From NCBI GenBank assembly GCA_902779675.1, contig CACZCK010000003.1, forward strand, positions 261,259 through 325,258: a stretch of 64,000 nucleotides of DNA, written 5' to 3'. Positions 1 through 64,000 of this stretch are shown piece by piece (the stretch's first letter is position 1; the number at the start of each line of letters is the position of its first letter). Both the position numbers and the translations under genes were made by a program. Origin of the DNA: an uncultured Coriobacteriaceae bacterium (lineage in GTDB: Bacteria; Actinomycetota; Coriobacteriia; Coriobacteriales; Atopobiaceae). The notes beneath the pieces were generated by a model that saw only the letters and a program-made list of their open reading frames with translations, was not told the DNA's origin and searched no databases.

Positions 1-67
1 CTCTTCCCGCAGACCTTCCACGTCGAGACGGTAGTATTGATGTCACGTGTTATATAGGGAAAACTGT

Positions 68-398
68 ATGAATCGCCCGCCGAAGCAAACAACCATTTAT
101 ATCGGTCTGAATGATTCCGAGACCGGAGTACAGAGGTTTCCGTCCGAAAAATATCTTTCGATCCTGAAACACGCCTGCAAAAGCTATAAGGTTGCTTTCT
201 CCGTTCAGGAAATTAATGGAGGCTACTTCCACGAAAACGGCCGCTACGCCGAAGAAAACACCCTGGTACTTAGTCTGGGATGTTCCCGAACAGACCGTCA
301 TGGAGCTTGCAAAGGATCTCTGTGCTTTTTTCCATCAGGAGAGTGTTATGGTCACGTCCTCTCCCACATCGGTTGTTTTCGTAAAGGAAACGATCTGA
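68..398 (+). pseudogene. DUF3574-like small protein, frameshifted
   Basis: The reading frame opens at ATG 68 behind a purine-rich stretch (AGGGA) and runs through IYIGLND...EEKTLV-type sequence (here EENTLVLSL). Near position 275-280 the protein-like sequence moves to the +1 frame and continues as DVPEQTVMELAKDLCAFFHQES to a stop at 398. Joined, the halves give about 109 residues resembling small DUF3574-type proteins; that family assignment is tentative and the function is unknown. Removing one base in the ctgggat stretch restores the frame, so this is either a real frameshift or a sequencing indel. Base composition is clearly more AT-rich than the rest of the window, which suggests recent acquisition. 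Confidence 0.55.
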
Positions 399-467
399 TC
401 ATACATATGGGGCCATGTGGAAGGCGTCTGTTTGCTCTCAAGGAGCACCTAGTAGAGAGGGCGAGCC

Positions 468-716
468 ATGGAGCTCATCGGGTATTGCGGGGTCACCTGC
501 TCCGTCTGCACGGACTACGCCTCGGGCGCATGCCCGGGATGTCAGCAGAGCACCTGGCCTGACGACGACCCCTGTCCTCCCATCGCCTGCTGCCAGAGGC
601 ACTCGATCGAATGCTGCGGCCAGTGCGCGGAGTTTCCCTGCGCCATGATGGCCGACTTCTACGAGGAGTCCGACAGCCATCGGGCGGCCTACGCCCGCAT
701 GGCAGCCCTCCGATAG
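468..716 (+). CDS. DUF3795-type cysteine-rich protein
   Basis: Small 82-residue protein opening MELIGYCGVTCSVC and carrying CPGCQQ and CCGQCAEFPC, giving about a dozen cysteines in CxxC-like arrangements. This matches the DUF3795 family, thought to bind zinc or another metal; its reaction is not known. The start at 468 follows a purine-rich GAGAGGGCGAG. The gene stands alone, between the AT-rich broken gene upstream and an inverted-repeat element downstream. Confidence 0.75.
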   Translation: MELIGYCGVTCSVCTDYASGACPGCQQSTWPDDDPCPPIACCQRHSIECCGQCAEFPCAMMADFYEESDSHRAAYARMAALR

Positions 717-749
717 TCCGCGCCCAAACGCCTCGCGCACAGGGCGCGT

Positions 750-849
750 CTCGCGCACAGGGGGTACTCCCTTGTTCGCGAACTGCACATCTTCCTGCGG
801 GCACGAGACGATGGCCTTCGCGCAGAAGGGAGTATACCTTGTGCGCGAG
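750..849. repeat. Imperfect long inverted repeat (BIME/REP-like)
   Basis: Two arms of about 31 bases (750-780 and 819-849) are near-complementary: both contain CTCGCGCACA and TACTCCCTT in the same relative places, with a few mismatches, separated by about 38 bases. A further partial copy of the arm (CTCGCGCACAGGG) lies just upstream at 732-744. It sits between the end of the DUF3795 gene and the 3' end of the convergent P1 peptidase gene. No U-tract follows, so it is not a canonical terminator. Confidence 0.6.
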
Positions 850-868
850 CAAAGCATCTGAGCGCGAG

Positions 869-1834
869 CTACAGGTCGCGTGCCGCCTTGAGGCCGAAGG
901 CACCACAAGCGCTGCGAGCCGCATCCGCAATAGCCTGCTCCAGCGCTGCGGTGGCGAGCATCCCTACCATGTCGACCTGCGCCTCGACCGCACCCGTCGC
1001 CATCACGAAGATGCTGTCGCCATCGTTGGTGGTATGGGTCGGCCTGATGGCATGGGCGTAGGCGTCAGCCGCCATCTGAGCGACCTTGGTTGCCTCTGCC
1101 TTGCTCAGCTTGGCGTTGGTCACCACGCACGAGATGGTCGTGTTGGCACGCAGCGGCATGGCGGCCCCAGCCTCGGCAAAGGCCTCCTCGACCGAGATGA
1201 TCCGCGAGCCATCGGCCGACAGCACGCCCGCAAGAGGCGCACCCGTCTCGGGGTCGACCACGTTGCCCACGGCATTGACGGCCGAGACGGCACCGCACAC
1301 AAGGTCGCCCGCCACAAGGACGCACTCCCCCAGCCCGCTCTTCATGCAACGCTGGGGACCTGCAACCTTGCCCACCGTGCAGCCAGCGCCAGCACCCACG
1401 TTGCCACGGGCAAGCGGCTCGCCGGCATGGTCGAAGGCGGCCCTCACGGCCTCGGCTCCCATAGTGGCGTCTGGCCGCACGCGGGCATCGCCGCACATCA
1501 GGTCGAAGAGGCAGGCGCTGCTCACGATGGGCACCTTTGTCACCATGACGTCCAGACCGATGTCGCGGCACTCGAGCTCGTCCGCAACGCCGCTCGATGC
1601 GGCGAGGCCAAAGGCGCTGCCACCGCTCAGCACGACGGCATGCAGCTGTTGGACGGTCTCTTCGGGGTGCAGCAGGTCGGTCTCGCGCGTCGCGGGAGCG
1701 CCGCCACGCACGTCTACGGCGCCGGTGGCGCCATCGGGGCACACGATTACGGTGCATCCCGTCCCCGCCGCCTCGTTGGTCGCGTGGCCGGCATAGATGC
1801 CGGGAATCTGGGTGATGCTCGTGATCTCAGGCAT
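869..1834 (-). CDS. P1 family peptidase (DmpA/S58 L-aminopeptidase-like)
   Basis: A 321-residue member of the P1/S58 family of N-terminal-nucleophile hydrolases, which autocleave to expose a catalytic Ser or Thr and act as aminopeptidases, amidases or esterases. Visible hallmarks are ITQIPGIYAGHAT near the N-terminus, the LSGGSAFGLAA block, GNVGAGAGCTVGK, and the NTTISCVV segment that would supply the nucleophile after self-cleavage. ATG 1834 is preferred over longer readings because GGAGGAG lies just upstream and homology starts at MPEITSI. The start overlaps the end of maf by 8 bases, so the two are probably co-transcribed and translationally coupled. The physiological substrate is unknown. 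Confidence 0.85.
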   Translation of the reverse strand: MPEITSITQIPGIYAGHATNEAAGTGCTVIVCPDGATGAVDVRGGAPATRETDLLHPEETVQQLHAVVLSGGSAFGLAASSGVADELECRDIGLDVMVTKVPIVSSACLFDLMCGDARVRPDATMGAEAVRAAFDHAGEPLARGNVGAGAGCTVGKVAGPQRCMKSGLGECVLVAGDLVCGAVSAVNAVGNVVDPETGAPLAGVLSADGSRIISVEEAFAEAGAAMPLRANTTISCVVTNAKLSKAEATKVAQMAADAYAHAIRPTHTTNDGDSIFVMATGAVEAQVDMVGMLATAALEQAIADAARSACGAFGLKAARDL

Positions 1835-2453
1835 TTCGCTCCTCCAAGAGTGTCGAAAGAAGGTCCCTGTCGTGACCCTGTCCGCCAAGACGTGCCATCT
1901 CACGCACGACGCGGCAGGTGGGCAGGCCTACGACGTTGTCGTAGTCACCAGTGATGCCGCTCACCAGCAGGCGTCCCGTACCCTGGATGGCGTAGGCGCC
2001 CGCCTTGTCGTCGCACTCGCCGCTGCTCACGTACGCGGCAATCTGCTCATCGGTCAGGTCGTAGAAGTGTACGTCGGTCGTTTCGACGAAGGAGCTCTCG
2101 CCAAGCGACCCTCGCTCGTCTGCGCAGATGATGCAGACCCCCGTCGAGACATGATGGGTCCTGCCCGAAAGCTCGCGCAGCATCGCGGCTGCCTCCTCGC
2201 GGTTGGCAGGCTTGCCCAACGCCTCGTCGCCCATCCACACGATGGTATCTGCTGCCAGCAGAAAACCGTCGTCGCCAACGCCATTTGTGTCCAGCACATG
2301 ATGCGCCTTCTCGTGTGCGAGGCGCTTGACCAGCTCGCGCGGATGCTCGCCAGGCAAGCGCGACTCGTCAATGTCGGCCGGCCGAATCGTCAGGTCGAAG
2401 CCGAGTGCGCCTAGCAGCTCCCTCCTGCGGGGCGATCCGGAGGCAAGAATCAT
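1827..2453 (-). CDS. maf: Maf/YhdE-type nucleoside triphosphate pyrophosphatase
   Basis: A 208-residue cytoplasmic Maf protein, a house-cleaning enzyme that hydrolyses non-canonical or modified nucleoside triphosphates to monophosphates and is linked to septum control in Bacillus. The signature N-terminus LASGSPRRRELL is present, followed by ADTIV, the GKP motif and YAIQGTG...GDYDNVVGLP, which shape the nucleotide pocket. Length is typical. It is the upstream gene of a two-gene minus-strand unit with the P1 peptidase; the 81-base gap to the glycosyltransferase gene suggests a separate unit. Confidence 0.92.
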   Translation of the reverse strand: MILASGSPRRRELLGALGFDLTIRPADIDESRLPGEHPRELVKRLAHEKAHHVLDTNGVGDDGFLLAADTIVWMGDEALGKPANREEAAAMLRELSGRTHHVSTGVCIICADERGSLGESSFVETTDVHFYDLTDEQIAAYVSSGECDDKAGAYAIQGTGRLLVSGITGDYDNVVGLPTCRVVREMARLGGQGHDRDLLSTLLEERNA

Positions 2454-2534
2454 CGCACGCTCCTTTCATAGAGAAGCGGTGGCGCGGAGCGTGCGTCCGG
2501 GCCACCGCAAAAGGCAATGCGAACCTGCAGGAAG

Positions 2535-3569
2535 CTAGTTGAACTTGACCAGCTTCTGCGCCACGTGATAGATGCCGATGGTGGTCTTCTTGCCCCACTC
2601 ACCCGGGAGGTTGGTGGCCATGCCCACCACGCCCATACGCGCGCGGCGATGCATGCGCGGATCGAACTCCTTGAGGTCGGCCCAGAGCTGCTCCATGTTG
2701 GGCATGGCCTCAGGGTCCTCGCTCATCTTGGAGAAGATGGAGCTCACGGCCATCATCAGCGTGAAGTAGTCCAGCATGTAGCTGCGCAGCTTGGGCTCCT
2801 CCACGTCCTCGTAGAGATGGTAGGCCTTCATCATGATGCGCGTGATGCGCAGCTGCTGGTCGATGCGACCAATCATGACTGCCTCGTTGACCGACTGGTC
2901 CTCGCGGCCAATGAAGTAGCGGTAGAGGTCCACATCGAGGTAGTAGATGGTCTTGCAGCGCGGCAGGGGCACGTAGGCGTAGATGTTGTCCACGTAGAAG
3001 GTGTGCGCGGGCATGGGCACACCGCCGTCGCGCAGCACGTCGGTGCGATAGCACAGCGAGTGCATAAGCAGGTTCTGCGTCATGCTGAAGTGCCCGATCT
3101 TGTCCCACGTAAAGATCTTGCCGCGCGGAAGCACATGATGGTAGTCGATGACGATCTGCTTGGCGTCCTCCACGTGCTCGTACACATAGTTGGTGATGAC
3201 GAGGTCGACCCGCGTCTCGAACTCGATAAAGTGGCGCAGCTTGGCGAGCAGCAGCGTGAGCGATTCGGCGTCCAGCCAGTCGTCGGAGTCCACCACCTTG
3301 AAGTAGGTGCCCTCGGCGTTCTCGAGCGCCTTCAGCACGGCCATGCCATGACCGCCGTTCTCCTGGTGCACGGCCTTGACGATGGTGGGGTACTCCTCCT
3401 CCCAAGCCTGGGCCTTCTCCAAGGTGTTGTCCTTGGTGGAGCCGTCGTCCACGACCACGATCTGCACGTCCTGCGCATAGCCGGTTCCCTGGAGAATGGA
3501 CGAGATGCAGTGGTCCATGTACTCAGCGGAGTTGTAGCAAGGAATACCAAAGGTGATGGTCTTCTGCAT
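2535..3569 (-). CDS. Family 2 glycosyltransferase
   Basis: A 344-residue GT-A fold (GT2) transferase expected to move a sugar from a nucleotide-sugar donor onto a surface polysaccharide or glycolipid at the inner membrane face. The N-terminus ITFGIPCYNSAEYMDHCI is the usual GT2 opening; VVVDDGSTKDNT and VDSDDWLD (DxD metal site) follow. No convincing transmembrane helix is seen. It lies 39 bases downstream of UDP-galactopyranose mutase on the same strand, so galactofuranose transfer is an attractive but unproven role. Confidence 0.85.
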   Translation of the reverse strand: MQKTITFGIPCYNSAEYMDHCISSILQGTGYAQDVQIVVVDDGSTKDNTLEKAQAWEEEYPTIVKAVHQENGGHGMAVLKALENAEGTYFKVVDSDDWLDAESLTLLLAKLRHFIEFETRVDLVITNYVYEHVEDAKQIVIDYHHVLPRGKIFTWDKIGHFSMTQNLLMHSLCYRTDVLRDGGVPMPAHTFYVDNIYAYVPLPRCKTIYYLDVDLYRYFIGREDQSVNEAVMIGRIDQQLRITRIMMKAYHLYEDVEEPKLRSYMLDYFTLMMAVSSIFSKMSEDPEAMPNMEQLWADLKEFDPRMHRRARMGVVGMATNLPGEWGKKTTIGIYHVAQKLVKFN

Positions 3570-3608
3570 GGGTTTGTCCGTCCTTACGTCGACGCCTGGG
3601 CCTTGGTG

Positions 3609-4811
3609 CTATCGATTGCTGCTGATGAGTTCGTCAGAAAGCTCGAGCGCGGAGGCCACGACGCCGTCCATGTCGTAGTAGCGGTACTCGGCGAGCCGGC
3701 CCACGCAGTGGAAGTTGAGGATGCCGTCCACGCGCTCGCGGTAACGACGGTAGAGTGCCTGGCTCTCGTCCTCGAGGATGGCGTAGTAGGGCGTCTGGCC
3801 GCTCTCAGGCTCATAGGCTGCCGAATACTCGCGCATGATGGTCGTGACGCCGGGCAACACCTGGCCAGTCATCAGCTTAAACTCCGTGATGCGGGTAAAG
3901 TCCTCGGTCGTGGTGTAGTTGACCGTAGCCACCGGCTGGAAGCTGTCCTGCGGCAGGGTCTCGAACTCCATGCGCAGCGTGCGATACGGCAGCGCGCCGA
4001 GGTCGAGCCCAAAGAGCTCGTCGAGCTGGCCCGTATAGACGACCTCGCCACCGTAGGGGCGGTCGCACACGTAGACCATGTCGCTGCGCACCTCCATGAT
4101 GTCGCGGACGTCGACGCCCAGAAAGACGTTAATCAGATCGTGGTCGAGCAGGCGCTCGAACATGCGCGTGTAGCCCTCGGCAGGCATGCCCTGGTGCGGG
4201 GCGCCCGGGAAGTAGCGGTCGTCGTCACCCACAAAGACGGGCACGCGGCCGGTGATGGAGGGGTCGATCTGGTCGGGCGTCTTGCCCCACTGCTTCATGG
4301 TGTAGTACAGAAAGACGTTCTCATAGACGTAGTCGGCGACCTCGGAGAGCTCCGGGTCGTTCTTGGCGCGCAGTTCCATGATGGGCACGCGCTTGTTCTC
4401 GCCGAACGCAGCGACGAGCTTCTGGTACAGGTGCTCACCCTTCTCCTCGCCGAAGGCCAGCTTGAGCGAGGTGTGGTTGAAGGGCACCGGCATCAGCGTG
4501 CCGTGGATGTTTGCCAGCACCTTGTGCTGGTAGTCGGTCCACTCGGTGAAGCGCGAGAGGAACTCGTGCACGCGGTCGTTGGTGGTGTGGTAGATGTGGG
4601 GACCGTAGCTGTGGATGAGCACGCCGGCCTCGTCGTAGCAGTCGTGGGCGTTGCCCGCGATGTGGTTGCGGCGCTCGATGACGGCAACCTTGGATCCGCA
4701 GGCCTCGGCGAGCCTGCGGGCGCACACAGCGCCTGCATATCCGGCACCCACGACGATGGCGTCGTAGGACTCGGGGCTGAAGCTTGCGGGAAGACCGTTG
4801 ACAATGCTCAT
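3609..4811 (-). CDS. glf: UDP-galactopyranose mutase
   Basis: A 400-residue flavoenzyme interconverting UDP-galactopyranose and UDP-galactofuranose, the donor for galactofuranose polymers. The FAD-binding Rossmann motif VVGAGYAGAVCARRLAE lies near residue 20, followed by ERRNHIAGNAHD and GPHIYHT, which are diagnostic for Glf. ATG 4811 is chosen because AAAGGA lies 6 bases upstream and the family start falls here; the frame stays open further upstream but the added residues are not protein-like. It is paired with the downstream GT2 gene and divergent from pta. Confidence 0.93.
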   Translation of the reverse strand: MSIVNGLPASFSPESYDAIVVGAGYAGAVCARRLAEACGSKVAVIERRNHIAGNAHDCYDEAGVLIHSYGPHIYHTTNDRVHEFLSRFTEWTDYQHKVLANIHGTLMPVPFNHTSLKLAFGEEKGEHLYQKLVAAFGENKRVPIMELRAKNDPELSEVADYVYENVFLYYTMKQWGKTPDQIDPSITGRVPVFVGDDDRYFPGAPHQGMPAEGYTRMFERLLDHDLINVFLGVDVRDIMEVRSDMVYVCDRPYGGEVVYTGQLDELFGLDLGALPYRTLRMEFETLPQDSFQPVATVNYTTTEDFTRITEFKLMTGQVLPGVTTIMREYSAAYEPESGQTPYYAILEDESQALYRRYRERVDGILNFHCVGRLAEYRYYDMDGVVASALELSDELISSNR

Positions 4812-4869
4812 GGGCATCCTTTCGCAGAGCGGGGCGCCTGCCCCGACCCGTCCTAAACACAAAAGAATC

Positions 4870-4896
4870 GAGGTGTGCGCACCGTGCGCACCACTC
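4870..4896. promoter_or_regulatory. Inverted repeat in the glf-pta divergent region
   Basis: A 27-base near-palindrome contains two copies of GTGCGCAC-type sequence flanked by GAG and CTC. It sits between the divergent glf and pta genes, about 30 bases upstream of the pta -10 hexamer, a position suited to an operator. It could alternatively form an RNA hairpin in a transcript from either side. No regulator can be named from the sequence. Confidence 0.45.
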
Positions 4897-4900
4897 GATG

Positions 4901-4932
4901 TTGCGCATGATTCTAGCATTGGACTCTATAAT
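4901..4932 (+). promoter_or_regulatory. Candidate pta promoter
   Basis: A perfect TATAAT -10 hexamer occupies 4927-4932. The only -35-like hexamer upstream is TTGCGC at 4901-4906, giving a 20-base spacer that is longer than optimal, so activator help or use of the -10 alone is possible. The implied 5' leader to the pta ATG is about 80 bases. Confidence 0.5.
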
Positions 4933-5016
4933 GGGTGCCGTGGGTCAGCAAATGCCCAACTTACGCATATGTTCAAGCGTAGACGTACAAGGCAACAAAG
5001 GGACGGAGCACAGCTT

Positions 5017-5988
5017 ATGAGCGACTTTCTCAACCGCATGAAGGCAGCAGCAAAGGCAGACAAGAAGACCATCGTCCTGCCCGAGGGCGAGGACCAGCGC
5101 ACCATCGACGCTGCCAAGCAGATCGTGGCCGAAGACCTTGCCAACCTGGTGATCCTGGGCAATCCCGACGAGATCGACGTCGATGGCGTCACCGTCATCG
5201 ACCCTGCCTGCGCCGAGAAGCGCCAGGCGTATGCCGACGCCCTCTACGAGCTGCGCAAGGCCAAGGGCATGACCCCCGAGCAGGCCTATGAGCAGGTCGC
5301 CGACGCCACCTATTTCGGCACCATGATGATCAAGTGCGGCGACGCCGACGGCCTCGTCTCCGGCGCCTGCCACTCCACCGCCAACACCCTGCGTCCGGCG
5401 CTTCAGATCCTCAAGACCGCCCCGGGCACCAAGCTCGTGAGCTCGTTCTTCATCATGTGCACCCCCACCGAGTACGGCGAGGAGGGCACGCTGCTCTTTG
5501 CCGACTGCGGCCTCAACATCGCCCCCGACGCCGACCAGCTCTCCGAGATCGCCATCTCGAGCGCCAACACCTGGAAGAGCCTGATGAGCGACGAGCCAGT
5601 CGTGGCCATGCTCTCCTACTCCACCATGGGCTCCGCCGGCGGCGACACCGCCGAGAAGGTCCAGGAGGCCACGCGTCTGGCCAAGGAGAAGGCCCCCGAG
5701 CTCGCCCTCGATGGCGACCTTCAGCTCGACGCCGCCCTCGAGGCCAGCGTCGGCCTGCTGAAGGCCCCCGACTCCAAGGTCCCTGGCAACGCCAACATTC
5801 TCGTCTTCCCCGACCTTGCCGCCGGCAACATTGGCTACAAGCTCGTCCAGCGCTTTGCCAAGGCCGAGGCCTATGGCCCCGTGCTGCAGGGCATCGCCCG
5901 CCCGGTCAACGACCTCAGCCGCGGCTGCTCCGCCGAGGACATCGTGGGTGTCGTGGCCATCACCGCCGTCCAGGCACAGATGGCGTAA
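5017..5988 (+). CDS. pta: Phosphate acetyltransferase
   Basis: A 323-residue, single-domain phosphotransacetylase converting acetyl-CoA and phosphate to acetyl phosphate and CoA; with acetate kinase it makes ATP in fermentation. The sequence opens LPEGEDQRTIDAA and carries DADGLVSGACHSTANTLRPALQ, AMLSYSTMGSAGGD and NILVFPDLAAGNIGYKLVQR, all Pta hallmarks. It lacks the N-terminal extension of E. coli Pta and resembles the short Gram-positive form. ATG 5017 follows GGAG; the frame upstream is open but not protein-like. Its partner ackA is at 19.5-20.7 kb on the other strand, so the two are not co-transcribed here. Confidence 0.95.
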   Translation: MSDFLNRMKAAAKADKKTIVLPEGEDQRTIDAAKQIVAEDLANLVILGNPDEIDVDGVTVIDPACAEKRQAYADALYELRKAKGMTPEQAYEQVADATYFGTMMIKCGDADGLVSGACHSTANTLRPALQILKTAPGTKLVSSFFIMCTPTEYGEEGTLLFADCGLNIAPDADQLSEIAISSANTWKSLMSDEPVVAMLSYSTMGSAGGDTAEKVQEATRLAKEKAPELALDGDLQLDAALEASVGLLKAPDSKVPGNANILVFPDLAAGNIGYKLVQRFAKAEAYGPVLQGIARPVNDLSRGCSAEDIVGVVAITAVQAQMA

Positions 5989-6010
5989 CCGCCTCGCAAC
6001 CCGCTACCCG

Positions 6011-6049
6011 CAGGGCCCCTTCGCCTCCGTGCGATGGGGCCCTTCTCTC
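6011..6049 (+). terminator. Hairpin terminator after pta
   Basis: Arms AGGGCCCC (6012-6019) and GGGGCCCT (6036-6043) are perfectly complementary and are followed by a pyrimidine-rich TCTCTCATT run, 23 bases after the pta stop codon. Confidence 0.6.
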
Positions 6050-6173
6050 ATTGCCGGCACGCACCCGACTGCCCGCAGGCGCCTCTTGTCGAATGTGCGG
6101 CCAACACCTGCAAATGGTGGCGATCGGACGCATACACTGGAGCCGACGCGCATCCCACGAACGGAGGCTTCCC

Positions 6174-6632
6174 ATGAAGATCGCCATGGCAAACGACCAC
6201 GCTGGCACCCGTCTTAAGAACGAGATCAAGGAGTGGCTCGAGGCAGAGGGGCACGAGGTGGTGGACTTCGGCACCTATGACGAGGAGGGCTGCGACCTCT
6301 CGGACTTCATCTACCCAGCCTCGATGGCCGTTGCCAAGGGCGAGTGCGAGCGGGGCATCTTCGTCGACGGCGTGGGCTACGGCTCGGCCATGATCGCCAA
6401 CAAGTTCCGCGGCATCTTTGCCTGCGTCTGCCAGGATCCGGTGTGTGCGGAGCTGGCACGCCAGCACAACGACGCCAACGTGCTGTGCATCGGCGGCAAG
6501 CTGATTGGGCCCGTGCTTGCCATGGCCATCGTCAAGACCTGGATGTCGACCGACACCCTCACCGCAGAGCGCTATGCCAATCGCAGGCGCAAGGTGGCAG
6601 CCATCGACGAGGAGCGCACTGTGGCGGTGTAA
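6174..6632 (+). CDS. RpiB/LacAB family sugar-phosphate isomerase
   Basis: A 152-residue protein of the RpiB/LacA/LacB fold, which interconverts aldose and ketose phosphates such as ribose 5-phosphate and ribulose 5-phosphate. Family features present are IAMANDHAGTRLK (phosphate-binding His9), DFGTY, the glycine-rich turn, and CAELARQHNDANVLCIGG. At the place where E. coli RpiB has catalytic Cys66 in CGTGIG, this protein has Asp65 in DGVGYG, and the Glu used by the mycobacterial enzyme type is also absent (Ser71). Ribose-5-phosphate activity is therefore not certain; an altered mechanism or substrate is possible. RBS GGAGG precedes ATG 6174. Confidence 0.8.
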   Translation: MKIAMANDHAGTRLKNEIKEWLEAEGHEVVDFGTYDEEGCDLSDFIYPASMAVAKGECERGIFVDGVGYGSAMIANKFRGIFACVCQDPVCAELARQHNDANVLCIGGKLIGPVLAMAIVKTWMSTDTLTAERYANRRRKVAAIDEERTVAV

Positions 6633-6663
6633 CGCCACCACCTCACACCACAGCCATCCTTTA

Positions 6664-6690
6664 GACCCTCGCTCGTGCGGGGGTCTTCTT
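6664..6690 (+). terminator. Terminator after the RpiB-like gene
   Basis: Stem GACCCTCGC / GCGGGGGTC with a TCGT loop, followed by TTCTTGT; it lies about 30 bases after the stop codon. Confidence 0.65.
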
Positions 6691-6801
6691 GTGTGCAGAC
6701 GTCCCGCCGCGCAGAATGCGGCTCCCTTTGGGTAGACTTGACACGTTTGACTGACGATCGTGGCTGGCGCAGGTGGTGCCGGCTCGGAACAGGAGACTCT
6801 C

Positions 6802-7389
6802 ATGAGCAACGAAGGAAAGCAGGTGAGCGTCCACTACGTGGGCACGCTCGACGACGGCACCAAGTTTGACTCGTCACGCGACCGCGGCGAACCGCTGCGC
6901 TTTGTCTGCATGGCCGGACAGATGATCCCCGGCTTTGACATCGCTGTACGCGACATGGAGGTAGGCCAGACCGTGACCGTGCGCCTCGAGCCCGAGGAGG
7001 CCTACGGTCCCCGCCGCGACGACATGGTGATCTCCTTCCCCATCGCTCAGATGCCTGGTGCCGAGAACGCACGCGTTGGCATGCGCGTCATGCTCGCCGA
7101 CCCCATGGGTCGCCCAATGCCCGCCCTCGTCGCAGCCAAGGACGACCAGACCATCGCCTTCGACCTCAACCACGAGATGGCCGGCAAGGCACTGACTTTC
7201 GAGATCGAGCTGCTCGAGGCGCAGGAGGCCGAGGAGCACCACTGCTGCCACGGACGCGGCCATGGCCACGGCCGTTGCCACGAGGAGGGCGAGGGTCGCG
7301 GCGACGGCGAGTGCTGCCACGGCGAGGGTCGCGGCGACGGCGAGTGCTGCCACGGCGAGGGCGAGGGCTGCTGCTGCGAGGACGAGTAG
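6802..7389 (+). CDS. FKBP/SlyD-type peptidyl-prolyl isomerase with metal-binding tail
   Basis: A 195-residue cytoplasmic prolyl isomerase and chaperone. Residues 8-70 form the FKBP core (VHYVGTLDDGTKFDSS, MIPGFDIAVRDMEVGQ, EAYGPRRDD), with a SlyD-type insert-in-flap domain at about 76-130. From residue 144 the tail is rich in His, Cys and Gly: HHCCHGRGHGHGRCH, then two copies of an 11-residue unit ending GDGECCH and a final CCC. Such tails bind nickel or zinc in SlyD and can serve metal delivery or storage. The tail units are encoded by a 33-base tandem repeat. RBS AGGAGA precedes ATG 6802. A strong terminator follows. Confidence 0.88.
   Translation: MSNEGKQVSVHYVGTLDDGTKFDSSRDRGEPLRFVCMAGQMIPGFDIAVRDMEVGQTVTVRLEPEEAYGPRRDDMVISFPIAQMPGAENARVGMRVMLADPMGRPMPALVAAKDDQTIAFDLNHEMAGKALTFEIELLEAQEAEEHHCCHGRGHGHGRCHEEGEGRGDGECCHGEGRGDGECCHGEGEGCCCEDE
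7288..7353 (+). repeat. 33-base tandem repeat encoding the metal-binding tail
   Basis: Two exact copies, 7288-7320 and 7321-7353, each encode GEGRGDGECCH, followed by a partial third unit. Because the copies are identical at DNA level, the number of units is likely to vary among strains by slippage or recombination. Confidence 0.85.
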
Positions 7390-7417
7390 CGCCCGCCACA
7401 TCTTTCACCCTTTGATG

Positions 7418-7457
7418 ACGGGGGCCGGCTGCCACACGCAGCCGGCCCCCGTCTTTT
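7418..7457 (+). terminator. Strong bidirectional terminator between the FKBP gene and pckA
   Basis: A perfect 15-base-pair stem (7418-7432 with 7438-7452), loop CACAC, followed by CTTTTCT. It lies between convergent genes and may serve both. Confidence 0.85.
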
Positions 7458-7539
7458 CTGCTCAAAGACGCATACAAGACGAGGGGGCGCCTGCCGGCAC
7501 CCCCTCGCATCATCTAGCATATTCTGCCTGCTCGCTTGA

Positions 7540-9192
<1,653 letters not shown>

Positions 9193-9316
9193 AGGAAAAC
9201 CTCCTAGACAACTGCGGCGGGCAGCGTGCGCCAACCGGGATGAGGCACGGGACCAAGTGCCCCGGTGCCCTCGTGTCCAACTCGTAACTCCGCCAAACGC
9301 GCGGCAATTCCACTGC

Positions 9317-9345
9317 ATTCTAGGGTATGACAAAGATGATGCCAG
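9317..9345 (-). promoter_or_regulatory. Candidate pckA promoter
   Basis: On the minus strand CTGGCA (-35, 9345-9340) and TAGAAT (-10, 9322-9317) are separated by exactly 17 bases. The predicted leader to the pckA start is roughly 118 bases. Confidence 0.5.
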
Positions 9346-9395
9346 GGAGAAAGAGTTAACAAAAACTCACTACTATGTGTGCTTCTTGGGGAGTC

Positions 9396-9413
9396 TGCCA
9401 GAGGCGTCTGGCA
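9396..9413. promoter_or_regulatory. Short perfect inverted repeat upstream of pckA
   Basis: TGCCAGA-GGCG-TCTGGCA, about 50 bases upstream of the proposed pckA -35 hexamer. The position suits an operator; no T-run follows on either strand. The rest of the pckA-epimerase gap shows no gene. Confidence 0.35.
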
Positions 9414-9617
9414 AAGGGGCCGATGCGTCGGCGAGCGTAGCGATATGTGAGCCATGGCGCGCCCGACCTCGGGGCACCCTGCGCCACAGTGCTGCGGATT
9501 GGTTCCCGCCGTACCTGAGCGGACCGCTTACCAGCGCCACCGGGCCGCGAGACCGCACATGCGGCTCGCACGTGCGACAATGGACGGCAGGGAATCCTTC
9601 AGAAGGGAGCGCAACAT

Positions 9618-10496
9618 ATGGGCACCATCTCAAGCATCGCAAAGGGCAGGGTCACGGCAGCGGTCGACTCGGCAGGGGCACAGCTCATGAGCCTCACGCT
9701 CGACGGCGGCGAGTACCTGTGGCAACGTGACGAGCGCTTCTGGCCTCGCTGCGCACCCGTGCTCTTCCCGATCGTGGGCAACATCCGCAACGACCGCGCC
9801 GACTCCGCCCAGGGCGAGATCAAGTTCGGCCGTCATGGCCTGGCGCGCAACTACGAGCACGACCTCATCGCCCGTGGCGACGACTCGCTGACCTACGAGC
9901 TCGTCTCCTCCGATGACACGCGCGCCAAGTACCCCTACGACTTCTGCCTGCGCATGACCTACCGCATCGTAGACGATGCCCTTGAGCAGGAGTTCTACGT
10001 CGAGAACACCGGCGACGTGACGCTGCCGTTCGTGGTGGGCGGCCATCCGGCCTTTAACGTCCCCGCGCCGGGCGACGACGCCGACTTCTCGGCCTACTGC
10101 CTCAAGTTCGCCAAGGCGTGGAGCTACACCTCCCCCACCATTAGCACCGAGACGGGCCTGCTCGACTGGCAGGACCGCTTCGAGCTGCTCGATGACTCCG
10201 ACACCCTGCCGCTCACCCACGAGCTCTTTGACGTCGACACCCTCACCTTCGAGGATGTGCCCGAGCGCACGGTCACCCTGACCGGGCCTGCTGGCCACGG
10301 CATGCGGGTCGACTTCGACGGCTTCGACTACCTGGGCGTATGGTCTGCACCCAACGCTCCGTTCGTGGCCCTGGAGCCGTGGTGCGGCACGGCGACCCGC
10401 ACCGACGAGGACGACGTCTTCGAGCACAAGCAGGGCATGATGCTCCTTGCGCCGGGCGAGAGCGTCACCAAGACCTTCGTGATGCGTCCCTTCTAG
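9618..10496 (+). CDS. Aldose 1-epimerase family protein (LacX/YeaD-like)
   Basis: A 292-residue galactose mutarotase-like beta-sandwich protein, expected to act on a hexose or hexose phosphate anomeric carbon. Family features include the early GAQLMSLTLDGGEYLWQ, the FPIVGNIRND block, KFGRHGLARN (catalytic-His region), FVVGGHPAFNVP (second His) and ALEPWCGTATRTDE with the acidic residue near the end. RBS AGAAGGGAG lies upstream of ATG 9618. Monocistronic, with its own terminator; the exact substrate is not readable. Confidence 0.85.
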   Translation: MGTISSIAKGRVTAAVDSAGAQLMSLTLDGGEYLWQRDERFWPRCAPVLFPIVGNIRNDRADSAQGEIKFGRHGLARNYEHDLIARGDDSLTYELVSSDDTRAKYPYDFCLRMTYRIVDDALEQEFYVENTGDVTLPFVVGGHPAFNVPAPGDDADFSAYCLKFAKAWSYTSPTISTETGLLDWQDRFELLDDSDTLPLTHELFDVDTLTFEDVPERTVTLTGPAGHGMRVDFDGFDYLGVWSAPNAPFVALEPWCGTATRTDEDDVFEHKQGMMLLAPGESVTKTFVMRPF

Positions 10497-10518
10497 CAGA
10501 GAAATCATCGACACCTCG

Positions 10519-10555
10519 AGGAGCCCTCGACCGCAAGGCCGGGGGCTCCTTCTCG
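10519..10555 (+). terminator. Terminator after the aldose epimerase gene
   Basis: Arms AGGAGCCC (10519-10526) and GGGCTCCT (10543-10550), followed by TCTCGTT. Confidence 0.6.
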
Positions 10556-10968
10556 TTGCACGGCGCAGCGTTGGAACGCGCTAATCGGAACGCAAACGAC
10601 GCGTCATGACGTTTGGCGACGGCGCATCTTCTGCATTCGTCTGGCTCCACGGCTCCTCCACACCTCGCAAAGCCGCTGCTGCGTGGCGGTATCCATCCTT
10701 CGGGCCTCCCCTCCCGCAACGCGTAATGCTTTTGCATCACCACGATCCCTTGTCGCACGACACCCATGAGTCAACCTCGTTTGACCTGCTCATACGCATA
10801 TTCTTCGTGCGTGCGAGCGTGCTGCGACATACGTGCGACTTGACACGTACATGAGTTTTGATAGCTCAGGGTGCTCCACTGCCCAAATCGTAGCGTTGAT
10901 GTCACGCGCCAAGGACGGGCGTCGACCCGTCGTGCGGCGCTACACGCATACGAGAGACAGGAGGTCCC
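10556..10968 (+). promoter_or_regulatory. Long non-coding region before the pilus operon
   Basis: About 410 bases without a convincing gene. It holds a palindromic core CGTCATGACG (10602-10611) framed by CAAACG and CGTTTG, a TTGACA hexamer at 10840-10845 without a good -10 at normal spacing, and a small ACGGG/CCCGT inverted repeat near 10916. Pilus operons are often phase- or condition-regulated, so a long leader here is plausible, but no known riboswitch motif was recognised. Confidence 0.35.
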
Positions 10969-12633
10969 ATGTTCAGAAACGAAAGCGGAGGCGGCTTGCT
11001 GCGCACGCTGCTGGCGGGAGTGCTGGCCCTGGCACTCGCAGCGGCAGCACCTTGTCTAGCCAGCGCCGGCGAACCCGCAGCGCAGGCCACAGGATCGCTC
11101 ACCATCACGCAGCACCACAACGAGGGAGCGACCTATGACGCCTACCAGGTGTTTGCCGGCGACGTCGCTCCCGACGGCAGCGCCACTCATCTCACGTGGG
11201 CGTCGGACCAGACAAAGGACGCCGCACTCGCCTATTTCGACGCACAGGGATACGAGGCCTGGCTCACCGAGCGCCACCCCGGAGAGGGCCAGCACGACTT
11301 CGCTCAGAACGCTGCCGAGTACGCGTCCCATCGAATGGCAGGAGCCGAGGCAAAAGACGGGGAAGGCGCCGATCCGTCTGCCGCATCGTTCGGTCTCGGA
11401 CTCGCCAAGGCGCTCGCCGGTAGCGGCGTCGCCCCCAGCGGGGTTGCCACGGCCGGCGAACCCTTCGAAGGCGCACAGGGGCTCTGGCTCTTTGTGACCA
11501 CGGACACAACGACCGACGCTCCCTCAGAGGCAGGGACCCTTCCCCTCTGGCTTCCCCTCGGCGCCGAGAAGACGCAGGTCGACGAGAAGAGCGCTGTGCC
11601 CGCCGTATCCATCGAGGTGTGCGAGGACTCCACCGGCACATGGGGCAAGACGGCCGACGCACATCGTGCACAAGAGGTTGGCCTCCGCGTCACGGGCACG
11701 CTGCCTACCAACTTTGCCTCGTTCGAGCACTATCACTACCGCATGGACGTACATCTGCCAAAGGGCATGACGCTCTCCGTTCCCAAGGATGTCGGTCTTG
11801 CCAAGGCGCTGGTCATCAGGGTTGGCGACCACGAGGTCGTCCCCGACGGCGAGGGCTGCATCGCCTCGCTCGAGGATGGCTCGCTCGCCATCGACTTCCC
11901 AGACCTCAAGGCAGCATGCTGGCAGGATCTCGGCATAGGTGCCGACACCAAGGTCACCTGCCAATTCAAGGCGCAGCTCAACGACGCGGCGTGCATTGGC
12001 ATGCCAGGTAACGCGGTCGAGGCAAGCCTCACCTACACCGACGACCCCGTAAGCCAGCTCGACGGCCAGACGGGCATTGACACCGTGACCGTCTTCTCCC
12101 ATCAGGTGGAGCTGCTCAAGGTTGCCGACCAGACGGACAATCCGCTCGAAGGAGCCGAGTTCACCGTGCAGGTGGCTCCCCAGAACGCCGACGAGCCGTC
12201 TCGCGGACGCTATGTCGGCGCTGACGGGTCGCTTTCCGATGCTCCCCAGGCCCTCAGGACCGACGGCCAGGGAAGGCTGCGCATCGCAGGACTCGACGAG
12301 GGCGTCTACCTCATCAGCGAGACAACGGCGCCCGCAGGGTATGCCCCGCTGCCTTCCGAGGTCGGCCTCACGCTGGTCTCCACACTCTCCGACATGGATC
12401 AAGCCTTGACGGAGCTGACGGCCTCGTCGTCGCTCGAGGCAGCGCGAGTCACGAAGGTCGACCCCGACACGGCGACCGTCTCCCTGACGGTGCGCGACGC
12501 GCCGCTGTCCACGTCTTCTCAGTCGGGCGGGGCAGAACGCCTCCCCCAGACCGGCGTTGGCCCGATTGCCGGCGCACTGATCGCCCTCGGACTCGCGATT
12601 GCCGGCATTTCGCTCATGAAGGGCCGTGCCTGA
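10969..12633 (+). CDS. LPXTG pilin, SpaD/FimA type, with altered middle domain
   Basis: A 554-residue secreted, sortase-anchored pilin. Signal peptide about 1-33; D1 opens SLTITQHHNEGATYDAYQVF; the likely polymerising lysine K207 lies in DEKSAVP; D3 is a CnaB/SpaA domain (ELLKVADQ... to VSLTVRDAP); sorting signal LPQTG at 525-529, hydrophobic helix and basic end. Compared with the next gene, the middle domain has Ile215 in place of the isopeptide lysine and Val350 in place of its asparagine, and has gained Cys218, 297, 317, 331 and 342. The bond has therefore been lost and disulfides may replace it. First gene of the pilus operon; RBS AGGAGG. Confidence 0.88.
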   Translation: MFRNESGGGLLRTLLAGVLALALAAAAPCLASAGEPAAQATGSLTITQHHNEGATYDAYQVFAGDVAPDGSATHLTWASDQTKDAALAYFDAQGYEAWLTERHPGEGQHDFAQNAAEYASHRMAGAEAKDGEGADPSAASFGLGLAKALAGSGVAPSGVATAGEPFEGAQGLWLFVTTDTTTDAPSEAGTLPLWLPLGAEKTQVDEKSAVPAVSIEVCEDSTGTWGKTADAHRAQEVGLRVTGTLPTNFASFEHYHYRMDVHLPKGMTLSVPKDVGLAKALVIRVGDHEVVPDGEGCIASLEDGSLAIDFPDLKAACWQDLGIGADTKVTCQFKAQLNDAACIGMPGNAVEASLTYTDDPVSQLDGQTGIDTVTVFSHQVELLKVADQTDNPLEGAEFTVQVAPQNADEPSRGRYVGADGSLSDAPQALRTDGQGRLRIAGLDEGVYLISETTAPAGYAPLPSEVGLTLVSTLSDMDQALTELTASSSLEAARVTKVDPDTATVSLTVRDAPLSTSSQSGGAERLPQTGVGPIAGALIALGLAIAGISLMKGRA

Positions 12634-12673
12634 ACCGCGGCCAAGGCAAGAAACCACCACGAAAGGATCGTCC

Positions 12674-14371
12674 ATGAACGTCTCATGCAAGAGTTGCGCT
12701 CGCAAGGCAGTGGCAGCCGGCCTCGGCCTCGCCCTGATGGCAGGTTGTCTGCTCCCGGCACAAACCGCCTTCGCAGAGACTGCCACGCTCACCATCACCC
12801 AACAGCACAACAAGGACGCCACCTACGACGCCTATCAGCTCTTCAGGGCACGCATTTCGGCTAACGACGATGCCACCCACGTCGAGTGGGCCACAGACGA
12901 CATGAGCTCCGTCTTGCTCCCCTTCCTCGATGCGAACGGATACCAACAGTGGCTCAAGGACCACCATCCGGGCGAAGGACAGCATGACAAGGCCCAGAAC
13001 GCTGCAGAGTTCATTGCGGCAAAGATCAAGGACTCGCCCACCGACACCAAGGCAGCCACCAAGCCACGCACCACACAGGGCCGATCGTTCGCCAACGAGC
13101 TGGCTCGTCACCTCGCCGCAAAGGCGAGTCCGCACAAGCAGAAGGCAAGCTCAGGGAAGCCGTTCGAAGGCGAGCAGGGCTACTGGCTGTTCGTCACCAC
13201 CGAGGCGACGGAGGCGTCGGCCGACGACGCAGGCACCGCACCCCTGTGGGTCCCCTTGGGAGGCTCGACGACCGCCATCACGGAGAAGAGCGCCGTGCCC
13301 TCGGTCACCAAGGAAGTCAAGGAGGACTCGACGGGCGCCTGGGGCAGCGTCGCCGATGCCAATACGACACAAGACCTCTCGTATCGAATCGTGGGCAGCC
13401 TTCCCGCCAACTTCGGCACATTCGCCCAGTACCACTACCGCGTGACCGACACGCTCTCGAAGGGCCTCGACCTCAATGTGCCTAAAGGGGCCAAGCTCGC
13501 CGACCACCTTTCCGTGCGGCTCGGAGACAAGGAGGTGGTTGTCGATGGGACACACGTCCAGGCGAGCTATGACGGGCGCGTGCTTGCGATCGACTTCCCC
13601 AACCTTAAAGACGCGTACTGGAAGGACTATGCCATCGGAGCCGACACGAAGGTCACCATCGAATACCAGGCACATATGAACGCAAGCAGGACCCTGGGAG
13701 CACCGGGCAACGACAACGAGGCCTATGTCACCTACACCCGCGACCCAGTGCGTTCGGGCGACGGTCGCACGACGCCCGCCCCGCCCGTCAGGACCTTCTC
13801 CTACGGCATACAGCTCCTCAAGGTGGACGAGCAGACCAACGAGCCGCTTTCTGGCGCGACCTTCACCATGCAGGTGGCACAGGGCAACTCCGACGAGGGT
13901 TCCAAGGGCTCCTACGTCCAGCAGGACGGCTCTCTTGGAGAGGCCGAGCATCGCTTTGTCACGGGCAGCGACGGCACGTTCTCGGTCAGCGGACTCGACG
14001 AGGGCACCTACACGATCAAGGAGGTCTCGGCCCTGCCCGGATTCGACCTGATCGATGAAGACGTCACGCTGACCATCACGTCGACGCTCGACGGCAAGGC
14101 CCAGAAGCTGGAGAAGCTCACGGCGACGGCGTCGGGAGGCAATGCTGTCAAAGTGCATCCGATGGGAGCCGCCGTGACCGCCGTCGATGCCAAGGCGGGA
14201 ACCGTCCAGCTCAGCGTGACCAACGACCGACGTCTCGCGCTCCCCCTCACCGGCCAAGGCGGCCTCTCCGACGCATCTGCCCTGGGGAGTGCGGTGGCGC
14301 TCGCCGCTGGCGTCGGGCTCGTGAGGCGCCAGCACAAGGGCATCGCATCGGACATGGGCGCCCTAGCCTAG
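12674..14371 (+). CDS. LPXTG pilin, SpaD/FimA type
   Basis: A 565-residue paralogue of the preceding pilin, with the same layout: signal peptide about 1-35, D1 with ATYDAYQLF, the EKSAVP segment with candidate pilin lysine K205, D2 with isopeptide lysine K213 (VTKEV) and partner N348 (NEAYVTY), a CnaB-type D3 (LLKVDEQT... LSVTND), LPLTG at 523-527, membrane helix and short tail. The mature chain has no cysteine, as usual for isopeptide-stabilised pilins. Class C sortases join such subunits through the pilin lysine. ATG 12674 follows GAAAGGA; 40-base gap from the first pilin gene. Confidence 0.88.
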   Translation: MNVSCKSCARKAVAAGLGLALMAGCLLPAQTAFAETATLTITQQHNKDATYDAYQLFRARISANDDATHVEWATDDMSSVLLPFLDANGYQQWLKDHHPGEGQHDKAQNAAEFIAAKIKDSPTDTKAATKPRTTQGRSFANELARHLAAKASPHKQKASSGKPFEGEQGYWLFVTTEATEASADDAGTAPLWVPLGGSTTAITEKSAVPSVTKEVKEDSTGAWGSVADANTTQDLSYRIVGSLPANFGTFAQYHYRVTDTLSKGLDLNVPKGAKLADHLSVRLGDKEVVVDGTHVQASYDGRVLAIDFPNLKDAYWKDYAIGADTKVTIEYQAHMNASRTLGAPGNDNEAYVTYTRDPVRSGDGRTTPAPPVRTFSYGIQLLKVDEQTNEPLSGATFTMQVAQGNSDEGSKGSYVQQDGSLGEAEHRFVTGSDGTFSVSGLDEGTYTIKEVSALPGFDLIDEDVTLTITSTLDGKAQKLEKLTATASGGNAVKVHPMGAAVTAVDAKAGTVQLSVTNDRRLALPLTGQGGLSDASALGSAVALAAGVGLVRRQHKGIASDMGALA

Positions 14372-14384
14372 GAAGGAGGAGGAC

Positions 14385-17138
14385 ATGAGGCAGAGCGAAC
14401 GACATCACATGCACGCACCGCGGGGACGCCTGACACGGATCCTGCTGGCCATCATGGCGGCGCTCCTGGTCGGACTCGCGCGTCCCACGCGGGCACAGGC
14501 GGCCGTAACGCTCACCAAGGACGGGCTCGAAAGCGCCGACAGGGCGACCTGTGTCATCGACGTCGACTCGTACCAGGACTTCACGTTCGAGGCGAGCGAG
14601 GGCTCCCCCTTCCGCCTCGACACGCGAGACGGCGTCTTCAAGGAGTACGTCGGCGGAACCGAGCACGTTATCTACGGCGTGTATGTCGACTACACCCCTC
14701 AGGCAGGCGTCACCACACTGCCCGGATACTTTGAGATCACCTATCCGAAGGGGCTGCTCGACGCCGACGGCAACCGCCACGACCTGCACGTGAGGTTCTC
14801 GAACGTCATCTACAAGTGGGCCAGGTCACCCCAGACCGGTCCGGTGGCGCAGCAGCTGATCGGGGCCACTGACGACGGCCTTCGCATCATGGCCGAATGC
14901 AGCTCGATGCTCAGGGACTCCGAGGTGGTGCCGTACGACCCATGGTCCACAGGCACGGTCAACCCGTTCGGCGTCTCGTGCGACATCCGCATGTGGTGCG
15001 ACGACGACGCGACGCTCCTGTACAACGTGTACGCCCGCGACATCGACCAGCCAGACCGCTTCACGGGCCGCACGGCAGCCACCTGCTCCTACGAGGGTGA
15101 GTGGTCTGAGTCCCTCGAGCCGCTCGGCACCTTCGAGAGCTTCCACGTCCACAAGGACAGCTGGCTCAGGAGCGACGGCATACGCATACGCGGCACCAAG
15201 TCGGACGACGACGAGGCGCTCAACCGCTCGGGCTTCGTCGGGCTCGGCACCATGAGCGCCGCGACTCCGCTCGGGTTCGTCTGGAGGGGATCGATGTGCT
15301 CCTCCCACATCCTCCAGGATTGGAGACACACCCTCAAGACGCGCGTCGTCGACGGCGTCGGAGGAACCATCGACACCAAGGCCGGCAGCGAGTCGCAGCG
15401 CACCATCAAGAGCAACGCCGCCGATACCTGGGACAACACCAACACCGTGCCCAAGAACAACTATGTGGTCACGGCCACCCCGGCCAAGGGCTACCGTATC
15501 GCCGAGATGTGGCTTGACGACAAGAGGCTCTCCGACAAGGAGGCTTCCGCCGGCGCCGTGAGCATCCCCTCCGTGACGGCCGACCATACCGTGGCCGTCA
15601 GGTTCGAGCCCCTCGGCACCGCGCTCTCCCTCGTCAAGGCCTCGGCCGCTCCGGCCATCACCGACGGCAACCCCTGCTACTCGCTCAAGGGCGCCGAATA
15701 CGGCGTCTACTCCGACAAGGAGTGCACGATGGCGGTGGGCTCCCTCGTGACCTCGGCAAATGGGACGAGCAACAGTCTCACCCTCCCCGCAGGAAGCTAT
15801 TACGTGAAGGAGATCAAGCCATCTGCGGGCTATGCGCTCGACCCCACCGTGCACGAGGCGAAGGTCGGCGAGACGGGAGGAACCGTGCTCGACGTGACGG
15901 AACGACCCCAGACCAACCCCCTCTCGCTGCTAGCGCTCAAGGTCGACGCTCAGACCAAGAAGGCGCAGCCGCAAGGCGCGGCCTCACTCGCCGAGGCCCA
16001 GTTCACGGTGTGCTACTACAACGCGCTCCTCACAAGCGACAAACTGCCCAAGGACCCCACACGTACGTGGGTGCTCAAGACCGACAACCAGGGCAGGGCG
16101 AGCCTCGACGAGGCACACAAGGTCTCTGGCGACCCGTTCTTTCAGATGGATGGCACCACTGTCGTGCCCCTGGGGACGCTCACCATAGAGGAGACCAAGG
16201 CGCCGAAGGGTTACATGCTCCCCAAGGACAGTCTGACGCTCTACCAGATAACCCCGAAGGGAACAAAGGCGACACTCTCTCAGATTCTCGAGCCCAGCGA
16301 AGCGAACCCGACCGTCTTGGAGCAAGTCGCCCGGGGCGGCATCAAGGTGAAGAAGGTCGACGCGGCAGGCAAGCCGCTCGCAGGTGCGACCTTCTCCGTT
16401 ACAACAACCTCGGACCATCCCGTGGTCGTCGGCGGCAAGTCCTTTGACAAGGGTGCGGTCTGCGCAACGATGACCTCAGACGAGAACGGCATCGCATCAA
16501 CCAGTGCCGACTCACTTCCCTACGGAACCTATCGCATCACCGAGACCAAGGCGCCGAAGGGGTACCAGGCCAACGAGAAGTGGGCCGCAGACGTGACCAT
16601 AGGCGAGAACGCATACGTCGCCGATCTCACCAAGCAGCCTGTCGTCAACGAACCCATCTCCGTCAGCGTGCCCGTCACGGCCACCAAGCGTCTCGAGGGC
16701 ACCCTTCCCGGTCAGGGACTCAAGGCCGACGCGTACTCGTTTACGCTCTCGGCAGAGGATGGCACGGTTCTACAGACCAAGCGCAACGACGCCAAGGGTT
16801 CAATACGGTTCGACGCCCTCTCCTTCACCCACGACGACCTCGGCAAGAAGCATGTCTACCTCATCCGAGAGGTGGCGGGCGACGATGACGGCATCGTCTA
16901 CGACGGCCATGTCGAGCGGTTCGAGATCGCCCTGGAGGAGCAGGGGGACGGCAGCCTCAAGGCGGAGGTAAAGGCCGACCGTGACGGCCTGGTGTTCGTC
17001 AACGAGGTGTTGGCCCCCATCGCCCTGCCCGTAACGGGTCGCGGGGGGATCTTCGGCGCATGGGCAGCCGCGGCGGCGTCTGGCATTGCTATCGGCATCT
17101 ACCTGCGACGCCGCACCATCAGGAGCCGTCGGCCGTGA
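14385..17138 (+). CDS. Large LPXTG adhesin, probable pilus tip protein
   Basis: A 917-residue secreted surface protein. Signal peptide about 1-40; residues about 41-400 form a large N-terminal region with several cysteines and no recognised domain, likely the binding head. Then come CnaB/SpaA-type domains (LSLVKASAAP..., LLALKVDAQT..., IKVKKVDAAGKPLAGATFSV...) with repeated EETKAPKGY/ETKAPKGY motifs, and an FctA/Spy0128-like domain (VTATKRLEGTLPGQGLKADAYSFTL). It ends LPVTG, a hydrophobic helix and a basic tail. RBS GGAGGAGG. The stop overlaps the GTG of the sortase gene. Large CnaB-rich proteins beside pilins are usually tip adhesins. Confidence 0.85.
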   Translation: MRQSERHHMHAPRGRLTRILLAIMAALLVGLARPTRAQAAVTLTKDGLESADRATCVIDVDSYQDFTFEASEGSPFRLDTRDGVFKEYVGGTEHVIYGVYVDYTPQAGVTTLPGYFEITYPKGLLDADGNRHDLHVRFSNVIYKWARSPQTGPVAQQLIGATDDGLRIMAECSSMLRDSEVVPYDPWSTGTVNPFGVSCDIRMWCDDDATLLYNVYARDIDQPDRFTGRTAATCSYEGEWSESLEPLGTFESFHVHKDSWLRSDGIRIRGTKSDDDEALNRSGFVGLGTMSAATPLGFVWRGSMCSSHILQDWRHTLKTRVVDGVGGTIDTKAGSESQRTIKSNAADTWDNTNTVPKNNYVVTATPAKGYRIAEMWLDDKRLSDKEASAGAVSIPSVTADHTVAVRFEPLGTALSLVKASAAPAITDGNPCYSLKGAEYGVYSDKECTMAVGSLVTSANGTSNSLTLPAGSYYVKEIKPSAGYALDPTVHEAKVGETGGTVLDVTERPQTNPLSLLALKVDAQTKKAQPQGAASLAEAQFTVCYYNALLTSDKLPKDPTRTWVLKTDNQGRASLDEAHKVSGDPFFQMDGTTVVPLGTLTIEETKAPKGYMLPKDSLTLYQITPKGTKATLSQILEPSEANPTVLEQVARGGIKVKKVDAAGKPLAGATFSVTTTSDHPVVVGGKSFDKGAVCATMTSDENGIASTSADSLPYGTYRITETKAPKGYQANEKWAADVTIGENAYVADLTKQPVVNEPISVSVPVTATKRLEGTLPGQGLKADAYSFTLSAEDGTVLQTKRNDAKGSIRFDALSFTHDDLGKKHVYLIREVAGDDDGIVYDGHVERFEIALEEQGDGSLKAEVKADRDGLVFVNEVLAPIALPVTGRGGIFGAWAAAAASGIAIGIYLRRRTIRSRRP

Positions 17139-18886
17139 GGCCGGCACGACGCCGGCAGCGCCGGCAGGGCATCCCCGCAGCCTCCCGCCTGATAGACGCC
17201 TCGCTCGTCGCGGTCGCGCTCATCGCGGGAATCCTGTCCGCTCACCCCCTGGTCGAGGACCTGAGGAGCACCGTACACACCGACCGTGAGATATCCACGC
17301 TCTCGGCCACCATCGACGAGACCGACGACGAGGAGCGGCTGGACCTCTTGGGCCAGGCGCAGGCCTACAATGCCCGTCTCGGCGGCGAGGGCTATCGGCA
17401 GGACAATGGCGGCCTCAATGGATGCAACGGCGGAACCGGTGACGTCATCGAGGCGGACGCCCCAGAAGACGGAGAGCTGGCGCCCTACGAGCGCCAGCTC
17501 TCCCGGGGCGGCCACGAGGCGATGGGGTGGATCGAGCTGCCCTCCGTCGGCATCAGGCAACCTCTGCGACATGGGACGTCCGATGAGGTGCTTGCGGCAG
17601 GTGCGGGGCACCTGGAATGGTCGTCCCTGCCCGTGGGCGGCGTTCCCAGCCACTGCGTCGTCGCCGGGCACTCGGGCATGACGGCCACGCGCATGTTCGA
17701 CGACCTCGACGAGGTATCCGTCGGTGACACCGTCGTCCTGCACGTGCTCGGTGACGCCTACCAATACGAGGTCTACGGCATCGAGGTGGTCGAGCCCGAT
17801 GAGGTGCAGGACCGATGCGCCATCAGGCCCGGGGAGGACCTCTGCACGCTGATGACCTGCACGCCCTATGGCATCAACTCGCACAGGCTCCTGGTCCATG
17901 CGCGCAGATGTCCCTACGAGCCCTCTGACGAGCCCAAGGCCAGGATCATGGTGTCAAGAAGGCCCAGCAGGCGCGTGGCACCGCTCCTTTTGCTGGCTGG
18001 GACGCTTGGACTCGCAGGCGTCGTGCGATTGGTGCGCGCGCTCGTGCGGGCGAGACGTCGCCGGATCGCGCGGGGCGCGGCGCAAGCCGTTGGGGCGGCG
18101 ACGCGCCGACGCGGGACAAGGGCCCTTCGCATCACATCCGGCCTGCTCGTGGGACTTGTGCTCGTCGCGATGGGAGGGTCGGTCCTGGTGCGCCAAGGAC
18201 AGGAACGGCATGCCTTGGCGCAGCTTGCGTCCGACGTGACGGAACCACGGACGTCCACCCCAGACGGCACGGCCTCCCATGGCGGCATTCGCTGGGACGC
18301 CCTCCGCTCCGCGAACGAGGACGTCGCCGCGTGGGTTCGTGTCGAGGGCACCGACATCGACCTGCCCGTCGTCGCGCCGTCCGACGGCGACATGGCCTTC
18401 TATCTCACGCATGACCTCTGGCGCAAGCCTGCGATGGGAGGAGTCCCCTTCCTCGACCACCGTTGCGACGCCAACGGCGCGCACCGCATGGCCTTTGGCC
18501 ACCACCTGACCACGGGAGGGCAGTTCAGCAGCCTCCAGCACGCATCCGATCAGGCCTGTTTTGACACTCTGGGCGACTGCATCTGGCAGACTCCCGAGCA
18601 TGGCGCCTCCAGGCTCGTCCCCTTCTGCGCCTTCGAGGCCGACATGTGGTTCGAGCCCATACAGACCTTCGCGTTTGCCGACCAAGATGCGTTTCGAGTT
18701 TGGCTCGACACCGTCGCAAGCGACGCCTCGGCACATGCCGCCGCCTGGAAGGACCTTGCAGCCGAAGCCCAATCGGCCGTGACGCTGGTCACCTGCTCCT
18801 CGGACTTCCCGCGGCAGCGCTGGCGAACCTTCGTGGTATTCGTCGAGACAAGAGAGGAGACGATCGTGCAGGACACGACACCCTAG
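17135..18886 (+). CDS. Fusion of class C sortase and class B sortase
   Basis: One uninterrupted 583-residue frame. Residues about 18-38 form a first membrane helix; 125-258 are a class C (pilus-polymerising) sortase core with GTSDEVL, GGVPSHCVVAGHSG (His179), and LMTCTPYGINSHRLLVHAR (Cys242, Arg251). Helix two (281-304), a very basic loop (305-332) and helix three (333-352) follow. Residues 385-572 are a class B sortase core: DIDLPVV, GVPFLDHR, MAFGHHLTTGGQFSSL (His456), LVTCSSDFPRQRWRTFVVF (Cys554, Arg560/562). Both triads look complete and both cores would face outside. Translation starts at GTG 17135, overlapping the adhesin stop. The class C part lacks a clear DPF/DPW lid motif. Confidence 0.88.
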   Translation: MRPARRRQRRQGIPAASRLIDASLVAVALIAGILSAHPLVEDLRSTVHTDREISTLSATIDETDDEERLDLLGQAQAYNARLGGEGYRQDNGGLNGCNGGTGDVIEADAPEDGELAPYERQLSRGGHEAMGWIELPSVGIRQPLRHGTSDEVLAAGAGHLEWSSLPVGGVPSHCVVAGHSGMTATRMFDDLDEVSVGDTVVLHVLGDAYQYEVYGIEVVEPDEVQDRCAIRPGEDLCTLMTCTPYGINSHRLLVHARRCPYEPSDEPKARIMVSRRPSRRVAPLLLLAGTLGLAGVVRLVRALVRARRRRIARGAAQAVGAATRRRGTRALRITSGLLVGLVLVAMGGSVLVRQGQERHALAQLASDVTEPRTSTPDGTASHGGIRWDALRSANEDVAAWVRVEGTDIDLPVVAPSDGDMAFYLTHDLWRKPAMGGVPFLDHRCDANGAHRMAFGHHLTTGGQFSSLQHASDQACFDTLGDCIWQTPEHGASRLVPFCAFEADMWFEPIQTFAFADQDAFRVWLDTVASDASAHAAAWKDLAAEAQSAVTLVTCSSDFPRQRWRTFVVFVETREETIVQDTTP

Positions 18887-19461
18887 GATTGGCCCATGGT
18901 CCCTTCAAACAGGCAGTCGAGCAGCCCCTTGCGTGCCAGCCTCAGCCATGCGACGTAGAGTGCTGGATAGCGCAGCGTTCCTTCGTCCATCATGTACTCC
19001 ACCTCCTCGCGGCGCAGCAGCACCAGCTCGGTCTGCTCGCCCCGGTCGAGCCGTCGCATGCGAGGCGCACCTTCGCAGCAAGTCGCAAAGATGTGGCACT
19101 CCTCATCGGTCGATCCGACCGACGGATACACCATGCCCATATCGACGAGCGAGCCTGCCGTCAGGCCCGTCTCCTCGCGCAGCTCCCGCGCCGCCGCCTG
19201 GGCAGGCGTCTCCCCCGCCTCTATGCCGCCCGCTGGCAGCTCGAGCTGCCAGTCGCCAACCGAATAGCGAAACTGGCGCACCATAGCCAGCCGTCCGTCC
19301 ACCGTGGCGACGCAACAAGAAAACGGCTTCATGTGCACGATTGAGTAGGGCGACGGCCCCGTTTGCGTATCAAGCTCGCCGAGTTCGATACGATAGCGCC
19401 CCAGCTCATGGCTTTCGACCTCGTGATAAGCAAAGGGTTCCACGGCGTTCCTCCCGCTCAC
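18883..19461 (-). CDS. NUDIX hydrolase, ADP-ribose pyrophosphatase-like
   Basis: A 192-residue NUDIX enzyme. The Nudix box is complete (GGIEAGETPAQAAARELREETGL), preceded by VRQFRYSVGDWQLELPAGG, the arrangement typical of ADP-sugar pyrophosphatases that turn ADP-ribose into AMP and ribose 5-phosphate. It is convergent with the sortase gene and overlaps it by 4 bases. No operon partner is evident. Confidence 0.88.
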   Translation of the reverse strand: MSGRNAVEPFAYHEVESHELGRYRIELGELDTQTGPSPYSIVHMKPFSCCVATVDGRLAMVRQFRYSVGDWQLELPAGGIEAGETPAQAAARELREETGLTAGSLVDMGMVYPSVGSTDEECHIFATCCEGAPRMRRLDRGEQTELVLLRREEVEYMMDEGTLRYPALYVAWLRLARKGLLDCLFEGTMGQS

Positions 19462-19464
19462 GAA

Positions 19465-19497
19465 GGCACCCCAGAGGATGCGCTCCTCCGGGGTGCC
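19465..19497 (-). terminator. Hairpin after ackA
   Basis: GGCACCCC / GGGGTGCC outer stem with an inner GAGGA / TCCTC stem. It lies 28 bases beyond the ackA stop on the minus strand. The following U-tract is weak, so it may also act in RNA 3'-end protection. Confidence 0.55.
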
Positions 19498-19524
19498 AAA
19501 ACCTTCACAGGTATCTGAGTGGCT

Positions 19525-20697
19525 CTAGCCCAGCAGCTCGGCCACGTCGAGGGCGATCATGTACTCCTCGTTGGTCGGAACCACCAGGACGCGAATCTTG
19601 CTGTCGGGAGCGGAGATCTCGCGCACCTCACCGGAGCGCACGGCGTTCTTCTCCTCGTCGATCTTGACGCCCATCCAGGCCAGCTTCTTGGCAACCTCGG
19701 CACGCATGGTCGCGGAGTTCTCGCCGATGCCCGCGGAGAAGGCGATGGTATCCATGCCCTCGTTGGCCTGAGCCATCTCCATGATCAGCTGCGCGGTGCG
19801 ATAGGCGAACATCTCGATGGCCATGGCGGCCTTCTCGTCACCGTTGTTGGCAGCTTCCTCGATGTCGCGGGAGTCGGAGCTGATGGCCGAAATGGCGAGC
19901 AGGCCGGACTGCTTGTTCATCATGGTGTCGACCTCGTCGACCGTGTAGCCGCCCTCGCGCTGCAGGTAGACCACGGTGGCCGGGTCGATGGTGCCGCAGC
20001 GGGTGCCCATGATCAGGCCATCGAGCGGCGTGAGGCCCATGGTGGTGTCCATGTTCTTGCCGTCGGTGATGGCGCACAGCGACGCGCCAGAGCCCAGGTG
20101 GCAGCTCACGAGCTTGTGGACGTCATCGCCCAGGAACTCCTTGGTGGCACGCCAGATGAAGCGGTGCGAGGTGCCGTGGGCACCGTACTTGCGGATGTGC
20201 AGCTTGTCGACGACGTCGCGCGGCAGGGCATAGCGGTGCGCACGCTCGGGGATCGCGTAGTGGAAGGAGGTGTCGGCCACGACGACGTTGCCCTTGTCAG
20301 GGAACAGCTCGCGGCAGACCTCGATGGCGTCGGCCTCGGCATAGTTGTGCAGCGGGGCGAGCGGAGCGACCTCGCGGACCCAGCCGAGCGACTCGTCGGT
20401 GACCACCTTGGACTCGGGGAAGTACCAGCCACCCTGAACCACGCGGTGGCCGATGCCGATGAAGTCCTTGCCCGTGGCGTTGATGATGTCGATGACGTAC
20501 TGCATGGCCGTCTTGTGGTCGGGCAGCGGAGCCTCGATCTTCTGCTTGCCCTCGACCGCGATCGACTCGTAGCCCACGAAGGCACCGTCGATGCCGATGC
20601 GCTCGCAATTGCCCTTGGCGTAGACCTCGCGCGTGTCGACGTCGAGCAGCTGGAACTTGAGCGACGAGCTGCCCGCGTTGATAACCAGTACGTTCAT
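19525..20697 (-). CDS. ackA: Acetate kinase
   Basis: A 390-residue enzyme transferring phosphate from acetyl phosphate to ADP, giving acetate and ATP. Motifs: VLVINAGSSSLKFQL at the start, GIGHRVVQGG, FHYAIPERAHRYALP, GTSHRF, CHLGSGASLCAI, GLTPLDGLIMGTRCG and FSAGIGENSATMR. ATG 20697 follows GAGGGG; the 29 extra upstream residues of the open frame are not family-like. It works with pta (5.0-6.0 kb) although unlinked here. Confidence 0.95.
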   Translation of the reverse strand: MNVLVINAGSSSLKFQLLDVDTREVYAKGNCERIGIDGAFVGYESIAVEGKQKIEAPLPDHKTAMQYVIDIINATGKDFIGIGHRVVQGGWYFPESKVVTDESLGWVREVAPLAPLHNYAEADAIEVCRELFPDKGNVVVADTSFHYAIPERAHRYALPRDVVDKLHIRKYGAHGTSHRFIWRATKEFLGDDVHKLVSCHLGSGASLCAITDGKNMDTTMGLTPLDGLIMGTRCGTIDPATVVYLQREGGYTVDEVDTMMNKQSGLLAISAISSDSRDIEEAANNGDEKAAMAIEMFAYRTAQLIMEMAQANEGMDTIAFSAGIGENSATMRAEVAKKLAWMGVKIDEEKNAVRSGEVREISAPDSKIRVLVVPTNEEYMIALDVAELLG

Positions 20698-20849
20698 GCA
20701 AATCCCCTCTCGAAAGGTGCGTTCGCTGACGCTAATCACAATGCCCCTATGATACGTCGGGCTCGCCGGGACCACACGCCACAATCGGGGCCCCTACGGT
20801 ATCCCCGCATTGCGCGCCGCGAACCGGTCCAGCCCGACCTCATCGCAAG

Positions 20850-21194
20850 CTACTCCGCGAGCAGACCCTCGCCCAGGAAGCGACCGCCCAGCACGTGCAG
20901 GTGCAGGTGCTTGACCACCTGGTCGGCGTCGGGGCCGGCGTTGGTGATCACACGAAAGCCGCTCTCCGCAATGCCCTCGGCCTTGGTCACCTCGTCGATG
21001 GCATGGGCCATGGCTGCCAGCGTCTCGGCAGGCACGTCGTCGACGATCGTCTGGTGGTGGCGCTTGGGCACCACCAGCACATGCGTCGGCGCCGCGGGGT
21101 TCATGTCGCGGAATGCGCAGACGAGGTCATCCTCATACACGTAATCCGATTCGATGATGTGGTTGGCAATCTTGCAAAAAATGCAGTCGTCCAT
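20850..21194 (-). CDS. HIT family protein (HinT-like)
   Basis: A 114-residue histidine-triad protein. It opens DCIFCKIAN, has VLVVPKRHHQTI, and ends with the triad HLHLHVLGG. HinT proteins hydrolyse nucleoside phosphoramidates and aminoacyl adenylates in the cytoplasm. Lies 41 bases downstream of xseB on the same strand. The 150-base gap to ackA holds no gene. Confidence 0.9.
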   Translation of the reverse strand: MDDCIFCKIANHIIESDYVYEDDLVCAFRDMNPAAPTHVLVVPKRHHQTIVDDVPAETLAAMAHAIDEVTKAEGIAESGFRVITNAGPDADQVVKHLHLHVLGGRFLGEGLLAE

Positions 21195-21235
21195 GAGTGC
21201 TCCTTGGTCTGTGTGCGCCTGCTAGCGAGGCGCGT

Positions 21236-21508
21236 CTACTCGTCGATAAAAGCCGTGGCCGGCGCCGACACCGTGTCGACGGCGGCCTGGGGTGCCTCGG
21301 CCTGGCTGGCCAGCACCTGTACCCGCTGCTCGGCATGCGCCAGACGCTCGCGCAGGCTCGCCAGAAGCTCGACTCCCCTGCCATAACGTTCCAGCGACTC
21401 CTCAAGCTCGAGGTCGCCGGTCTCGAGCGACCTGACGATCCTCTCGAGTTCGACCGACGCATCCTTGAAGGAAAGCTCCTCCACCTTGCGTTGCTCCTGC
21501 TCTGCCAT
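21236..21508 (-). CDS. xseB: Exodeoxyribonuclease VII small subunit
   Basis: A 90-residue coiled-coil protein with the XseB pattern LSFKDASVELERIVRSLETGDLELEESLERYGRGVELL. Several copies bind each XseA in the single-strand exonuclease that degrades DNA from either end. Follows xseA with a 79-base gap. Confidence 0.9.
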   Translation of the reverse strand: MAEQEQRKVEELSFKDASVELERIVRSLETGDLELEESLERYGRGVELLASLRERLAHAEQRVQVLASQAEAPQAAVDTVSAPATAFIDE

Positions 21509-21587
21509 GCGAGACTCCTATCTCTCTCGGGAAACCCCGTTGATTCTCTTTCTGGGCGACCGCCATAAAGGCCTTGCGGCTGCCGAC

Positions 21588-23090
21588 CTATCCGTTGCGT
21601 CCGAGCACCTCATCGCGGCCCTCGAACGTGCCAGTCACCTGCGCGGTGAGGCCGCCGCCATCCATGAGCACCGTGAGCGCGTCGCCCACCCTCACCTGAC
21701 CGGGATGGCTCACCACGTGCCCCGCCTCGTCGCGCGCAATGGCATAGCCTCGCGCCAGCACCCTGAGCGGTGAAAGCGCGTCGAGCTGTGCCGCGTTGCG
21801 TGCCAGCGTCGCCTGGTGCGCCTGCAGCATGCGGGGGCCGACGGAGACGAGGCGCGTTCCGAGTGCCGATGTCTCGCGAGCCAGGCGGGTGCCCATGCGC
21901 GGCCCCGCCACGGCAAGCCGCGCGCCCAGCGCTTCGATCACCTCAGCACGCTCGTGCAGAGGTGCGAGCGGGTCCTGCAGGCAGCGGTGCGCCGCCAGGG
22001 CGTCGACCTGCGCCTTGAGTCGCGTCAAAGAGCGTGGCGCCGCGTCGTGCAGGCGCTGTGCCGTCAGCTCGAGCTGTGCGGCGCGGTCGTCGATCGCCGC
22101 ACGCGGGTCTTGCAGACACCTGTGGGACGCCAGCGCATCGACCTCAAGGCGCAGCCGCGCAAGCATCGCCCGCTCGGCCTGCGACGAGCGCTGCGAGAAC
22201 GCGTCCAGCGTCTGCCGATGCCCCGCGAGCCGTGCCGACATAGCCTGCGCCAGCCTTCGCTCGCGGTCGTGGAAGCTGCGCGTGATCTCGTCAAACGCCG
22301 GCGCCACCGACTCCGCGGCAGCCGTTGGGGTGGAGCAGCGCCGGTCCGCGACCATGTCGCAGATGCACGTGTCGGGCTCGTGCCCGATGCCCGTGATGAC
22401 GGGAACGGGACAGGCAGCCACCTCCCGCGCAAGCCGCTCGTCGTTGAAGGTCATGAGGTCCTCGTAGGAGCCACCGCCACGAACGAGCAGGATGGCGTCG
22501 GGAGCGGCGGCCGCAGCGCGCCTCAGGGCGGCGATTATCTGTTCGGGGGCGCCCTCGCCCTGTACCGCGCAGCCGCTCACCAAAAGCTCTACCAGCGGGT
22601 TCCTTCGTGCAAGGGTGCGCTTGACGTCGTCGATGACGCTGCCGGTGGGCGAGGTGACCACAGCCACGCGTGTGCAGAACGCAGGTATCTTGCGCTTGCG
22701 CGCTGGGTCCATGAGCCCCTCGGCCTCGAGGCGTCGAGCCAACGCGGCGACCTGCTGGCGCAGGAGCCCCTCGCCCGACACCTGCAGGCTCTTGGCCACA
22801 AAGGACATGCGCCCCGTGGGGGTATAGACTTGGAACTTGCCGGCCATGAGCACCTGGAGGCCATCGCGCAGCTGCACGCCGCTCGCCTGATACGTGCCGC
22901 GCCAGACGATGGCGTCAGTGGCAGAGACGTCGTCCTTGAGCTGGAAGTAGCAGTGTCCCGTGCGCGCCGGGCCACGGAATCCCGAGACCTCGCCCGTCAC
23001 CAGCAGCGTGGGCATGCCCTCTACCGTGGCTTTGGCCAGTCCCAGCGCCTCGCTGACCGAGATCGGCTCGGGGGTCATGGGGCTAGTCAC
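21588..23090 (-). CDS. xseA: Exodeoxyribonuclease VII large subunit
   Basis: A 500-residue catalytic subunit. N-terminal OB-fold (ISVSEALGLAKA... VTGEVSGFRGPARTGHCYFQLKD), catalytic core with VVTSPTGSVIDDVKRTLARRNP, ILLVRGGGSYEDLMTFNDE and VPVITGIGHEPDTCICDMVADRRCSTPTAAAE, then a long helical C-terminus. In that C-terminus the segment around HRCLQDP is repeated twice, an internal duplication of about 65 residues in the coiled-coil part. The start overlaps the end of the zinc peptidase gene by 8 bases. Confidence 0.93.
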   Translation of the reverse strand: MTSPMTPEPISVSEALGLAKATVEGMPTLLVTGEVSGFRGPARTGHCYFQLKDDVSATDAIVWRGTYQASGVQLRDGLQVLMAGKFQVYTPTGRMSFVAKSLQVSGEGLLRQQVAALARRLEAEGLMDPARKRKIPAFCTRVAVVTSPTGSVIDDVKRTLARRNPLVELLVSGCAVQGEGAPEQIIAALRRAAAAAPDAILLVRGGGSYEDLMTFNDERLAREVAACPVPVITGIGHEPDTCICDMVADRRCSTPTAAAESVAPAFDEITRSFHDRERRLAQAMSARLAGHRQTLDAFSQRSSQAERAMLARLRLEVDALASHRCLQDPRAAIDDRAAQLELTAQRLHDAAPRSLTRLKAQVDALAAHRCLQDPLAPLHERAEVIEALGARLAVAGPRMGTRLARETSALGTRLVSVGPRMLQAHQATLARNAAQLDALSPLRVLARGYAIARDEAGHVVSHPGQVRVGDALTVLMDGGGLTAQVTGTFEGRDEVLGRNG

Positions 23091-23760
23091 GGCGCCTCGT
23101 GCGACTCGCGTAGTACATCAGCTGCAGGATGGAGCTGAGCGCTGCGGCCACGTAGGTGAGCGCGGCGGCGGTTAGCACCTCGCGAGCGCCTGCCTGGTCG
23201 ATCTCGCTCACGGTGCCCAGGTACTGCACGGCACGGCGCGAGGCGTCGATCTCGACGGGCAGCGTGACCAGATGGAAGAGCACCGTCAGGCCAAAGGCCA
23301 CGATGGCAAGCTGAACGAGGCCGAACATGTTGAACATGTAGCCGCCCATCAGCAGCAGGACCCACGTCTGCGACGCGAAGGTCACGGCGGGAACCAGCGA
23401 CGTGCGCAGCCTCATGAGGCCGTAGCCGGTGGCGTTCTGGATGGCATGACCCGCCTCGTGGCAGGCGACCGCCACCGACGCCACGCTGCCCTTGGTATAG
23501 TTGTCGGCTGAGAGATGCAGCTTGTTGTCGCGTGGGTCGTAGTTGTCGGTGAGGCGCCCGGCGATCTGGGTGATGCCCACCGCACCGGCCCCGTTGCTGT
23601 CGAGCATGCGGCGCGCCACGTCGGCGCCCGTGCCCGGCAGCGATGTGGGCACCTGCGACCACTTGTTATAGGCCTTGTTGATGTAACCCTGCGTAATATA
23701 GCCCAGTACCATCGACACCAGGACGATGAGGAGATATGCGCTGTCGTACCCGTACATCAT
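23083..23760 (-). CDS. YugP-type membrane zinc metallopeptidase
   Basis: A 225-residue integral membrane protein of the neutral zinc metallopeptidase family (YugP). The HEXXH site is CHEAGHAIQ; helices flank it: SAYLLIVLVSMVLGYI at the N-terminus, WVLLLMGGYMFNMFGLVQLAIVAFGLTVLFHLV in the middle, and one near the C-terminus before a basic RTRRRD end. The family's substrate is not established. Overlaps xseA, so a joint mRNA with xseA-xseB is likely. Confidence 0.88.
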   Translation of the reverse strand: MMYGYDSAYLLIVLVSMVLGYITQGYINKAYNKWSQVPTSLPGTGADVARRMLDSNGAGAVGITQIAGRLTDNYDPRDNKLHLSADNYTKGSVASVAVACHEAGHAIQNATGYGLMRLRTSLVPAVTFASQTWVLLLMGGYMFNMFGLVQLAIVAFGLTVLFHLVTLPVEIDASRRAVQYLGTVSEIDQAGAREVLTAAALTYVAAALSSILQLMYYASRTRRRD

Positions 23761-23826
23761 GTGCGGACTCCAATCGTAAGGGGCGTGAGGCCATCGGCCT
23801 CGCGATTACCCCTACTTTATACCCAA

Positions 23827-23855
23827 CGGCAGACATGAACACGCCACGTCTGCCG
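23827..23855 (-). terminator. Hairpin between rnd and the zinc peptidase gene
   Basis: CGGCAGAC / GTCTGCCG perfect 8-base-pair stem, about 30 bases after the rnd stop on the minus strand, with only a weak U-run. A second small hairpin (GAGGCC/GGCCTC) lies near 23790. Confidence 0.4.
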
Positions 23856-23886
23856 CCGAGAGCTCTCATCTAGGTGGGCGAAGGCG

Positions 23887-25017
23887 CTAGAGCACCTCCA
23901 CGTGCCCCTCCTTGACCGTCAGGCCGATCTCGCCTGCCAGCAGGCGCTCGAGGTGCACACCCGCCAACTCGTGGCGCCACCCCTGACAGAGTCTGCCGTC
24001 GCGATGCCCCGAGGCGAGATCGAGCAAGTCGTCGCGCGTGGCAATGAGCTGCGGCGCGATGCCAGAGCGGTCGGAAATGATCCGCAGCAGCGCGTACATC
24101 AGGTCGACGACCCCCTCCGACTCGGCCGAGTTGCGCTCGCGGCGCTTGGGCGCGGGCAGGTCGGTGGGGCCGATGGCAAGCCCCTTGCGCACGGCGCGAA
24201 CGAGCGCCTCGGACTCACTCTGCGAGATCTGCTCTGTCCCGCGAATCCTGTGCAGGCGGTCGACCGACTTGGGACAGCGCTTGCTGACCTCGACCAGAAT
24301 CTCGTCGCTCACCACCCACTTGCGTGGCACGTCGCGGCTCGCAGCCAGGCGCTCGCGCCAGGCGCACACCTCGCGCGCCACGGCCAGCTGCCGGCGCGTC
24401 AGCGAAGATGACCGCTTGAGGTGCAGGTAGGCCTCCTCGGGCACGCGCTCGTAGTGCGAACGGTCGGTGAGCTCCTCCATCTCGGGGGTTATCCATCCCA
24501 GACGGTTCTTGGCCACGAGCTGCGTCATCATGGCGTCGTAGATGCCCGGCAGGAACCGCACGTCATCCTCGGCATATGCCAACTGCTCGGCATCGAGCGG
24601 ACGACGCGACCAGTCGGTGAGCGAGTCGGCCTTGGGCAGGTGCACGCCGGTGTAGCGCTCTACCAGTGCCCCGTAGCCCACTTGCTGGCGCATGCCCAGG
24701 TATGCAGCGGCGAGCTGCGTGTCAAAGACGGGCGCCACCACGCAGCCCATGGCGTACAGAATTACCTCGAGGTCCTGCGTACAGGCATGGAACACCTTGG
24801 TGATGCGTTCGTCCTCAAAGAGCGCCTTCAGGGGCGAGAGGTCGTCGATGGCCAGCGGGTCGACGGAGGCCAGCTCGTCGTGCGTGGCCACCTGGATGAG
24901 GCAGAGCTTGGGATAGTAGGTCTTCTCGCGCAGAAATTCGGTGTCGACGGCGAGAATCCTCGAGGACGAGGCACGTTCGCAGAATGCTGAAAGTTGTTCA
25001 AATTCGGAAATGAACAC
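23887..25017 (-). CDS. rnd: Ribonuclease D
   Basis: A 376-residue 3'-5' exoribonuclease for tRNA and stable RNA maturation. DEDD exonuclease domain: ILAVDTEFLREKTYYPKLCLIQVA (ExoI), KVFHACTQDLEVI (ExoII) and QLAYAEDDVRFLPGIYDAM (ExoIII); an HRDC domain follows at about 200-280. The start is GTG 25017, directly behind CAGGAG; the long open extension upstream is not family-like and runs into the divergent lipid kinase promoter region. Confidence 0.92.
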   Translation of the reverse strand: MFISEFEQLSAFCERASSSRILAVDTEFLREKTYYPKLCLIQVATHDELASVDPLAIDDLSPLKALFEDERITKVFHACTQDLEVILYAMGCVVAPVFDTQLAAAYLGMRQQVGYGALVERYTGVHLPKADSLTDWSRRPLDAEQLAYAEDDVRFLPGIYDAMMTQLVAKNRLGWITPEMEELTDRSHYERVPEEAYLHLKRSSSLTRRQLAVAREVCAWRERLAASRDVPRKWVVSDEILVEVSKRCPKSVDRLHRIRGTEQISQSESEALVRAVRKGLAIGPTDLPAPKRRERNSAESEGVVDLMYALLRIISDRSGIAPQLIATRDDLLDLASGHRDGRLCQGWRHELAGVHLERLLAGEIGLTVKEGHVEVL

Positions 25018-25135
25018 GCGTAGTTCTCCTGATGGACGTGAATGGGTACCATCTTGGAGACGGCACACGGACGCACGGGACCCATCCATCATAGCCAACG
25101 GAGACCCCGTGCGCACCTTTGGCGAGGAGCATGCC

Positions 25136-26056
25136 ATGAGAAGTCTTATCATCCACAACATCAGCTCGGGCTTTGGCTCCAACTCCATCTTTGAGTTCGA
25201 GCGCGAGCTAGTGAGTTACGGCGACGAGTGCGTTCTGCGCTCCCCCGCCCGCAACCTACCCGTCGCATCCCTGCTCGAGGATGCCGAGGACTTCGACATG
25301 GTGGTGGTCTCCGGCGGCGACGGAACGGTGACCAACGCCCTCTACGCCCTGCGTGGCCGCTCCATCCCCACCTGCGTGTTCCCCTCGGGTACCGCCAACC
25401 TGCTCTTTGCCAACCTTGGCAACGCCCCAGAGCCCGCCGCCATCGCGGCCGCCTGCCGCAGCGGCAGGCATCGTGCGCTCGACCTCGGCGAGCTCCGCTG
25501 GACCGACGCCGACGGCACGGCGCACCGCCATGGCTTTGGCCTCATGTCGGGCATGGGCTTCGACGCGCAACTCATGCAGTCCGCCGCGTCCGCCAAGCAG
25601 GCGCTCGGCGAGGCCGCCTACTTCACCGCGATCCTCGGCAACCTCAACCCTGTCTTCGCCGACTTCACGATCACCGTGGATGGGGTCGTGCACCATCGCT
25701 CGGGCATCTCGTGCATCGTCGCCAACACGGCGATGATCCAGGGCGACATCAACGTACTGCCCGACTGCCGCATGGACGACGGCAAGATCGACGTCATGGT
25801 GCTGGCCACCAAAGACGCGGTGCAGCTCATCATCCCCATGCTCGCAGGCATCATCGACCCGGTGGGGCAGGTGTTTGGCAGGCCGCTCATCGAGCACTTC
25901 AGCGGCGCCGAAGTGCGCGTCGAGTCGTCGGTGCCGCTGCCCATCGAGCGTGACGGCGATACCTTTGGCACCATGGTCAGCTCGTACGAGGCCTCCTGCC
26001 TGCCTGCCAGCAACCTGCTTGTGGTCGACGGGCACAGCCCCTATTACGATCGGTAA
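25136..26056 (+). CDS. Diacylglycerol kinase/YegS-type lipid kinase
   Basis: A 306-residue lipid kinase with the DAGK catalytic motif VVVSGGDGTVTNALYAL and FPSGTANLLFANLG, followed by GLMSGMGFDAQL and the beta-sandwich C-terminal domain. It phosphorylates a membrane lipid such as diacylglycerol or a related lipid at the inner face of the membrane. ATG 25136 follows GAGGAG. Divergent from rnd across 118 bases; probably co-transcribed with the thioesterase 64 bases downstream. Confidence 0.88.
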   Translation: MRSLIIHNISSGFGSNSIFEFERELVSYGDECVLRSPARNLPVASLLEDAEDFDMVVVSGGDGTVTNALYALRGRSIPTCVFPSGTANLLFANLGNAPEPAAIAAACRSGRHRALDLGELRWTDADGTAHRHGFGLMSGMGFDAQLMQSAASAKQALGEAAYFTAILGNLNPVFADFTITVDGVVHHRSGISCIVANTAMIQGDINVLPDCRMDDGKIDVMVLATKDAVQLIIPMLAGIIDPVGQVFGRPLIEHFSGAEVRVESSVPLPIERDGDTFGTMVSSYEASCLPASNLLVVDGHSPYYDR

Positions 26057-26120
26057 GACAGTACGGGCGCCGCACGACTCGGGCATCCGTCGACGGCGCA
26101 GGGAAGAGGGACACAAGGCG

Positions 26121-26864
26121 ATGTACTCATTCGATAGCAGGATCCGCTACAGCGAGTGCGACGAGCACGGCAACCTCTCGCTGCTCTCGCTCATCAACTA
26201 CCTGCAGGATTGCACCACGTTCCACTCCGAGGCCATCGGACGCGGCGTCGACTACATGTCGCAGCGCAGCATCGCCTGGCTCATCGCTGCCTGGCAGATC
26301 GAGATCGAGCGCCTCCCGCGCTTCTGTGAGGAGATCCGCGTGAGCACCTGGTGCCATACGATGGCGCGCACGCTCGCCTCGCGCAACTTTGTCATCTGCG
26401 ACGCACAGGGCAACCAGCTGGTGCGCGCCGACTCACTCTGGTTCGTGTACGACTTCGCTGCTGGCCGCCCCGTGCGAGTTCCCGAGGACCAGCTCGTCTA
26501 CCTCAGCGACGAGAAGCCCCTCGACATGCCGCCCACCAAGCGCCGCCTACCCGTCGAGGGTCCCTTTGACGAGGCGCCAGCCATCACGGTGGGCGAGCTC
26601 CATCTCGACAGCAACCGCCACGTCAACAACGCGCAGTACCTCGGCATGGCCGCCAACGCCCTCGCGGCGCTCCATGGTCCCGAGGCATCACGGCACACCA
26701 CTGACATCGAGCGCATCTGCATTCAGTACAAGCGTCAGGCACTGCTCGGCGACATCATCGTCCCGCGCGTTCACGTGCAGGATGCCACATGCACGGTCGA
26801 CCTCGCCGACGAGGGCGGCGACACCTTTGCCGTGGTACGCCTCGAGCTGCGAGGCCAGGCCTAA
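26121..26864 (+). CDS. Acyl-ACP thioesterase family protein
   Basis: A 247-residue double hot-dog protein of the bacterial acyl-ACP thioesterase (FatA-like) family, which releases fatty acids from acyl carrier protein. Features: RIRYSECDEHGNLSLLSLINYLQD in the first hot-dog, W-rich segment ITIEIERLPRF-like (here WQIEIERLPRFCEEIRVSTW), and the second hot-dog with LDSNRHVNNAQYL, carrying the conserved Asn/His. Its end overlaps the convergent folA gene by 4 bases. Confidence 0.85.
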   Translation: MYSFDSRIRYSECDEHGNLSLLSLINYLQDCTTFHSEAIGRGVDYMSQRSIAWLIAAWQIEIERLPRFCEEIRVSTWCHTMARTLASRNFVICDAQGNQLVRADSLWFVYDFAAGRPVRVPEDQLVYLSDEKPLDMPPTKRRLPVEGPFDEAPAITVGELHLDSNRHVNNAQYLGMAANALAALHGPEASRHTTDIERICIQYKRQALLGDIIVPRVHVQDATCTVDLADEGGDTFAVVRLELRGQA

Positions 26865-27367
26865 CGCCGCTGCCCCACGTTCCGATAGGTCGCAAAGTCA
26901 AAGCGGACGCCCTCCGAGGTCTCTCCGCCCTCCTCCACCGACTCCAGCTCCCACGACGGGTCGGCATCGAGGTCAGGAAAGAACGCATCGGCCGCCACGA
27001 CCACGCGATTGCGCGTCACAAAGCAGCGGTCGCAGTGTGCGAGCAAGGCGCGGTAGAGGCTTTCTCCGCCGATGAGCCACACCGTGTCTGGGTCGTCCGC
27101 GGCAACAAGGTCCAGCGCCTCGTCGAGGCTGTGGGCGCACTCGACGCCCTCGTGGCGCAATGCGTACTGTCGGTCGCGCGTGACCACCACGTTGCGCCGC
27201 CCCTTGAGCGGCCCGCCGGGAAAGCTCTCGAACGTGGTCCGGCCCATGAGCACTGTCCCGCCCATCGTGAGGCTCACGAAACGCCTCATGTCGGCACGGT
27301 TGCGTACGATGAGGCCACCCTCGTTGCCGATGGCCCAGTCGCTGGTGACCGATACGATCGCGTTCAT
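26861..27367 (-). CDS. folA: Dihydrofolate reductase
   Basis: A 168-residue enzyme reducing dihydrofolate with NADPH. It begins MNAIVSVTSDWAIGNEGGLIVR (substrate-binding loop), has MGRTTFESFPGGPLKGRRNVVVTR and the WLIGGESLYRALL nucleotide motif. ATG 27367. It follows thyA by 14 bases on the same strand; the pair regenerates tetrahydrofolate oxidised by thymidylate synthase. Confidence 0.92.
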   Translation of the reverse strand: MNAIVSVTSDWAIGNEGGLIVRNRADMRRFVSLTMGGTVLMGRTTFESFPGGPLKGRRNVVVTRDRQYALRHEGVECAHSLDEALDLVAADDPDTVWLIGGESLYRALLAHCDRCFVTRNRVVVAADAFFPDLDADPSWELESVEEGGETSEGVRFDFATYRNVGQRR

Positions 27368-27381
27368 GGTTCGCCTCCCGC

Positions 27382-28233
27382 CTAGACCGCGATGGGGATG
27401 TTCTTGACCTGCGGTCCGTGCTCGTAGCCCTCGACCAGCAGGTCGTCGGTGGTGAAGGCATAGAAGTCCGTGACCTCTGGGTTGAGCGTGACGCGCGGTG
27501 CCGGATGGGTGGGACGCCCAATGAGCTCGCGCACGATATCCACGTGGCGGTCGTAGATGTGGGCGTCGGCGATCATGTGCACCAGCTCGCCCGCGACCAT
27601 GCCGCTGGCCTGGGCCACCATCATCAGCAACAGCGCGTACTGGCACACATTCCAGTTGTTTGCCGCCAGCACGTCCTGGCTGCGCTGGTTGAGCACCATG
27701 TTAAGCGTGAGCTTACCGTCCTCGCGACGGTCGTCGGTCACGTTGTAGGTGCAACTGTAGGCACAGGGGTACAGATGCATGTCGTGCAAGTCGTCAAAGA
27801 CGTAGGTGTTGGTCATGATGCGCCGCGAGAACGGTGTGTGAGCCAGGTCGTACAGCACGCGATCCATCTGGTCGAACTCGCCCTCGGGGTAGCTGCTCTT
27901 ACGACCGATCTGGTAGCCGTACGCCTTGCCGATCGAACCGTCCTCGTCGGCCCACTCGTCCCAGATGTGGGGCTTGAGGTCGCCGATGTTATTGGACTTG
28001 CGCTGGTAGATCCACAGGATCTCGTCCATGCAGCTTTTGAGTGCCGTGCGGCGCAACGTGAGTGCAGGAAACTCCTCGCGCAGGTCATAGCGGTTGCAGA
28101 CGCCAAAGCGCTTGATGGTATACGCGGGGGTGCCATCCTCCCACACCGGGCGAACCTTCTGTCCCTCGGTGGTGGTTCCCCGCTCGATGATGTCGGTGCA
28201 CATGGCGATAAAGATGTCGTCGGCCTTGCTCAT
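27382..28233 (-). CDS. thyA: Thymidylate synthase
   Basis: A 283-residue ThyA methylating dUMP to dTMP with methylene-tetrahydrofolate. Features: NTYVFDDLHDMHLYPCAYSCTYNV with the catalytic Cys in the LYPCAYS context used by the Bacillus-type ThyA, LNQRSQDVLAANNWNVCQYALL for dUMP and folate binding, and the VKNIPIAV C-terminus. Upstream of folA in a two-gene operon. No ThyX is seen in the window. Confidence 0.94.
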   Translation of the reverse strand: MSKADDIFIAMCTDIIERGTTTEGQKVRPVWEDGTPAYTIKRFGVCNRYDLREEFPALTLRRTALKSCMDEILWIYQRKSNNIGDLKPHIWDEWADEDGSIGKAYGYQIGRKSSYPEGEFDQMDRVLYDLAHTPFSRRIMTNTYVFDDLHDMHLYPCAYSCTYNVTDDRREDGKLTLNMVLNQRSQDVLAANNWNVCQYALLLMMVAQASGMVAGELVHMIADAHIYDRHVDIVRELIGRPTHPAPRVTLNPEVTDFYAFTTDDLLVEGYEHGPQVKNIPIAV

Positions 28234-28274
28234 GGGAGGTCCCCCTCTGCGGTCACTGCGGTCAGTCTGTTGGG

Positions 28275-29108
28275 TTAGCGCGTGACGGAGTCGGCGAGTG
28301 CCTGGGAGAGGGCGTCGGCGGCCTCGCCAGCCGCTGTCGACACCGCCCCGTCCGCCTCCGAAACGGCGGCGCCATCGAGCTCGCTCGCCTGCAGCAGCTC
28401 AAGCTCGGCGGCGATGGCCTTCCAGCGTTCCAGCGCCTTGCTCTGCCCCACCTCGAGGTTGCGCGCGATGGCAGAGGCGTTTGCGCCAGTGGCCTCGGGC
28501 GTCTCGAGCGCACGAAGCTGCTCGATGGTGTCCTGCGCCAGCTGGGCGGCCTCGGCAAGCGCGTCGTCGGTGCCGGTGTCGCCCCAGGCAGCCTTGCGCA
28601 GGCCCGTGGCCAGGGTGCTCGACGCGTCACGGTCTATGAGCACGAGCGAGCGCACATACTCGCGGACGTCCGCCTGCGCATTGGCATATGAGCTCGCCGG
28701 CAGCAGCGAGTCGATGGTGGGTTGGTAGAGACCCAGCTCGCTGTCGAGCAGGTCCTCCACAGTGGCGTCACCATCGATCTGCCAGTCTGGCTCCTGCTCG
28801 CCAAGGGGCTCGTCGTAGGGCGGCATACCCAGGCCGTCCATGTCCTGATGATTCTCGATGTACTCGTCGAGGTACTCCTCGTAGTGGTCGATGCCGTCCT
28901 CATAGGCCGTGCCGCCGGAGTCAACGAGGTCGAGCACCATCGACATGCATCCCGAGATGCCCGAGCCCAGAAGCACGAGAAACGCCACGGCAACCACCGC
29001 GATCACATAGGCCGTCCTGCCCGACTTTGCGTTGTCGGGCGACGTGGTGCCCGCCGCCGTCTCTATGACGCGCGGGGGTGCGCTGCGCCCGTCTTCCCAA
29101 TCAGCCAT
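28275..29108 (-). CDS. Hypothetical membrane-anchored protein
   Basis: A 277-residue protein with a 30-residue cytoplasmic start, one transmembrane helix (TAYVIAVVAVAFLVLLGSGISGCMSMVL) and an acidic extracellular domain (YEEYLDEYIENHQDMD...). The C-terminal half is Ala/Glu/Leu-rich and probably helical. No known domain recognised. RBS GGAGGAC precedes ATG 29108. It is separated from thyA by 41 bases; a shared transcript is possible. Confidence 0.7.
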   Translation of the reverse strand: MADWEDGRSAPPRVIETAAGTTSPDNAKSGRTAYVIAVVAVAFLVLLGSGISGCMSMVLDLVDSGGTAYEDGIDHYEEYLDEYIENHQDMDGLGMPPYDEPLGEQEPDWQIDGDATVEDLLDSELGLYQPTIDSLLPASSYANAQADVREYVRSLVLIDRDASSTLATGLRKAAWGDTGTDDALAEAAQLAQDTIEQLRALETPEATGANASAIARNLEVGQSKALERWKAIAAELELLQASELDGAAVSEADGAVSTAAGEAADALSQALADSVTR

Positions 29109-29170
29109 GGATGTCCTCCCTCGACGGCATGACGTTCCCATCATAGCCCTTGGCTGCCGCGTTGGCGCGT

Positions 29171-29194
29171 GTTTGGCGTGCCAGCACGCCAAAC
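29171..29194. terminator. Perfect 10-bp hairpin without U-tract
   Basis: GTTTGGCGTG-CCAG-CACGCCAAAC, between the NUDIX gene end (29229) and the membrane-protein start (29108) on the minus strand. Stable, but no T-run follows in either direction. Confidence 0.5.
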
Positions 29195-29228
29195 CCCCGC
29201 AGCCCTGCCAGCCTGACGGGCGTCATGC

Positions 29229-29645
29229 TCACAGATGCTGTGCGGCAAAGATCTGGTCCCAGAACATGCCCAGAATGCGTGCCACCTTGCGGTCGGCTGG
29301 AAGCCACTCGAGCCCAAAGAGCTCGTCGCGGCCCACCCAGCGGCCCTCGTCGTGCTCGCTCAACGTCAGCGACTCCCCCTTTGCCAGCTCGCACACGAAG
29401 CAGTCCATCTCCAGCTCGAAGGTCGGGTAGTCGTAGCTCACCGTGTCGAGCAGCCAGGTGGTCGCGAGGCGCGCGCCGAGCTCCTCGGCGATCTCGCGCC
29501 TCACGGCCTGCTCGGAGGTCTCGTCCTCCTCCACGCGCCCGCCGGGGAACTCCCATCCCGGACCGCACTGGCTCGCCGTCCTATGGGCGGCAAAGACGCT
29601 TCCCGCACGCTGGATGATGGCTGCAGCTACATGGACCTTGCTCAT
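29229..29645 (-). CDS. MutT-type NUDIX hydrolase
   Basis: A 138-residue NUDIX protein like 8-oxo-dGTP diphosphatase or CTP pyrophosphohydrolase. It begins VHVAAAIIQRAGSVFAAHRTA, has PGWEFPGGRVEEDETSEQAVRREIAEELG (complete Nudix box) and ends with the WLPADRKV segment typical of MutT. It would clean oxidised or surplus nucleotides in the cytoplasm. ATG 29645 follows GGAGG. Confidence 0.88.
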   Translation of the reverse strand: MSKVHVAAAIIQRAGSVFAAHRTASQCGPGWEFPGGRVEEDETSEQAVRREIAEELGARLATTWLLDTVSYDYPTFELEMDCFVCELAKGESLTLSEHDEGRWVGRDELFGLEWLPADRKVARILGMFWDQIFAAQHL

Positions 29646-29704
29646 ATAGAACCTCCGGCTCGCAATCGACGCAGCTGATTTTAACCCCTCAGAGATGCAT
29701 ACGT

Positions 29705-29741
29705 ATGCGGCGGGCGGCACCCCTCGGATGCCGCCCGCCGC
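29705..29741 (-). terminator. Perfect 14-bp hairpin after the lipoprotein gene
   Basis: TGCGGCGGGCGGCA with its exact complement and a 9-base loop, 30 bases beyond the stop of the lipoprotein at 29771. No U-tract. Confidence 0.55.
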
Positions 29742-29770
29742 ATTCGCTCGGGTTGGCTGCATTCTCCCAG

Positions 29771-30370
29771 TTAGATCTTCACGCCGCCGTACATGCTCTC
29801 CACCATGGCGGTGATGCTCTCCTCGTCGACGGTCCACTCGTCGCCATCCTTGGTGAACGTGAGCTCGGCCTGGCTGTCGACCGTCTCCTCGGTGGCGTCC
29901 AGCTTCTCGTAGAACTTCTGCATGAACGCCTTCATGAGCTCCTGCTCGGCGTTCTCCGAGGCCAGCAGGTCGGCGTAGTCATCGAGGTTGGAGGTGATCT
30001 CGGCGGCTGCGGCCTCGGCGGCCGCGCCGAGGTCCACGTTGGTGTAGGTGAGGCTCGCCGTTGCGTCCTTGCCGTCAATGCGCACGTCATCGACCGTGTA
30101 GTCGAACTTGGCGAAGCAGTGGCCCAGAAACTCGTAGGGGTCGACGCCATACTGCTCGAGCGAGCTCATGTCGATTTCGGACTCGTCGATGTAGGTGCTC
30201 AGTGTCTCCTCGGTGGGGTTCTTGAGCAGGTCCATGCTCTGGGTCACGGCCGCGCGGATGAGCTCCTCATCGTTCTTTGCGCAGCCCGTCACGCCCACGG
30301 TAAGGGCAAGGCCGAGCATTGCCACCAACAGGGATGTCATCAGGCGCCTGATGCCGATGCGGTCGTTCAT
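29771..30370 (-). CDS. Putative lipoprotein
   Basis: A 199-residue lipoprotein: signal peptide with lipobox VGVTGCAK (Cys30), then a soluble domain with LIRAAVTQSMDLLKNPTEETL and a helical middle (AAAEAAAAEITSNL). The pattern recalls small DUF5105-like lipoproteins of Gram-positive bacteria, but that is only a suggestion. Probably exposed on the outer face of the membrane; function unknown. Its start lies 55 bases beyond the stop of the PLP-enzyme-like gene. Confidence 0.75.
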   Translation of the reverse strand: MNDRIGIRRLMTSLLVAMLGLALTVGVTGCAKNDEELIRAAVTQSMDLLKNPTEETLSTYIDESEIDMSSLEQYGVDPYEFLGHCFAKFDYTVDDVRIDGKDATASLTYTNVDLGAAAEAAAAEITSNLDDYADLLASENAEQELMKAFMQKFYEKLDATEETVDSQAELTFTKDGDEWTVDEESITAMVESMYGGVKI

Positions 30371-30425
30371 GTCTGCTCTCCCTCTTTCGAACGTATGCGT
30401 TGCGTCCAACCATACCAAAACGCCA

Positions 30426-31142
30426 TCATGCGGTGCTATCTCTGGCGCCCAAACCACCCACTGCAAGGCATCGCTCGAGCTCGAGGACCTGTTCGCGCGG
30501 GTCGCCGTCCGTGCAGATGACGCGCTCCCAGTCGTCGCACCCCAGCAGGCGCACATCCATGACGGGCCCAAAGCCGTGCTCCAGGGTGCGTGCCGCCGTC
30601 GCAAACGAGGGGTCGCCCTTGAGTCCCGGATAGCGTACGGCCTCAATCCGAGGGTGGCAGCGCAGGTAGTTGGCCACTACCTGGGCGGCGTCGCTCGAGG
30701 CGCGCCAACTCGCGGCCCGCCTTTGGGCGAGCTTCCCCACGCGCTCGAGGTCTCCCTCACCCACCTGAGTCATGTTGCCCAATAGCCCCGTGGCACCAGG
30801 CAGGCCACGCTCGCAGTCCCGCGCAAGCGCCGCCACGCAGCAGTCGTTGGCCAGACCAACCAAGGCCACGTGAGCACTCAGTCGCACCGCCGCGCAGCCG
30901 TCTGGCCCGCAGGCGGTCGCATCAACGAGCAGGGGCTTGTCCTTCTCGCGCGCCTCTCTGCCAAGGGCTCTCAGGTCCGCACACGTCACAGGGCGCCCGT
31001 CCAGCACCGTCACGATTCCCACCTGCGCGTAAGCCGCGAGCGCTGCGCCAACCTCCTCGGCGGACGACGCCAGAAGCAGCGCCGTGCGCGCACCGAGCAT
31101 GCGGGCGAGCGTCTGGGAGATGCCGCGCGAAGACTCCTGCAT
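30426..31142 (-). CDS. Degenerate cystathionine gamma-synthase-like protein lacking the PLP lysine
   Basis: A 238-residue protein matching the C-terminal two thirds of the Cys/Met metabolism PLP-enzyme fold: TVLDGRPVTCADLRALGREA..., LLVDATACG, then GNMTQVGEGDLERV and the diagnostic YLRCHPRIEAVRYPGLKGDPSF. Where the family has S-A-T-K-Y with the PLP-binding lysine, this protein reads LSAHVALVGLAND, with no lysine. The usual length is about 380, so it is short at the N-terminus. It is probably a non-catalytic paralogue, or a decaying gene that has kept its frame. Follows the repeat-helix gene by 2 bases. Confidence 0.6.
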   Translation of the reverse strand: MQESSRGISQTLARMLGARTALLLASSAEEVGAALAAYAQVGIVTVLDGRPVTCADLRALGREAREKDKPLLVDATACGPDGCAAVRLSAHVALVGLANDCCVAALARDCERGLPGATGLLGNMTQVGEGDLERVGKLAQRRAASWRASSDAAQVVANYLRCHPRIEAVRYPGLKGDPSFATAARTLEHGFGPVMDVRLLGCDDWERVICTDGDPREQVLELERCLAVGGLGARDSTA

Positions 31143-31144
31143 GC

Positions 31145-31702
31145 CTACTCGACCTCGGGCTCCTCGAGCTCCTCGGACTCCTGTGCGGCAGCATCCAGCT
31201 CGGCGCCCTCCGACGGGGCGACCTCTATCTCCAGCGCCTCCTTGACGGCTGCACCGATGACGCCGTCACCATCGAGGTCGGTGTTGGTCTTCTCCTCCAA
31301 AAAGTCGAAGGCCGCCTCGAGCATGCCCGTGGCCCATTCGCGGGCGCGCTCCGCATGGGGTTTGGCCTTGCCAGCCAGCTCGCCAGCCGTCTCGCGCGCC
31401 TGGTCCACATAGGGCTGCGCCTGCTCGGCGAGGTCGTTCGCACGGTCACGTGCCTGCTCGACGTAGGGCTGTGCCTGCTGCGCGAGCTCGTCGGCCTTGT
31501 CACGGGCCTTCTCGGCCAGCGGCGTCACCGCGTCGCGTGCCTGGTCCACGTAGGGCTTGGCCTTCTCGGCCAGAGGCGTCACCGCCTCGCGCGCCTGGTC
31601 CACGTACGGCTTCGCCTTCGTGCCGAGGTCCTCGGCCACATCCGAGGCCTGGTCGGCAAGGTCGTTCGCGCGCTGCCTGATGTTGTCCATGTCGATAGCC
31701 AT
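31145..31702 (-). CDS. Amphipathic-repeat protein with EF-hand-like loop
   Basis: A 185-residue acidic protein. Residues 27-126 are about five copies of an 18-residue unit (consensus LAEKAKPYVDQARDAVTP) plus one short unit; 18 residues make exactly five helical turns, so PYV and QAR keep one face, as in apolipoprotein- or LEA-like helices that lie on membranes. Residues 142-150 (DLDGDGVIG) match an EF-hand calcium loop core. The tail is Glu-rich. ATG 31702 is preferred over ATG 31708 because AAGGAG would be only 2 bases from the latter. Function unknown. Confidence 0.7.
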   Translation of the reverse strand: MAIDMDNIRQRANDLADQASDVAEDLGTKAKPYVDQAREAVTPLAEKAKPYVDQARDAVTPLAEKARDKADELAQQAQPYVEQARDRANDLAEQAQPYVDQARETAGELAGKAKPHAERAREWATGMLEAAFDFLEEKTNTDLDGDGVIGAAVKEALEIEVAPSEGAELDAAAQESEELEEPEVE

Positions 31703-31910
31703 ACCCATCGCTCCTTCTTCCGGGTCGGTGGCGCAATGCGCGCCACTGGTCACATTGTGCCCCTCGAAGGCCGATGCCATCCGCGCCTTTCGCCCAGCAA
31801 CGAAAAAGCAGCCACCGAGCGCAAGCATCCACGCCAGGTGCGCGGCCGCGGCATGAGAAAGGAGCCCGCGGCACCAGGGCCACGGGCTCCCCATCACGTT
31901 GTTCGATACT

Positions 31911-33677
31911 CTAGCCGCGACGCTCGGCGATCTCGGCGCAGACCTGCGCGATGAACTCGTCCAGCTGGGCGGGATGGGTCTCGTTGGAGCGGTCGCGCAC
32001 GCTGATGTTGCCGGCCTCCTTCTCCTTCTCACCCAAGATGAGCATGTAGGGCACGCGGTCGATGGCACGTGCCTCGCGGATCTTGTAGCCGATCTTCTCG
32101 TCGCGCTCGTCGACCTTCACGCGCACGCCCGCCTTGCGCAGGGCATCGCCCACCTCGAGGGCGTAGTCGCGCGTCTTCTCGGAGACGGGCAGCACCTTGA
32201 CCTGGCAGGGCGAGAGCCACGTGGGGAACTTGCCTGCGTACTGCTCGGTAAGCATGCCAATAAAGCGCTCGAAGCTGCCGAAGCCCGCGCGATGGATCAT
32301 GATCGGGCGATGCTTCTCGCCGTCGGCGCCGGTGTACTCGAGCTCGAAGTTCTGCGGCAGCTGGAAGTCGAGCTGGATGGTGCCGCACTGCCACGTGCGG
32401 CCCAGGCAGTCCTCCAGGTGGAAGTCGATCTTGGGACCGTAGAAGGCGCCGTCGCCCTCATTGAGGATGTAGTCGACACCCATGGTCTCGAGCGCCTTGC
32501 GCAGACCTTCCTCGGCGAGCTCCCAATCCTCGTCAGAGCCCATGGAATTGTCGGGACGGGTGGAGAGCTCCACATGGTACGGGAAGCCGAACTGCTGGTA
32601 GTAGGTGGTAATGAGATGCGCCGTCTCGGTGACCAGATCGGTGATCTGGTCGGGACGAATAAAGAGGTGCGCGTCGTCCTGGGTGAAGGAGCGCACGCGG
32701 AACAGGCCATGAAGGGCGCCGCGCAGCTCGTGACGGTGGTCGAGGCCGGCCTCGGCGAGCTTGAGCGGCAGGTCGCGGTAGCTGCGGGGCTTGCTCTTGT
32801 AGATGAGGCAGGCGCCCGGGCAGTTCATCGGCTTGACGGCGTAGTCCTCCTCGTCGATGAGCGTGGTGTACATGTTCTCCTTGTAGTGGTCCCAGTGACC
32901 GGAGGTCTCCCACAGCTTGCGCGAGAGGATGATGGGCGTCTGCACCTCCTCGTAGCGGTACTCGTTCTGCATGTCGTGCCAGTAGTCCATGAGGGCGTTC
33001 TTGAGACGCATGCCATTAGGCAGCCAGAACGGGAAGCCCGGGCCCTCGTCGGCCATCATGAAGAGCTCCATCTCCTGGCCGATGCGACGGTGATCGCGCT
33101 TCTTGGCCTCCTCGAGGAAGGCAAGATGGGCGTCGAGGTCGGCCTTACTGGCAAAGGCGATGCCGTTGATGCGGGTGAGCATCTTGTTGTTGGCGTCGTT
33201 CTTCCAGTAGGCGCCGCTCACGCCAGTGAGCTTGAAGGCCTTGAGCGCCTTGGTGTACATGAGGTGCGGGCCCACGCACATGTCGACGTACTCGCCCTGC
33301 TTGTAGAAGGTGATGCGAGCGTCCTCGGGCAGGTCGCCGATGTGCTCGACCTTGTACTTCTCGCCACGGTCGGCCATGTGGGCGATGGCCTCCTCGCGCG
33401 GCAGCTCGTAGGTCTCGAACTTGAGGTTCTCCTTGCAGATCTTGCGCATCTCGGCCTCGATCTGAGGGAAGTCGTCCTCGCTGATCTTGACGCCCTCGGG
33501 CAGGTCGACGTCGTAGTAGAAGCCGTTGTCGGTGGCAGGGCCATAGGCAAAGTCGGCCTCGGGGTACAGGCGCTTGATGGCCTGAGCCAGGATGTGCGCA
33601 GCGCTGTGACGAATGACGTGCAGCTCCTCGCCCTCGGGGCACTCGTCCACGTGGCCGTCGTTGTACAGGATCTTCAT
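31911..33677 (-). CDS. thrS: Threonyl-tRNA synthetase (form without TGS domain)
   Basis: A 588-residue class II synthetase charging tRNA-Thr. The chain starts almost directly with the editing domain (HVIRHSAAHILAQAIKRLYP, HxxxH site), so the N-terminal TGS domain of the usual 640-residue enzyme is absent. The catalytic core shows KPMNCPGACLIYKS (zinc Cys), FRVRSFTQDDAHLF (motif 2) and HRAGFGSFERFIG (motif 3); the anticodon-binding domain ends the protein. ATG 33677 follows AAGGAGG. A leader with two competing hairpins and a tiny ORF lies upstream. Confidence 0.95.
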   Translation of the reverse strand: MKILYNDGHVDECPEGEELHVIRHSAAHILAQAIKRLYPEADFAYGPATDNGFYYDVDLPEGVKISEDDFPQIEAEMRKICKENLKFETYELPREEAIAHMADRGEKYKVEHIGDLPEDARITFYKQGEYVDMCVGPHLMYTKALKAFKLTGVSGAYWKNDANNKMLTRINGIAFASKADLDAHLAFLEEAKKRDHRRIGQEMELFMMADEGPGFPFWLPNGMRLKNALMDYWHDMQNEYRYEEVQTPIILSRKLWETSGHWDHYKENMYTTLIDEEDYAVKPMNCPGACLIYKSKPRSYRDLPLKLAEAGLDHRHELRGALHGLFRVRSFTQDDAHLFIRPDQITDLVTETAHLITTYYQQFGFPYHVELSTRPDNSMGSDEDWELAEEGLRKALETMGVDYILNEGDGAFYGPKIDFHLEDCLGRTWQCGTIQLDFQLPQNFELEYTGADGEKHRPIMIHRAGFGSFERFIGMLTEQYAGKFPTWLSPCQVKVLPVSEKTRDYALEVGDALRKAGVRVKVDERDEKIGYKIREARAIDRVPYMLILGEKEKEAGNISVRDRSNETHPAQLDEFIAQVCAEIAERRG

Positions 33678-33734
33678 GGGAACCTCCTTGGGTGTCTGCT
33701 GGCAGGCGAGCCGCGCCAACCAGCCGCGTCAGGC

Positions 33735-33767
33735 AAAAGAAAAGCTCGTGCCAAGCGGCTCCGAGCT
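33735..33767 (-). terminator. Attenuator-type terminator in the thrS leader
   Basis: On the minus strand AGCTCG...CGAGCT with an inner GCC/GGC pair, followed at once by TTTTCTTTT: a textbook intrinsic terminator located 58 bases before the thrS start codon. A terminator between promoter and gene implies regulated read-through. Confidence 0.75.
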
Positions 33768-33772
33768 ACAGG

Positions 33773-33818
33773 CGGCGCTTGTCGATAGGCCATGGGCCGT
33801 ACGAGGTGACAAGCGCCG
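33773..33818 (-). promoter_or_regulatory. Competing hairpin in the thrS leader
   Basis: Perfect 11-base-pair stem (minus strand CGGCGCTTGTC with GACAAGCGCCG) immediately upstream of the terminator. Its 3' arm contains CAAGCG, complementary to CGCTTG inside the terminator loop, so a 2:3 anti-terminator pairing can form when the first stem is blocked. Confidence 0.6.
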
Positions 33819-33819
33819 A

Positions 33820-33846
33820 TTAAGTCTGGGATTGCTGGTTGGGCAT
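33820..33846 (-). CDS. Candidate thrS leader peptide (8 codons)
   Basis: ATG 33846 behind a purine-rich GGAAGGAACGGAG encodes MPNQQSQT and stops with TAA two bases before the first leader hairpin. A ribosome finishing or stalling on it would cover the 5' arm of that hairpin. Its last sense codon is a threonine codon (ACT), which would link charging of tRNA-Thr to read-through. A single Thr codon is weak evidence, so this is a hypothesis. Confidence 0.35.
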   Translation of the reverse strand: MPNQQSQT

Positions 33847-33881
33847 GGACTCCGTTCCTTCCCTGCGTTTTGCACCCGTCT

Positions 33882-33911
33882 GTTGTACCACATGAAGGCG
33901 CGCTCTGCCAG
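33882..33911 (-). promoter_or_regulatory. Candidate thrS promoter
   Basis: Minus-strand CTGGCA (-35) and TACAAC (-10) with an 18-base spacer; the same CTGGCA hexamer is seen before pckA. It would give a leader of about 200 bases containing the mini-ORF and both hairpins. Confidence 0.4.
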
Positions 33912-33979
33912 CGTCACGCAGGCCGTCACGCCACCGCTAGAATCGCGGTCAGGCACTCGCAACGGGGAAGGCAGCCGCC

Positions 33980-34756
33980 TTATTCCGCCCCGGGAGCACG
34001 CCCGGCAAGCGCCTCGAAGACCTCGTCGACGGTGCCGCCAAGCTCCTGCCCGCTCAGCTGGTCGAAGAAGCCCGCCTTGATGCCCTCCTCGCCAAGCATG
34101 GTGACGGTGAACACGTCGTGGCTCTTGCTCACGAAGACCAGGCAGCGTTGCAGCGAGGGGCCGTGCACCACACCTACGGCGCTGTTGTCGGCGTACTCCA
34201 CGTCCTCGCACTCCATGACCTTCTTGGCCAGGGCATCGAAGGTCTTCTTGGCGTTGGAGTAGCCGCTGGTCACGATGCGATAGCTGGCCGAGCCCTCCAC
34301 AGCACCCGCGTCCAGCTCGCTGATCTTGTCGCTGGCGAGCGGCTTGCCGTCCGCGCCGTTGACCACCACCGCGGCCGAGCCGTCCTCTTTGACCCACATG
34401 CGGTTGCGCTCGTCCCAGCTGTAGTCCTGCTGCTGCATGAGCGCGCTCAGCTGGCCTCCCTTGAGCTCTGCAAGGGCATACACCGTCACGTCGCCGCGCC
34501 GGTCGAGACACTCGTCGGCCCAGGTGCCCAGCGCCGCATCGCCCTCCATGCGGCCCTGACCTGCGGGTGCCGTGTCCTCGGCGTCATTTGCCTGCGCGTC
34601 CTGTTGCAGCTCGCTTGTGGCCTGCTCGTCGGACGACGAGCTCGCACCGGAGGTCGCACATCCCGGCAGCAGCACCAGCGAGCCCGCAAGCGCGGCCGCC
34701 AGTGCCAGCCCCGCCATGCCACGAGATGCGTCGATGCCGCTATGCCTGATGCTCAT
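33980..34756 (-). CDS. Hypothetical lipoprotein
   Basis: A 257-residue lipoprotein: signal peptide with lipobox LLPGCATS, a Ser/Asp/Gln-rich linker of about 45 residues, then a soluble domain beginning GTWADECLDRRGDVTVYAL. No known domain recognised. RBS AGGAGG before ATG 34756. A stand-alone gene with probable surface location. Confidence 0.72.
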   Translation of the reverse strand: MSIRHSGIDASRGMAGLALAAALAGSLVLLPGCATSGASSSSDEQATSELQQDAQANDAEDTAPAGQGRMEGDAALGTWADECLDRRGDVTVYALAELKGGQLSALMQQQDYSWDERNRMWVKEDGSAAVVVNGADGKPLASDKISELDAGAVEGSASYRIVTSGYSNAKKTFDALAKKVMECEDVEYADNSAVGVVHGPSLQRCLVFVSKSHDVFTVTMLGEEGIKAGFFDQLSGQELGGTVDEVFEALAGRAPGAE

Positions 34757-34933
34757 GAGTACCTCCTGACGCGCCACGGGCCCAGGGGCCACGGGGCGCT
34801 CGTGCGAGCCGCGTGCCGCCCTATCGTCTCACACCACCGCCGCCCATGCCACACTCGCCCTACGGGTACACAAGATTGAGACCGAAGACGCCGGGCGCTA
34901 GAATCGGTCAGCAGGCCACGTCGGAGGAAACGC

Positions 34934-35704
34934 ATGGACAAGGATCGGGCCCTCGAGGCCTTTCGCAGCTACGTGTCGGCGTACGACGCAAGCAATCCGC
35001 GAATCGCACTCAAGGTGGAACACACCCTGCACGTGACCGAGCTCTGCGAGCGCATCGCGCGCTCTGCCGACATCGCCGCTGCCGACATCGATCTCGCTTG
35101 GCTTCTGGGCCTGTTGCATGACATCGGTCGCTTCGAGCAGGTCAGGCGATTCGATACCTTTGCCGACGCGCGGTCCGTGAGCCACGCCGCCCTTGGCGCA
35201 GAGGTGCTCTTCGAACGCGATGCGACGGGATCGCAGCTCATCCGGTCATTCTGCGAAGAGGGAGACGACGAGCTCATCCGCACGGCAGTGGCGACGCACA
35301 GCTCCTACCGCCTGCCCGAGGGCCTAGACCCGCGTACGCGCACCCTCTGCGAGATCCTGCGCGATGCCGACAAGATCGACATCCTGCGCGTCAACTGCAT
35401 CTGTCCCATCGAGGCGATCTATGGGGTCAGCGAGGCCGACATGCGTGCCAGCGCCGTCTCTGAGGAGTGTGTGCGCATCTTCTACCAGCACCGATGCCTG
35501 CCGCGTGGCGTGCGTAGGCACAACGCCGACATCATGCTGGGACACATCTGCTTTGCCTGGGAGATCGTCTTCGACGAGAGCCTAGCCATCGTGCGCGAGC
35601 AGGGCCATCTGGCGCAGATGCTCTCGCGCACGTGGGAACTCCCCCAGACGCAGAACGCCTTCGACCAGATGGCTCGCCACATGCGTGCGGAGCTGGGCAT
35701 CTAG
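34934..35704 (+). CDS. HD domain phosphohydrolase
   Basis: A 256-residue metal-dependent HD protein. The metal ligands are visible: VEHTLHV (first His), LLGLLHDIGRFEQ (HD), VATHSSYRL (later His) and ILRDADKIDILRV (Asp). Such proteins are phosphohydrolases acting on nucleotides or related phosphoesters; the substrate cannot be told. GTCGGAGGAAACGC precedes ATG 34934. Monocistronic and divergent from the lipoprotein gene. Confidence 0.87.
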   Translation: MDKDRALEAFRSYVSAYDASNPRIALKVEHTLHVTELCERIARSADIAAADIDLAWLLGLLHDIGRFEQVRRFDTFADARSVSHAALGAEVLFERDATGSQLIRSFCEEGDDELIRTAVATHSSYRLPEGLDPRTRTLCEILRDADKIDILRVNCICPIEAIYGVSEADMRASAVSEECVRIFYQHRCLPRGVRRHNADIMLGHICFAWEIVFDESLAIVREQGHLAQMLSRTWELPQTQNAFDQMARHMRAELGI

Positions 35705-35844
35705 CCAGGACGACACGCGAAGGCCCGCCAGATTCGTATCACGGCAGCGTACACGCACCGAAACCCGCGGGTATGGGTCGACAGCGTTCCCCGGCCTGTC
35801 CCGGTGTGAGGAACGAAGGCCAAGGAGAGCCGCTTCATCTTTCG

Positions 35845-36801
35845 CTATCGCGCCTCGTGAGAGAACAGGCCGTGCAGACGCCCGAACACTGCCGGCGCTG
35901 CGGCCACGGCGGTGAAGAAGGCCACAACGTGCTTGACCAGCTCGCCGGCATAGGCTCCGCCCAGCGCGACGGCAGCCCCTCCCACCTGCTTGTAGGCACA
36001 GAGCGTGAGCAGGCCGCCCACCACCAGGCGCGCGATGCCCTCCGCCACGGTGAGCCCGCCCGCCTGGAAGCGCACATAGCGTCGCTCGACAAACCACCCA
36101 AGCAGAATGCCGAGGAAGGCCCCTGCCGCCTTGTAGCAGCTATCTATCATGTCGGCCGGATTCACCAGCAGCTGTCCGTCCGCATAGTCGAGCGGATAGG
36201 GCTTGACTGTCACAAAGACCAGGAAAAGCACCGTGGTCAGCACGCCGGCGACCGTCGCCTGGGCGTCGCGGCCCTCCTTGGCCTCGATCCAGGGAAGCAC
36301 GCGGTTGGTCAGCGCCACGAACGCGCAGCCCTCTATCAGGCCTACCACCACGTCTTGCGGCGTGTGGACGCCCAGGAAGTTCCGTGAGAAGCCGATGAGC
36401 AGGGTGAAGAGCGCGCAGACAACCGCGACCCACCGGCGCTCGCGCCACCTCAGCGCCACGGCGCTGAGCATGCTGGCACTCGACTGCGTGTGCCCACTGG
36501 GGAACGAGTAGCCGCCCGCACCGGCCAGGGCCGCGGGATCCGGCACGATGCGCGTGTCGCGCACCCACGGCCGATAGGCACAGACGGTGTTCTTCACCAG
36601 CTGGTTGAACACGGTGCTCGAGCCGTAGGCCAACAGGGCGAACTGCCCACAGGCCTTGTCGAGACACCAGTAGATCAGGCACGGGACCACCATCGCGACG
36701 GCCATAGCCGCCTCCGAACCCATAAACGTGAAGAACGCCTGGATAGCAGGCGCAGCCGTCTGGCGGACGCCCTGCAGCCACAGCAGGAAGTCGATGTCCA
36801 T
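35845..36801 (-). CDS. PAP2 superfamily membrane phosphatase
   Basis: A 318-residue multi-pass protein with about eight hydrophobic helices and the three PAP2 motifs: KNTVCAYRPWVRD, YSFPSGHTQSSAS and GFSRNFLGVHTPQDVVVG. PAP2 enzymes dephosphorylate lipid phosphates such as undecaprenyl diphosphate or phosphatidic acid at the outer membrane face. ATG 36801 follows AAAGGA. The gap between this gene and the HD gene (140 bases) is without features. Confidence 0.87.
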   Translation of the reverse strand: MDIDFLLWLQGVRQTAAPAIQAFFTFMGSEAAMAVAMVVPCLIYWCLDKACGQFALLAYGSSTVFNQLVKNTVCAYRPWVRDTRIVPDPAALAGAGGYSFPSGHTQSSASMLSAVALRWRERRWVAVVCALFTLLIGFSRNFLGVHTPQDVVVGLIEGCAFVALTNRVLPWIEAKEGRDAQATVAGVLTTVLFLVFVTVKPYPLDYADGQLLVNPADMIDSCYKAAGAFLGILLGWFVERRYVRFQAGGLTVAEGIARLVVGGLLTLCAYKQVGGAAVALGGAYAGELVKHVVAFFTAVAAAPAVFGRLHGLFSHEAR

Positions 36802-36894
36802 GGACGATCCTTTCGAAACGAGACAATCGCTCCCTATGGTAGCGGGTCGCACCAAAGCTTTCCTGAAAAAGCCGCACGTTGGCAGACCAGATGG

Positions 36895-36965
36895 CCCCGT
36901 CCATAAAATGTCATTATATTTCTAACAGCTTTTGATATTATTGCGCATCGGTTACAAACACCTGG
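36895..36965. promoter_or_regulatory. AT-rich divergent promoter region
   Basis: The 230-base gap between the PAP2 gene and pepT holds a short AT-rich block. On the minus strand TATAAT occurs at 36918-36913; on the plus strand TTGATA (36932-36937) is followed 15 bases later by TACAAA. Exact promoters are uncertain, but this is clearly the regulatory segment. Confidence 0.4.
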
Positions 36966-37031
36966 AGGAACGGGTCGGCGCCATTACGCCCTTTGCGTGC
37001 GCCGCTCCCGTCACAGAGAGGATGAGGACCG

Positions 37032-38258
37032 ATGGAGGTCATCGATCGGCTGTTGCGCTACATCGTCGTGCGCACGCCCAGCAATGAGGACAACGACTCT
37101 GCCTGCCCGAGCTCGCCTGACGAGTTCAAGCTTGCCAACATGCTGGCAGACGAGCTGAGGGACCTAGGGATCGAAGACGTCCGCGTCTCCGACGACTGCT
37201 TTGTGTACGCCAAGGTCCCGGCAACGCCTGGCTACGAGGACAAGGCGAGCCTGGGCCTGATCGCCCACATGGACACCGTCTCGCAGTTCTGCGACCACGA
37301 CATCACCCCGTGCCTGCACGAGAACTATGACGGCTGCGACCTACCGCTGGGCGAGAGCGGACGCACCCTCACGGTGCACGACTTCCCGCGCCTGGCCCAA
37401 CTCAAGGGCCGCACGCTCCTCACGTCCGACGGCACCACCATCCTGGGCGTCGACGACAAGGCCGGCATTGCAGAGATCATGACCTGCCTCGAGCGCGTCC
37501 TTGCGCAGCAGATCCCGCACGGCACGCTGTGCATCGCCTTCACGCCCGACGAGGAGATCGGATCAGGCGTCGACCACTTCGACGTGGACGGCTTTGGAGC
37601 CGATGTCGCCTACACCATGGACGGCGACGCCGAGGGCGAGATCCAGTACCAGAACTTCAACGCCTGCGAGGCCGACTTCAAGATCACCGGTGTGAGCGTG
37701 CACCCGGGTTCGGCCAAGGACATCATGGTCAACGCCTCGCTCGTCGCCTGCGAGATCAACAACATGCTGCCCGGCTGCGAGATACCTCGGTGCACCGAGG
37801 GCTGGGAGGGTTTCTACCACCTCTGCTCCATCAACGGCGACGAGACGGCCACCGAGAGCGTCTACATCGTGCGCGACTTCGATGCGGCCTCCTTCGAGGC
37901 ACGAAAGGCCACCCTGCGCCACATCGCAAAGACGCTCAACGAGAAGTGGGGCGCCGGCACCGTCGAGCTCACCATCAAGGACGAGTACCAGAACATGGAG
38001 AACGTCATCGAGGGCGTCCCCCACACTATCGCATACGCAAAGGAGGCCTGCGAGCGCGCAGGCCTGGCCTGGGCGGTGACGCCCATCCGCGGCGGCACCG
38101 ATGGCTGCCAGCTGTCCTTCCGCGGCCTGCCCTGCCCCAACCTGGGCACGGGCGGAGACGGCTACCACGGGCCCTATGAGCACGCCACCGTCGAAGGCAT
38201 GAACGCCGCGACGGACATGCTCGTCGAGCTCGTCAAGGTGTACGCAGAGAAGAACTAG
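37032..38258 (+). CDS. pepT: Peptidase T (tripeptide aminopeptidase)
   Basis: A 408-residue M20 zinc aminopeptidase releasing the N-terminal residue of tripeptides in the cytoplasm. Metal and catalytic motifs: LGLIAHMDTVSQF (His, Asp), TILGVDDKAGIAEIM, FTPDEEIGSG (catalytic Glu pair), YTMDGDAEGEI, and the C-terminal NLGTGGDGYHGPYEHATVEGM (last His ligand). Followed after 79 bases by a YfcC-type transporter gene, suggesting a joint role in peptide or amino-acid use. Confidence 0.94.
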   Translation: MEVIDRLLRYIVVRTPSNEDNDSACPSSPDEFKLANMLADELRDLGIEDVRVSDDCFVYAKVPATPGYEDKASLGLIAHMDTVSQFCDHDITPCLHENYDGCDLPLGESGRTLTVHDFPRLAQLKGRTLLTSDGTTILGVDDKAGIAEIMTCLERVLAQQIPHGTLCIAFTPDEEIGSGVDHFDVDGFGADVAYTMDGDAEGEIQYQNFNACEADFKITGVSVHPGSAKDIMVNASLVACEINNMLPGCEIPRCTEGWEGFYHLCSINGDETATESVYIVRDFDAASFEARKATLRHIAKTLNEKWGAGTVELTIKDEYQNMENVIEGVPHTIAYAKEACERAGLAWAVTPIRGGTDGCQLSFRGLPCPNLGTGGDGYHGPYEHATVEGMNAATDMLVELVKVYAEKN

Positions 38259-38266
38259 GCAATGTC

Positions 38267-38308
38267 GTATCGGGCCGGCCTGCCCGTTCTGGGAGGCCGG
38301 CCCGATAC
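38267..38308 (+). terminator. Perfect 15-bp hairpin between pepT and the transporter gene
   Basis: GTATCGGGCCGGCCT with its exact complement and a 12-base loop, 8 bases after the pepT stop and 29 before the next ATG. No U-tract, so it may give partial termination or protect the upstream mRNA. Confidence 0.6.
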
Positions 38309-38337
38309 GTTGTGGCGACATATGAAAGGAAATCAAC

Positions 38338-39891
38338 ATGTCTGAAGTAACCGCTACTGAAGGAGATGTCGAGGAAGAGTCGACGGGTGGGCGCAAGCAC
38401 AAGCTCCACTTCCCCACGGCCATCACCGTGCTCTTCATCGTGATGCTGTTTGCCCAGCTCCTCACCTTCATCGTGCCCGCTGGCGAATACGCCAAGCTCA
38501 TCTACGACGAGGACGCGCAGGCCTTCCAGATCACCAACCCCGACGGAACGACCGAGGAGCGTGAGGCCACCCAGGCAACCCTCGACGAGCTGGGTGTGTC
38601 GGGAAGCATCGACAGCTACCTGGACGGCTCCATCTCCAAGCCCGTCGCCATCCCCGGTACCTACCAGCGCGTGGAGCAGAACCCCCAGGGGCCGCTCGAG
38701 TTCCTGCTCTCGCCCATCCGTGGCGTCTATGACACCATCGACATCATCCTGTTCGTGTTCATCCTGGGCGGCTGCATCGGCGTGCTCAACTACATGGGCG
38801 CCCTCGCCGCCGGCGTGGCAGCCCTCTCGCGCCTGACGCACGGTAAGGAGTACCTGCTGATCATCATCCTGTCGCTGCTCATGGTGGCAGGCGGCACCAC
38901 CTTCGGCCTCTGCGAGGAGACCATCGCCCTCTACCCCATCCTGATGCCCGTGTTCATCGCCGCAGGCTATGACGCCATGACCTGCATCGCCGTAATCTTC
39001 GTGGGATCCAGCGTGGGAACCATGTACTCCACCGTCAACCCGTTCGCCATCGGTGTCGCCACCAAGGCCGCCGGCATCGCCATGTCCGAGCAGATGGGCT
39101 GGCGCTTCGTCGCCCTGGGCATCGGTACCGCAATGGCACTTGCCTACGTGCTGCGCTATGCCCACAAGGTGCGCCTGGACCCCTCCACCTCGGTCTGCTA
39201 TGACTTCAAGGACAAGATCGAGGAGCGCTGGGGCCAGCAGGGTGAGCTGCCCGAGTTCGACCTGCACACCAAGCTTTCGCTGGCCGCCTTCGGCATGGCC
39301 TTCGTGGTGCTGGTCTACGGCATCGTCAAGTACCTCTGGTGGTTCGACACCATGACCGCGGTGTTCCTCGCATGCGCCATGGTCCTCGCCTTCGTCTCCG
39401 GCCTGGAGGAGGAGACCTTTATGGACCAGTTCATCAGCGGCGCAGGCGACCTCATGAGCGTGGCGCTGGTCATCGGCGTGGCGCGTGCCGTCAACATGCT
39501 GCTCGAGGACGGTCTCATCTCCGACACCATCCTGTACTTCTTCTCCAACCTGGTGAGCGGCATGAGCCCCGTGCTGTTCATCGTGATGATGCTGGTCGTC
39601 TACATCATCCTCGGCTTCTTCATCAACTCGTCCTCGGGCCTGGCTGTGCTCTCCATCCCCATCATGGCCCCGCTGGGCGACGCCGTGAGCGTGGGACGTC
39701 CGGCCGTCATCGCCGCCTACAACTATGGCCAGGGCCTCATCAGCTACATCACCCCCACGGGCCTCATCCTGGCAAGCCTTGCCATGGTGGACGTGCCCTT
39801 CAGCCGCTGGCTCAAGTTCATCAACCCGCTGCTGGGCGCCACCATCGTGCTCAACGCGCTGCTGCTGATCGCGCAGGCGCTCATCGGCTAG
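38338..39891 (+). CDS. YfcC family transporter
   Basis: A 517-residue polytopic protein of the YfcC/anaerobic C4-dicarboxylate-carrier (DcuC-like) superfamily. A cytoplasmic N-terminus is followed by FPTAITVLFIVMLFAQLLTFIVPAGEY, the first helix and conserved PAGEY/F motif, and about a dozen helices. Conserved GGTTFGLCEETIALYPILMPVFIAAGYD and NSSSGLAVLSIPIMAPLGDAV form the two re-entrant loop regions of the family. Substrates proposed for relatives include amino acids and dicarboxylates. Placed after pepT; AAAGGA RBS. Confidence 0.85.
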   Translation: MSEVTATEGDVEEESTGGRKHKLHFPTAITVLFIVMLFAQLLTFIVPAGEYAKLIYDEDAQAFQITNPDGTTEEREATQATLDELGVSGSIDSYLDGSISKPVAIPGTYQRVEQNPQGPLEFLLSPIRGVYDTIDIILFVFILGGCIGVLNYMGALAAGVAALSRLTHGKEYLLIIILSLLMVAGGTTFGLCEETIALYPILMPVFIAAGYDAMTCIAVIFVGSSVGTMYSTVNPFAIGVATKAAGIAMSEQMGWRFVALGIGTAMALAYVLRYAHKVRLDPSTSVCYDFKDKIEERWGQQGELPEFDLHTKLSLAAFGMAFVVLVYGIVKYLWWFDTMTAVFLACAMVLAFVSGLEEETFMDQFISGAGDLMSVALVIGVARAVNMLLEDGLISDTILYFFSNLVSGMSPVLFIVMMLVVYIILGFFINSSSGLAVLSIPIMAPLGDAVSVGRPAVIAAYNYGQGLISYITPTGLILASLAMVDVPFSRWLKFINPLLGATIVLNALLLIAQALIG

Positions 39892-39915
39892 GGACTCCCA
39901 GAAACGCATGAGACG

Positions 39916-39957
39916 GGACGGGCCACCGGAGCGATCCGGCGGCCCGTCCTCCTATTC
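39916..39957 (+). terminator. Terminator after the YfcC-type gene
   Basis: Stem GGACGGGCC / GGCCCGTCC with inner CCGGA/TCCGG and following TCCTATT. Confidence 0.7.
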
Positions 39958-40239
39958 CAGCATATATGCCGTCCGTGCCTCCACGAACCAGGGCGGACCC
40001 TCGTACCAGAGGTACGTGTCGTGCCCGCCCACGCGAATGGGGTAGCGGATGCCCGTGCCGCCCGTCTTGAGCGAGTGCGCCTGGCGGGCGTCGAGCACAC
40101 GGTCTATCTGGTAGCGCACGCCCGTGGCCCACACGATGCAGAGGGGCCTGACCTAGCTCTCGGGCGAGAAGTCGGCGACCACCTCGACGTACTTCTTCTG
40201 TCGCCTTGGCTCCTTGAACGCCTCGGTGTAGATGCCCAT
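39952..40239 (-). pseudogene. Small conserved-type protein interrupted by TAG
   Basis: From ATG 40239 the frame reads MGIYTEAFKEPRRQKKYVEVVADFSPES, then a TAG at 40155-40153, then continues in the same frame with VRPLCIVWATGVRYQIDRV... GGHDTYLWYEGPPWFVEARTAYMLE to a TAG at 39952. The downstream half has strong protein character (WYEG, IRVGG), so the stop is probably a nonsense mutation in a gene of about 94 residues. Function unknown. Its 3' end overlaps the terminator of the transporter gene. Confidence 0.65.
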
Positions 40240-40407
40240 GCTCACCCCCCAAAACAGAACTTGCGTTCGATTCTACGCTGTCGGACGGACACGAAAGGCA
40301 ACAATTTGCCTAGTGGCACAAACGCCCAGACAGCTCACGAAGGATTCACAACAGGGCGGCGGGACAGCCGGCTCCAACGACCGGCGCCGGCATGCCCGAG
40401 ACGGTCG

Positions 40408-41166
40408 CTACGCCCATCCCCCGCAGGCAGGACAGCCCTCGCCCCTTCGCAGGATGAGGTAGCGGTTGAGATCCCCTGCCCTTCCGTCCGCAGAGTAGCG
40501 CGCAAGCTCGTAGGCGACGGGTTCGCACGACGCGGACAGCGCATCCACCTCGGCTTCGGAGAAGCTGTGGCAGTAGCGCACGACGTCTGTCGACCCCTGC
40601 CATCCCAGCAGGTAATCGCCCTCGTTGCCGCCCTCTACGGGCGTCGCCTTTGCCAGCAGGCGTGCGTCGCGGGCAAACTGCCAGAGCGAGACGGCAACCA
40701 TGCCACCGGGGCGGACGGCTTCGATCAGCGCGCGCAGCAGTTCGAGGCGATGCGCGGGCAGGGCCACATGGTGCAGAAACCCGAAGCAGATTGCTAGGTC
40801 GCATGGGTCCACGCCTGCGAGGGCGGCGCACAGGCCGCCCGGCTCAAAGAGAGCGTCCGCTACGTCGACGTGGAGGTAGCGTACCTCACCTGCCCCCGCG
40901 CGGCCCAGACCCACCAGCTCGTCGCAGTTGTCCACCGCCCACACGCGGGCCTGGACACTCTGGCCGGCCAGATAGCGTTCGAACCGCAGGTTGCCACAGG
41001 CAAGGTCAAGCACGTCCGCCCGCGAGCCTGCCACTAGGCCCGCCTCGCCCAGCACGCGCTGCCACCCCGGCCAGCCCGTCTGCCGCGTGGCCGAGAACGA
41101 GGCGCCGACCTGCCGGTAGAACCTGCTGTTAAGCTCCCCGAGCCTGCGTGCGAGCGCGTCGTCCAC
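40408..41166 (-). CDS. Class I SAM-dependent methyltransferase
   Basis: A 252-residue Rossmann methyltransferase. SAM motif I is DVLDLACGNLRFERYL; VWAVDNCDELV is the acidic strand end, HVDVADALF the adenine-binding region, and DLAICFGFLHHVALP motif IV. Related in outline to tRNA Trm9-like methyltransferases, which have a comparable size, but the substrate is not certain. GTG 41166 is chosen because GAGGGGAG lies 7 bases upstream; an ATG at 41193 is a less well-placed alternative. Divergent from elp3. Confidence 0.75.
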   Translation of the reverse strand: MDDALARRLGELNSRFYRQVGASFSATRQTGWPGWQRVLGEAGLVAGSRADVLDLACGNLRFERYLAGQSVQARVWAVDNCDELVGLGRAGAGEVRYLHVDVADALFEPGGLCAALAGVDPCDLAICFGFLHHVALPAHRLELLRALIEAVRPGGMVAVSLWQFARDARLLAKATPVEGGNEGDYLLGWQGSTDVVRYCHSFSEAEVDALSASCEPVAYELARYSADGRAGDLNRYLILRRGEGCPACGGWA

Positions 41167-41297
41167 CTGCCGTCTCCCCTCTCCCAAAGGCATCCCCTGA
41201 CATCCAGTGTACGCGAGAACGTGGGTCTGCAGATTGTTCGGGCAGACCCCAGACAAAGCGGCAGACCCTCGGCGCCCGTCCGCTCGGCGCGCTCGTC

Positions 41298-41312
41298 TAT
41301 ACTTACCAACCA
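41298..41312 (+). promoter_or_regulatory. Probable leaderless promoter of elp3
   Basis: A -10-like TATACT at 41298-41303 ends 8 bases before the elp3 ATG, so transcription would begin at or within two bases of the start codon. No Shine-Dalgarno sequence exists upstream of the ATG. No good -35 is seen. Leaderless mRNAs are common in actinobacteria. Confidence 0.45.
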
Positions 41313-43132
41313 TGGAATCGGCAATCTTGGAGATCATAGCCGCCATCAAGGCGGGAGGGCACGAGCTCGATGCGGCCTGGCTCGACAGGCTCCTGCGTCG
41401 GCATAACCGCACCACGCACGACGCAACCCGGCGCGTGGCCAAACGGCGCCTGCTCCCCTACTACCTCTCCACCAAGGCAAACGACCCCGACCGCTGGGAG
41501 TCGTGGCAGGTGGACCCCGCAACCGAGCAGGCACTGCTGCGCATCCTCAAGGTCAAGCCCCGGCGCACCGCCTCGGGCGTGGCGACCATCACCGTCATCA
41601 CCCGCCCCTGGCCCTGCTCGAGCGATTGCCTCTACTGCCCCAACGACGTGCGCATGCCCAAGAGCTACCTCTCCGACGAGCCTGCCTGCCAGCGGGCCGA
41701 ACGCAACTTCTTTGACCCGTACCTGCAGGTGCGCTCGCGTCTGGTCGCGCTCTCCGAGATGGGCCACGTGACCGACAAGGTCGAGCTCATCGTGCTGGGC
41801 GGCACCTGGAGCGACTACCCGCGCGCCTACCAGCTCTGGTTCGTCTCGGAGCTCTTCCGCGCCGTCAACGACTTTGGTGAGTCGCGCGTCGCCGGCGAGC
41901 ATCCCGAGGAGCGCGACCGCCGCTACCGCGCCTGTGGCCTCACCTACAACAAGGACGAGCTCCTGCGGCGCACCGGCGACGTGCAGAGGCAGGTGGATGA
42001 GGGACTGCTGAGCTACAACGAGGCCATCCGCCAGATTGGCGGCAGCGACGCCTGGCGCGCCGTGGAGGCCTGGCAGCAGGCCACCACAGACGACCTGCTC
42101 CGCGAGCATGCGCGCAACGAGGAGGCGGCACACCGCGTGGTGGGGCTCACCATCGAGACGCGCCCCGACCTCATCTCGCCCGAGACGGCCCGCGAGATGC
42201 GCGAGCTCGGCTGCACCAAGGTCCAAATGGGCATCCAGAGTCTCGACCAGCACATTCTCGAGGCCAACCAGCGGCGGGTGAGTGTGGCGCAGATCGCCGA
42301 CGCCTTCTGCGCCCTGCGTCTGGCAGGCTTCAAGATCCAGGTGCATTTCATGGCCAACCTGCTCGGCGCCACCCCCGAGGCGGACAAGGCCGACTACCTT
42401 CGTCTGGTGAGCGACGAGCGATTCCTCCCCGACGAGGTCAAGCTCTACCCCTGCTGTCTGGTGCAGAGCTCCCGACTCGGCGCTTGCTACGCCGACGGCA
42501 GCTGGCAACCCTACGGCGAGGACGAGCTCATGGATCTGCTGGTAGCCGATACCCTGGCCACGCCAGCCTACACGCGCATTTCGCGCATGATCCGCGACAT
42601 CTCGTCGACCGACATCGTGGCGGGCAACAAGCGGACCAATCTGCGCCAGATGGTGGAGGCCCGCATCGCGAGGCTGGGAGCGCCCGTGCACGAGATACGC
42701 ATGCGCGAGGTGGCCACCACCGATGTTGACCCGGCTGCGCTGCGCCTCGACTGCGTGGCCTACCGCACGACCGTCAGTGACGAGCGCTTCCTGCAGTGGG
42801 TGACCGACGACGGGCACATTGCCGCCTTCCTACGCCTGTCGCTGCCCCGCGAGGGTACGCAGGCCATGATTCGCGAGGTCCACGTGTACGGTCGTGTGGC
42901 CAGCCTCGGTTCGTCAGAGCGAGGCGGCGCGCAGCATGCCGGCCTAGGCAGGCAACTCGTCGAGGAGGCCTGCGCGCAGGCGCGCGAGGCAGGGTTCAGC
43001 GCGATCAACGTCATCAGCTCGGTCGGCACGCGCGGGTACTACCGCAACCTGGGCTTTGGAACCGCGGGGCTCTACCAGCAACGCAGCCTGACGACAGACG
43101 CGCAGGCGGACACAGGACAGACCCAAACCTAG
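41312..43132 (+). CDS. Bacterial Elp3: radical SAM/GNAT tRNA uridine-34 carboxymethylation-type enzyme
   Basis: A 606-residue homologue of the Elongator catalytic subunit. The radical SAM cluster motif is CSSDCLYC (Cys102, 106, 109) followed by PNDVRMPKSYLSDEPACQRAERN, and LGGTWSDYP, TIETRPDLI and QMGIQSLDQ. The C-terminal GNAT acetyltransferase domain (about 490-590) has REVHVYGRV and GLGRQLVEEACAQAREAGF, the acetyl-CoA loop, and ends GYYRNLGF. The enzyme builds cm5U-type modification at tRNA position 34 from acetyl-CoA. Convergent with, and overlapping by 4 bases, the helicase gene. Confidence 0.9.
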   Translation: MESAILEIIAAIKAGGHELDAAWLDRLLRRHNRTTHDATRRVAKRRLLPYYLSTKANDPDRWESWQVDPATEQALLRILKVKPRRTASGVATITVITRPWPCSSDCLYCPNDVRMPKSYLSDEPACQRAERNFFDPYLQVRSRLVALSEMGHVTDKVELIVLGGTWSDYPRAYQLWFVSELFRAVNDFGESRVAGEHPEERDRRYRACGLTYNKDELLRRTGDVQRQVDEGLLSYNEAIRQIGGSDAWRAVEAWQQATTDDLLREHARNEEAAHRVVGLTIETRPDLISPETAREMRELGCTKVQMGIQSLDQHILEANQRRVSVAQIADAFCALRLAGFKIQVHFMANLLGATPEADKADYLRLVSDERFLPDEVKLYPCCLVQSSRLGACYADGSWQPYGEDELMDLLVADTLATPAYTRISRMIRDISSTDIVAGNKRTNLRQMVEARIARLGAPVHEIRMREVATTDVDPAALRLDCVAYRTTVSDERFLQWVTDDGHIAAFLRLSLPREGTQAMIREVHVYGRVASLGSSERGGAQHAGLGRQLVEEACAQAREAGFSAINVISSVGTRGYYRNLGFGTAGLYQQRSLTTDAQADTGQTQT

Positions 43133-45474
43133 GCTTCCGCCAGGATCGTCATGATCACGTGCGAGATGCGCGTGCGCAGGTCGGTGAGCGGCGCAAGCCA
43201 CCCCTCGTGGCCAAAGGTGCGCGCATAGGTGTAGAGCAGGTCGCAGTAGCGATACTCCTCCTCCAGCGTCGCGAGCGGCGCACCCTCGCCCGGCTCGGCG
43301 GGCATCGGCAGCATGGCCATACGTCCGGCAAGCTCGGCCTCGGCCATCATCCGCCAGGTGCGGTGCAGCGTGCGGTCGTCCTCGTCGAAGGGCATCGTGG
43401 CCAGCGACAGCACCTTGAGCTTGACGTCCCGGTCCTGACGCTGATCCTCAGCAAGCATGCCCTCAACCTCGGCAATCAGTCTGAGGTCGCGTTGCACGTC
43501 AATGCGATAGAACGGCTCTGGCTGGTCGAGCGCCGCCCATTGCCTGATGGACTCCCCGAGTGTCGCGTCGCGCACCAGGGCGATGTCCTCCGGAACGCCC
43601 ACCGGGATGCTCTCGATGGCGGGCACGTCGGCGCCATAGAGCCGCACGATCTGCCGCCGCCGTTCGAGCGCGGTGAAGAGTCCCTCCTCGTAGCGCCCGA
43701 ACCTGCCCGCGCGCCCTGCGATCTGCTGCACCTCGTCGGGTCGGAGCGTGCGCATGTCGTGTCCGTCGTACTTCTGCTGTTCCACGAACACGATGCGCCG
43801 GATAGGCAGGTTCATGCCCATGCCGATGGCGTCGGTGGCCACGACCACGTCCGTCTCGCCCTCGTCGAAGCGCCGCGCCTCCTCGTGGCGCACGTCGTGG
43901 GGCAGCGCGCCATAGATGACCGACGCCCGAAGCCCCGCCGCAGCGACCTCCGCCGCCACGGCATGCACAGCCTTGCGCGAGAACACCACGAGCGCATCGC
44001 CGGGCTCTACGCCCGCAGGCAGCGAGAAGCCCCCGCGGTCTGGTCTCAGGGGCACCAGTCGCTCGTGCCGGCGCACCTCGAGCTCGTCGCCGCACAGCTC
44101 GACGAGCTGCCGCACCACTCGCTCGGCGTGCGGGGCGCAGCATACGTGCACCTCACGCGCGGGAACGCCCAGGATGGCGGCCGTCCAGTTGTGTCCACGA
44201 TCAGCATCGGCGATCATCTGCGCCTCGTCGATCACGGCCACGTCGATGGGAGCATGGTAGTCCGCCATCTCGACCGTCGAGGCCACGTGACGCGCACCAG
44301 CGACCTCGGTCGCCTCCTCGCCCGTCAGCAGCGAGCAGGGGCAGCCCTCGCGGTTGAGCCGCTCGAACTGCTCGTAGGCCAGAAGACGCAGGGGGCCAAG
44401 GTAGGCGCCGGAACCAGCTGCCGCAAGCGCCCGTAGCGCCTCATGCGTCTTACCCGAGTTGGTTGGTCCCACGTGCAGCACAAAGCGCCGACGCATGGTG
44501 CGCGCCAGCGGATAGGCTTCCATGGGCGTCTCGGGAACGTTCTGTCGTACGCGAAGCCGCAGCTCCACGGCCCTGCTGAACTGTGCCCCATAGGTAGGGC
44601 TCTGCAGCAGGGCCTGCGCCACGAGCTCGGCAAACTCGCCCCCACGCAGGTAGGCCGCGATGTGGCGCGCGTCCCTGCCGGCGCTGCGGTCCAGCATGGG
44701 CCAGGTGGCGTGCTTCAGTCCGAAGAGTCCGCGCAAGAGGCCGTTGAGCGCGACGACGCCGGGGTCATGTCGCGCGGGAGCCACCAGCTGGCGGCGGGCC
44801 GCCTCCTCTGCCGTGGCTCCGCCACACGTCTCGGCGAGCACCCCCTCGACGAGGCGCGTCCGCTGCACCCGCTGAGCCACCTCGGCCTCGTCCGTCACGT
44901 CCTCCAGATGGAAGGGACGCTTGCGCAGCCTGCCCGACGCAGTCGCATCGTCAAACACCTGCGCGCAGTGGTCGAGGGACTCCGTCCGCACGAAGGAGAG
45001 CACGCCCTCCCCCATCCGCTGGCCTACCCCGGCGGCATCAGCCGATGTCCGATATGCCTCGTCGCAGACCTCGCGCGCCAGGCTGTCGAGCGCAGAGCCA
45101 GGCAGTCTTGGGTCGAGAGTTCGATACGCCTCGCACGCCTCGTCAAAGCTCAGCGAGTCGACGTCGGGCGCCTCCACGGGCAGGCCATGCCGCTTTACGT
45201 AGCGGGACATGAGCCTGTGCTCGATGGTCTGGTAGGTACGCTCGTTGCGCAGACGCTCGTATCCCATGCGCCGAGCAGCAGTCTTGGACGAGCCGCGCAT
45301 GTACGTGCGGCGCCAGATGCCGACGGCCTCCGTGCGCACGGATTGGGGCACCACGGCACCGGGGCCCTGCGCCAGCGCCCGCTTGAGCGAACGACGGAGC
45401 AGCAGGTCAAACCGTCCGCGCAGCCCGCGCGGCACCTCCTGCAGCAGCCTGTCCCAGTCCGTCGTTCCCCGCAT
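43129..45474 (-). CDS. SUV3-like DExH RNA helicase
   Basis: A 781-residue superfamily 2 helicase resembling mitochondrial SUV3. About 350 residues of family-poor N-terminus precede the core: FVLHVGPTNSGKTHEALRAL (motif I), YLGPLRLLAYEQFERLN (Ia), VAVIDEAQMIADADRG (motif II DEAQ), SLPAGVEPGDALVVFSRKAV, VATDAIGMGMNLPIRRIVF (motif V) and QIAGRAGRFGRYEEG (motif VI), followed by a SUV3-type C-terminal region. Likely an RNA unwinding factor in RNA turnover. ATG 45474 starts the family-like part; the long upstream open frame overlaps azlD antisense and is rejected. Confidence 0.87.
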   Translation of the reverse strand: MRGTTDWDRLLQEVPRGLRGRFDLLLRRSLKRALAQGPGAVVPQSVRTEAVGIWRRTYMRGSSKTAARRMGYERLRNERTYQTIEHRLMSRYVKRHGLPVEAPDVDSLSFDEACEAYRTLDPRLPGSALDSLAREVCDEAYRTSADAAGVGQRMGEGVLSFVRTESLDHCAQVFDDATASGRLRKRPFHLEDVTDEAEVAQRVQRTRLVEGVLAETCGGATAEEAARRQLVAPARHDPGVVALNGLLRGLFGLKHATWPMLDRSAGRDARHIAAYLRGGEFAELVAQALLQSPTYGAQFSRAVELRLRVRQNVPETPMEAYPLARTMRRRFVLHVGPTNSGKTHEALRALAAAGSGAYLGPLRLLAYEQFERLNREGCPCSLLTGEEATEVAGARHVASTVEMADYHAPIDVAVIDEAQMIADADRGHNWTAAILGVPAREVHVCCAPHAERVVRQLVELCGDELEVRRHERLVPLRPDRGGFSLPAGVEPGDALVVFSRKAVHAVAAEVAAAGLRASVIYGALPHDVRHEEARRFDEGETDVVVATDAIGMGMNLPIRRIVFVEQQKYDGHDMRTLRPDEVQQIAGRAGRFGRYEEGLFTALERRRQIVRLYGADVPAIESIPVGVPEDIALVRDATLGESIRQWAALDQPEPFYRIDVQRDLRLIAEVEGMLAEDQRQDRDVKLKVLSLATMPFDEDDRTLHRTWRMMAEAELAGRMAMLPMPAEPGEGAPLATLEEEYRYCDLLYTYARTFGHEGWLAPLTDLRTRISHVIMTILAEA

Positions 45475-45476
45475 GC

Positions 45477-45677
45477 ATGCCCATCTCTTCGAAGCTTCGC
45501 CTCCGGCGTTTGCCGGGGATAAGACCATACACCATCGGCGTGCACATCCGAGGGTCATGGGGCGGGTTTCTGCGCCCCCTCGCACTCGCCGTGGGGATTG
45601 CGGTGGCGGTCGTAGGCGGCACCGATCTTGCCATGAGGCTCCTGGCCATAGGAAGGCACGGGCAGACCGAGCGATAG
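45477..45677 (+). CDS. Possible small membrane protein (weak)
   Basis: A 66-codon frame with one predicted membrane helix (LALAVGIAVAVVGGTDLAMRLLA) in the gap between the helicase start and azlD. No Shine-Dalgarno sequence precedes the ATG and no family is recognised. It may be chance coding in GC-rich DNA. Confidence 0.2.
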   Translation: MPISSKLRLRRLPGIRPYTIGVHIRGSWGGFLRPLALAVGIAVAVVGGTDLAMRLLAIGRHGQTER

Positions 45678-45707
45678 GCCGCACACGCGAGCCGACTCCG
45701 TCACTCG

Positions 45708-46034
45708 TCACGCCGCGAGGGCCAGCAGCGCGTAGCAGCCCATGCCCACCACGGCGCACCACACGAGCGAGCCGCTCTTGCGGGCCACCAGCAAGACCAC
45801 CAGCGCAGACGCGAGCGCACGCATCGCAAGCAGCGGGTCCTGCGCGTAAGCATCGGGACGGACGAGGTCGTTGGCCACCAGCGCGGCGAACGCCGCTACG
45901 GGTATGAGCGACAGGGCGCGCTCCACACGCGGCGAGAGGCTCCTTCCCCGCAGCAGGACCAGCGGGAGGCACCGGCAGGCGAGCATAACCACCAGCAGCG
46001 CCGCCCACAGCAGCAGGATCTGCCTCGTGTTCAT
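45708..46034 (-). CDS. azlD: AzlD branched-chain amino-acid exporter subunit
   Basis: A 108-residue, four-helix small subunit. The pattern LLLWAALLVVMLACRCLPLVLL...RVERALSLIPVAAFAALVANDL is typical of AzlD. It partners AzlC to export branched-chain amino acids or related compounds. Its ATG overlaps the azlC stop by 4 bases (ATGA), implying coupled translation. Confidence 0.88.
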   Translation of the reverse strand: MNTRQILLLWAALLVVMLACRCLPLVLLRGRSLSPRVERALSLIPVAAFAALVANDLVRPDAYAQDPLLAMRALASALVVLLVARKSGSLVWCAVVGMGCYALLALAA

Positions 46035-46714
46035 TGGTCCCGCACCTCCCCAAAAGCCACGCCGCACGCGACGCCCGCCACGGCCCCGACCACGATGGCA
46101 ACATCATCGAGGCCCAGCAGCTTGCACGCCGTGACCCCAAGGGCGGCAGCCAGGCACGTCAGCGCCGTGGCGGCTCCCTTGAGCTGACCCACCAGAAGGC
46201 AGATAAAGATGGCCGTCATGCCAAAGGACATCACGTCCGTCGGAAGGCTCAGCACGGCTCCCAAGGCGGCCCCGACACCATTGGCACAGGCCCACGAGAG
46301 CATGGAGGCAACATTGACCACGTTGGCGCGCGGCAGGTCCCACCCGTCAGCCGACGAGAAGCGGTCGAGGTTGACGCCAAAGGTCTCGTCGGTCACCAGC
46401 GCCGCAAAGCCGAGGGCGCGCCTGCGCCGCTCCTTGCCCAAATACGGGGCGAAGGCGGCCGAGTAGAGCAGCTGGCGCGTGGTCACCAGCGAGACGCTGA
46501 GAACGATCGATGCCAGCGGTGTGCCGGCCATCCAGAGGTTGGAGACCATGAACTGCCCGGCGCCCGAATAGTACGTGGCCGAGAAGAGAAACGCCATGAG
46601 CGGCGTGAACCCCACCTGCGCCTCCATGACGCCACACGGCACGCCGATGGAGGCGTAGGCCAGCATGACGGGAGCCGCCAGGGACAGGGCCTGTCGCACG
46701 TCCTGCGCTCTCAT
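46031..46714 (-). CDS. azlC: AzlC branched-chain amino-acid exporter subunit
   Basis: A 227-residue polytopic protein of the AzlC family. Hallmarks: SIGVPCGVMEAQVGFTPLMAFLFSATYYSGAGQFM and the conserved TDETFGVNLDRF segment. Upstream, on the minus strand, TTGACT (46768-46763) lies in an AT-rich block containing CTTAAG palindromes, a plausible promoter/operator, although a good -10 at standard spacing is not seen. Confidence 0.9.
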   Translation of the reverse strand: MRAQDVRQALSLAAPVMLAYASIGVPCGVMEAQVGFTPLMAFLFSATYYSGAGQFMVSNLWMAGTPLASIVLSVSLVTTRQLLYSAAFAPYLGKERRRRALGFAALVTDETFGVNLDRFSSADGWDLPRANVVNVASMLSWACANGVGAALGAVLSLPTDVMSFGMTAIFICLLVGQLKGAATALTCLAAALGVTACKLLGLDDVAIVVGAVAGVACGVAFGEVRDQ

Positions 46715-46863
46715 CGTACTCGCCTCCTCTCGACGTTGCCTTGCTTAATATGTCTTAAGATAAGTCAAGAAGCTTACCGCAGCCGGACGCGCTTTGCCAC
46801 CCACTCAAGGCGTACCATGGAGGCGCGACAGTGCCCGATGGCAGGATGCAGGAGGCTCCAAGC

Positions 46864-47265
46864 ATGATTGGCGACGACGCCTGGTACAACGAGTTCGACC
46901 GACTCGACGACCTTGCGATGGGCTACGAGGTCGCCGTCATCCCGCTGTTCGAGAGCGACTACTTGAGGGAGTTCTACGACCTTTACGAGATAGTGAACAG
47001 GAAGGCACGGCTCACGTGCGCGGAGGAGAGCTTCGAACAGGTGCTCCTAGACGTGAGCGGCGCGGGACGCTGGGAGGCCGTCGCCCAGAAGACGAGGGAG
47101 CTGTACGGGCCACCCAAACGCGTGATGGTCTTTGACGACGTTGTGCAACTGAGAGAGGAGCTGGAGGGCCCCAGTGGGCTCGCTCCGTTCTTCTTCGTCT
47201 TCGACCTGATGTTTTGCGAGTACGATGGGTTTGCCCTCTGCTTTATGAGCGGCACCAACAACTAG
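46864..47265 (+). CDS. Hypothetical protein
   Basis: A 133-residue acidic cytoplasmic protein: MIGDDAWYNEFDRLDDLAMG... with a hydrophobic end FFFVFDLMFCEYDGFALCFMSGTNN. No signal peptide and no recognised domain. ATG 46864 follows AGGAGG. It is followed after 35 bases by the small CxxC protein gene, and the two may form an operon. Confidence 0.65.
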   Translation: MIGDDAWYNEFDRLDDLAMGYEVAVIPLFESDYLREFYDLYEIVNRKARLTCAEESFEQVLLDVSGAGRWEAVAQKTRELYGPPKRVMVFDDVVQLREELEGPSGLAPFFFVFDLMFCEYDGFALCFMSGTNN

Positions 47266-47300
47266 GCACCCGGCCAATCAGGCACCACGGAGGTTTAGGC

Positions 47301-47501
47301 ATGGCCCGTCCAACAGGCAAGAAGCGCATGACCCTCTCGGAGCACCTCGCGCAGCGGGCGCGGGCAGCCGAGGAGTCCGAGGCCTGCGAGCAGGCGCGCA
47401 TGCATAGCATCCAGAACCTCAGGGAGCTGGACGCGCAGGTGCTCTGCACCTGTCCGGCCTGCGTACGTCTGCGCCAGATGCAGGCCAAGGCCTCCGAGTG
47501 A
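47301..47501 (+). CDS. Small basic CxxC protein, intact copy
   Basis: A 66-residue protein starting MARPTGKKRMTLSEHLAQR, helical in the middle, and ending ELDAQVLCTCPACVRLRQMQAKASE; the CTCPAC motif could bind a metal. RBS GGAGG. A decayed paralogue lies at 52079-52278, where DAQVLCTCPACVRLRQ is preserved exactly, suggesting that this motif is the core of the family. No known family recognised. Confidence 0.7.
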   Translation: MARPTGKKRMTLSEHLAQRARAAEESEACEQARMHSIQNLRELDAQVLCTCPACVRLRQMQAKASE

Positions 47502-47613
47502 TGCCTGCCGTCACATCACTGTTCACGCCCATAACCTTCGAAAGGCGCACTCATACCAGGACGCTCGACGAGCGCTAATCCCAATGAGCATGAGCGTGCC
47601 ACAGGCGACAGAC

Positions 47614-48366
47614 CTAAAGCGCGATGGCCATGCCGTCACGAGCAAGCTCGATGCCGCGGCGCGCGGCGATCCGCTCGACCTCTGCCCGCTCGTCTGCGCC
47701 CCACGAGGGATTGTGGTGAATGAGCAGCACCCTGCCAAAGCGTTCCCGCGGCAGCCCCGCCGCAAGCGCCTCGACGCTCGTGTGCCGTGGATCTCCGGCG
47801 CCAACCTGCCAGCACTCGTGCAAGAGAAGCAGCGAGTGAACGCAGTCCTTCCAAGCGGCGGGATCAAAGCTGGTGTCGGTGGCGTAGGTCACGAGGTCTC
47901 CCACGCGCAGTTCGAATGAGGGAGACGAATGGATCTGTGGCCTGACGGCCACGGGCAGGCCACAGACGTCGAAATCCCGCCCACCGTAGTCGTGGTAGCG
48001 TACCTCGCGGGCAAAGCCAGAGGAGCCCGAGGAATACAGGGCACTCTGCAGCAGGTCACCCGCATATTCCTCGGTCGTCTTGGGGTACACGGGCCTTCCC
48101 GGGCCATACACGTCCACGCGCTTGCCCGCAGCAAACCTCTTGAGGTACATCAGACCGACCACATGGTCGAGGTGGTAGTGCGACAGAAGCACGCTCAGGC
48201 GGTCGTGCCGTGCCAGCACCTCTGCAGCAAGGTCGAGGTTCGCGACGCCCGTCCCTGCATCGAGCATGATCAGATGTTCCCCCGCCTCAAGCAGGAAGCA
48301 ACTCGTCTCCTGCCCGGCCTGCGGCATCCACCCAGCGCTTCCCAACACCCATAACGTGGCGTCCAT
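47614..48366 (-). CDS. Metallo-beta-lactamase-fold hydrolase (RNase Z-like)
   Basis: A 250-residue MBL-fold protein. Metal motif SHYHLDHVVGL (HxHxDH), later YATDTSFDP, and LLLLHECW and LLIHHNPSW providing further histidines. The layout resembles the RNase Z/ElaC-like phosphodiesterase branch. The substrate is not established. Adjacent to the tRNA-Glu gene on the same strand, downstream of it but beyond a terminator. Confidence 0.83.
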   Translation of the reverse strand: MDATLWVLGSAGWMPQAGQETSCFLLEAGEHLIMLDAGTGVANLDLAAEVLARHDRLSVLLSHYHLDHVVGLMYLKRFAAGKRVDVYGPGRPVYPKTTEEYAGDLLQSALYSSGSSGFAREVRYHDYGGRDFDVCGLPVAVRPQIHSSPSFELRVGDLVTYATDTSFDPAAWKDCVHSLLLLHECWQVGAGDPRHTSVEALAAGLPRERFGRVLLIHHNPSWGADERAEVERIAARRGIELARDGMAIAL

Positions 48367-48413
48367 GTCTCTCCCCTTTGAGTCGGTTCTTGAACGACCC
48401 CAGTGGTTGAATA

Positions 48414-48438
48414 CGAAAACAGGCCCCGAAGGGCCTGC
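48414..48438 (-). terminator. Terminator of tRNA-Glu copy 1
   Basis: Minus strand CAGGCCC-TTCG-GGGCCTG followed by TTTTCGT, 8 bases beyond the tRNA CCA end. Confidence 0.85.
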
Positions 48439-48445
48439 GAAAGTT

Positions 48446-48522
48446 TGGTAGCCCGTACCAGATTCGAACTGGTGATCTCCGCCTTGAGAGGGCGGCGTCC
48501 TAAACCGCTAGACGAACGGGCC
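48446..48522 (-). tRNA. tRNA-Glu (CTC), copy 1
   Basis: A complete cloverleaf on the minus strand: acceptor GGCCCGT/ACGGGCT, anticodon stem CCGCC/GGCGG around CTCTCAA (anticodon CTC, reading GAG), T arm with GTTCGAATC, and an encoded CCA end. It is identical over its full length to the copy at 54591-54667. Confidence 0.95.
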
Positions 48523-48657
48523 GTATGTGATGCGCGGACTTGTGCCGCTGCGCAGAATTTATCATACACGAATGTCGGCCCGTGTGCGAGAGAATCTTTG
48601 GCCTTTTTGAAAAGACTTGGCTCAGACGAGGCTGACAGCCGAACAAGCCCTGCTCCC

Positions 48658-49349
48658 CTATAGCCGCCCGAGCATGATCGCGATGACGCAGATGTAGCAG
48701 ATGGTCTTTGGAATCATGAGCATGCCCATCATGGGCTTGTCCCTGGCATAGAGCACCACACCCATGTAGCAGGCAAAGCTCAGTGTCACAAGGCCAGCCA
48801 GCATCCACTCCTGGTACCAGACCACAAGGTAGAGCACCGTGATCACGCCCATCGCCACGAAGGGCACGTTGCGGCGGATGCCCCAGGTGCGATCACCCTC
48901 ACGCGAGAACCACCGGTTCTGCGGGAACAGGCAGAGCGCCACGCGCACCGCGGCGAGCGCCACAAGTACCGTGCGTGCCACGCTCTGCCCGGCATGCACC
49001 TGCCCCTCAACACCCGGCATCAGGGTCATGGCGTCAAAGAGCAGAATGTAGAAGCCCGTCATGGTAATGGACGAGACCAGGTTTCCCAGTCCCAGCCAGA
49101 ACGCACGGCGCCTCTGCTCCTCGGGGTCGTCGGTTTCGCCATGCACGTTGCCCAGGATGCGTGGCACCAGATGGAAGGCGTCGCCGCAGCCCAGAAGGAA
49201 CGCCATCGCAGCACACGCGCCTGCATAGGCGGGATGGGCTCCCCATCGCGCCATAACAAAGACGATACCGTAACCAGCGCGAACAACAGGTATCCAGCGC
49301 AAAAGACGCTCTCACCGATGCGCATGCCCAAAGGCTTCTGCTCTGCCAT
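48658..49349 (-). pseudogene. Multi-pass membrane protein, frameshifted
   Basis: From ATG 49349 (GGAGGAG upstream) the chain reads MAEQKPLGMRIGESVFCAGYLLFALVTV; near 49265-49275 the protein-like sequence moves to another frame and continues FVMARWGAHPAYAGACAAMAFLLGCGDAFHLVPRI to a stop at 48658. Restoring one missing base would give about 230 residues with 6-7 helices. No family is recognised. Either a pseudogene or a sequencing indel. Confidence 0.65.
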
Positions 49350-49522
49350 GCTCTCCTCCAAAGAACCCCTGGCTCACGAGCCAATGCCTTGGGTCGGCCA
49401 CCTCAGCCACTCTTCACAGCAGCTATGGTAGCGCAGGCTCGGCCTTGCACTCGGCACGCTGCTGGCCGCAGGCAGCGCAACACCTTCTTCCGCCTTGTGC
49501 ACGTCATGCTTACGCTCCCAAG

Positions 49523-49599
49523 AATTGTCATTTGCATTGTTTTGCTTGTACGTAATTGGTCATTTGCACACGTATGCCGCCTCATACCTACCATTTGCA
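49523..49599 (+). repeat. Three CATTTGCA direct repeats, about three helical turns apart
   Basis: CATTTGCA occurs at 49529, 49561 and 49592 (spacing 32 and 31 bases); the first two are part of longer copies AATTG(G)TCATTTGCA. They lie 75-145 bases upstream of the GH32 gene in an AT-rich block, within a 320-base stretch that otherwise holds no gene. Likely binding sites for a regulator of that gene. Confidence 0.55.
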
Positions 49600-49673
49600 G
49601 CATCGTCAAGGTGCCTCGCCTATCCAGCGCCAACAATCGTTGCAAGGCTGGCTGACACATGGGGGTGTGCATC

Positions 49674-51188
49674 ATGCAAAGGCATCGGTTCTGGCTCGCG
49701 GCACTGTCTCTCTTCACCTTGCTCATCACGGCTTGCGGAGCCCCCGCAAGCCTGCCCGACGAGCCCTATGAGGCGGTCGAACACAAGCTCTACCCCGCGC
49801 CACAAGACGCGTATGTGGGTGACACGATGCCCTTCGTGACCGATGACGGCACCCTCGAGCTCTACTACCTCTACGAGACCGACCACAACGGCCAGGGATA
49901 CCACCCCGTCTACAAGTACACGACCACCGACCTCTGCTCCTACGAGGACCATGGCAAGGTGCTCGACTTTGGCCTGATGTCCGACCCCGACCCAGCCATC
50001 GGCACCGGTTCGGTGCTTCAGGACCAAGACGGGCTCTACCATCTCTTCTACACCGGTCACAACGATGCGGGCAACGGTGGCAAGGGCAAGGAGTGCGTCA
50101 TGCACGCCACCAGCACCGACCGCGAGAGCTGGACCAAGGTCCCCGAGGACACCTTCTTCGCTCCCGAGGGCTACTCCACCGACGACTTCCGCGACCCCGA
50201 GGTCTTCTGGGTCGAAGAGGACCAGTGCTATTGGATGCTCATTGCCGCACGGGAGGACAGTCTGGGCGGCGTAGTGGCCAAATACACCTCCTTCGACCTC
50301 AAGAGCTGGGAGTTCCAAGGCCCGATCTACGCGCCTCGGGAGCAGTACATGCTTGAGTGCCCCGACCTGTTCCGCATGGGCGACACCTACTACCTCACCT
50401 ACAGCTGGGACTGCGTGACCTACTACGCCATGAGCGACTCGATGAACGGGCCCTTTGAGGCGCCTGCCAACAACGTGCTCGACGGCACGGGGTTCGTCTT
50501 CTATGCGGCCAAGACTGCCGAGCTCGACGGCACCCGCTACCTGTGCGGATGGATCGGGCGCGCGGGCCTGACGTCGGACTCGGGCATCTACCAGTGGGCG
50601 GGAAACATGCTCAACCACGAGCTGGTGCAGCACGAGGACGGCACCCTGGGTGTCCGCGCACCGCAGACCTTTGCCAGCGTGTTCACGCAGGAGAAGCCCT
50701 TCCAGGCCGTCAAGAGGCAGGGCTCGGTCAAAGTCAAGGACACCACCATCACACTCAAGGGCCAGGGCGACACCCCCGCGATCGCAGACATGGGCACGCG
50801 CGCTCCCACGATGATTCTGGAGTGCGACGTGAAGATCGACGAGGGTGGGCGTGCCGGGTTCGCCTTTGGCGGCAGCGAGACTGATGAGACCTATACGGCG
50901 CTCTGCCTGGACGCAGGACGCGGACAGCTGCACTACGAGGGCTACCAGATCGCCGACCTCGCGCAGATGGACCCGCAGGTCTACACCACCTTCGACTTCT
51001 CGTCCGCAGAGACCCACCATGTGACGCTCGTGTGCGAGAACGAGATCGTGGTCACCTACATCGATGACACCAAGGCCCTGAGCACCCGAATCAACCACTC
51101 AACCGGCGGCGCGCACATCTGCGTCTTTGCTGACGGATGCGGCGCTGAGTTCGGCAACGTCACCATGAGGCTGCCGGAAAAGGGATAG
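49674..51188 (+). CDS. GH32-like glycoside hydrolase lipoprotein
   Basis: A 504-residue surface lipoprotein (lipobox LLITACGAP, Cys21). A five-bladed-propeller hydrolase domain follows with GDTMPF near residue 50 (position of the GH32 nucleophile), DFRDPEVFW (RDP motif, about 173-175) and LECPDLFRM (acid/base ECP motif, about 228-230), then a C-terminal beta-sandwich (from about 360) as in GH32. These act on fructosides; the exact substrate is unknown. ATG 49674 has GGGGGTG upstream; ATG 49659 in frame is an alternative. The only intact protein gene between the two tRNA-Glu copies. Confidence 0.78.
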   Translation: MQRHRFWLAALSLFTLLITACGAPASLPDEPYEAVEHKLYPAPQDAYVGDTMPFVTDDGTLELYYLYETDHNGQGYHPVYKYTTTDLCSYEDHGKVLDFGLMSDPDPAIGTGSVLQDQDGLYHLFYTGHNDAGNGGKGKECVMHATSTDRESWTKVPEDTFFAPEGYSTDDFRDPEVFWVEEDQCYWMLIAAREDSLGGVVAKYTSFDLKSWEFQGPIYAPREQYMLECPDLFRMGDTYYLTYSWDCVTYYAMSDSMNGPFEAPANNVLDGTGFVFYAAKTAELDGTRYLCGWIGRAGLTSDSGIYQWAGNMLNHELVQHEDGTLGVRAPQTFASVFTQEKPFQAVKRQGSVKVKDTTITLKGQGDTPAIADMGTRAPTMILECDVKIDEGGRAGFAFGGSETDETYTALCLDAGRGQLHYEGYQIADLAQMDPQVYTTFDFSSAETHHVTLVCENEIVVTYIDDTKALSTRINHSTGGAHICVFADGCGAEFGNVTMRLPEKG

Positions 51189-51220
51189 CCAGAGGCACAG
51201 CAGCTTCTATCTGTGCAACC

Positions 51221-51259
51221 TGCCGCCCTGCAGCGCAAGCGATGCGCTGCAGGGCGGCA
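51221..51259 (+). terminator. Perfect 16-bp hairpin after the GH32 gene
   Basis: TGCCGCCCTGCAGCGC with its exact complement and loop AAGCGAT, 33 bases after the stop. No U-tract. Confidence 0.6.
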
Positions 51260-51396
51260 TACACTTGGAGGTGACACCCGTTAAGACTGGCATGCCCTTC
51301 GACACACAAGATACCAAGCTTGAGCTTATTCGCTAGACCCGCTCGCAATCGACATCGATCCCGAAGATCCGCCGAGCCTTGGCCCTAGGAGGAACC

Positions 51397-52077
51397 TTGG
51401 ACAAGCCCGTCACCACCCTGTTCATGCTGATGTCCTTGGATGGCAAGATCAGCACCGGAGCAACCGACGGATTCGACATGGACCGCGACCTGCCCCGCAT
51501 CCCCGGCGTCCGCGAAAGCTTGCACCAGTACTACGATGCCGAACAGCATACCGACCTCTGGTCGCTCAACACCGGACGCGTGATGGCCAAGATTGGCACG
51601 AATACCAGCGAGATACCCGAGAAGACTCCCGTGTCGTTCGCCATCCTCGACAACAGCCACCTCACCGAGCATGGAGTGCATTAGCTCTGTGCGAAGGCGC
51701 GGGAGCTCGTGCTCATCACCTCGAGTCCGCACCATCCGGCGTTCTGTGTTGTCGAGGAGAACCTCCACGTTCTCTATCAGGAAGACCCCTCGCTTGTCGA
51801 CGCGCTCGCATGGCTCAAGACGGAGCTTGGATGCGAGCGGCTCACCATCCAGTCTGGCGGCACGCTCAACGGGGCCTTCCTGCGCGAGAAACTGCTGGAC
51901 TATGTGGACGTGGTCATCGCTCCCATGCTAGTGGGTGGCAAAGGCACGCCCACGCTAATCGACGGCAGGTCGCTCGCCGAGGGAGACGACCTCTCAGAAC
52001 TCGGTGTGCTTGAGCTCGTAGACTGCATCGTTCTGGAAGGCTCCTACCTGCGACTGCGCTATAGGGTGGTGTCTTGA
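51397..52077 (+). pseudogene. RibD C-terminal/dihydrofolate-reductase-like protein with internal TAG
   Basis: The start is probably TTG 51397 behind AGGAGG. The chain reads LDKPVTTLFMLMSLDGKISTGATDGFDMDRD... SFAILDNSHLTEHGVH, then TAG at 51682-51684, then continues in the same frame as LCAKARELVLITS... IQSGGTLNGAFLREKLLDYVDVVIAPMLVGGKGTPTLI to 52077. The family (NADPH-dependent reductases related to RibD) is clear across the stop, so this is a single-codon nonsense mutation in a gene of about 226 residues, with TAC/TAT to TAG a likely change. Confidence 0.75.
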
Positions 52078-52078
52078 C

Positions 52079-52278
52079 ATGGTCTGTCAACCAGGCAAAA
52101 GGAAGATGGCCTCTCCGAACGTCTCGCACTGAGGGTTCAGGCCGCCAAGAGATCCTGAGCCCAAGAAGAGGCGCGTCTGCGAACCATCCAGAACGTGAAG
52201 GAGCCGGACGCGCAAGTACTCTGCACCTGTCCGGCGTGCGTGAGGCTCCGTCAGACGCGCGATGGGTTCTCAGGCTAA
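52079..52278 (+). pseudogene. Decayed copy of the small CxxC protein
   Basis: ATG 52079 starts MVCQPGKRKMAS, matching the intact protein at 47301-47501. A one-base deletion near 52116 and a TGA near 52155 break it, but the C-terminal part still reads ARLRTIQNVKEPDAQVLCTCPACVRLRQ. The 200-base length is not a multiple of three. It directly follows the broken RibD-like gene. Confidence 0.75.
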
Positions 52279-52399
52279 CGCTCTCGCGAAGGCAGGCACT
52301 CCGATTATCGGAGACTATCATCGGTTGCTGGTTGTATCATCGGGAGGCGGTGTCTGCACAACCGAGGCCCGTATGGCCTACATGGGATAGGGAGCAACT

Positions 52400-52681
52400 A
52401 TAAAGTACGCAGTCACACTCCACGACAAGAAGGTCGACATCGACAGCAACGCAAGCCCCGACGAGATCCTGGCACGTGCAAAGGAGGAGGGCATCGAGCT
52501 GTCCGACGAGCAGCTCGAGTAGGTTTCGGGTGGCGCCTGGTTCAGCGACACCACCGTAATGCCCTCGCAACTCGCCATCATCTGCGACAACTGCGGTGGC
52601 ATTGAGATTGAGCTGACGGATGAGGTCATGACACAAGGCTATGCAGATTGCCCGAAGTGCGGCACGAGGTTCATGCTGTAG
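52400..52681 (+). pseudogene. Nif11-type leader peptide precursor with zinc-ribbon core, ATA start and internal TAG
   Basis: Behind GGGAG the frame begins at ATA 52400 (ATG expected): KYAVTLHDKKVDIDSNASPDEILARAKEEGIELSDEQLE, TAG at 52520-52522, then VSGGAWFSDTTVMPSQ... ending at 52681. ELSDEQLE-x-VSGG is the hallmark double-glycine leader of Nif11-type precursors. The core after GG has CDNCGG and CPKCGTRF, a four-cysteine zinc-ribbon-like pattern. With no normal start and an internal stop it is probably dead. No maturation enzyme or transporter is seen nearby. Confidence 0.7.
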
Positions 52682-52932
52682 ACATCGTCCAATACGACTG
52701 ACATGGACGGGCTGGTGTTGTCCCCGATACGGGAGCAGTGCCAGCCCGTTCGTTGCCCTCTTTAGCTGCGCGCCAGCAGGTGCACTAACTGCCCGTACAC
52801 CTCCTTGCGTGTCCCACATCGTTGGCCCATTGACCACTAGTCGAGTATGGAAGATGGGTTCAGTGGCTCTGACGATGGTAGGCCGTATCGTATACACATG
52901 TACTCTGTTCGGGAAGACGTGGGGGGTCTGGC

Positions 52933-54415
52933 ATGGAGTTCACGAGTTACGGTATTGGATTCTTTTTCTACCTGTTCATCGCAGTCTTGGCGAGCGGAAT
53001 CGTATCGACCATCGTCGAGCTCATCGCAAGGGGCAGCGGAGGCAGGATCACCTATGCGTTCTCGTTCATAACTGCGTTTGTATTCGTATTCCTGGCGTAT
53101 CACTGGGACGTTATTGGAGTGTGGACCCCCGAAGAGTGGATACGCAAAACGGTGATCGCCTCCATCATCGTTACGTCACTCCTGGTCAGTGCGATCGGTT
53201 CTTCGATAGGAAAGGCGGTGGGCACCGCACTAACGACCCCTGCGTGGCTCAAAGACGATGAGCAGGCCGCCATCAAGGCTATTTCGAAAGAGAAGAACCA
53301 AGGAAAGCTACACATGGCAACGACGTCAGCCAAGTCGTATCGCGTGCGCTCGATTGCGTACGAGAAGCTCGGCCGTCATCAGGGAGCAAAGGCCGAGATC
53401 GCCCTCTTCGACCCCGATGAGTCGGTATGTCTTGCCGCCCTTGACGAGGTCGACTGGGACGGGTGGGACCAGTTGCTCGCCGATATTGCCGCGCGCTCGG
53501 ACAAGGAGGCTGTCGCCTTGAAGGCACTCAGCAAGATGAGTCGTAACGAATCGCTGGCTGACGTCGCCGCACGCGCGAAAAACGAGACGGTTGCTTCGGA
53601 AGCCCTCAGCCGAGTTCAAGATGAAGAACTGCTCGTCAGCACCGTAGCCAAGATGGCCGACGCTCAAACTGCGATGGAAGCGGTCGGTCGAATAACGAGC
53701 GAGGATGCCTTGAGGCGGCTCTCAAATGCAAGGTTCGTGACCGTGGGCCACCTCCTACGACATAGCAGCTCCGATACGCTTCGAGGCAGGAAGGCGGCTG
53801 GGAGACGCAGAAGCTTGCGTAGCGGCTCTTCCCGGCCTTCTGGATACTGGTGCGGAGAACGTGAAGGCAGCCTTCGACTCGATAGAGGACTCTCGCTTTA
53901 AGAGCGAGGTCATTAAGCTGTGGCTTAACGGCGCGAAGGACGCATCGCTCATTGCCGAAAAGCTTGGTGGGATTGTCATCATGGAGCCGCCTATCGACGA
54001 TGGCCTAGAAGGCTACCTTTGCCCGACTGGCAGCGTGCATAACTACTCGAGCACATCCATGCACTACGATGCAGGCTCTGACGACTATTACGGCATCGTG
54101 TGGTGCGAGTCGTGCGGATACCGTTACGAAGTCGATAAGAGCTACTACATTTCCAAGAAGCACTTGTTCGGCTGCAAGGACAAGAAGATCATATGCAGGG
54201 CCGGCGGCTACATATGCCCATCGTGTCGGACGGCCGTGCAGCCTGGCGAAGACGGTATCGCCCCGTGCATCTGCCCGAGCTGCGAGGCTGAGAACCATGT
54301 ATGGGAGCACTACGATGGCGAGATCGTCCATCGCGACTACTCGTGCGGCACAAGCTACGACTTCTGCAAGCGTTGCGGCAAGAAGAAGAACATCGTCTCC
54401 CACGACACGTGGTAA
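52933..54415 (+). pseudogene. Membrane protein with helical repeats and zinc ribbons, frameshifted
   Basis: ATG 52933 starts a chain with two or three N-terminal helices (GFFFYLFIAVLASGIVSTIV; YAFSFITAFVFVFLAYHW; VIASIIVTSLLVSAIGSSIG), then HEAT-like repeats (SDKEAVALKALSKMSRNESLADVAARAKNE). Between about 53745 and 53765 the sequence moves to the +1 frame and continues IAAPIRFEAGRRLGDAEACVAALPGLLDTGAENVKAAF... into a cysteine-rich end with several CxxC pairs (CESC, CPSC, CPSC, CKRC). Joined length is about 490. Lower GC than neighbours. Function unknown. Confidence 0.7.
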
Positions 54416-54555
54416 AGACGCGGGTATGATTGTCCAGCAAGAAGTCGTTCCAAGCTTGCGGCAGTATGGAGGCGACTGAAGGGACTTCGGACCGCGCAAG
54501 GCAAAGGATGCCAGCGCGCAGACGCACCCGATGGTCAGAGTGAATCTCCCTAGAT

Positions 54556-54583
54556 ACGAAAACAGGCCCCGAACGGGGCCTGC
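54556..54583 (-). terminator. Terminator of tRNA-Glu copy 2
   Basis: Minus strand CAGGCCCC-GTTC-GGGGCCTG followed by TTTTCGTATC. Nearly the same as the terminator of copy 1. The 140 bases between the broken zinc-ribbon gene and this element hold nothing else. Confidence 0.85.
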
Positions 54584-54590
54584 GGAGTTT

Positions 54591-54667
54591 TGGTAGCCCG
54601 TACCAGATTCGAACTGGTGATCTCCGCCTTGAGAGGGCGGCGTCCTAAACCGCTAGACGAACGGGCC
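54591..54667 (-). tRNA. tRNA-Glu (CTC), copy 2
   Basis: Identical in all 77 bases to the tRNA at 48446-48522, including the encoded CCA and anticodon CTC. Lies 13 bases downstream of tRNA-Gln on the same strand, so the two are probably co-transcribed. Confidence 0.95.
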
Positions 54668-54680
54668 ATAGGATGAAGAA

Positions 54681-54754
54681 TGGCTGGGACTGAGAGAATC
54701 GAACTCCCACTGACGGAACCAGAATCCGTTGTCCTACCGTTAGACGAAGTCCCA
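54681..54754 (-). tRNA. tRNA-Gln (CTG)
   Basis: Minus-strand cloverleaf of 74 bases: acceptor TGGGACT/AGTCCCA, anticodon stem ACGGA/TCCGT around TTCTGGT (anticodon CTG, reading CAG), T arm with GTTCGATTC, and CCA encoded. Confidence 0.95.
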
Positions 54755-55089
54755 ATGCTCGGAAGCAACATCCTTCACGGAGGGTCGCCTGGCCACACAT
54801 CCTAGCCACAAGCCGCGCGCCCGCACCCACTCCCCCAGCCACGCAAGGACACTCACGCACTCTGTCAGAAGCCGCTTCTAGGTCCGACTTGCATAAACAG
54901 AGTAACTTTCTGCATCAACTATGAAAGAGTGCGCCATCATAATCCCTCTGATTAATAACAAATTTGTTTTGTAACTAGTATCAAGAGAAGTAGTCGCTTT
55001 CACGTAATATCGAGCTGAGCCGCCTGTTACACTGGCATCAGAAATTATTTCGTGTGTGTTACACACATGGTCGTCAGCAGGAGGTCATC
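54755..55089. promoter_or_regulatory. AT-rich non-coding stretch with a TGTGTGTTACACACA palindrome
   Basis: About 335 bases, the right half clearly AT-rich. At 55053-55067 TGTGTGT and ACACACA flank a single T, 22 bases before the small-protein ATG, a good operator position. A 62-codon minus-strand frame (55066-54878) exists but lacks a ribosome-binding site and is not called. The left part would hold the tRNA-Gln/Glu promoter. Confidence 0.4.
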
Positions 55090-55230
55090 ATGGTCGTCGT
55101 CGCATTCATCGCCAGCATCGTTCTCACCAGTGCCGTCGCGTCGCTCATCCAGGTCGACACGGGCAACACCCGCAGCAACCAGCCCGACTACCATCTGGTC
55201 CCCTTCGCGGGCGACGCCTTTGGCGCATAG
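55090..55230 (+). CDS. 46-residue small membrane peptide
   Basis: ATG 55090 behind AGCAGGAGG; the product begins MVVVAFIASIVLTSAVASLIQVD, a membrane helix or secretion signal, then a hydrophilic tail NTRSNQPDYHLVPFAGDAFGA. A strong terminator follows 44 bases later and an inverted repeat precedes it, so this looks like a complete small transcription unit. No family recognised. Confidence 0.6.
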   Translation: MVVVAFIASIVLTSAVASLIQVDTGNTRSNQPDYHLVPFAGDAFGA

Positions 55231-55273
55231 AGCCTCAACACGGACAGCCGTCAGCGGACAAACGTCCGCAAGC

Positions 55274-55312
55274 ACTGCGCCCCGTGCCTCCAGGCACGGG
55301 GCGCAGTTTGTT
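55274..55312 (+). terminator. Strong terminator after the small peptide gene
   Basis: Perfect 16-base-pair stem ACTGCGCCCCGTGCCT with its complement, 2-base gap at the top, followed by TTGTT. It also lies just beyond the 3' end of the convergent cca gene. Confidence 0.8.
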
Positions 55313-55331
55313 ACCTCAAAACGCCAAGTGT

Positions 55332-56744
55332 CTATTCGTGTTCCTGTGCCGAGCGCCACAGCTCGGTCAACAGCGCCTCGCGCGTGTTGGCCACCTCGCC
55401 GTCCACAACAGCCTGCAGCAGCTGCGAGAGCACCATGCCCACCATGGGCCCAGGACCAATACCCAGCTCGGCGATGACGTCGCGTCCGCCGATGGCGAGG
55501 TCGGACACGCGGACCACGGCCCCCTGGCGCCGCTCCTCCCAGATGATGGTGTCCATCTTGTCGAGCTCGACAGCGTACCAGGCACATTTGGGCTGCTTGC
55601 TCACCGCGTCGGCGCGCTTGAGGATGATCATCTCGTGCGCCAGCGACAGCGCGTGACCGGGAGCTGCCTCCTCCAGCAGGGCGAGCATGCGCCTCATTGA
55701 GCGCGTCGTGGGGCGTACCGGGTTGTCGTGGTAGCGCACGAGCGCGCAGGCACGGTCGGTCAGAGAGGTGGGCAGACCCATGCGGCCCATAATCCGCTTG
55801 CCCATGATCGAGCCCAGAAGAGGATGCCCGTAAAAGTGTCCGAAGCCGTTCTCGTCGATGGAGAGCGTGGCCGGCTTGCCGATGTCATGCAGTAGCGCGG
55901 CCCAGCGCAGGTGCAGCGACGCCACGCCTGCCGTGAAGACCTCCACGGCGTTGCACACATGGATGGTGTGCTCCATCACGTCGTAGGCGTGCCAGGTGCT
56001 GCGCTGGTCGAAGCCCAGCATGTCGGTGAGCTCGGGAATGGCGGAGCAGATGACATCGGGCTCGTGGTGCAGCGCCCAACCGATGCGCCCCGTCTCCAGG
56101 ATCCCGCATATCTCCTGGCCAATGCGCTCCTGCGCGATGTCCTCCAGCCCGTGCGCGCACTCCTTGAGCGCCACGTGGGTCTCCTCCTCGATGGAGAAGC
56201 CCATGCGACAGGCAAAGCGCACGGCGCGCAGCACCCGCAGGCCATCCTCGGCAAAGCGGCGGCGCGGGTCCCCCACCGCGCGGATGATGCCCGCCGCGAG
56301 GTCGCGCCGGCCATCGTAGGGGTCGAGCAATCCGTGCTCGGGATGATAGGCCATGGCGTTGATGGTAAAGTCGCGGCGTGCCAGATCCTCGCGCACGTCG
56401 CGCACGAAGTGCACCTCGTCGGGATGCCGATGGTCGGAATACGTGCCCTCCACACGGTACGTGGTGACCTCGACCGCCTGGCCTTCCAGCACCGCCGTGA
56501 CCGTGCCATGGGCCGTACCCGTCTCGTGCACCGTAATGCCGGCAGCCCGCAGCACGCGCGCGCAGTCCTCCCAGAGGGCAGAGGTGGTTATGTCCACGTC
56601 GTGGCAGGGGGCCCCACAGAGCGCGTCGCGCACCCATCCGCCCACGATCCACGCCTCATACCCGCTCTGCTCGAGCACCTCCAGCACGCGCAGCGCGTAC
56701 GCAGGTGGCTGGTAGGCAACGTCCTCGAAGGCAGGCTTTATCAT
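55332..56744 (-). CDS. cca: CCA tRNA nucleotidyltransferase
   Basis: A 470-residue class II nucleotidyltransferase that adds or repairs the 3' CCA of tRNAs. Head domain: EAWIVGGWVRDALCGAPCHDVDITTSA (catalytic GG/DxD), VEVTTYRVEGTYSDHRHPDEVHFV, RRDFTINAMAYH and RAVGDPRRRFAEDGLRVLRAVRFA. A C-terminal HD domain (LHLRWAALLHDIGKPATLS...GHPLLGSIM) suggests added phosphohydrolase activity. ATG 56744 follows AAAGG. The tRNAs in this window already encode CCA, so repair may be its main task for them. Confidence 0.92.
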   Translation of the reverse strand: MIKPAFEDVAYQPPAYALRVLEVLEQSGYEAWIVGGWVRDALCGAPCHDVDITTSALWEDCARVLRAAGITVHETGTAHGTVTAVLEGQAVEVTTYRVEGTYSDHRHPDEVHFVRDVREDLARRDFTINAMAYHPEHGLLDPYDGRRDLAAGIIRAVGDPRRRFAEDGLRVLRAVRFACRMGFSIEEETHVALKECAHGLEDIAQERIGQEICGILETGRIGWALHHEPDVICSAIPELTDMLGFDQRSTWHAYDVMEHTIHVCNAVEVFTAGVASLHLRWAALLHDIGKPATLSIDENGFGHFYGHPLLGSIMGKRIMGRMGLPTSLTDRACALVRYHDNPVRPTTRSMRRMLALLEEAAPGHALSLAHEMIILKRADAVSKQPKCAWYAVELDKMDTIIWEERRQGAVVRVSDLAIGGRDVIAELGIGPGPMVGMVLSQLLQAVVDGEVANTREALLTELWRSAQEHE

Positions 56745-56839
56745 GGGCGGCCTTTCGCTCGGCGATCGTCGGTGCGGCTGGGTTGCCACACTCCTGAAAA
56801 GTATAGCGTTTGCCGAGGATAGCGGGCACACCATATGCG

Positions 56840-59800
56840 TTATGCGCCGAGCTCCCTCCTACGACGCTCGCTCATGCGAGAGTCGCCCAGCAGGCTCTGG
56901 CCGCGCTCGATGAGCGCATCGAGCGAATAGCGCCCGTACACGCCAAAGCCGCTCGAGGCGACGTCGGGGTTGCCCACCACAAAGGTGTCACTCTGATCGT
57001 CGTAGTCGTAGCACTTCTCGACCAGCTGGAACACCGCGCCAGTGCGATCCATCACCGCGGCCTGCTCGTCGATCGTAAGCACAAACTGGCCCGCATTGCG
57101 CTCCGCAGAGGACGCGAGCTCAAACAGCCGCGCCGTGGCGTAGCTGTTGTCCACGCTCACATCCACGTCGGGGTGGCACTCATCCGTCAGCTTTCCCGTG
57201 CGGGCGTCGTACCAGCGCAGCGCCAGCTGGTCGTCATCCCATGAGCACAGCCAGAACTCGCTCTCGCTTACGCCCATGCCCGCAAACGCGCTCTCCTCGC
57301 ACGCCACCGTAAAGGCCCGTCGCCCATCACGCTGGTAGGCGACAATCTGGCTTGGGGCGCGCACGTAGAGCATCCCATCGTCTCCCCAGACCGCCGCGAG
57401 CCTGTCCATAGATCCGCTCATGCTGGAGTAGACCGACGTGTCGAGGCTCCACGAGGTCCCAGACCCAGTGTCGATCACCACGCAGGCATAGCAGGTGTCC
57501 TCCGAACCCTCCGGCGCTTCTGCGTAGTCGGTAGCCATGAGCGCCTTGCCCGAGGAGTCCCCCACCCCACCGATGCTCGGCCCCTGGGTCTGGATGTCGA
57601 GCAGGGTGGACTCCAAGGTCTCCAGATTCGTCAAGCACAGCAGGTCGGTAAAGTCGTCCTCGACGCCAACCGTGGACACCACGGTGCCTCCCGCCAGCGT
57701 TGCCTGGTCACCGCAGAGCGCCTCCGACACGGTGTCGGCTGTAGGCACCGTACCCTTCACAGACGTGTACGCGACCTCTCCGCTCTCTGTGGAGACGGTG
57801 GCCAAGGTTCCCTCCTCGCTGGCCGCGTCCCGAATGAGAAGCACCTGCGCTTCGTTATCTGCCGTCGGACCCAGATAGGTTGCGTTGCCTCCTTCTGGTC
57901 CCTCAAGGCTCGTCCTCCACGCCTCACCGCGCCCCACAAGGTCGAACAGGGCCACCGACGGCGCACCGTCCTCGCTGCCGAACGTGTCAAAGGCGAGCAG
58001 GCCCTTGGGGGTATGCACCATCTCATCGTACTGGTAATAGTCGTCGGTCAGCACCGTCCAGCTATCGTCGCCCTGGCCTGTCGAGTTGAGCAGCACCTGG
58101 GTGCCATCCACCACAAACTCGCCGGCGGAACTGGACATGGCGCACGTGGCATCCTCAGGGAAGCGCCTCGCCGACATCGATTGGCCCCGCGCGGGAGTGC
58201 ACGCCACAAAGGAGCCGTCCGCCAGGCAACCCTCTATGACACCGAACTCGTTGCCGTCCGCATCCGTCCAGCCAGGGCCCGCCCACGCGTCCCTAAAGCT
58301 CGACGCCGTCTCGATGCGACCCAAAAACTCGCCCGTATTCGGATCGAGCCAGACGCATGCGTTGGCCCCGCACCATGCCACCGCCTCGAGCGGGCTTGCC
58401 TCGCCCATGGCCAGCGTAACAGGCAGGACGCTGATCGCATCGCTCACCTGCCAGAGGTCGACATCGCGCGTCCAGATCGTCTTGCCCGTAGCCACTTCCA
58501 GACAAGAAAGGCGCATCTGGTAGGCGAAGAGCGACTCCTCTGTCACCGACCATCCAGTCCACCTTGACGATGCAACCGTATCGTCTCCTGCCGCGGAGGT
58601 GACCAGCACCCGACCCTGCGGGAGCACGCTCACGTCGACGACTCCCGCAAACTCGGTGTCGGCAACGCGACAGGTACCCTTCTCGAGGTCGACCAGCAGG
58701 ATGCCATTGTGACCGTATCCGCCGCCTACGTCCCAGGGGATGGCACAGGCGCCCTCGTCCACGTCCATCTCGGCATCAGCCAGCGTCGGCATCTCTCCCT
58801 CGACGTCTTTGAGCCCTATCTCGCCCTGCACGGCGCCGCTCTGGGCATCCAGAAGCAGCAGGCGAGGCTCGAATGCCCGGTCGAGAAGCACCAACTGCCC
58901 CGATTGCTCGTCGACGCCTACGCTCCAGGCAAAGAAGTCAACGTCATCGGGGTCGTCGGAATCCTCGTCAAATGAGCCGAAACTCGATTCCCGATGCCAG
59001 GCGTCCGAGCCGTCGGTGAGGTCGACGCACCGCAGGTCGTCGTGACCCGCGACCAGCAGCCTCTGCGCGTCCAACAGGTGCACGTCAACGATCGAGTACT
59101 CGTCGAAGTCCTCGCGATACAGCTCGTTACCGCTGCCAGCGTCCCAGCAGGCGAGGTCGCCCGAGTACGACCAGGCGGCCACCGTCTCTCCCCCGGGGGT
59201 GCAGCGTATGCCAGCCACGTCGTGACCCAAGTCGAAGGAACGCACCACGCCATAGTCGCTGACCAACGCCCGCAGTATCGGCTTGTCGGTGCTCGGCGGC
59301 ACGTAGGCACGGCTCGTCTGCTGCAGCGCGAGTTCCGCCTCGGCCACGAGCGGGCGATCCCCTCCCTCGCCGGGCAAGGCCGCCAGCGAGAGCTCGATGG
59401 CCTCCAGGGTGTTGCCGTTCTCGTAGAGGGCCTGTGCGTCGCGGGCGAACGTCCTGGACTGGTTGCACAGCGTCTCGCGATACTCGCTGCGGATGGTGAT
59501 CAGGCTCCATGTGCCGTACGCGATCACTGCAGCGGCAAGCATGGCGGCCACGGTGAGCAGGCGGCGCCGGCGGCGCTGCTGGCGGCGCCACAGCGCGTCG
59601 AAGGGCACGCCGAGCATGGCAGCGGCAAGGCGCGTGACCTCCGTACGGTGCTCCGAGCGCTTGGACGACCTAAAGTCGCAGGAGAGCGGCTCGGCGTCGA
59701 CCAGCACCTCCTGGGTGCTGCCGTCGTCGAGCGTCACGGTCTTGGGGCGCTTGAGCAGCACCTCGGGAATGACGTCATAGGGCTCCCCCTCGGCAAGCAC

Positions 59801-60124
59801 CGTCAGCACGTTCTGCACCGGATGCGTCTGGAGGAAGGTCGCGATCTCGCGCTGGCACCACGTGGACTCCTTAAGGCGTGGCGAGCAGATGACGATGAGG
59901 TGCGAGGAGCTTGCCAGGGCGCTGCCGATGTCATCGGAGAGCTCGGCCGTGACCGGCAGCTCCTCCTTGTCACGAAAGATCGGGGCCAGGCTCTTGACCC
60001 CCGTGGACTGGCGCACCTCGGCAGGGATGTGGAACCGCTCGAGCGAGCGCTGCACCTCTGCGGCGACCTTCGAGTCGACCTCGGCATGACGATACGAGAT
60101 GAATGCCCGGTATTCCCTGCCCAT
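56840..60124 (-). CDS. TIR domain-transmembrane-beta-propeller protein
   Basis: A 1094-residue protein. Residues 4-130 are a TIR domain (YRAFISYRHAEVDSKVA; LIVICSPRLKESTWCQREIATFL with the conserved Glu93). A basic segment (WRRQQRRRRR) is followed by one membrane helix (189-211) and an outer part with FARDAQALYENGNTLEAIELSLAALPGE, a tetratricopeptide-like helix pair, then about 800 residues of WD40/PQQ-like propeller repeats (GSGNELYREDF, DPNTGEFLGRIETAS, DARTGKLTDE). Topology: TIR inside, propeller outside. TIR domains may cleave NAD or signal; a sensor or defence role is inferred. ATG 60124. Confidence 0.82.
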   Translation of the reverse strand: MGREYRAFISYRHAEVDSKVAAEVQRSLERFHIPAEVRQSTGVKSLAPIFRDKEELPVTAELSDDIGSALASSSHLIVICSPRLKESTWCQREIATFLQTHPVQNVLTVLAEGEPYDVIPEVLLKRPKTVTLDDGSTQEVLVDAEPLSCDFRSSKRSEHRTEVTRLAAAMLGVPFDALWRRQQRRRRRLLTVAAMLAAAVIAYGTWSLITIRSEYRETLCNQSRTFARDAQALYENGNTLEAIELSLAALPGEGGDRPLVAEAELALQQTSRAYVPPSTDKPILRALVSDYGVVRSFDLGHDVAGIRCTPGGETVAAWSYSGDLACWDAGSGNELYREDFDEYSIVDVHLLDAQRLLVAGHDDLRCVDLTDGSDAWHRESSFGSFDEDSDDPDDVDFFAWSVGVDEQSGQLVLLDRAFEPRLLLLDAQSGAVQGEIGLKDVEGEMPTLADAEMDVDEGACAIPWDVGGGYGHNGILLVDLEKGTCRVADTEFAGVVDVSVLPQGRVLVTSAAGDDTVASSRWTGWSVTEESLFAYQMRLSCLEVATGKTIWTRDVDLWQVSDAISVLPVTLAMGEASPLEAVAWCGANACVWLDPNTGEFLGRIETASSFRDAWAGPGWTDADGNEFGVIEGCLADGSFVACTPARGQSMSARRFPEDATCAMSSSAGEFVVDGTQVLLNSTGQGDDSWTVLTDDYYQYDEMVHTPKGLLAFDTFGSEDGAPSVALFDLVGRGEAWRTSLEGPEGGNATYLGPTADNEAQVLLIRDAASEEGTLATVSTESGEVAYTSVKGTVPTADTVSEALCGDQATLAGGTVVSTVGVEDDFTDLLCLTNLETLESTLLDIQTQGPSIGGVGDSSGKALMATDYAEAPEGSEDTCYACVVIDTGSGTSWSLDTSVYSSMSGSMDRLAAVWGDDGMLYVRAPSQIVAYQRDGRRAFTVACEESAFAGMGVSESEFWLCSWDDDQLALRWYDARTGKLTDECHPDVDVSVDNSYATARLFELASSAERNAGQFVLTIDEQAAVMDRTGAVFQLVEKCYDYDDQSDTFVVGNPDVASSGFGVYGRYSLDALIERGQSLLGDSRMSERRRRELGA

Positions 60125-60325
60125 AACCAGCCCTCCTACGGCATGCCACCAGCTGCCACCAGCCGCGACGCGCGACGCGCCGTTTCAATAGTAATGCAGC
60201 AACTGCACATATCCGCACGCCAAGGCCGTGGACGTGGCGTAAGGCACGATGGGGCCGCTCACAGCCAGCTACGACCTCGTGCTATGCTCGTGTGCGTCAC
60301 ATACCAACACGACGTGAGGAACCAC

Positions 60326-61681
60326 ATGGACGAGAAGATCTGCATCAGCCCGAGCGACCTCAAGGCAGCCCGCGCCCGCTTTGCCGCCAGCCCCATCGCA
60401 GCGGTCGCCAAGAACGCTGTCAGCTCGGTGGGTATCCGTGCGGCGGCGCGCGTGCCCGAGGGCGTGGCCGCCAATTCCCTCGACTTCGACATCGAGGTCA
60501 CGCAGGGCAAGCGCTGCGACCAGCAGCGTTCGGGCCGTTGCTGGATGTTCGCCAGCCTCAACACCATGCGCTACCGCACCATCAAGAAGTTCGGCCTCAA
60601 AGACTTCGAGTTCAGCCAGTCCTACCCGCTGTTCTTCGACAAGCTCGAGAAGAGCAACTGGTTTTTGGGCAACGTCATCGACACCCTTGACGAGCCCCTC
60701 GACGGGCGCCTGGTGAGCTTCATCCTCTCTGACCCCATCGGCGACGGTGGCCAGTGGGACATGTTCCGCAACCTGGTCAAGAAGTACGGCGTGGTGCCCA
60801 AGGAGGCCATGCCTGAGACGGCTAACTCGCGCAACACCCGCGAGATGGACCGCTACCTCACGCGCTACCTGCGCGGCTGTGCCTGCCTGCTGCGCCAGTC
60901 GCACGAGGCCGGCATGGACGCCGAGGTGCTCGGCAAGATGCGCAAGGCCATGATGGCCGACGTCTGGAACCTGCTGGCCACCTGCCTGGGCACGCCTCCC
61001 GAGCACTTTGAGGTGCGTTTGCGCGACAAGGACAACAAGCTGGTGCTGGGCGGCTCCTACACGCCGCAGGAGTTCTTCGACGTGGCCGTGGGCATGGACC
61101 TCGACGCCTACGTCTCGCTGATCAGTGCCCCCACCGCCGACAAGCCCTTTGGCCGCACCTTCACCGTGAGCCGCCTGGGCAACGTGGAGGAGTACGGCAC
61201 TGTGCGTTACCTCAACCTTCCGCCCGCCGAGCTCAAGCGCGCGGCCATCGCCCAGCTCCGTGACGACCTCCCCGTATGGTTCGGCTGCGACGTGGCCCAG
61301 AGCTACCTGCACGACGAGGGCATCATGGACACCGCCGCGCTCGACGTCGATGCGCTCTTCGGCTTCCCCGTGGAAGGTTGCCTCGACAAGGCCCAGCGCC
61401 TGGACTACGGCGAGTCGCTCATGACCCACGCCATGGTCTTCGAGGGTGTCCGCCTCGATGCGGATGGCAACCCCACGCTCTGGAAGGTCGAGAACAGCTG
61501 GGGCGCCGACCACGGGCGCGATGGCTTCGACACGCTCTCCGACCCCTGGTTCGACGAGTACGTGTATCAGGTCGTCGTGGACAAGAAGTACCTGACCGAC
61601 GAGCAGCGCGCCGCCCTCGGACAGGAGCCCATCGAGCTCGCGCCATGGGACCCCATGGGCTCGCTGGCCTCATGCCGCTAG
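60326..61681 (+). CDS. pepC: Aminopeptidase C (bleomycin-hydrolase family)
   Basis: A 451-residue cytoplasmic C1 cysteine aminopeptidase. The catalytic Cys is in RCDQQRSGRCWMFASLNTMR, the His in SLMTHAMVFEGV and the Asn in LWKVENSWGADHGRDGF. It forms a hexameric barrel in relatives and trims peptides. ATG 60326 follows GAGGA; the very long open frame upstream is antisense to the TIR gene and is rejected. Complements PepT (37 kb) in peptide use. Confidence 0.94.
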   Translation: MDEKICISPSDLKAARARFAASPIAAVAKNAVSSVGIRAAARVPEGVAANSLDFDIEVTQGKRCDQQRSGRCWMFASLNTMRYRTIKKFGLKDFEFSQSYPLFFDKLEKSNWFLGNVIDTLDEPLDGRLVSFILSDPIGDGGQWDMFRNLVKKYGVVPKEAMPETANSRNTREMDRYLTRYLRGCACLLRQSHEAGMDAEVLGKMRKAMMADVWNLLATCLGTPPEHFEVRLRDKDNKLVLGGSYTPQEFFDVAVGMDLDAYVSLISAPTADKPFGRTFTVSRLGNVEEYGTVRYLNLPPAELKRAAIAQLRDDLPVWFGCDVAQSYLHDEGIMDTAALDVDALFGFPVEGCLDKAQRLDYGESLMTHAMVFEGVRLDADGNPTLWKVENSWGADHGRDGFDTLSDPWFDEYVYQVVVDKKYLTDEQRAALGQEPIELAPWDPMGSLASCR

Positions 61682-61766
61682 CCGCGCCTCCCCACAACGT
61701 GAGGCCATGGCGTCCAGCGCGCCATGGCATACCTCTCCCCTATTGCAACGCCCTTGCCTCGAAACC

Positions 61767-61798
61767 TTGCTCATAACAGCACGTCATGATGCTATAGT
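61767..61798 (+). promoter_or_regulatory. Candidate promoter of the lipoprotein gene
   Basis: TATAGT (-10) at 61793-61798 with TTGCTC 20 bases upstream at 61767. The same long spacing (TTGC-C, 20 bases, TATA-T) is seen before pta. Confidence 0.35.
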
Positions 61799-61839
61799 GC
61801 CGCCTGCGTGTGAAATCGGGCAACACGAAAGGACCACCC

Positions 61840-62640
61840 ATGACCACCTCTAGCAAGCGCTTCGGACTTACCCGCCTGCTCGGCGCCACGGCGCTCACCC
61901 TCTCCCTCGCCCTGACGGGCTGCGGCACGTCCGAGTCTGCCAGCACCTCCGCCGAGGCACCAGCGTCCGAGGAGGAGGCCGCAGAGGAGACGGCCGACGA
62001 AGAGGTCGTACTCTCCGACGAGATCACCGAGGCTACCAACGTGGTCAAGACCATCGCCCAGACCGGCGACACCACCGGCGCCAACCAGCTGGACCAGATG
62101 CCCGCGCTCGAGGACGAGCAGCTGGGCTCGGTGGAGGGCGTGACCGACCTCGTGGAGGGCGAGGGCGAGGACGCCAAGGCGCCCTCCGGTCAGAAGCGCC
62201 TGGTCAACTGCGGCGTTGAGCTTCTCGTGCCCTCCACGTGGGAAGCCGCCAACACCTCCGATGGCATCGTGTTCCTGAGCCCCGACGGTGGTGTGATGGG
62301 TTCGATAGCCAGCTACGACAAGCCCGCGGGCTCCCACTACGACCTCGAGGGGCTGGCCAAGGCCGTTCCCGCCTCCTCCGCCGAACGCGGCTTCACCGAC
62401 ATTCAGATTGGTGGCTACAACACCGGCTACTCCGCCAGCGGCACCCTGTGCTCCGCTTACGTGCTGTACACGGGCACCTACAACGGCACGCAGATTGCGC
62501 ACTACGTGCAGTTCGTGGAAAGCAAGTCCTACCTCAACGTCATCGAGATGATCGGTCAGGTCGACGACTTCCGCAACAACCTCGAGGACATCAACGGCAT
62601 CGTCAACTCCGTCAAGTTCTACGGAGACGAGGCCATCTAG
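61840..62640 (+). CDS. Putative lipoprotein, first of a related pair
   Basis: A 266-residue lipoprotein: signal peptide, lipobox LALTGCGT, then an acidic Ala/Glu/Ser linker of about 60 residues and a compact domain with NCGVELLVPSTWEAANTSDGIVFLSPDGGVMGSIASYD... The domain is similar to the product of the next gene. ATG 61840 follows AAAGGA. Function unknown; cell-surface location inferred. Confidence 0.75.
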   Translation: MTTSSKRFGLTRLLGATALTLSLALTGCGTSESASTSAEAPASEEEAAEETADEEVVLSDEITEATNVVKTIAQTGDTTGANQLDQMPALEDEQLGSVEGVTDLVEGEGEDAKAPSGQKRLVNCGVELLVPSTWEAANTSDGIVFLSPDGGVMGSIASYDKPAGSHYDLEGLAKAVPASSAERGFTDIQIGGYNTGYSASGTLCSAYVLYTGTYNGTQIAHYVQFVESKSYLNVIEMIGQVDDFRNNLEDINGIVNSVKFYGDEAI

Positions 62641-62664
62641 CAAGCCGCATGGCATCGCTCACGC

Positions 62665-62703
62665 GACGGGCGGACGACCGGTTGGTCGCCCGCCCGTCTT
62701 TTG
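62665..62703 (+). terminator. Terminator between the two lipoprotein genes
   Basis: GACGGGCG...CGCCCGTC with an inner GACGACC/GGTCG stem and TTTT; 25 bases after the stop. Confidence 0.8.
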
Positions 62704-62812
62704 CACGCGTCCCACCAGCACCGCCGCACGCTTGCCCCATCTCCAACGGGCACCTCGCATGCCCGCGATGGTATATTGCTGTAAGTCGCTAACTCCCTGC
62801 AGAAAGCCGCCC

Positions 62813-63598
62813 ATGACGCCTTGCTCCCACACCGCCTCCCGCGCAGCAGCGCAAGCCATCGCCGCCCTGGCGCTCTGCATGGCGCTCGCGGGTTGCAGCA
62901 TAGCCTCACCGGGCGCGCGGCATTCGCTGCCCACGGTCGAGCAGCGTGAGCAGGTGGCAAACACCAAGAGCGTCTCGTTTTCCCAACCTGTCGAGGCGCA
63001 TAAGCTCCTAGCATGCCAGCTCGACCCACAAGGCGCGCAAAGCGACATCTCGGTGTTTCCCACGCGCACCATCGACCGGCTGACGCCCATCGGTGGCTAC
63101 GACATCCCCACCGGCTCGGACGACGTAAACAGCGCACTTGAGGGCACGGTGCTGCTCATGGCCCCTGGCATCCAGGTGACGCTTCCCGACTCCTGGCAGA
63201 TTGCCAGCACCGACGACGGCTTTGACCTGCTCTCCCCCGATGACGGCGTCTGCGGTTGCGTAAGCAGCTGGCCTGTCGGCGAGGGCGTCAGCGAGGACGT
63301 CGCCTACCTCGCCTGCTCGCTACCCCATCGCATGGTCGACGCGCAGACCTGCACCGACGTGCGCATCGTCCACTACGAGAACCTCTATTCCACCAACGGC
63401 ACCTTCTGCAGCACGCTCATCGTCTTTGTCAGCACGGTCGATGAGCAGGACGTCGTCACCATGGCACAGTACGTGCTGGGCAGAACGCAGCTCAGCTTGC
63501 TCTTCTTCGAGGCCGACAGCCGCAGCTTCTATGCCAACCTCGACGACCTGATCTCGGTGCAAAAGTCGCTGGCCTTCAGCGTCGGCGAGGAGGCTTAG
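62813..63598 (+). CDS. Putative lipoprotein, second of a related pair
   Basis: A 261-residue lipoprotein with lipobox MALAGCSI. The domain APGIQVTLPDSWQIASTDDGFDLLSPDDGVCGCVSSW matches the previous gene's domain in order and spacing, so the pair arose by duplication. TATATT at 62772 is a possible -10 of its own promoter. Function unknown. Confidence 0.72.
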   Translation: MTPCSHTASRAAAQAIAALALCMALAGCSIASPGARHSLPTVEQREQVANTKSVSFSQPVEAHKLLACQLDPQGAQSDISVFPTRTIDRLTPIGGYDIPTGSDDVNSALEGTVLLMAPGIQVTLPDSWQIASTDDGFDLLSPDDGVCGCVSSWPVGEGVSEDVAYLACSLPHRMVDAQTCTDVRIVHYENLYSTNGTFCSTLIVFVSTVDEQDVVTMAQYVLGRTQLSLLFFEADSRSFYANLDDLISVQKSLAFSVGEEA

Positions 63599-63685
63599 GC
63601 CGCTATGGGCCGCCCCCTCTCCCACCTACGGCGCGCGAGCAGCCCCCTGCGCGCAACCACCCCCACAGACACACAGGGAGGCCCC

Positions 63686-64000
63686 ATGCCTGGCACGCCC
63701 ACAAGCCCCATGCGCCGTCTTGCCGTTGCGGTGGCGCTGACGCTCTCGCTGCTGGCGTGCGGATGCTCGCTTTTGCAGGCCATACCTGGGACCATCGGTG
63801 GCGGGCTGGCACCCAAGACCGCCGAGGTCGCAGAGCCGCTCTCCGAGCTTGACGCCGAGGGGGCCGAAACGCCCGAGGGTCCGAGTGCCAGCGAGGTACC
63901 CCTCGTGGCGAGTGGGTCGGTCGACCTGCCCAAGAGCCCCACGGACTACACGGTGCTCATGTACATGGTGGGCTCCGACCTCGAGACCAACTACAGCTGT
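63686..64000 (+). CDS. Clostripain (C11)-like lipoprotein, truncated by window end
   Basis: The open frame from ATG 63686 (AGGGAGG upstream) runs to the window edge without a stop, giving 105 codons. Signal peptide with LACGCS lipobox, an acidic linker, then DYTVLMYMVGSDLETNYS, the first strand and helix of clostripain-family cysteine peptidases. The catalytic His-Cys pair would lie beyond the window, so the assignment is moderate. Confidence 0.65.
   Translation, partial: MPGTPTSPMRRLAVAVALTLSLLACGCSLLQAIPGTIGGGLAPKTAEVAEPLSELDAEGAETPEGPSASEVPLVASGSVDLPKSPTDYTVLMYMVGSDLETNYSC

Follow-up and report, generated by a model that had tools for sequence, protein, structure and literature searches.

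Sortase-pilus locus with two three-domain pilins

The window, a stretch of 64,000 nucleotides, contains a sortase-pilus locus of ordinary type, in which two of the pilins, P0001 and P0002, are homologous and have three domains each. Its genes, with coordinates in the window, are:

10969..12633, +: P0001, a sortase-assembled pilin of 554 aa, probably ancillary, with a signal peptide, domains D1, D2 and D3, and LPQTG
12674..14371, +: P0002, a canonical pilin with an intact D2 triad, LPLTG and no mature cysteine; the probable shaft
14385..17138, +: P0003, 917 aa, SpaA and FctA (Spy0128-like) domains, LPVTG; a probable tip or adhesin
17060..18886, +: P0004, a single open reading frame (ORF) comprising a class C sortase and a class B-like sortase

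The class C sortase in P0004 is matched by NF033745 with 194.5 bits (cut-off 160). The fusion holds TLMTC and TLVTC motifs within one ORF. Motifs of this type are found in separate ORFs in the congeners G013, G005 and G008, and two in one ORF in G011. A further ORF of the window (6760-7389) encodes an FKBP-type protein, SlyD-like by eye, with a long His/Cys-rich tail of near-repeats (GEGRGDGECCH) that perhaps binds metal. The genus relatives that carry names are uncultured Coriobacteriaceae/Atopobiaceae MAGs, one of them from water deer ileum.

Two features of P0001 relate to its assembly into a pilus:

11587..11589, +: Lys207, the predicted pilin-motif (polymerisation) lysine in E-K-S-A-V-P, invariant in 118/118 aligned rows
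12541..12555, +: LPQTG sorting motif near the C-terminus

Lys207 is the likely polymerisation lysine. Since this residue and the sorting signal are both retained, P0001 should still be incorporable into the pilus. The sorting signal reads LPQTG in P0001 and LAQTG in five first-type pilins of congeners. Judged by this signal type, by homology and by how it differs from P0002, the LPLTG pilin without mature cysteines that is the probable shaft, P0001 probably serves as an ancillary pilin at the base or a junction and does not form the shaft. A comparable arrangement exists in Streptococcus sanguinis, where PilA (8wxd, shaft) and PilB (8wgg, titled basal) form a homologous pilin pair, one of which is called basal. 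The preliminary description had assigned the altered D2 domain of P0001 to a pilus shaft. It is indeed a pilin domain, while the shaft assignment is doubtful, since the likely shaft is P0002 and P0001 is probably ancillary.

The AF2 model of P0001 (residues 41-530, 118 homologues) has a mean pLDDT of 94.1 and a pTM of 0.88. PilA and PilB of S. sanguinis are its best solved matches in VIA-align (PilA: Z 29.4 over 408 residues, 3.4 Å; PilB: Z 28.9), and P0001 matches their D1-D2-D3 architecture over the full length. Another three-domain pilin, FimP of Actinomyces oris (3uxf), consists of N, M and C domains and is described as having a Lys-Asp isopeptide in its C domain, like the one predicted for D3 of P0001.

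The possibility that P0001 is a pseudogene is rejected. Its reading frame is intact, its GC3 is normal (0.76-0.82), and the end branch of D2 (0.73) lies between those of D1 (0.61) and D3 (0.88), so that there is no decay specific to D2. In per-domain FastTree trees, D2 of P0001 groups beside the D2 of P0002-type pilins, and D1 and D3 group beside first-type pilins. This hints at a domain exchange between the tandem genes (10969-14371). A mosaic with D2 from a P0002-type gene and D1/D3 from first-type genes was dropped, as careful trees and AU tests (p 0.16-0.51) gave no decision on it.

Isopeptide triad and cysteines of D2

In CnaA-type M-domains, a Lys-Asn bond is formed under catalysis by an Asp. 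The triads reported are Lys190/Asn319/Asp230 for FimP (PMC3485203) and K186/N337/D242 for SpaD of Lactobacillus rhamnosus GG (LGG; PMC6123636). In P0001, all three positions of the D2 triad are replaced, as seen both in the P0001/P0002 alignment and in the family rows, and the D3 triad is kept:

11590..12096, +: D2 of P0001, residues ~208-376; CnaA-like, without the isopeptide triad, holds all five mature cysteines
11611..11613, +: Ile215, replaces the D2 isopeptide Lys
11749..11751, +: Val261, replaces the D2 catalytic Asp
12016..12018, +: Val350, replaces the D2 isopeptide Asn
12118..12498, +: D3 isopeptide triad Lys384, Glu451, Asp510, kept in sequence; Lys-Asp type as in FimP

In the pairwise alignment, S-I215-E-V stands opposite T-K-E-V of P0002, and A-V350-E-A opposite D-N-E-A. 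The loss of both ends of the D2 cross-link, noted in the preliminary description, is thus confirmed. The third loss, which had been overlooked, makes it complete: the Asp in TDTL of P0002 corresponds to Val261 (MDVHL) in P0001. In alignments with the S. sanguinis entries 8wxd and 8wg6, both PilA and PilB keep the D2 Lys and Asn that P0001 lacks.

Profile searches agree with this picture. TIGR04226 (isopeptide D2) matches P0002 with 61.4 bits (cut-off 30) and gives no match to P0001 at E<=0.1, while PF16569 falls just below its cut-off for P0001 (29.5 bits, cut-off 30.5). An alternative isopeptide in D2 was rejected: it would lack a Lys on strand A and an Asn at position 350, and Asp260 is one residue out of register and has no Lys/Asn partner. 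At the sequence level the loss is clear: because Lys, Asp and Asn are all replaced, the usual D2 isopeptide is impossible in P0001. In D3, the CnaB-type residues are present and PF17802 (SpaA) matches with 40.9 bits, so the Lys-Asp isopeptide of this domain is predicted to be retained.

The cysteines of P0001 are residues 29, in the signal peptide, and 218, 297, 317, 331 and 342 in the mature protein. All three cysteines of P0002 (5, 8 and 25) lie within its signal peptide. A residue count therefore bears out the earlier observation of five mature cysteines in P0001 against none in P0002. In addition, P0003 contains 10 cysteines. D2 accounts for ~36% of the combined length of the three domains and holds all five mature cysteines of P0001; D1 and D3 are free of them:

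11620..11622, +: Cys218, end of strand A, predicted to face outward
11857..11859, +: Cys297, immediately before a strand, in the column of a recurrent Cys in relatives
11917..11919, +: Cys317, in a short helix; shared with the second pilin of G008 (L027_3803)
11959..11961, +: Cys331, at a core position where most relatives have Val
11992..11994, +: Cys342, in the loop preceding the Val350 strand; relatives have Cys at 341

DSSP places Ile215 and Cys218 in the first strand (213-219), Cys317 in a short helix (316-321) and Cys331 in a strand (328-337). Cys342 falls into the loop that comes next, and Val350 belongs to the strand 348-357. All 180 filled rows have a hydrophobic residue in column 331, mostly Val, and Cys331 is therefore regarded as a core residue. 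Cys218 most likely faces outward, since its column is mostly polar and it lies three residues from position 215.

Triad loss and cysteine distribution in the family

Relatives of P0001 were found in 69/140 genomes of the family search and in 133/396 genomes of a class sample. The order sample gave 349/395 genomes with a more sensitive profile that also catches single domains. A search for related loci with P0001 alone returned no match, and the same search with the alignment A2 returned 9 loci, at least 5 of them from congeners already in the sample. We used 185 homologous rows of >60 bits, originating from 121 loci. Of these rows, 178 are usable: their triad columns are filled and their D2 spans 140 aa or more.

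Of the 185 rows, 169 have the triad KDN. The D2 Lys is lost in 6/178 usable rows, which requires five changes on the tree. At the Lys, Asp and Asn sites, these rows carry I,V,V (P0001), F,V,T (G375), F,F,T (G450), Q,V,S (G088), L,G,N (G009) and M,A,N (G387), so that four of the six have all three residues replaced. K-D-N is retained in the remaining five first-type pilins of this genus; the loss in P0001 is hence lineage-specific. The buried Lys is replaced by a hydrophobic residue in five of the six rows, P0001 included, a pattern that suggests a repacked core. With respect to the sorting signal, Lys loss occurs in 0/48 rows with LP[LVI]TG and in 6/126 others, a small split. Literature searches for a published case gave, within their scope, no report of a pilin from Coriobacteriia that lacks its D2 triad; one on S. 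sanguinis returned mostly type IV pili, a different system.

The six Lys-less rows hold 0, 2, 2, 2, 5 and 5 cysteines in D2. In the 172 Lys-keeping rows, D2 has no cysteine in 84, one in 45, two in 14, three in 24 and four in 5. Counts are higher in the Lys-less rows (raw Mann-Whitney p 0.008). An earlier set of 135 rows, five of them Lys-less, gave a raw p of 0.0014, and 0.012 when compared with the 71 Lys-keeping rows without LP[LVIS]TG. In a comparison of phylogenetically independent pairs (cut-off of at least two D2 cysteines), 3.1/5 go in the same direction and 0 in the opposite one, with too few pairs for significance to be reachable. The cysteine-rich Lys-less rows thus give hints of a link between triad loss and cysteine gain. 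Five D2 cysteines occur only in P0001 and in the pilin of G088 (L090_3578), both triad-less. The latter (L090 3578-4771, -) is a second case like P0001: it lacks D1 and has five cysteines in D2 and 14 in the open frame.

While cysteines are enriched where the triad is lost, a similar pair is also found where the triad is intact. Cysteines at both 295-298 and 340-343, the segments of Cys297 and Cys342, are present in 27/185 rows including P0001. The triad is intact in all of these rows except P0001. Cysteines at these two sites are strongly associated (Fisher p ~2e-22, without correction for kinship), and the pair requires three changes on the tree. The pair-bearing pilins are first-type pilins of Collinsella/Olsenella-like genomes with cysteines at ~297 and 341 (for example L061 5022-6770, -, and L156 2606-4360, +), and they adjoin a second, canonical pilin. 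They share the cysteine pair with P0001 and differ from it in their intact isopeptide triad (26/26). The equivalence is approximate, as Cys342 lies one column from Cys341 of the relatives, and a first alignment placed their other partner cysteine at 293+1 and not at 297.

Published work agrees with such a coexistence. In a survey of actinobacterial isopeptide domains, disulfides are stated to co-occur with isopeptides in 41.3% (PMC12617251). FimP is reported to contain both in one protein (PMC3485203), and in a Mobiluncus adhesin a disulfide is described as adjoining an isopeptide within one domain. According to the FimP report, the disulfides are located in the N and C domains, and the M-domain, with its Lys190-Asn319 bond and Asp230, has none. 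As 26 relatives hold both the pair and the triad, the pair of P0001 most resembles a disulfide-type pair that in other pilins occurs alongside the isopeptide triad. Cys297-Cys342 is the best-precedented pair and a candidate disulfide if the cell can oxidise it.

D2 domains with exactly two cysteines have them at 214/297, 296/316, 297/341, 317/341, 304/327, 283/335 and other positions, most seen once. The 317/341 combination occurs in the second pilin of G008, with an intact triad. These pairs suggest a single pole of D2 at which strand A ends and the segments 297, 316-317 and 341-342 lie; Cys218, Cys297, Cys317 and Cys342 are probably located there. Two disulfides at this pole, for example Cys218-Cys297 and Cys317-Cys342, are possible. 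More generally, disulfides in D2 of P0001 are plausible from the position of these four cysteines in or near segments that hold cysteine pairs elsewhere. Among the homologous rows, the full set of five cysteine positions is found in P0001 alone, and few rows have a cysteine even at 316-318.

Oxidative folding, rival readings and the role of P0001

Pilus assembly in A. oris is reported to require MdbA and VKOR (PMC5478893). VKOR (PF07884) and Thioredoxin_4 (PF13462) have no match in any of 18 genus genomes, including the 99.67% complete genome of this organism, which also has no match to DSBA. Among 24 chosen genomes (pair-bearing, triad-less, own and G008), VKOR is absent from all, those with the ~297/341 pair in this set included. 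Thioredoxin_4 (DsbA-like) has a match in one, G450, and the pilin of that genome lacks cysteines in D2. For the thiol-oxidase gene that the preliminary description suggested looking for, VKOR, Thioredoxin_4 and DSBA thus give no match in the genome. The genome does encode an exported TlpA-like protein with WCPYC, beside a CcdA homologue (contig C1 of the genome, about 74.8-75.1 kb). In S. gordonii, thioredoxin-like and CcdA proteins are reported to serve MsrAB reduction, and the oxidase SdbA is described as a further redox partner of one such pair (PMC7034828). Judging from gene content, disulfide formation in the host of P0001 by oxidases other than the MdbA/VKOR type is possible.

It was proposed that the D2 isopeptide of P0001 has been exchanged for disulfides, with Cys218-Cys342, possibly together with Cys297 and Cys317, tying the parts formerly joined by Lys215-Asn350. 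Part of this proposal stands: the bond is lost, its ends and catalyst having disappeared together, and triad-less D2 domains are rich in cysteines. The precedents at 214/297, 296/316, 297/341, 317/341 and 304/327 appear to fit a single pole, and the TlpA-like protein next to CcdA may be counted in favour. The swap itself fares less well. Twenty-six relatives combine a pair at the same segments with the full triad, and the pilin of G450 (L213 1828-4293, +) has neither triad nor D2 cysteines. Odd cysteine counts are common in the family. Cys218, three residues from position 215, would lie on the opposite strand face, in a mostly polar column. In addition, the test on independent pairs is not significant, and the usual oxidase families are unmatched. 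As a proven swap, the exchange is rejected for now because of the cysteine-count, G450 and cysteine-pair evidence. It is a possible reading, another one being better, and we consider it doubtful; a form of it in which evolution put two disulfides at a single pole of D2 in the place of the Lys-Asn bond is unlikely. Since a pole with two disulfides is possible, the exchange is kept as a rival. If true, the exchange would mean that a mechanical lock which cannot be reversed has become sensitive to redox state, in a host for which the searches gave no MdbA/VKOR system.

It is also conceivable, though improbable, that the bond is no longer needed and that the triad and cysteine changes are functionless drift, with free thiols tolerated by an anaerobe. 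Exactly one D2 cysteine is present in 45 of the Lys-keeping rows, there is no excess of even cysteine counts over D1-D3 (59 odd and 32 even non-zero counts in 135 rows), and no standard oxidase was found in the genomes searched. Against drift, all five cysteines are confined to D2, Cys297 and Cys342 match the recurrent pair site, and D2 has diverged no more than D3. Very improbable is a metal-binding cluster or an inter-subunit disulfide with a Cys-bearing pilus protein such as P0003, for which the probable location of four cysteines at one pole and the 10 cysteines of P0003 may speak, while no metal motif is recognised by eye and the five positions do not recur together in the homologue set.

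The reading that we favour as a whole, and consider moderately probable, is an ancillary pilin with a lost and repacked D2 triad, in which the cysteines are a separate feature. P0001 would take an ancillary place, probably at the base or a junction, in a sortase-assembled pilus built from three pilins. The lineage-specific loss of the D2 Lys-Asp-Asn triad would have been accompanied by repacking of the core with Ile, Val and Val, and D2 would fold without an isopeptide bond, its fold being retained in the predicted model. A related case is the D242A mutant of the LGG SpaD M-domain (5z0z), which is reported to lack the isopeptide and to have an unchanged structure (PMC6123636). Like D2 of P0001, it is a CnaA M-domain without the bond; unlike it, it is a laboratory mutant with Lys and Asn present and no gain of cysteines. 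By analogy, D2 of an ancillary pilin can probably dispense with its isopeptide bond.

In this favoured reading, polymerisation through Lys207 and LPQTG, as well as the D3 Lys-Asp isopeptide, would be retained. The D2 cysteines would be a separate, partly convergent feature. Given oxidation by the cell, one loop-to-loop disulfide between Cys297 and Cys342 would staple one pole of D2. Cys218 and Cys317 may pair at the same pole, or the cysteines may remain free, and Cys331 may stay free in the core.

Cysteines close to a lost isopeptide should not be taken for a replacement before the relatives are checked, because a similar pair coexists with an intact triad. The D2 isopeptide is near-universal in this pilin family, yet it was lost about five times outside the LP[LVI]TG class, and each loss of the Lys came with further loss in the triad and not alone. 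These repeated losses are natural experiments on shaft versus ancillary position, and on mechanical load versus protease resistance.

Follow-up and report, generated by a model that had tools for sequence, protein, structure and literature searches.

Does the single reading frame that closes a pilin operon in this gut or rumen bacterium encode a genuine fusion of two sortases, and could such a protein unite pilus polymerization and wall attachment in one chain? We addressed this question in the window, i.e., the whole 64,000-nucleotide stretch of DNA analyzed here, and in related genomes. The frame begins with a GTG that overlaps the stop codon of the preceding pilin gene, P3 (GTGA), and runs through 583 codons with zero internal stops. 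The initial annotation described it as one unbroken frame with class C and class B sortase cores, a description that the open frame, the profile matches and the structure matches all bear out. The N-terminal half scores 194.7 bits against the curated class C model NF033745 (cut-off 160; residues 27-258), matches the Pfam Sortase family at 1e-27 and aligns with class C sortase structures at E values down to 2.6e-39. It carries the triad H179, C242 and R251, exactly as first assigned (motif TLxTCTPYGxNxxR), and displays other features of its class, namely membrane helices at both ends and a gene located within a pilin operon. A motif search of the region between AYN and strand 1, in the fusion protein and five orthologs, found no DP[FWY] lid motif. 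In its place, at window positions 17360-17520 and in the orthologs, lies a conserved Asn/Gly-rich stretch, DNxGxxGGNxxxDI.

The profile search proposed in the initial annotation thus places the N-terminal half in class C above the cut-off, and the C-terminal half in class B below it: against the class B model TIGR03064 the latter scores 67.4 bits (E 1e-18), far under the curated cut-off of 153.75, which the separate class B ortholog also fails to reach (59.1 bits). The C-terminal half matches class B structures over residues 390-562, with E values down to 9e-11, and a Foldseek fold search using a model of this half (mean pLDDT 55) returned 17 matches at E <0.001, all 17 of them class B sortases. 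In the same model, and at a pLDDT of only 55, helices 157-170 and 178-184 lie between strands 6 and 7; a structure model of the full protein, with a pLDDT of 50 and an alignment of six sequences, was used for fold class only. By profile, residue and fold, the second domain is a class B sortase, though a divergent one (67 bits compared with a cut-off of 153.75). Its catalytic residues had been proposed to be H456, C554 and either R560 or R562. The histidine and the cysteine stand, but the two candidate arginines, although common to both fused proteins known (see below), are not conserved in separate class B relatives, while R564, located at Cys+10 (WRT), is invariant and completes the triad.

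Between membrane segments 2 and 3 the protein has 11 Arg/Lys and 0 Asp/Glu in 31 residues. Given the positive-inside rule, a basic loop between these hydrophobic segments is predicted to leave both catalytic domains outside the cell, in agreement with the topology first drawn from the helices and the loop. A sequencing indel hiding a stop or a start between the halves had been raised as a possible source of error, and we found none: across positions 17927-18236, forward frames 2 and 3 contain no stop, nor does the frame of the fusion itself, so that one slip anywhere in the linker would not suffice to terminate a separate class C gene ahead of membrane segment 3. Together with the occurrence of the same fusion in a second genome, this rules out a hidden indel or stop at the joint. 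Judged from the sequence, the fusion is real, and consists of one polypeptide frame with two intact sortase domains and three membrane segments (Table 1).

Table 1. Coordinates, in window numbering, of the pilin genes and of the elements of the sortase fusion gene
Feature	Position	Strand	Basis
Pilin 1 (P1, 554 aa), proposed base pilin; signal RLPQTGVGP	10969..12633	+	SpaA/GramPos_pilinBB matches; LxQTG in 7/7 orthologs
Pilin 2 (P2, <=581 aa; start may be internal), proposed shaft pilin; LPLTG	12626..14371	+	SpaA, GramPos_pilinBB, RrgB_K2N_iso_D2
Pilin 3 (P3, 917 aa), proposed tip pilin; LPVTG	14385..17138	+	Three SpaA domains, FctA; signals of 6 orthologs
AGGAG, likely ribosome-binding site of fusion gene	17121..17125	+	Sequence; 9 nt before GTG
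Class C-class B sortase fusion gene, 583 aa	17135..18886	+	ORF, profile matches, G133 ortholog
Membrane segment 1 (aa 22-40)	17198..17254	+	Hydropathy
Class C sortase domain (aa 27-258; H179, C242, R251)	17213..17908	+	NF033745 above cut-off; PDB class C matches
Membrane segment 2 (aa 282-300), C-terminal helix of separate class C enzymes	17978..18034	+	Hydropathy; alignment
Basic loop at fusion joint (aa 301-332), predicted cytoplasmic; stop-free in every forward frame	18035..18130	+	
Membrane segment 3 (aa 333-351), N-terminal helix of separate class B enzymes	18131..18187	+	Hydropathy; alignment
Class B sortase domain (aa 390-564; H456, C554, R564)	18302..18826	+	Sequence, profile, residue and fold matches

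A search for the same domain order in other genomes, as had been suggested, recovered it in a single species besides the host. This species, G133 (RUG12341), is a second rumen member of the genus, represented by a metagenome assembly; its fusion protein has 578 aa, is 51% identical over residues 2-573 and is encoded at the same chromosomal place, with a NUDIX hydrolase, acetate kinase and exonuclease VII as shared neighbors. The C-B fusion is thus present in 2 of the 18 genomes of the genus searched. No other full-length C-B match was found among 397 genomes of the phylum, and none beyond the genus among the class B matches listed for 399 genomes of the order, where the close relatives listed lie in short frames. 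Four sister species (G135, G132, G127 and G130) have unfused sortase genes at the same place, class C first and class B next, which abut or overlap by a few bases, and the fusion joint aligns to the end of the class C gene and the start of the class B gene. The initial annotation had held that separate genes in relatives would speak against the fusion. Such genes do exist in these four species, yet the fusion stands since a second species is fused as well, and the two observations together indicate that it is not false but derived, descended by alignment from separate neighboring genes.

To which number of fusion events this distribution corresponds depends on the tree considered. In a tree of 21 other genes, the host genome groups with G130 and G127, both of which have separate genes, and this species tree rejects the host and G133 as sisters (p-AU 0.00022). 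A sister relationship of the fused species is also rejected by the P3 tree (1e-4) and by the whole-operon tree (0.0019), while the class C gene tree (p 0.35) and the class B gene tree (p 0.28) are compatible with the fusion having arisen once. One fusion event inherited by both species is thus disfavored by the species, P3 and operon trees, the class C and class B trees being undecided. As a sister relationship of the fused species is rejected by the species tree, two independent fusions are probably the simpler reading, in place of which transfer of the fused gene, or one old fusion that was split again several times, may be invoked.

The fusion gene is the last gene of a three-pilin operon that shows the features of SpaA-type pili, i.e., pilins with sorting signals and CnaB/SpaA domains. 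P1 and P2 are paralogs (45% identical), and an invariant EK column in their alignment is the sole trace of a shaft lysine. Across the genus, the P1 signal is LxQTG in all seven loci, whereas the P2 and P3 signals conform to [LM]P[LVM]TG and are LxQTG in 0 of 12 cases (six loci having both pilins), the P2 signal being [LM]P[LV]TG in 6 orthologs. This partition of signals between pilins, with LxQTG always on P1 and never on P2 or P3 as read from the encoded proteins, is new here. A reduced locus with the same flanking genes, in G123 (L041:8007-10342), retains only an LAQTG pilin and a class B gene; judging from gene content, the losses in this species comprise P2, P3 and the class C gene. We also examined loci other than the fusion locus, and found Q at signal position 3 in 10 of 13 cases when the surface-protein gene lies just upstream of a class B sortase, compared with 1 of 17 when it lies just upstream of a class C sortase (Fisher p 9e-5, which is optimistic because the loci are related, mostly belonging to the same order and not being fully independent).

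The host genome encodes three sortases each of class C and class B, two of the class B enzymes being located on contig C8, and searches with PF04203 and NF033747 detected no class A or E sortase in it. Given that class B-like sortases are found in 389 of 399 Coriobacteriales genomes, and that the host genome is devoid of class A and E, the housekeeping anchoring role in this order may belong to class B.

Other unusual sortase frames were encountered in these genomes. At another sortase locus of the host genome (contig C8, L048:8922-10361), a SipW-like signal peptidase I forms the N-terminal part of a fusion with a class B sortase, with both parts above curated cut-offs, which makes it a second kind of sortase fusion within the same genome; the same arrangement occurs in G126 (L052:16310-17770). 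In G131 (L042:7888-9420), two class C domains share one frame of at least 510 aa that ends at the contig end, and in other species (L057, L070) a pair of class C genes shows an overlap of a few bases. Several long frames were set aside. A 1250-aa class B frame of G133 (L047:9470-13222) at first resembled a further fusion, but its extra part looks like the reverse strand of a neighbor, and an assembly slip or the loss of a stop is the probable cause; a class C frame of 746 aa in G073 (L057) was not counted, as it holds unknown bases and unrelated sequence; and the long class B frames L110-L113 of the order are not C-B fusions.

Taken together, the partition of LxQTG, the reduced G123 locus, the 10/13 versus 1/17 association and the lack of class A and E sortases in the genome make it most likely that P1 is attached to the wall by the class B half, and that P2 and P3 are polymerized by the class C half. 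The division into a polymerase and an anchoring enzyme suggested in the initial annotation gains support from the signal partition and from this sortase complement. We therefore favor, with moderate confidence, a model in which an in-frame fusion of touching genes would have produced a two-headed pilus-assembly enzyme. On comparative evidence, its class C domain would cleave the [LM]P[LVM]TG signals of P3 (tip) and P2 (shaft) and polymerize these pilins, and its class B domain would cleave the LxQTG signal of the base pilin P1 and link P1 to peptidoglycan, filling the role that a housekeeping class A sortase has in other pili. Within such a chain, the pilin lysine of a P1 molecule bound to the class B cysteine could then attack the growing shaft on the class C cysteine, such that termination and anchoring would occur at one place and with a fixed 1:1 enzyme ratio. 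The similarity of P1 to P2 has a parallel in Corynebacterium diphtheriae, whose base pilin SpaB is similar to one domain of the shaft pilin; SpaB terminates polymerization, probably by competition, before the housekeeping sortase anchors it (PMC11389406).

How far the fusion itself contributes to this process is a separate matter. That the class C site passes the shaft directly to the class B site is a plausible proposal. The sister species manage with separate genes, so the fusion is not required, which speaks against the favored model. The stronger proposal, that the protein is an obligate two-site machine in which P1 on the class B cysteine would accept the shaft from the class C cysteine of its own chain and then be anchored, one intramolecular hand-off thereby uniting termination and wall attachment, and that the fusion evolved two or more times within the genus by virtue of its advantage, seems doubtful to us. 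It is somewhat easier to envisage, though still not probable, that the fusion is real and functionally neutral, its halves working as independently as the two enzymes of the sister species do, and the loss of the stop between overlapping genes bringing no coupling beyond equal expression. The four sister species work with separate genes, and since these already abut or overlap, equal expression and co-localization may exist without fusion; moreover, linker length is unequal between the two fused proteins, and fused and separate proteins have diverged alike, by about 50%. Neutrality fits less well with two fusion events, probably independent, that have each stayed in frame and preserved both active sites, or with the class C-class C fusion in the same genus (G131, L042), which points to a recurring trend.

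Membership in class B does not by itself prove an anchoring role, because in Streptococcus pyogenes a class B sortase, Spy0129, acts as a pilin polymerase (PMC3019223), and a Clostridium perfringens class B sortase may likewise polymerize pilins (PMC8088525). On the model of the S. pyogenes FCT-3 or C. perfringens pili, the class B half could thus be a second polymerase, or could attach P1 as an ancillary pilin, leaving anchoring to another class B sortase, for which the two encoded on contig C8 would be available. We consider this unlikely, as the G123 class B gene lies beside a single LAQTG pilin-like protein with no shaft pilin, and as the LxQTG genes found beside class B genes across the order often encode lone large surface proteins, which fits anchoring better than polymerization. 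Much less probable still is a cut in the loop after membrane insertion, yielding two ordinary sortases; a long arginine-rich loop could be protease-sensitive, but the predicted location of this one is the cytoplasm, and its counterpart in G133 is much shorter. As for an assembly or sequencing artifact joining two genes, the named comparison genomes are metagenome assemblies, yet the recurrence of the fusion in a second assembly and a joint free of stops in every forward frame make this explanation extremely improbable.

The favored model, that of a two-headed enzyme, bears on a step of pilus assembly, the passage of the pilus from polymerase to anchoring enzyme, that is known largely by inference, the two enzymes being separate proteins. 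With a natural protein that combines them, each cysteine could be eliminated in a purified system and the transfer from site to site measured. From the partition of LxQTG one can predict the pilins on which each half acts; the partition also suggests that, in Coriobacteriales, class B sortases take the place of the missing class A or E anchor. The initial annotation held that an architecture of this kind is not known to have been described, and we likewise found no natural sortase-sortase fusion in the open-access papers searched. As both enzyme families are already known, the C-B fusion is a new architecture of known parts.

Compared with the class C pilin polymerases Streptococcus agalactiae SrtC1 (4d7w) and Streptococcus pneumoniae SrtC-1 (2w1j), the N-terminal half has the same class, the same triad and membrane helices at its two ends, and is likewise encoded at the end of a pilin operon. 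It differs from them in having a second sortase behind its C-terminal helix, and in belonging to a clade without the DP[FWY] lid motif. The C-terminal half shares the triad, with its arginine at Cys+10, and an N-terminal membrane helix with the class B sortases C. perfringens SrtB (5b23), the S. pneumoniae type II pilus sortase (4y4q) and Staphylococcus aureus SrtB (1ng5), and may resemble them in the helices that the low-confidence model places between strands 6 and 7. Unlike these enzymes, it scores below the class B cut-off, is fused behind a class C enzyme and is linked, by genomic context alone, to LxQTG rather than NPQTN.

At the level of the whole system, the SpaA-type pilus of C. diphtheriae is similar in its tip, shaft and base pilins, in a base pilin that resembles the shaft pilin, and in relying on a polymerase and a separate anchoring sortase activity. 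In C. diphtheriae, however, the anchoring housekeeping sortase is encoded apart, whereas in the fusion protein this role would fall to the class B domain of the same polypeptide, and, unlike SpaA-type pili anchored by a housekeeping class A or E sortase, the present operon resides in a genome without either class. The pili of C. perfringens VR-10B and S. pyogenes FCT-3 also have a class B sortase devoted to the pilus operon; there, the enzyme polymerizes the shaft (as shown for S. pyogenes and proposed for C. perfringens), and it is unfused and works without a class C partner, in contrast to the protein described here.
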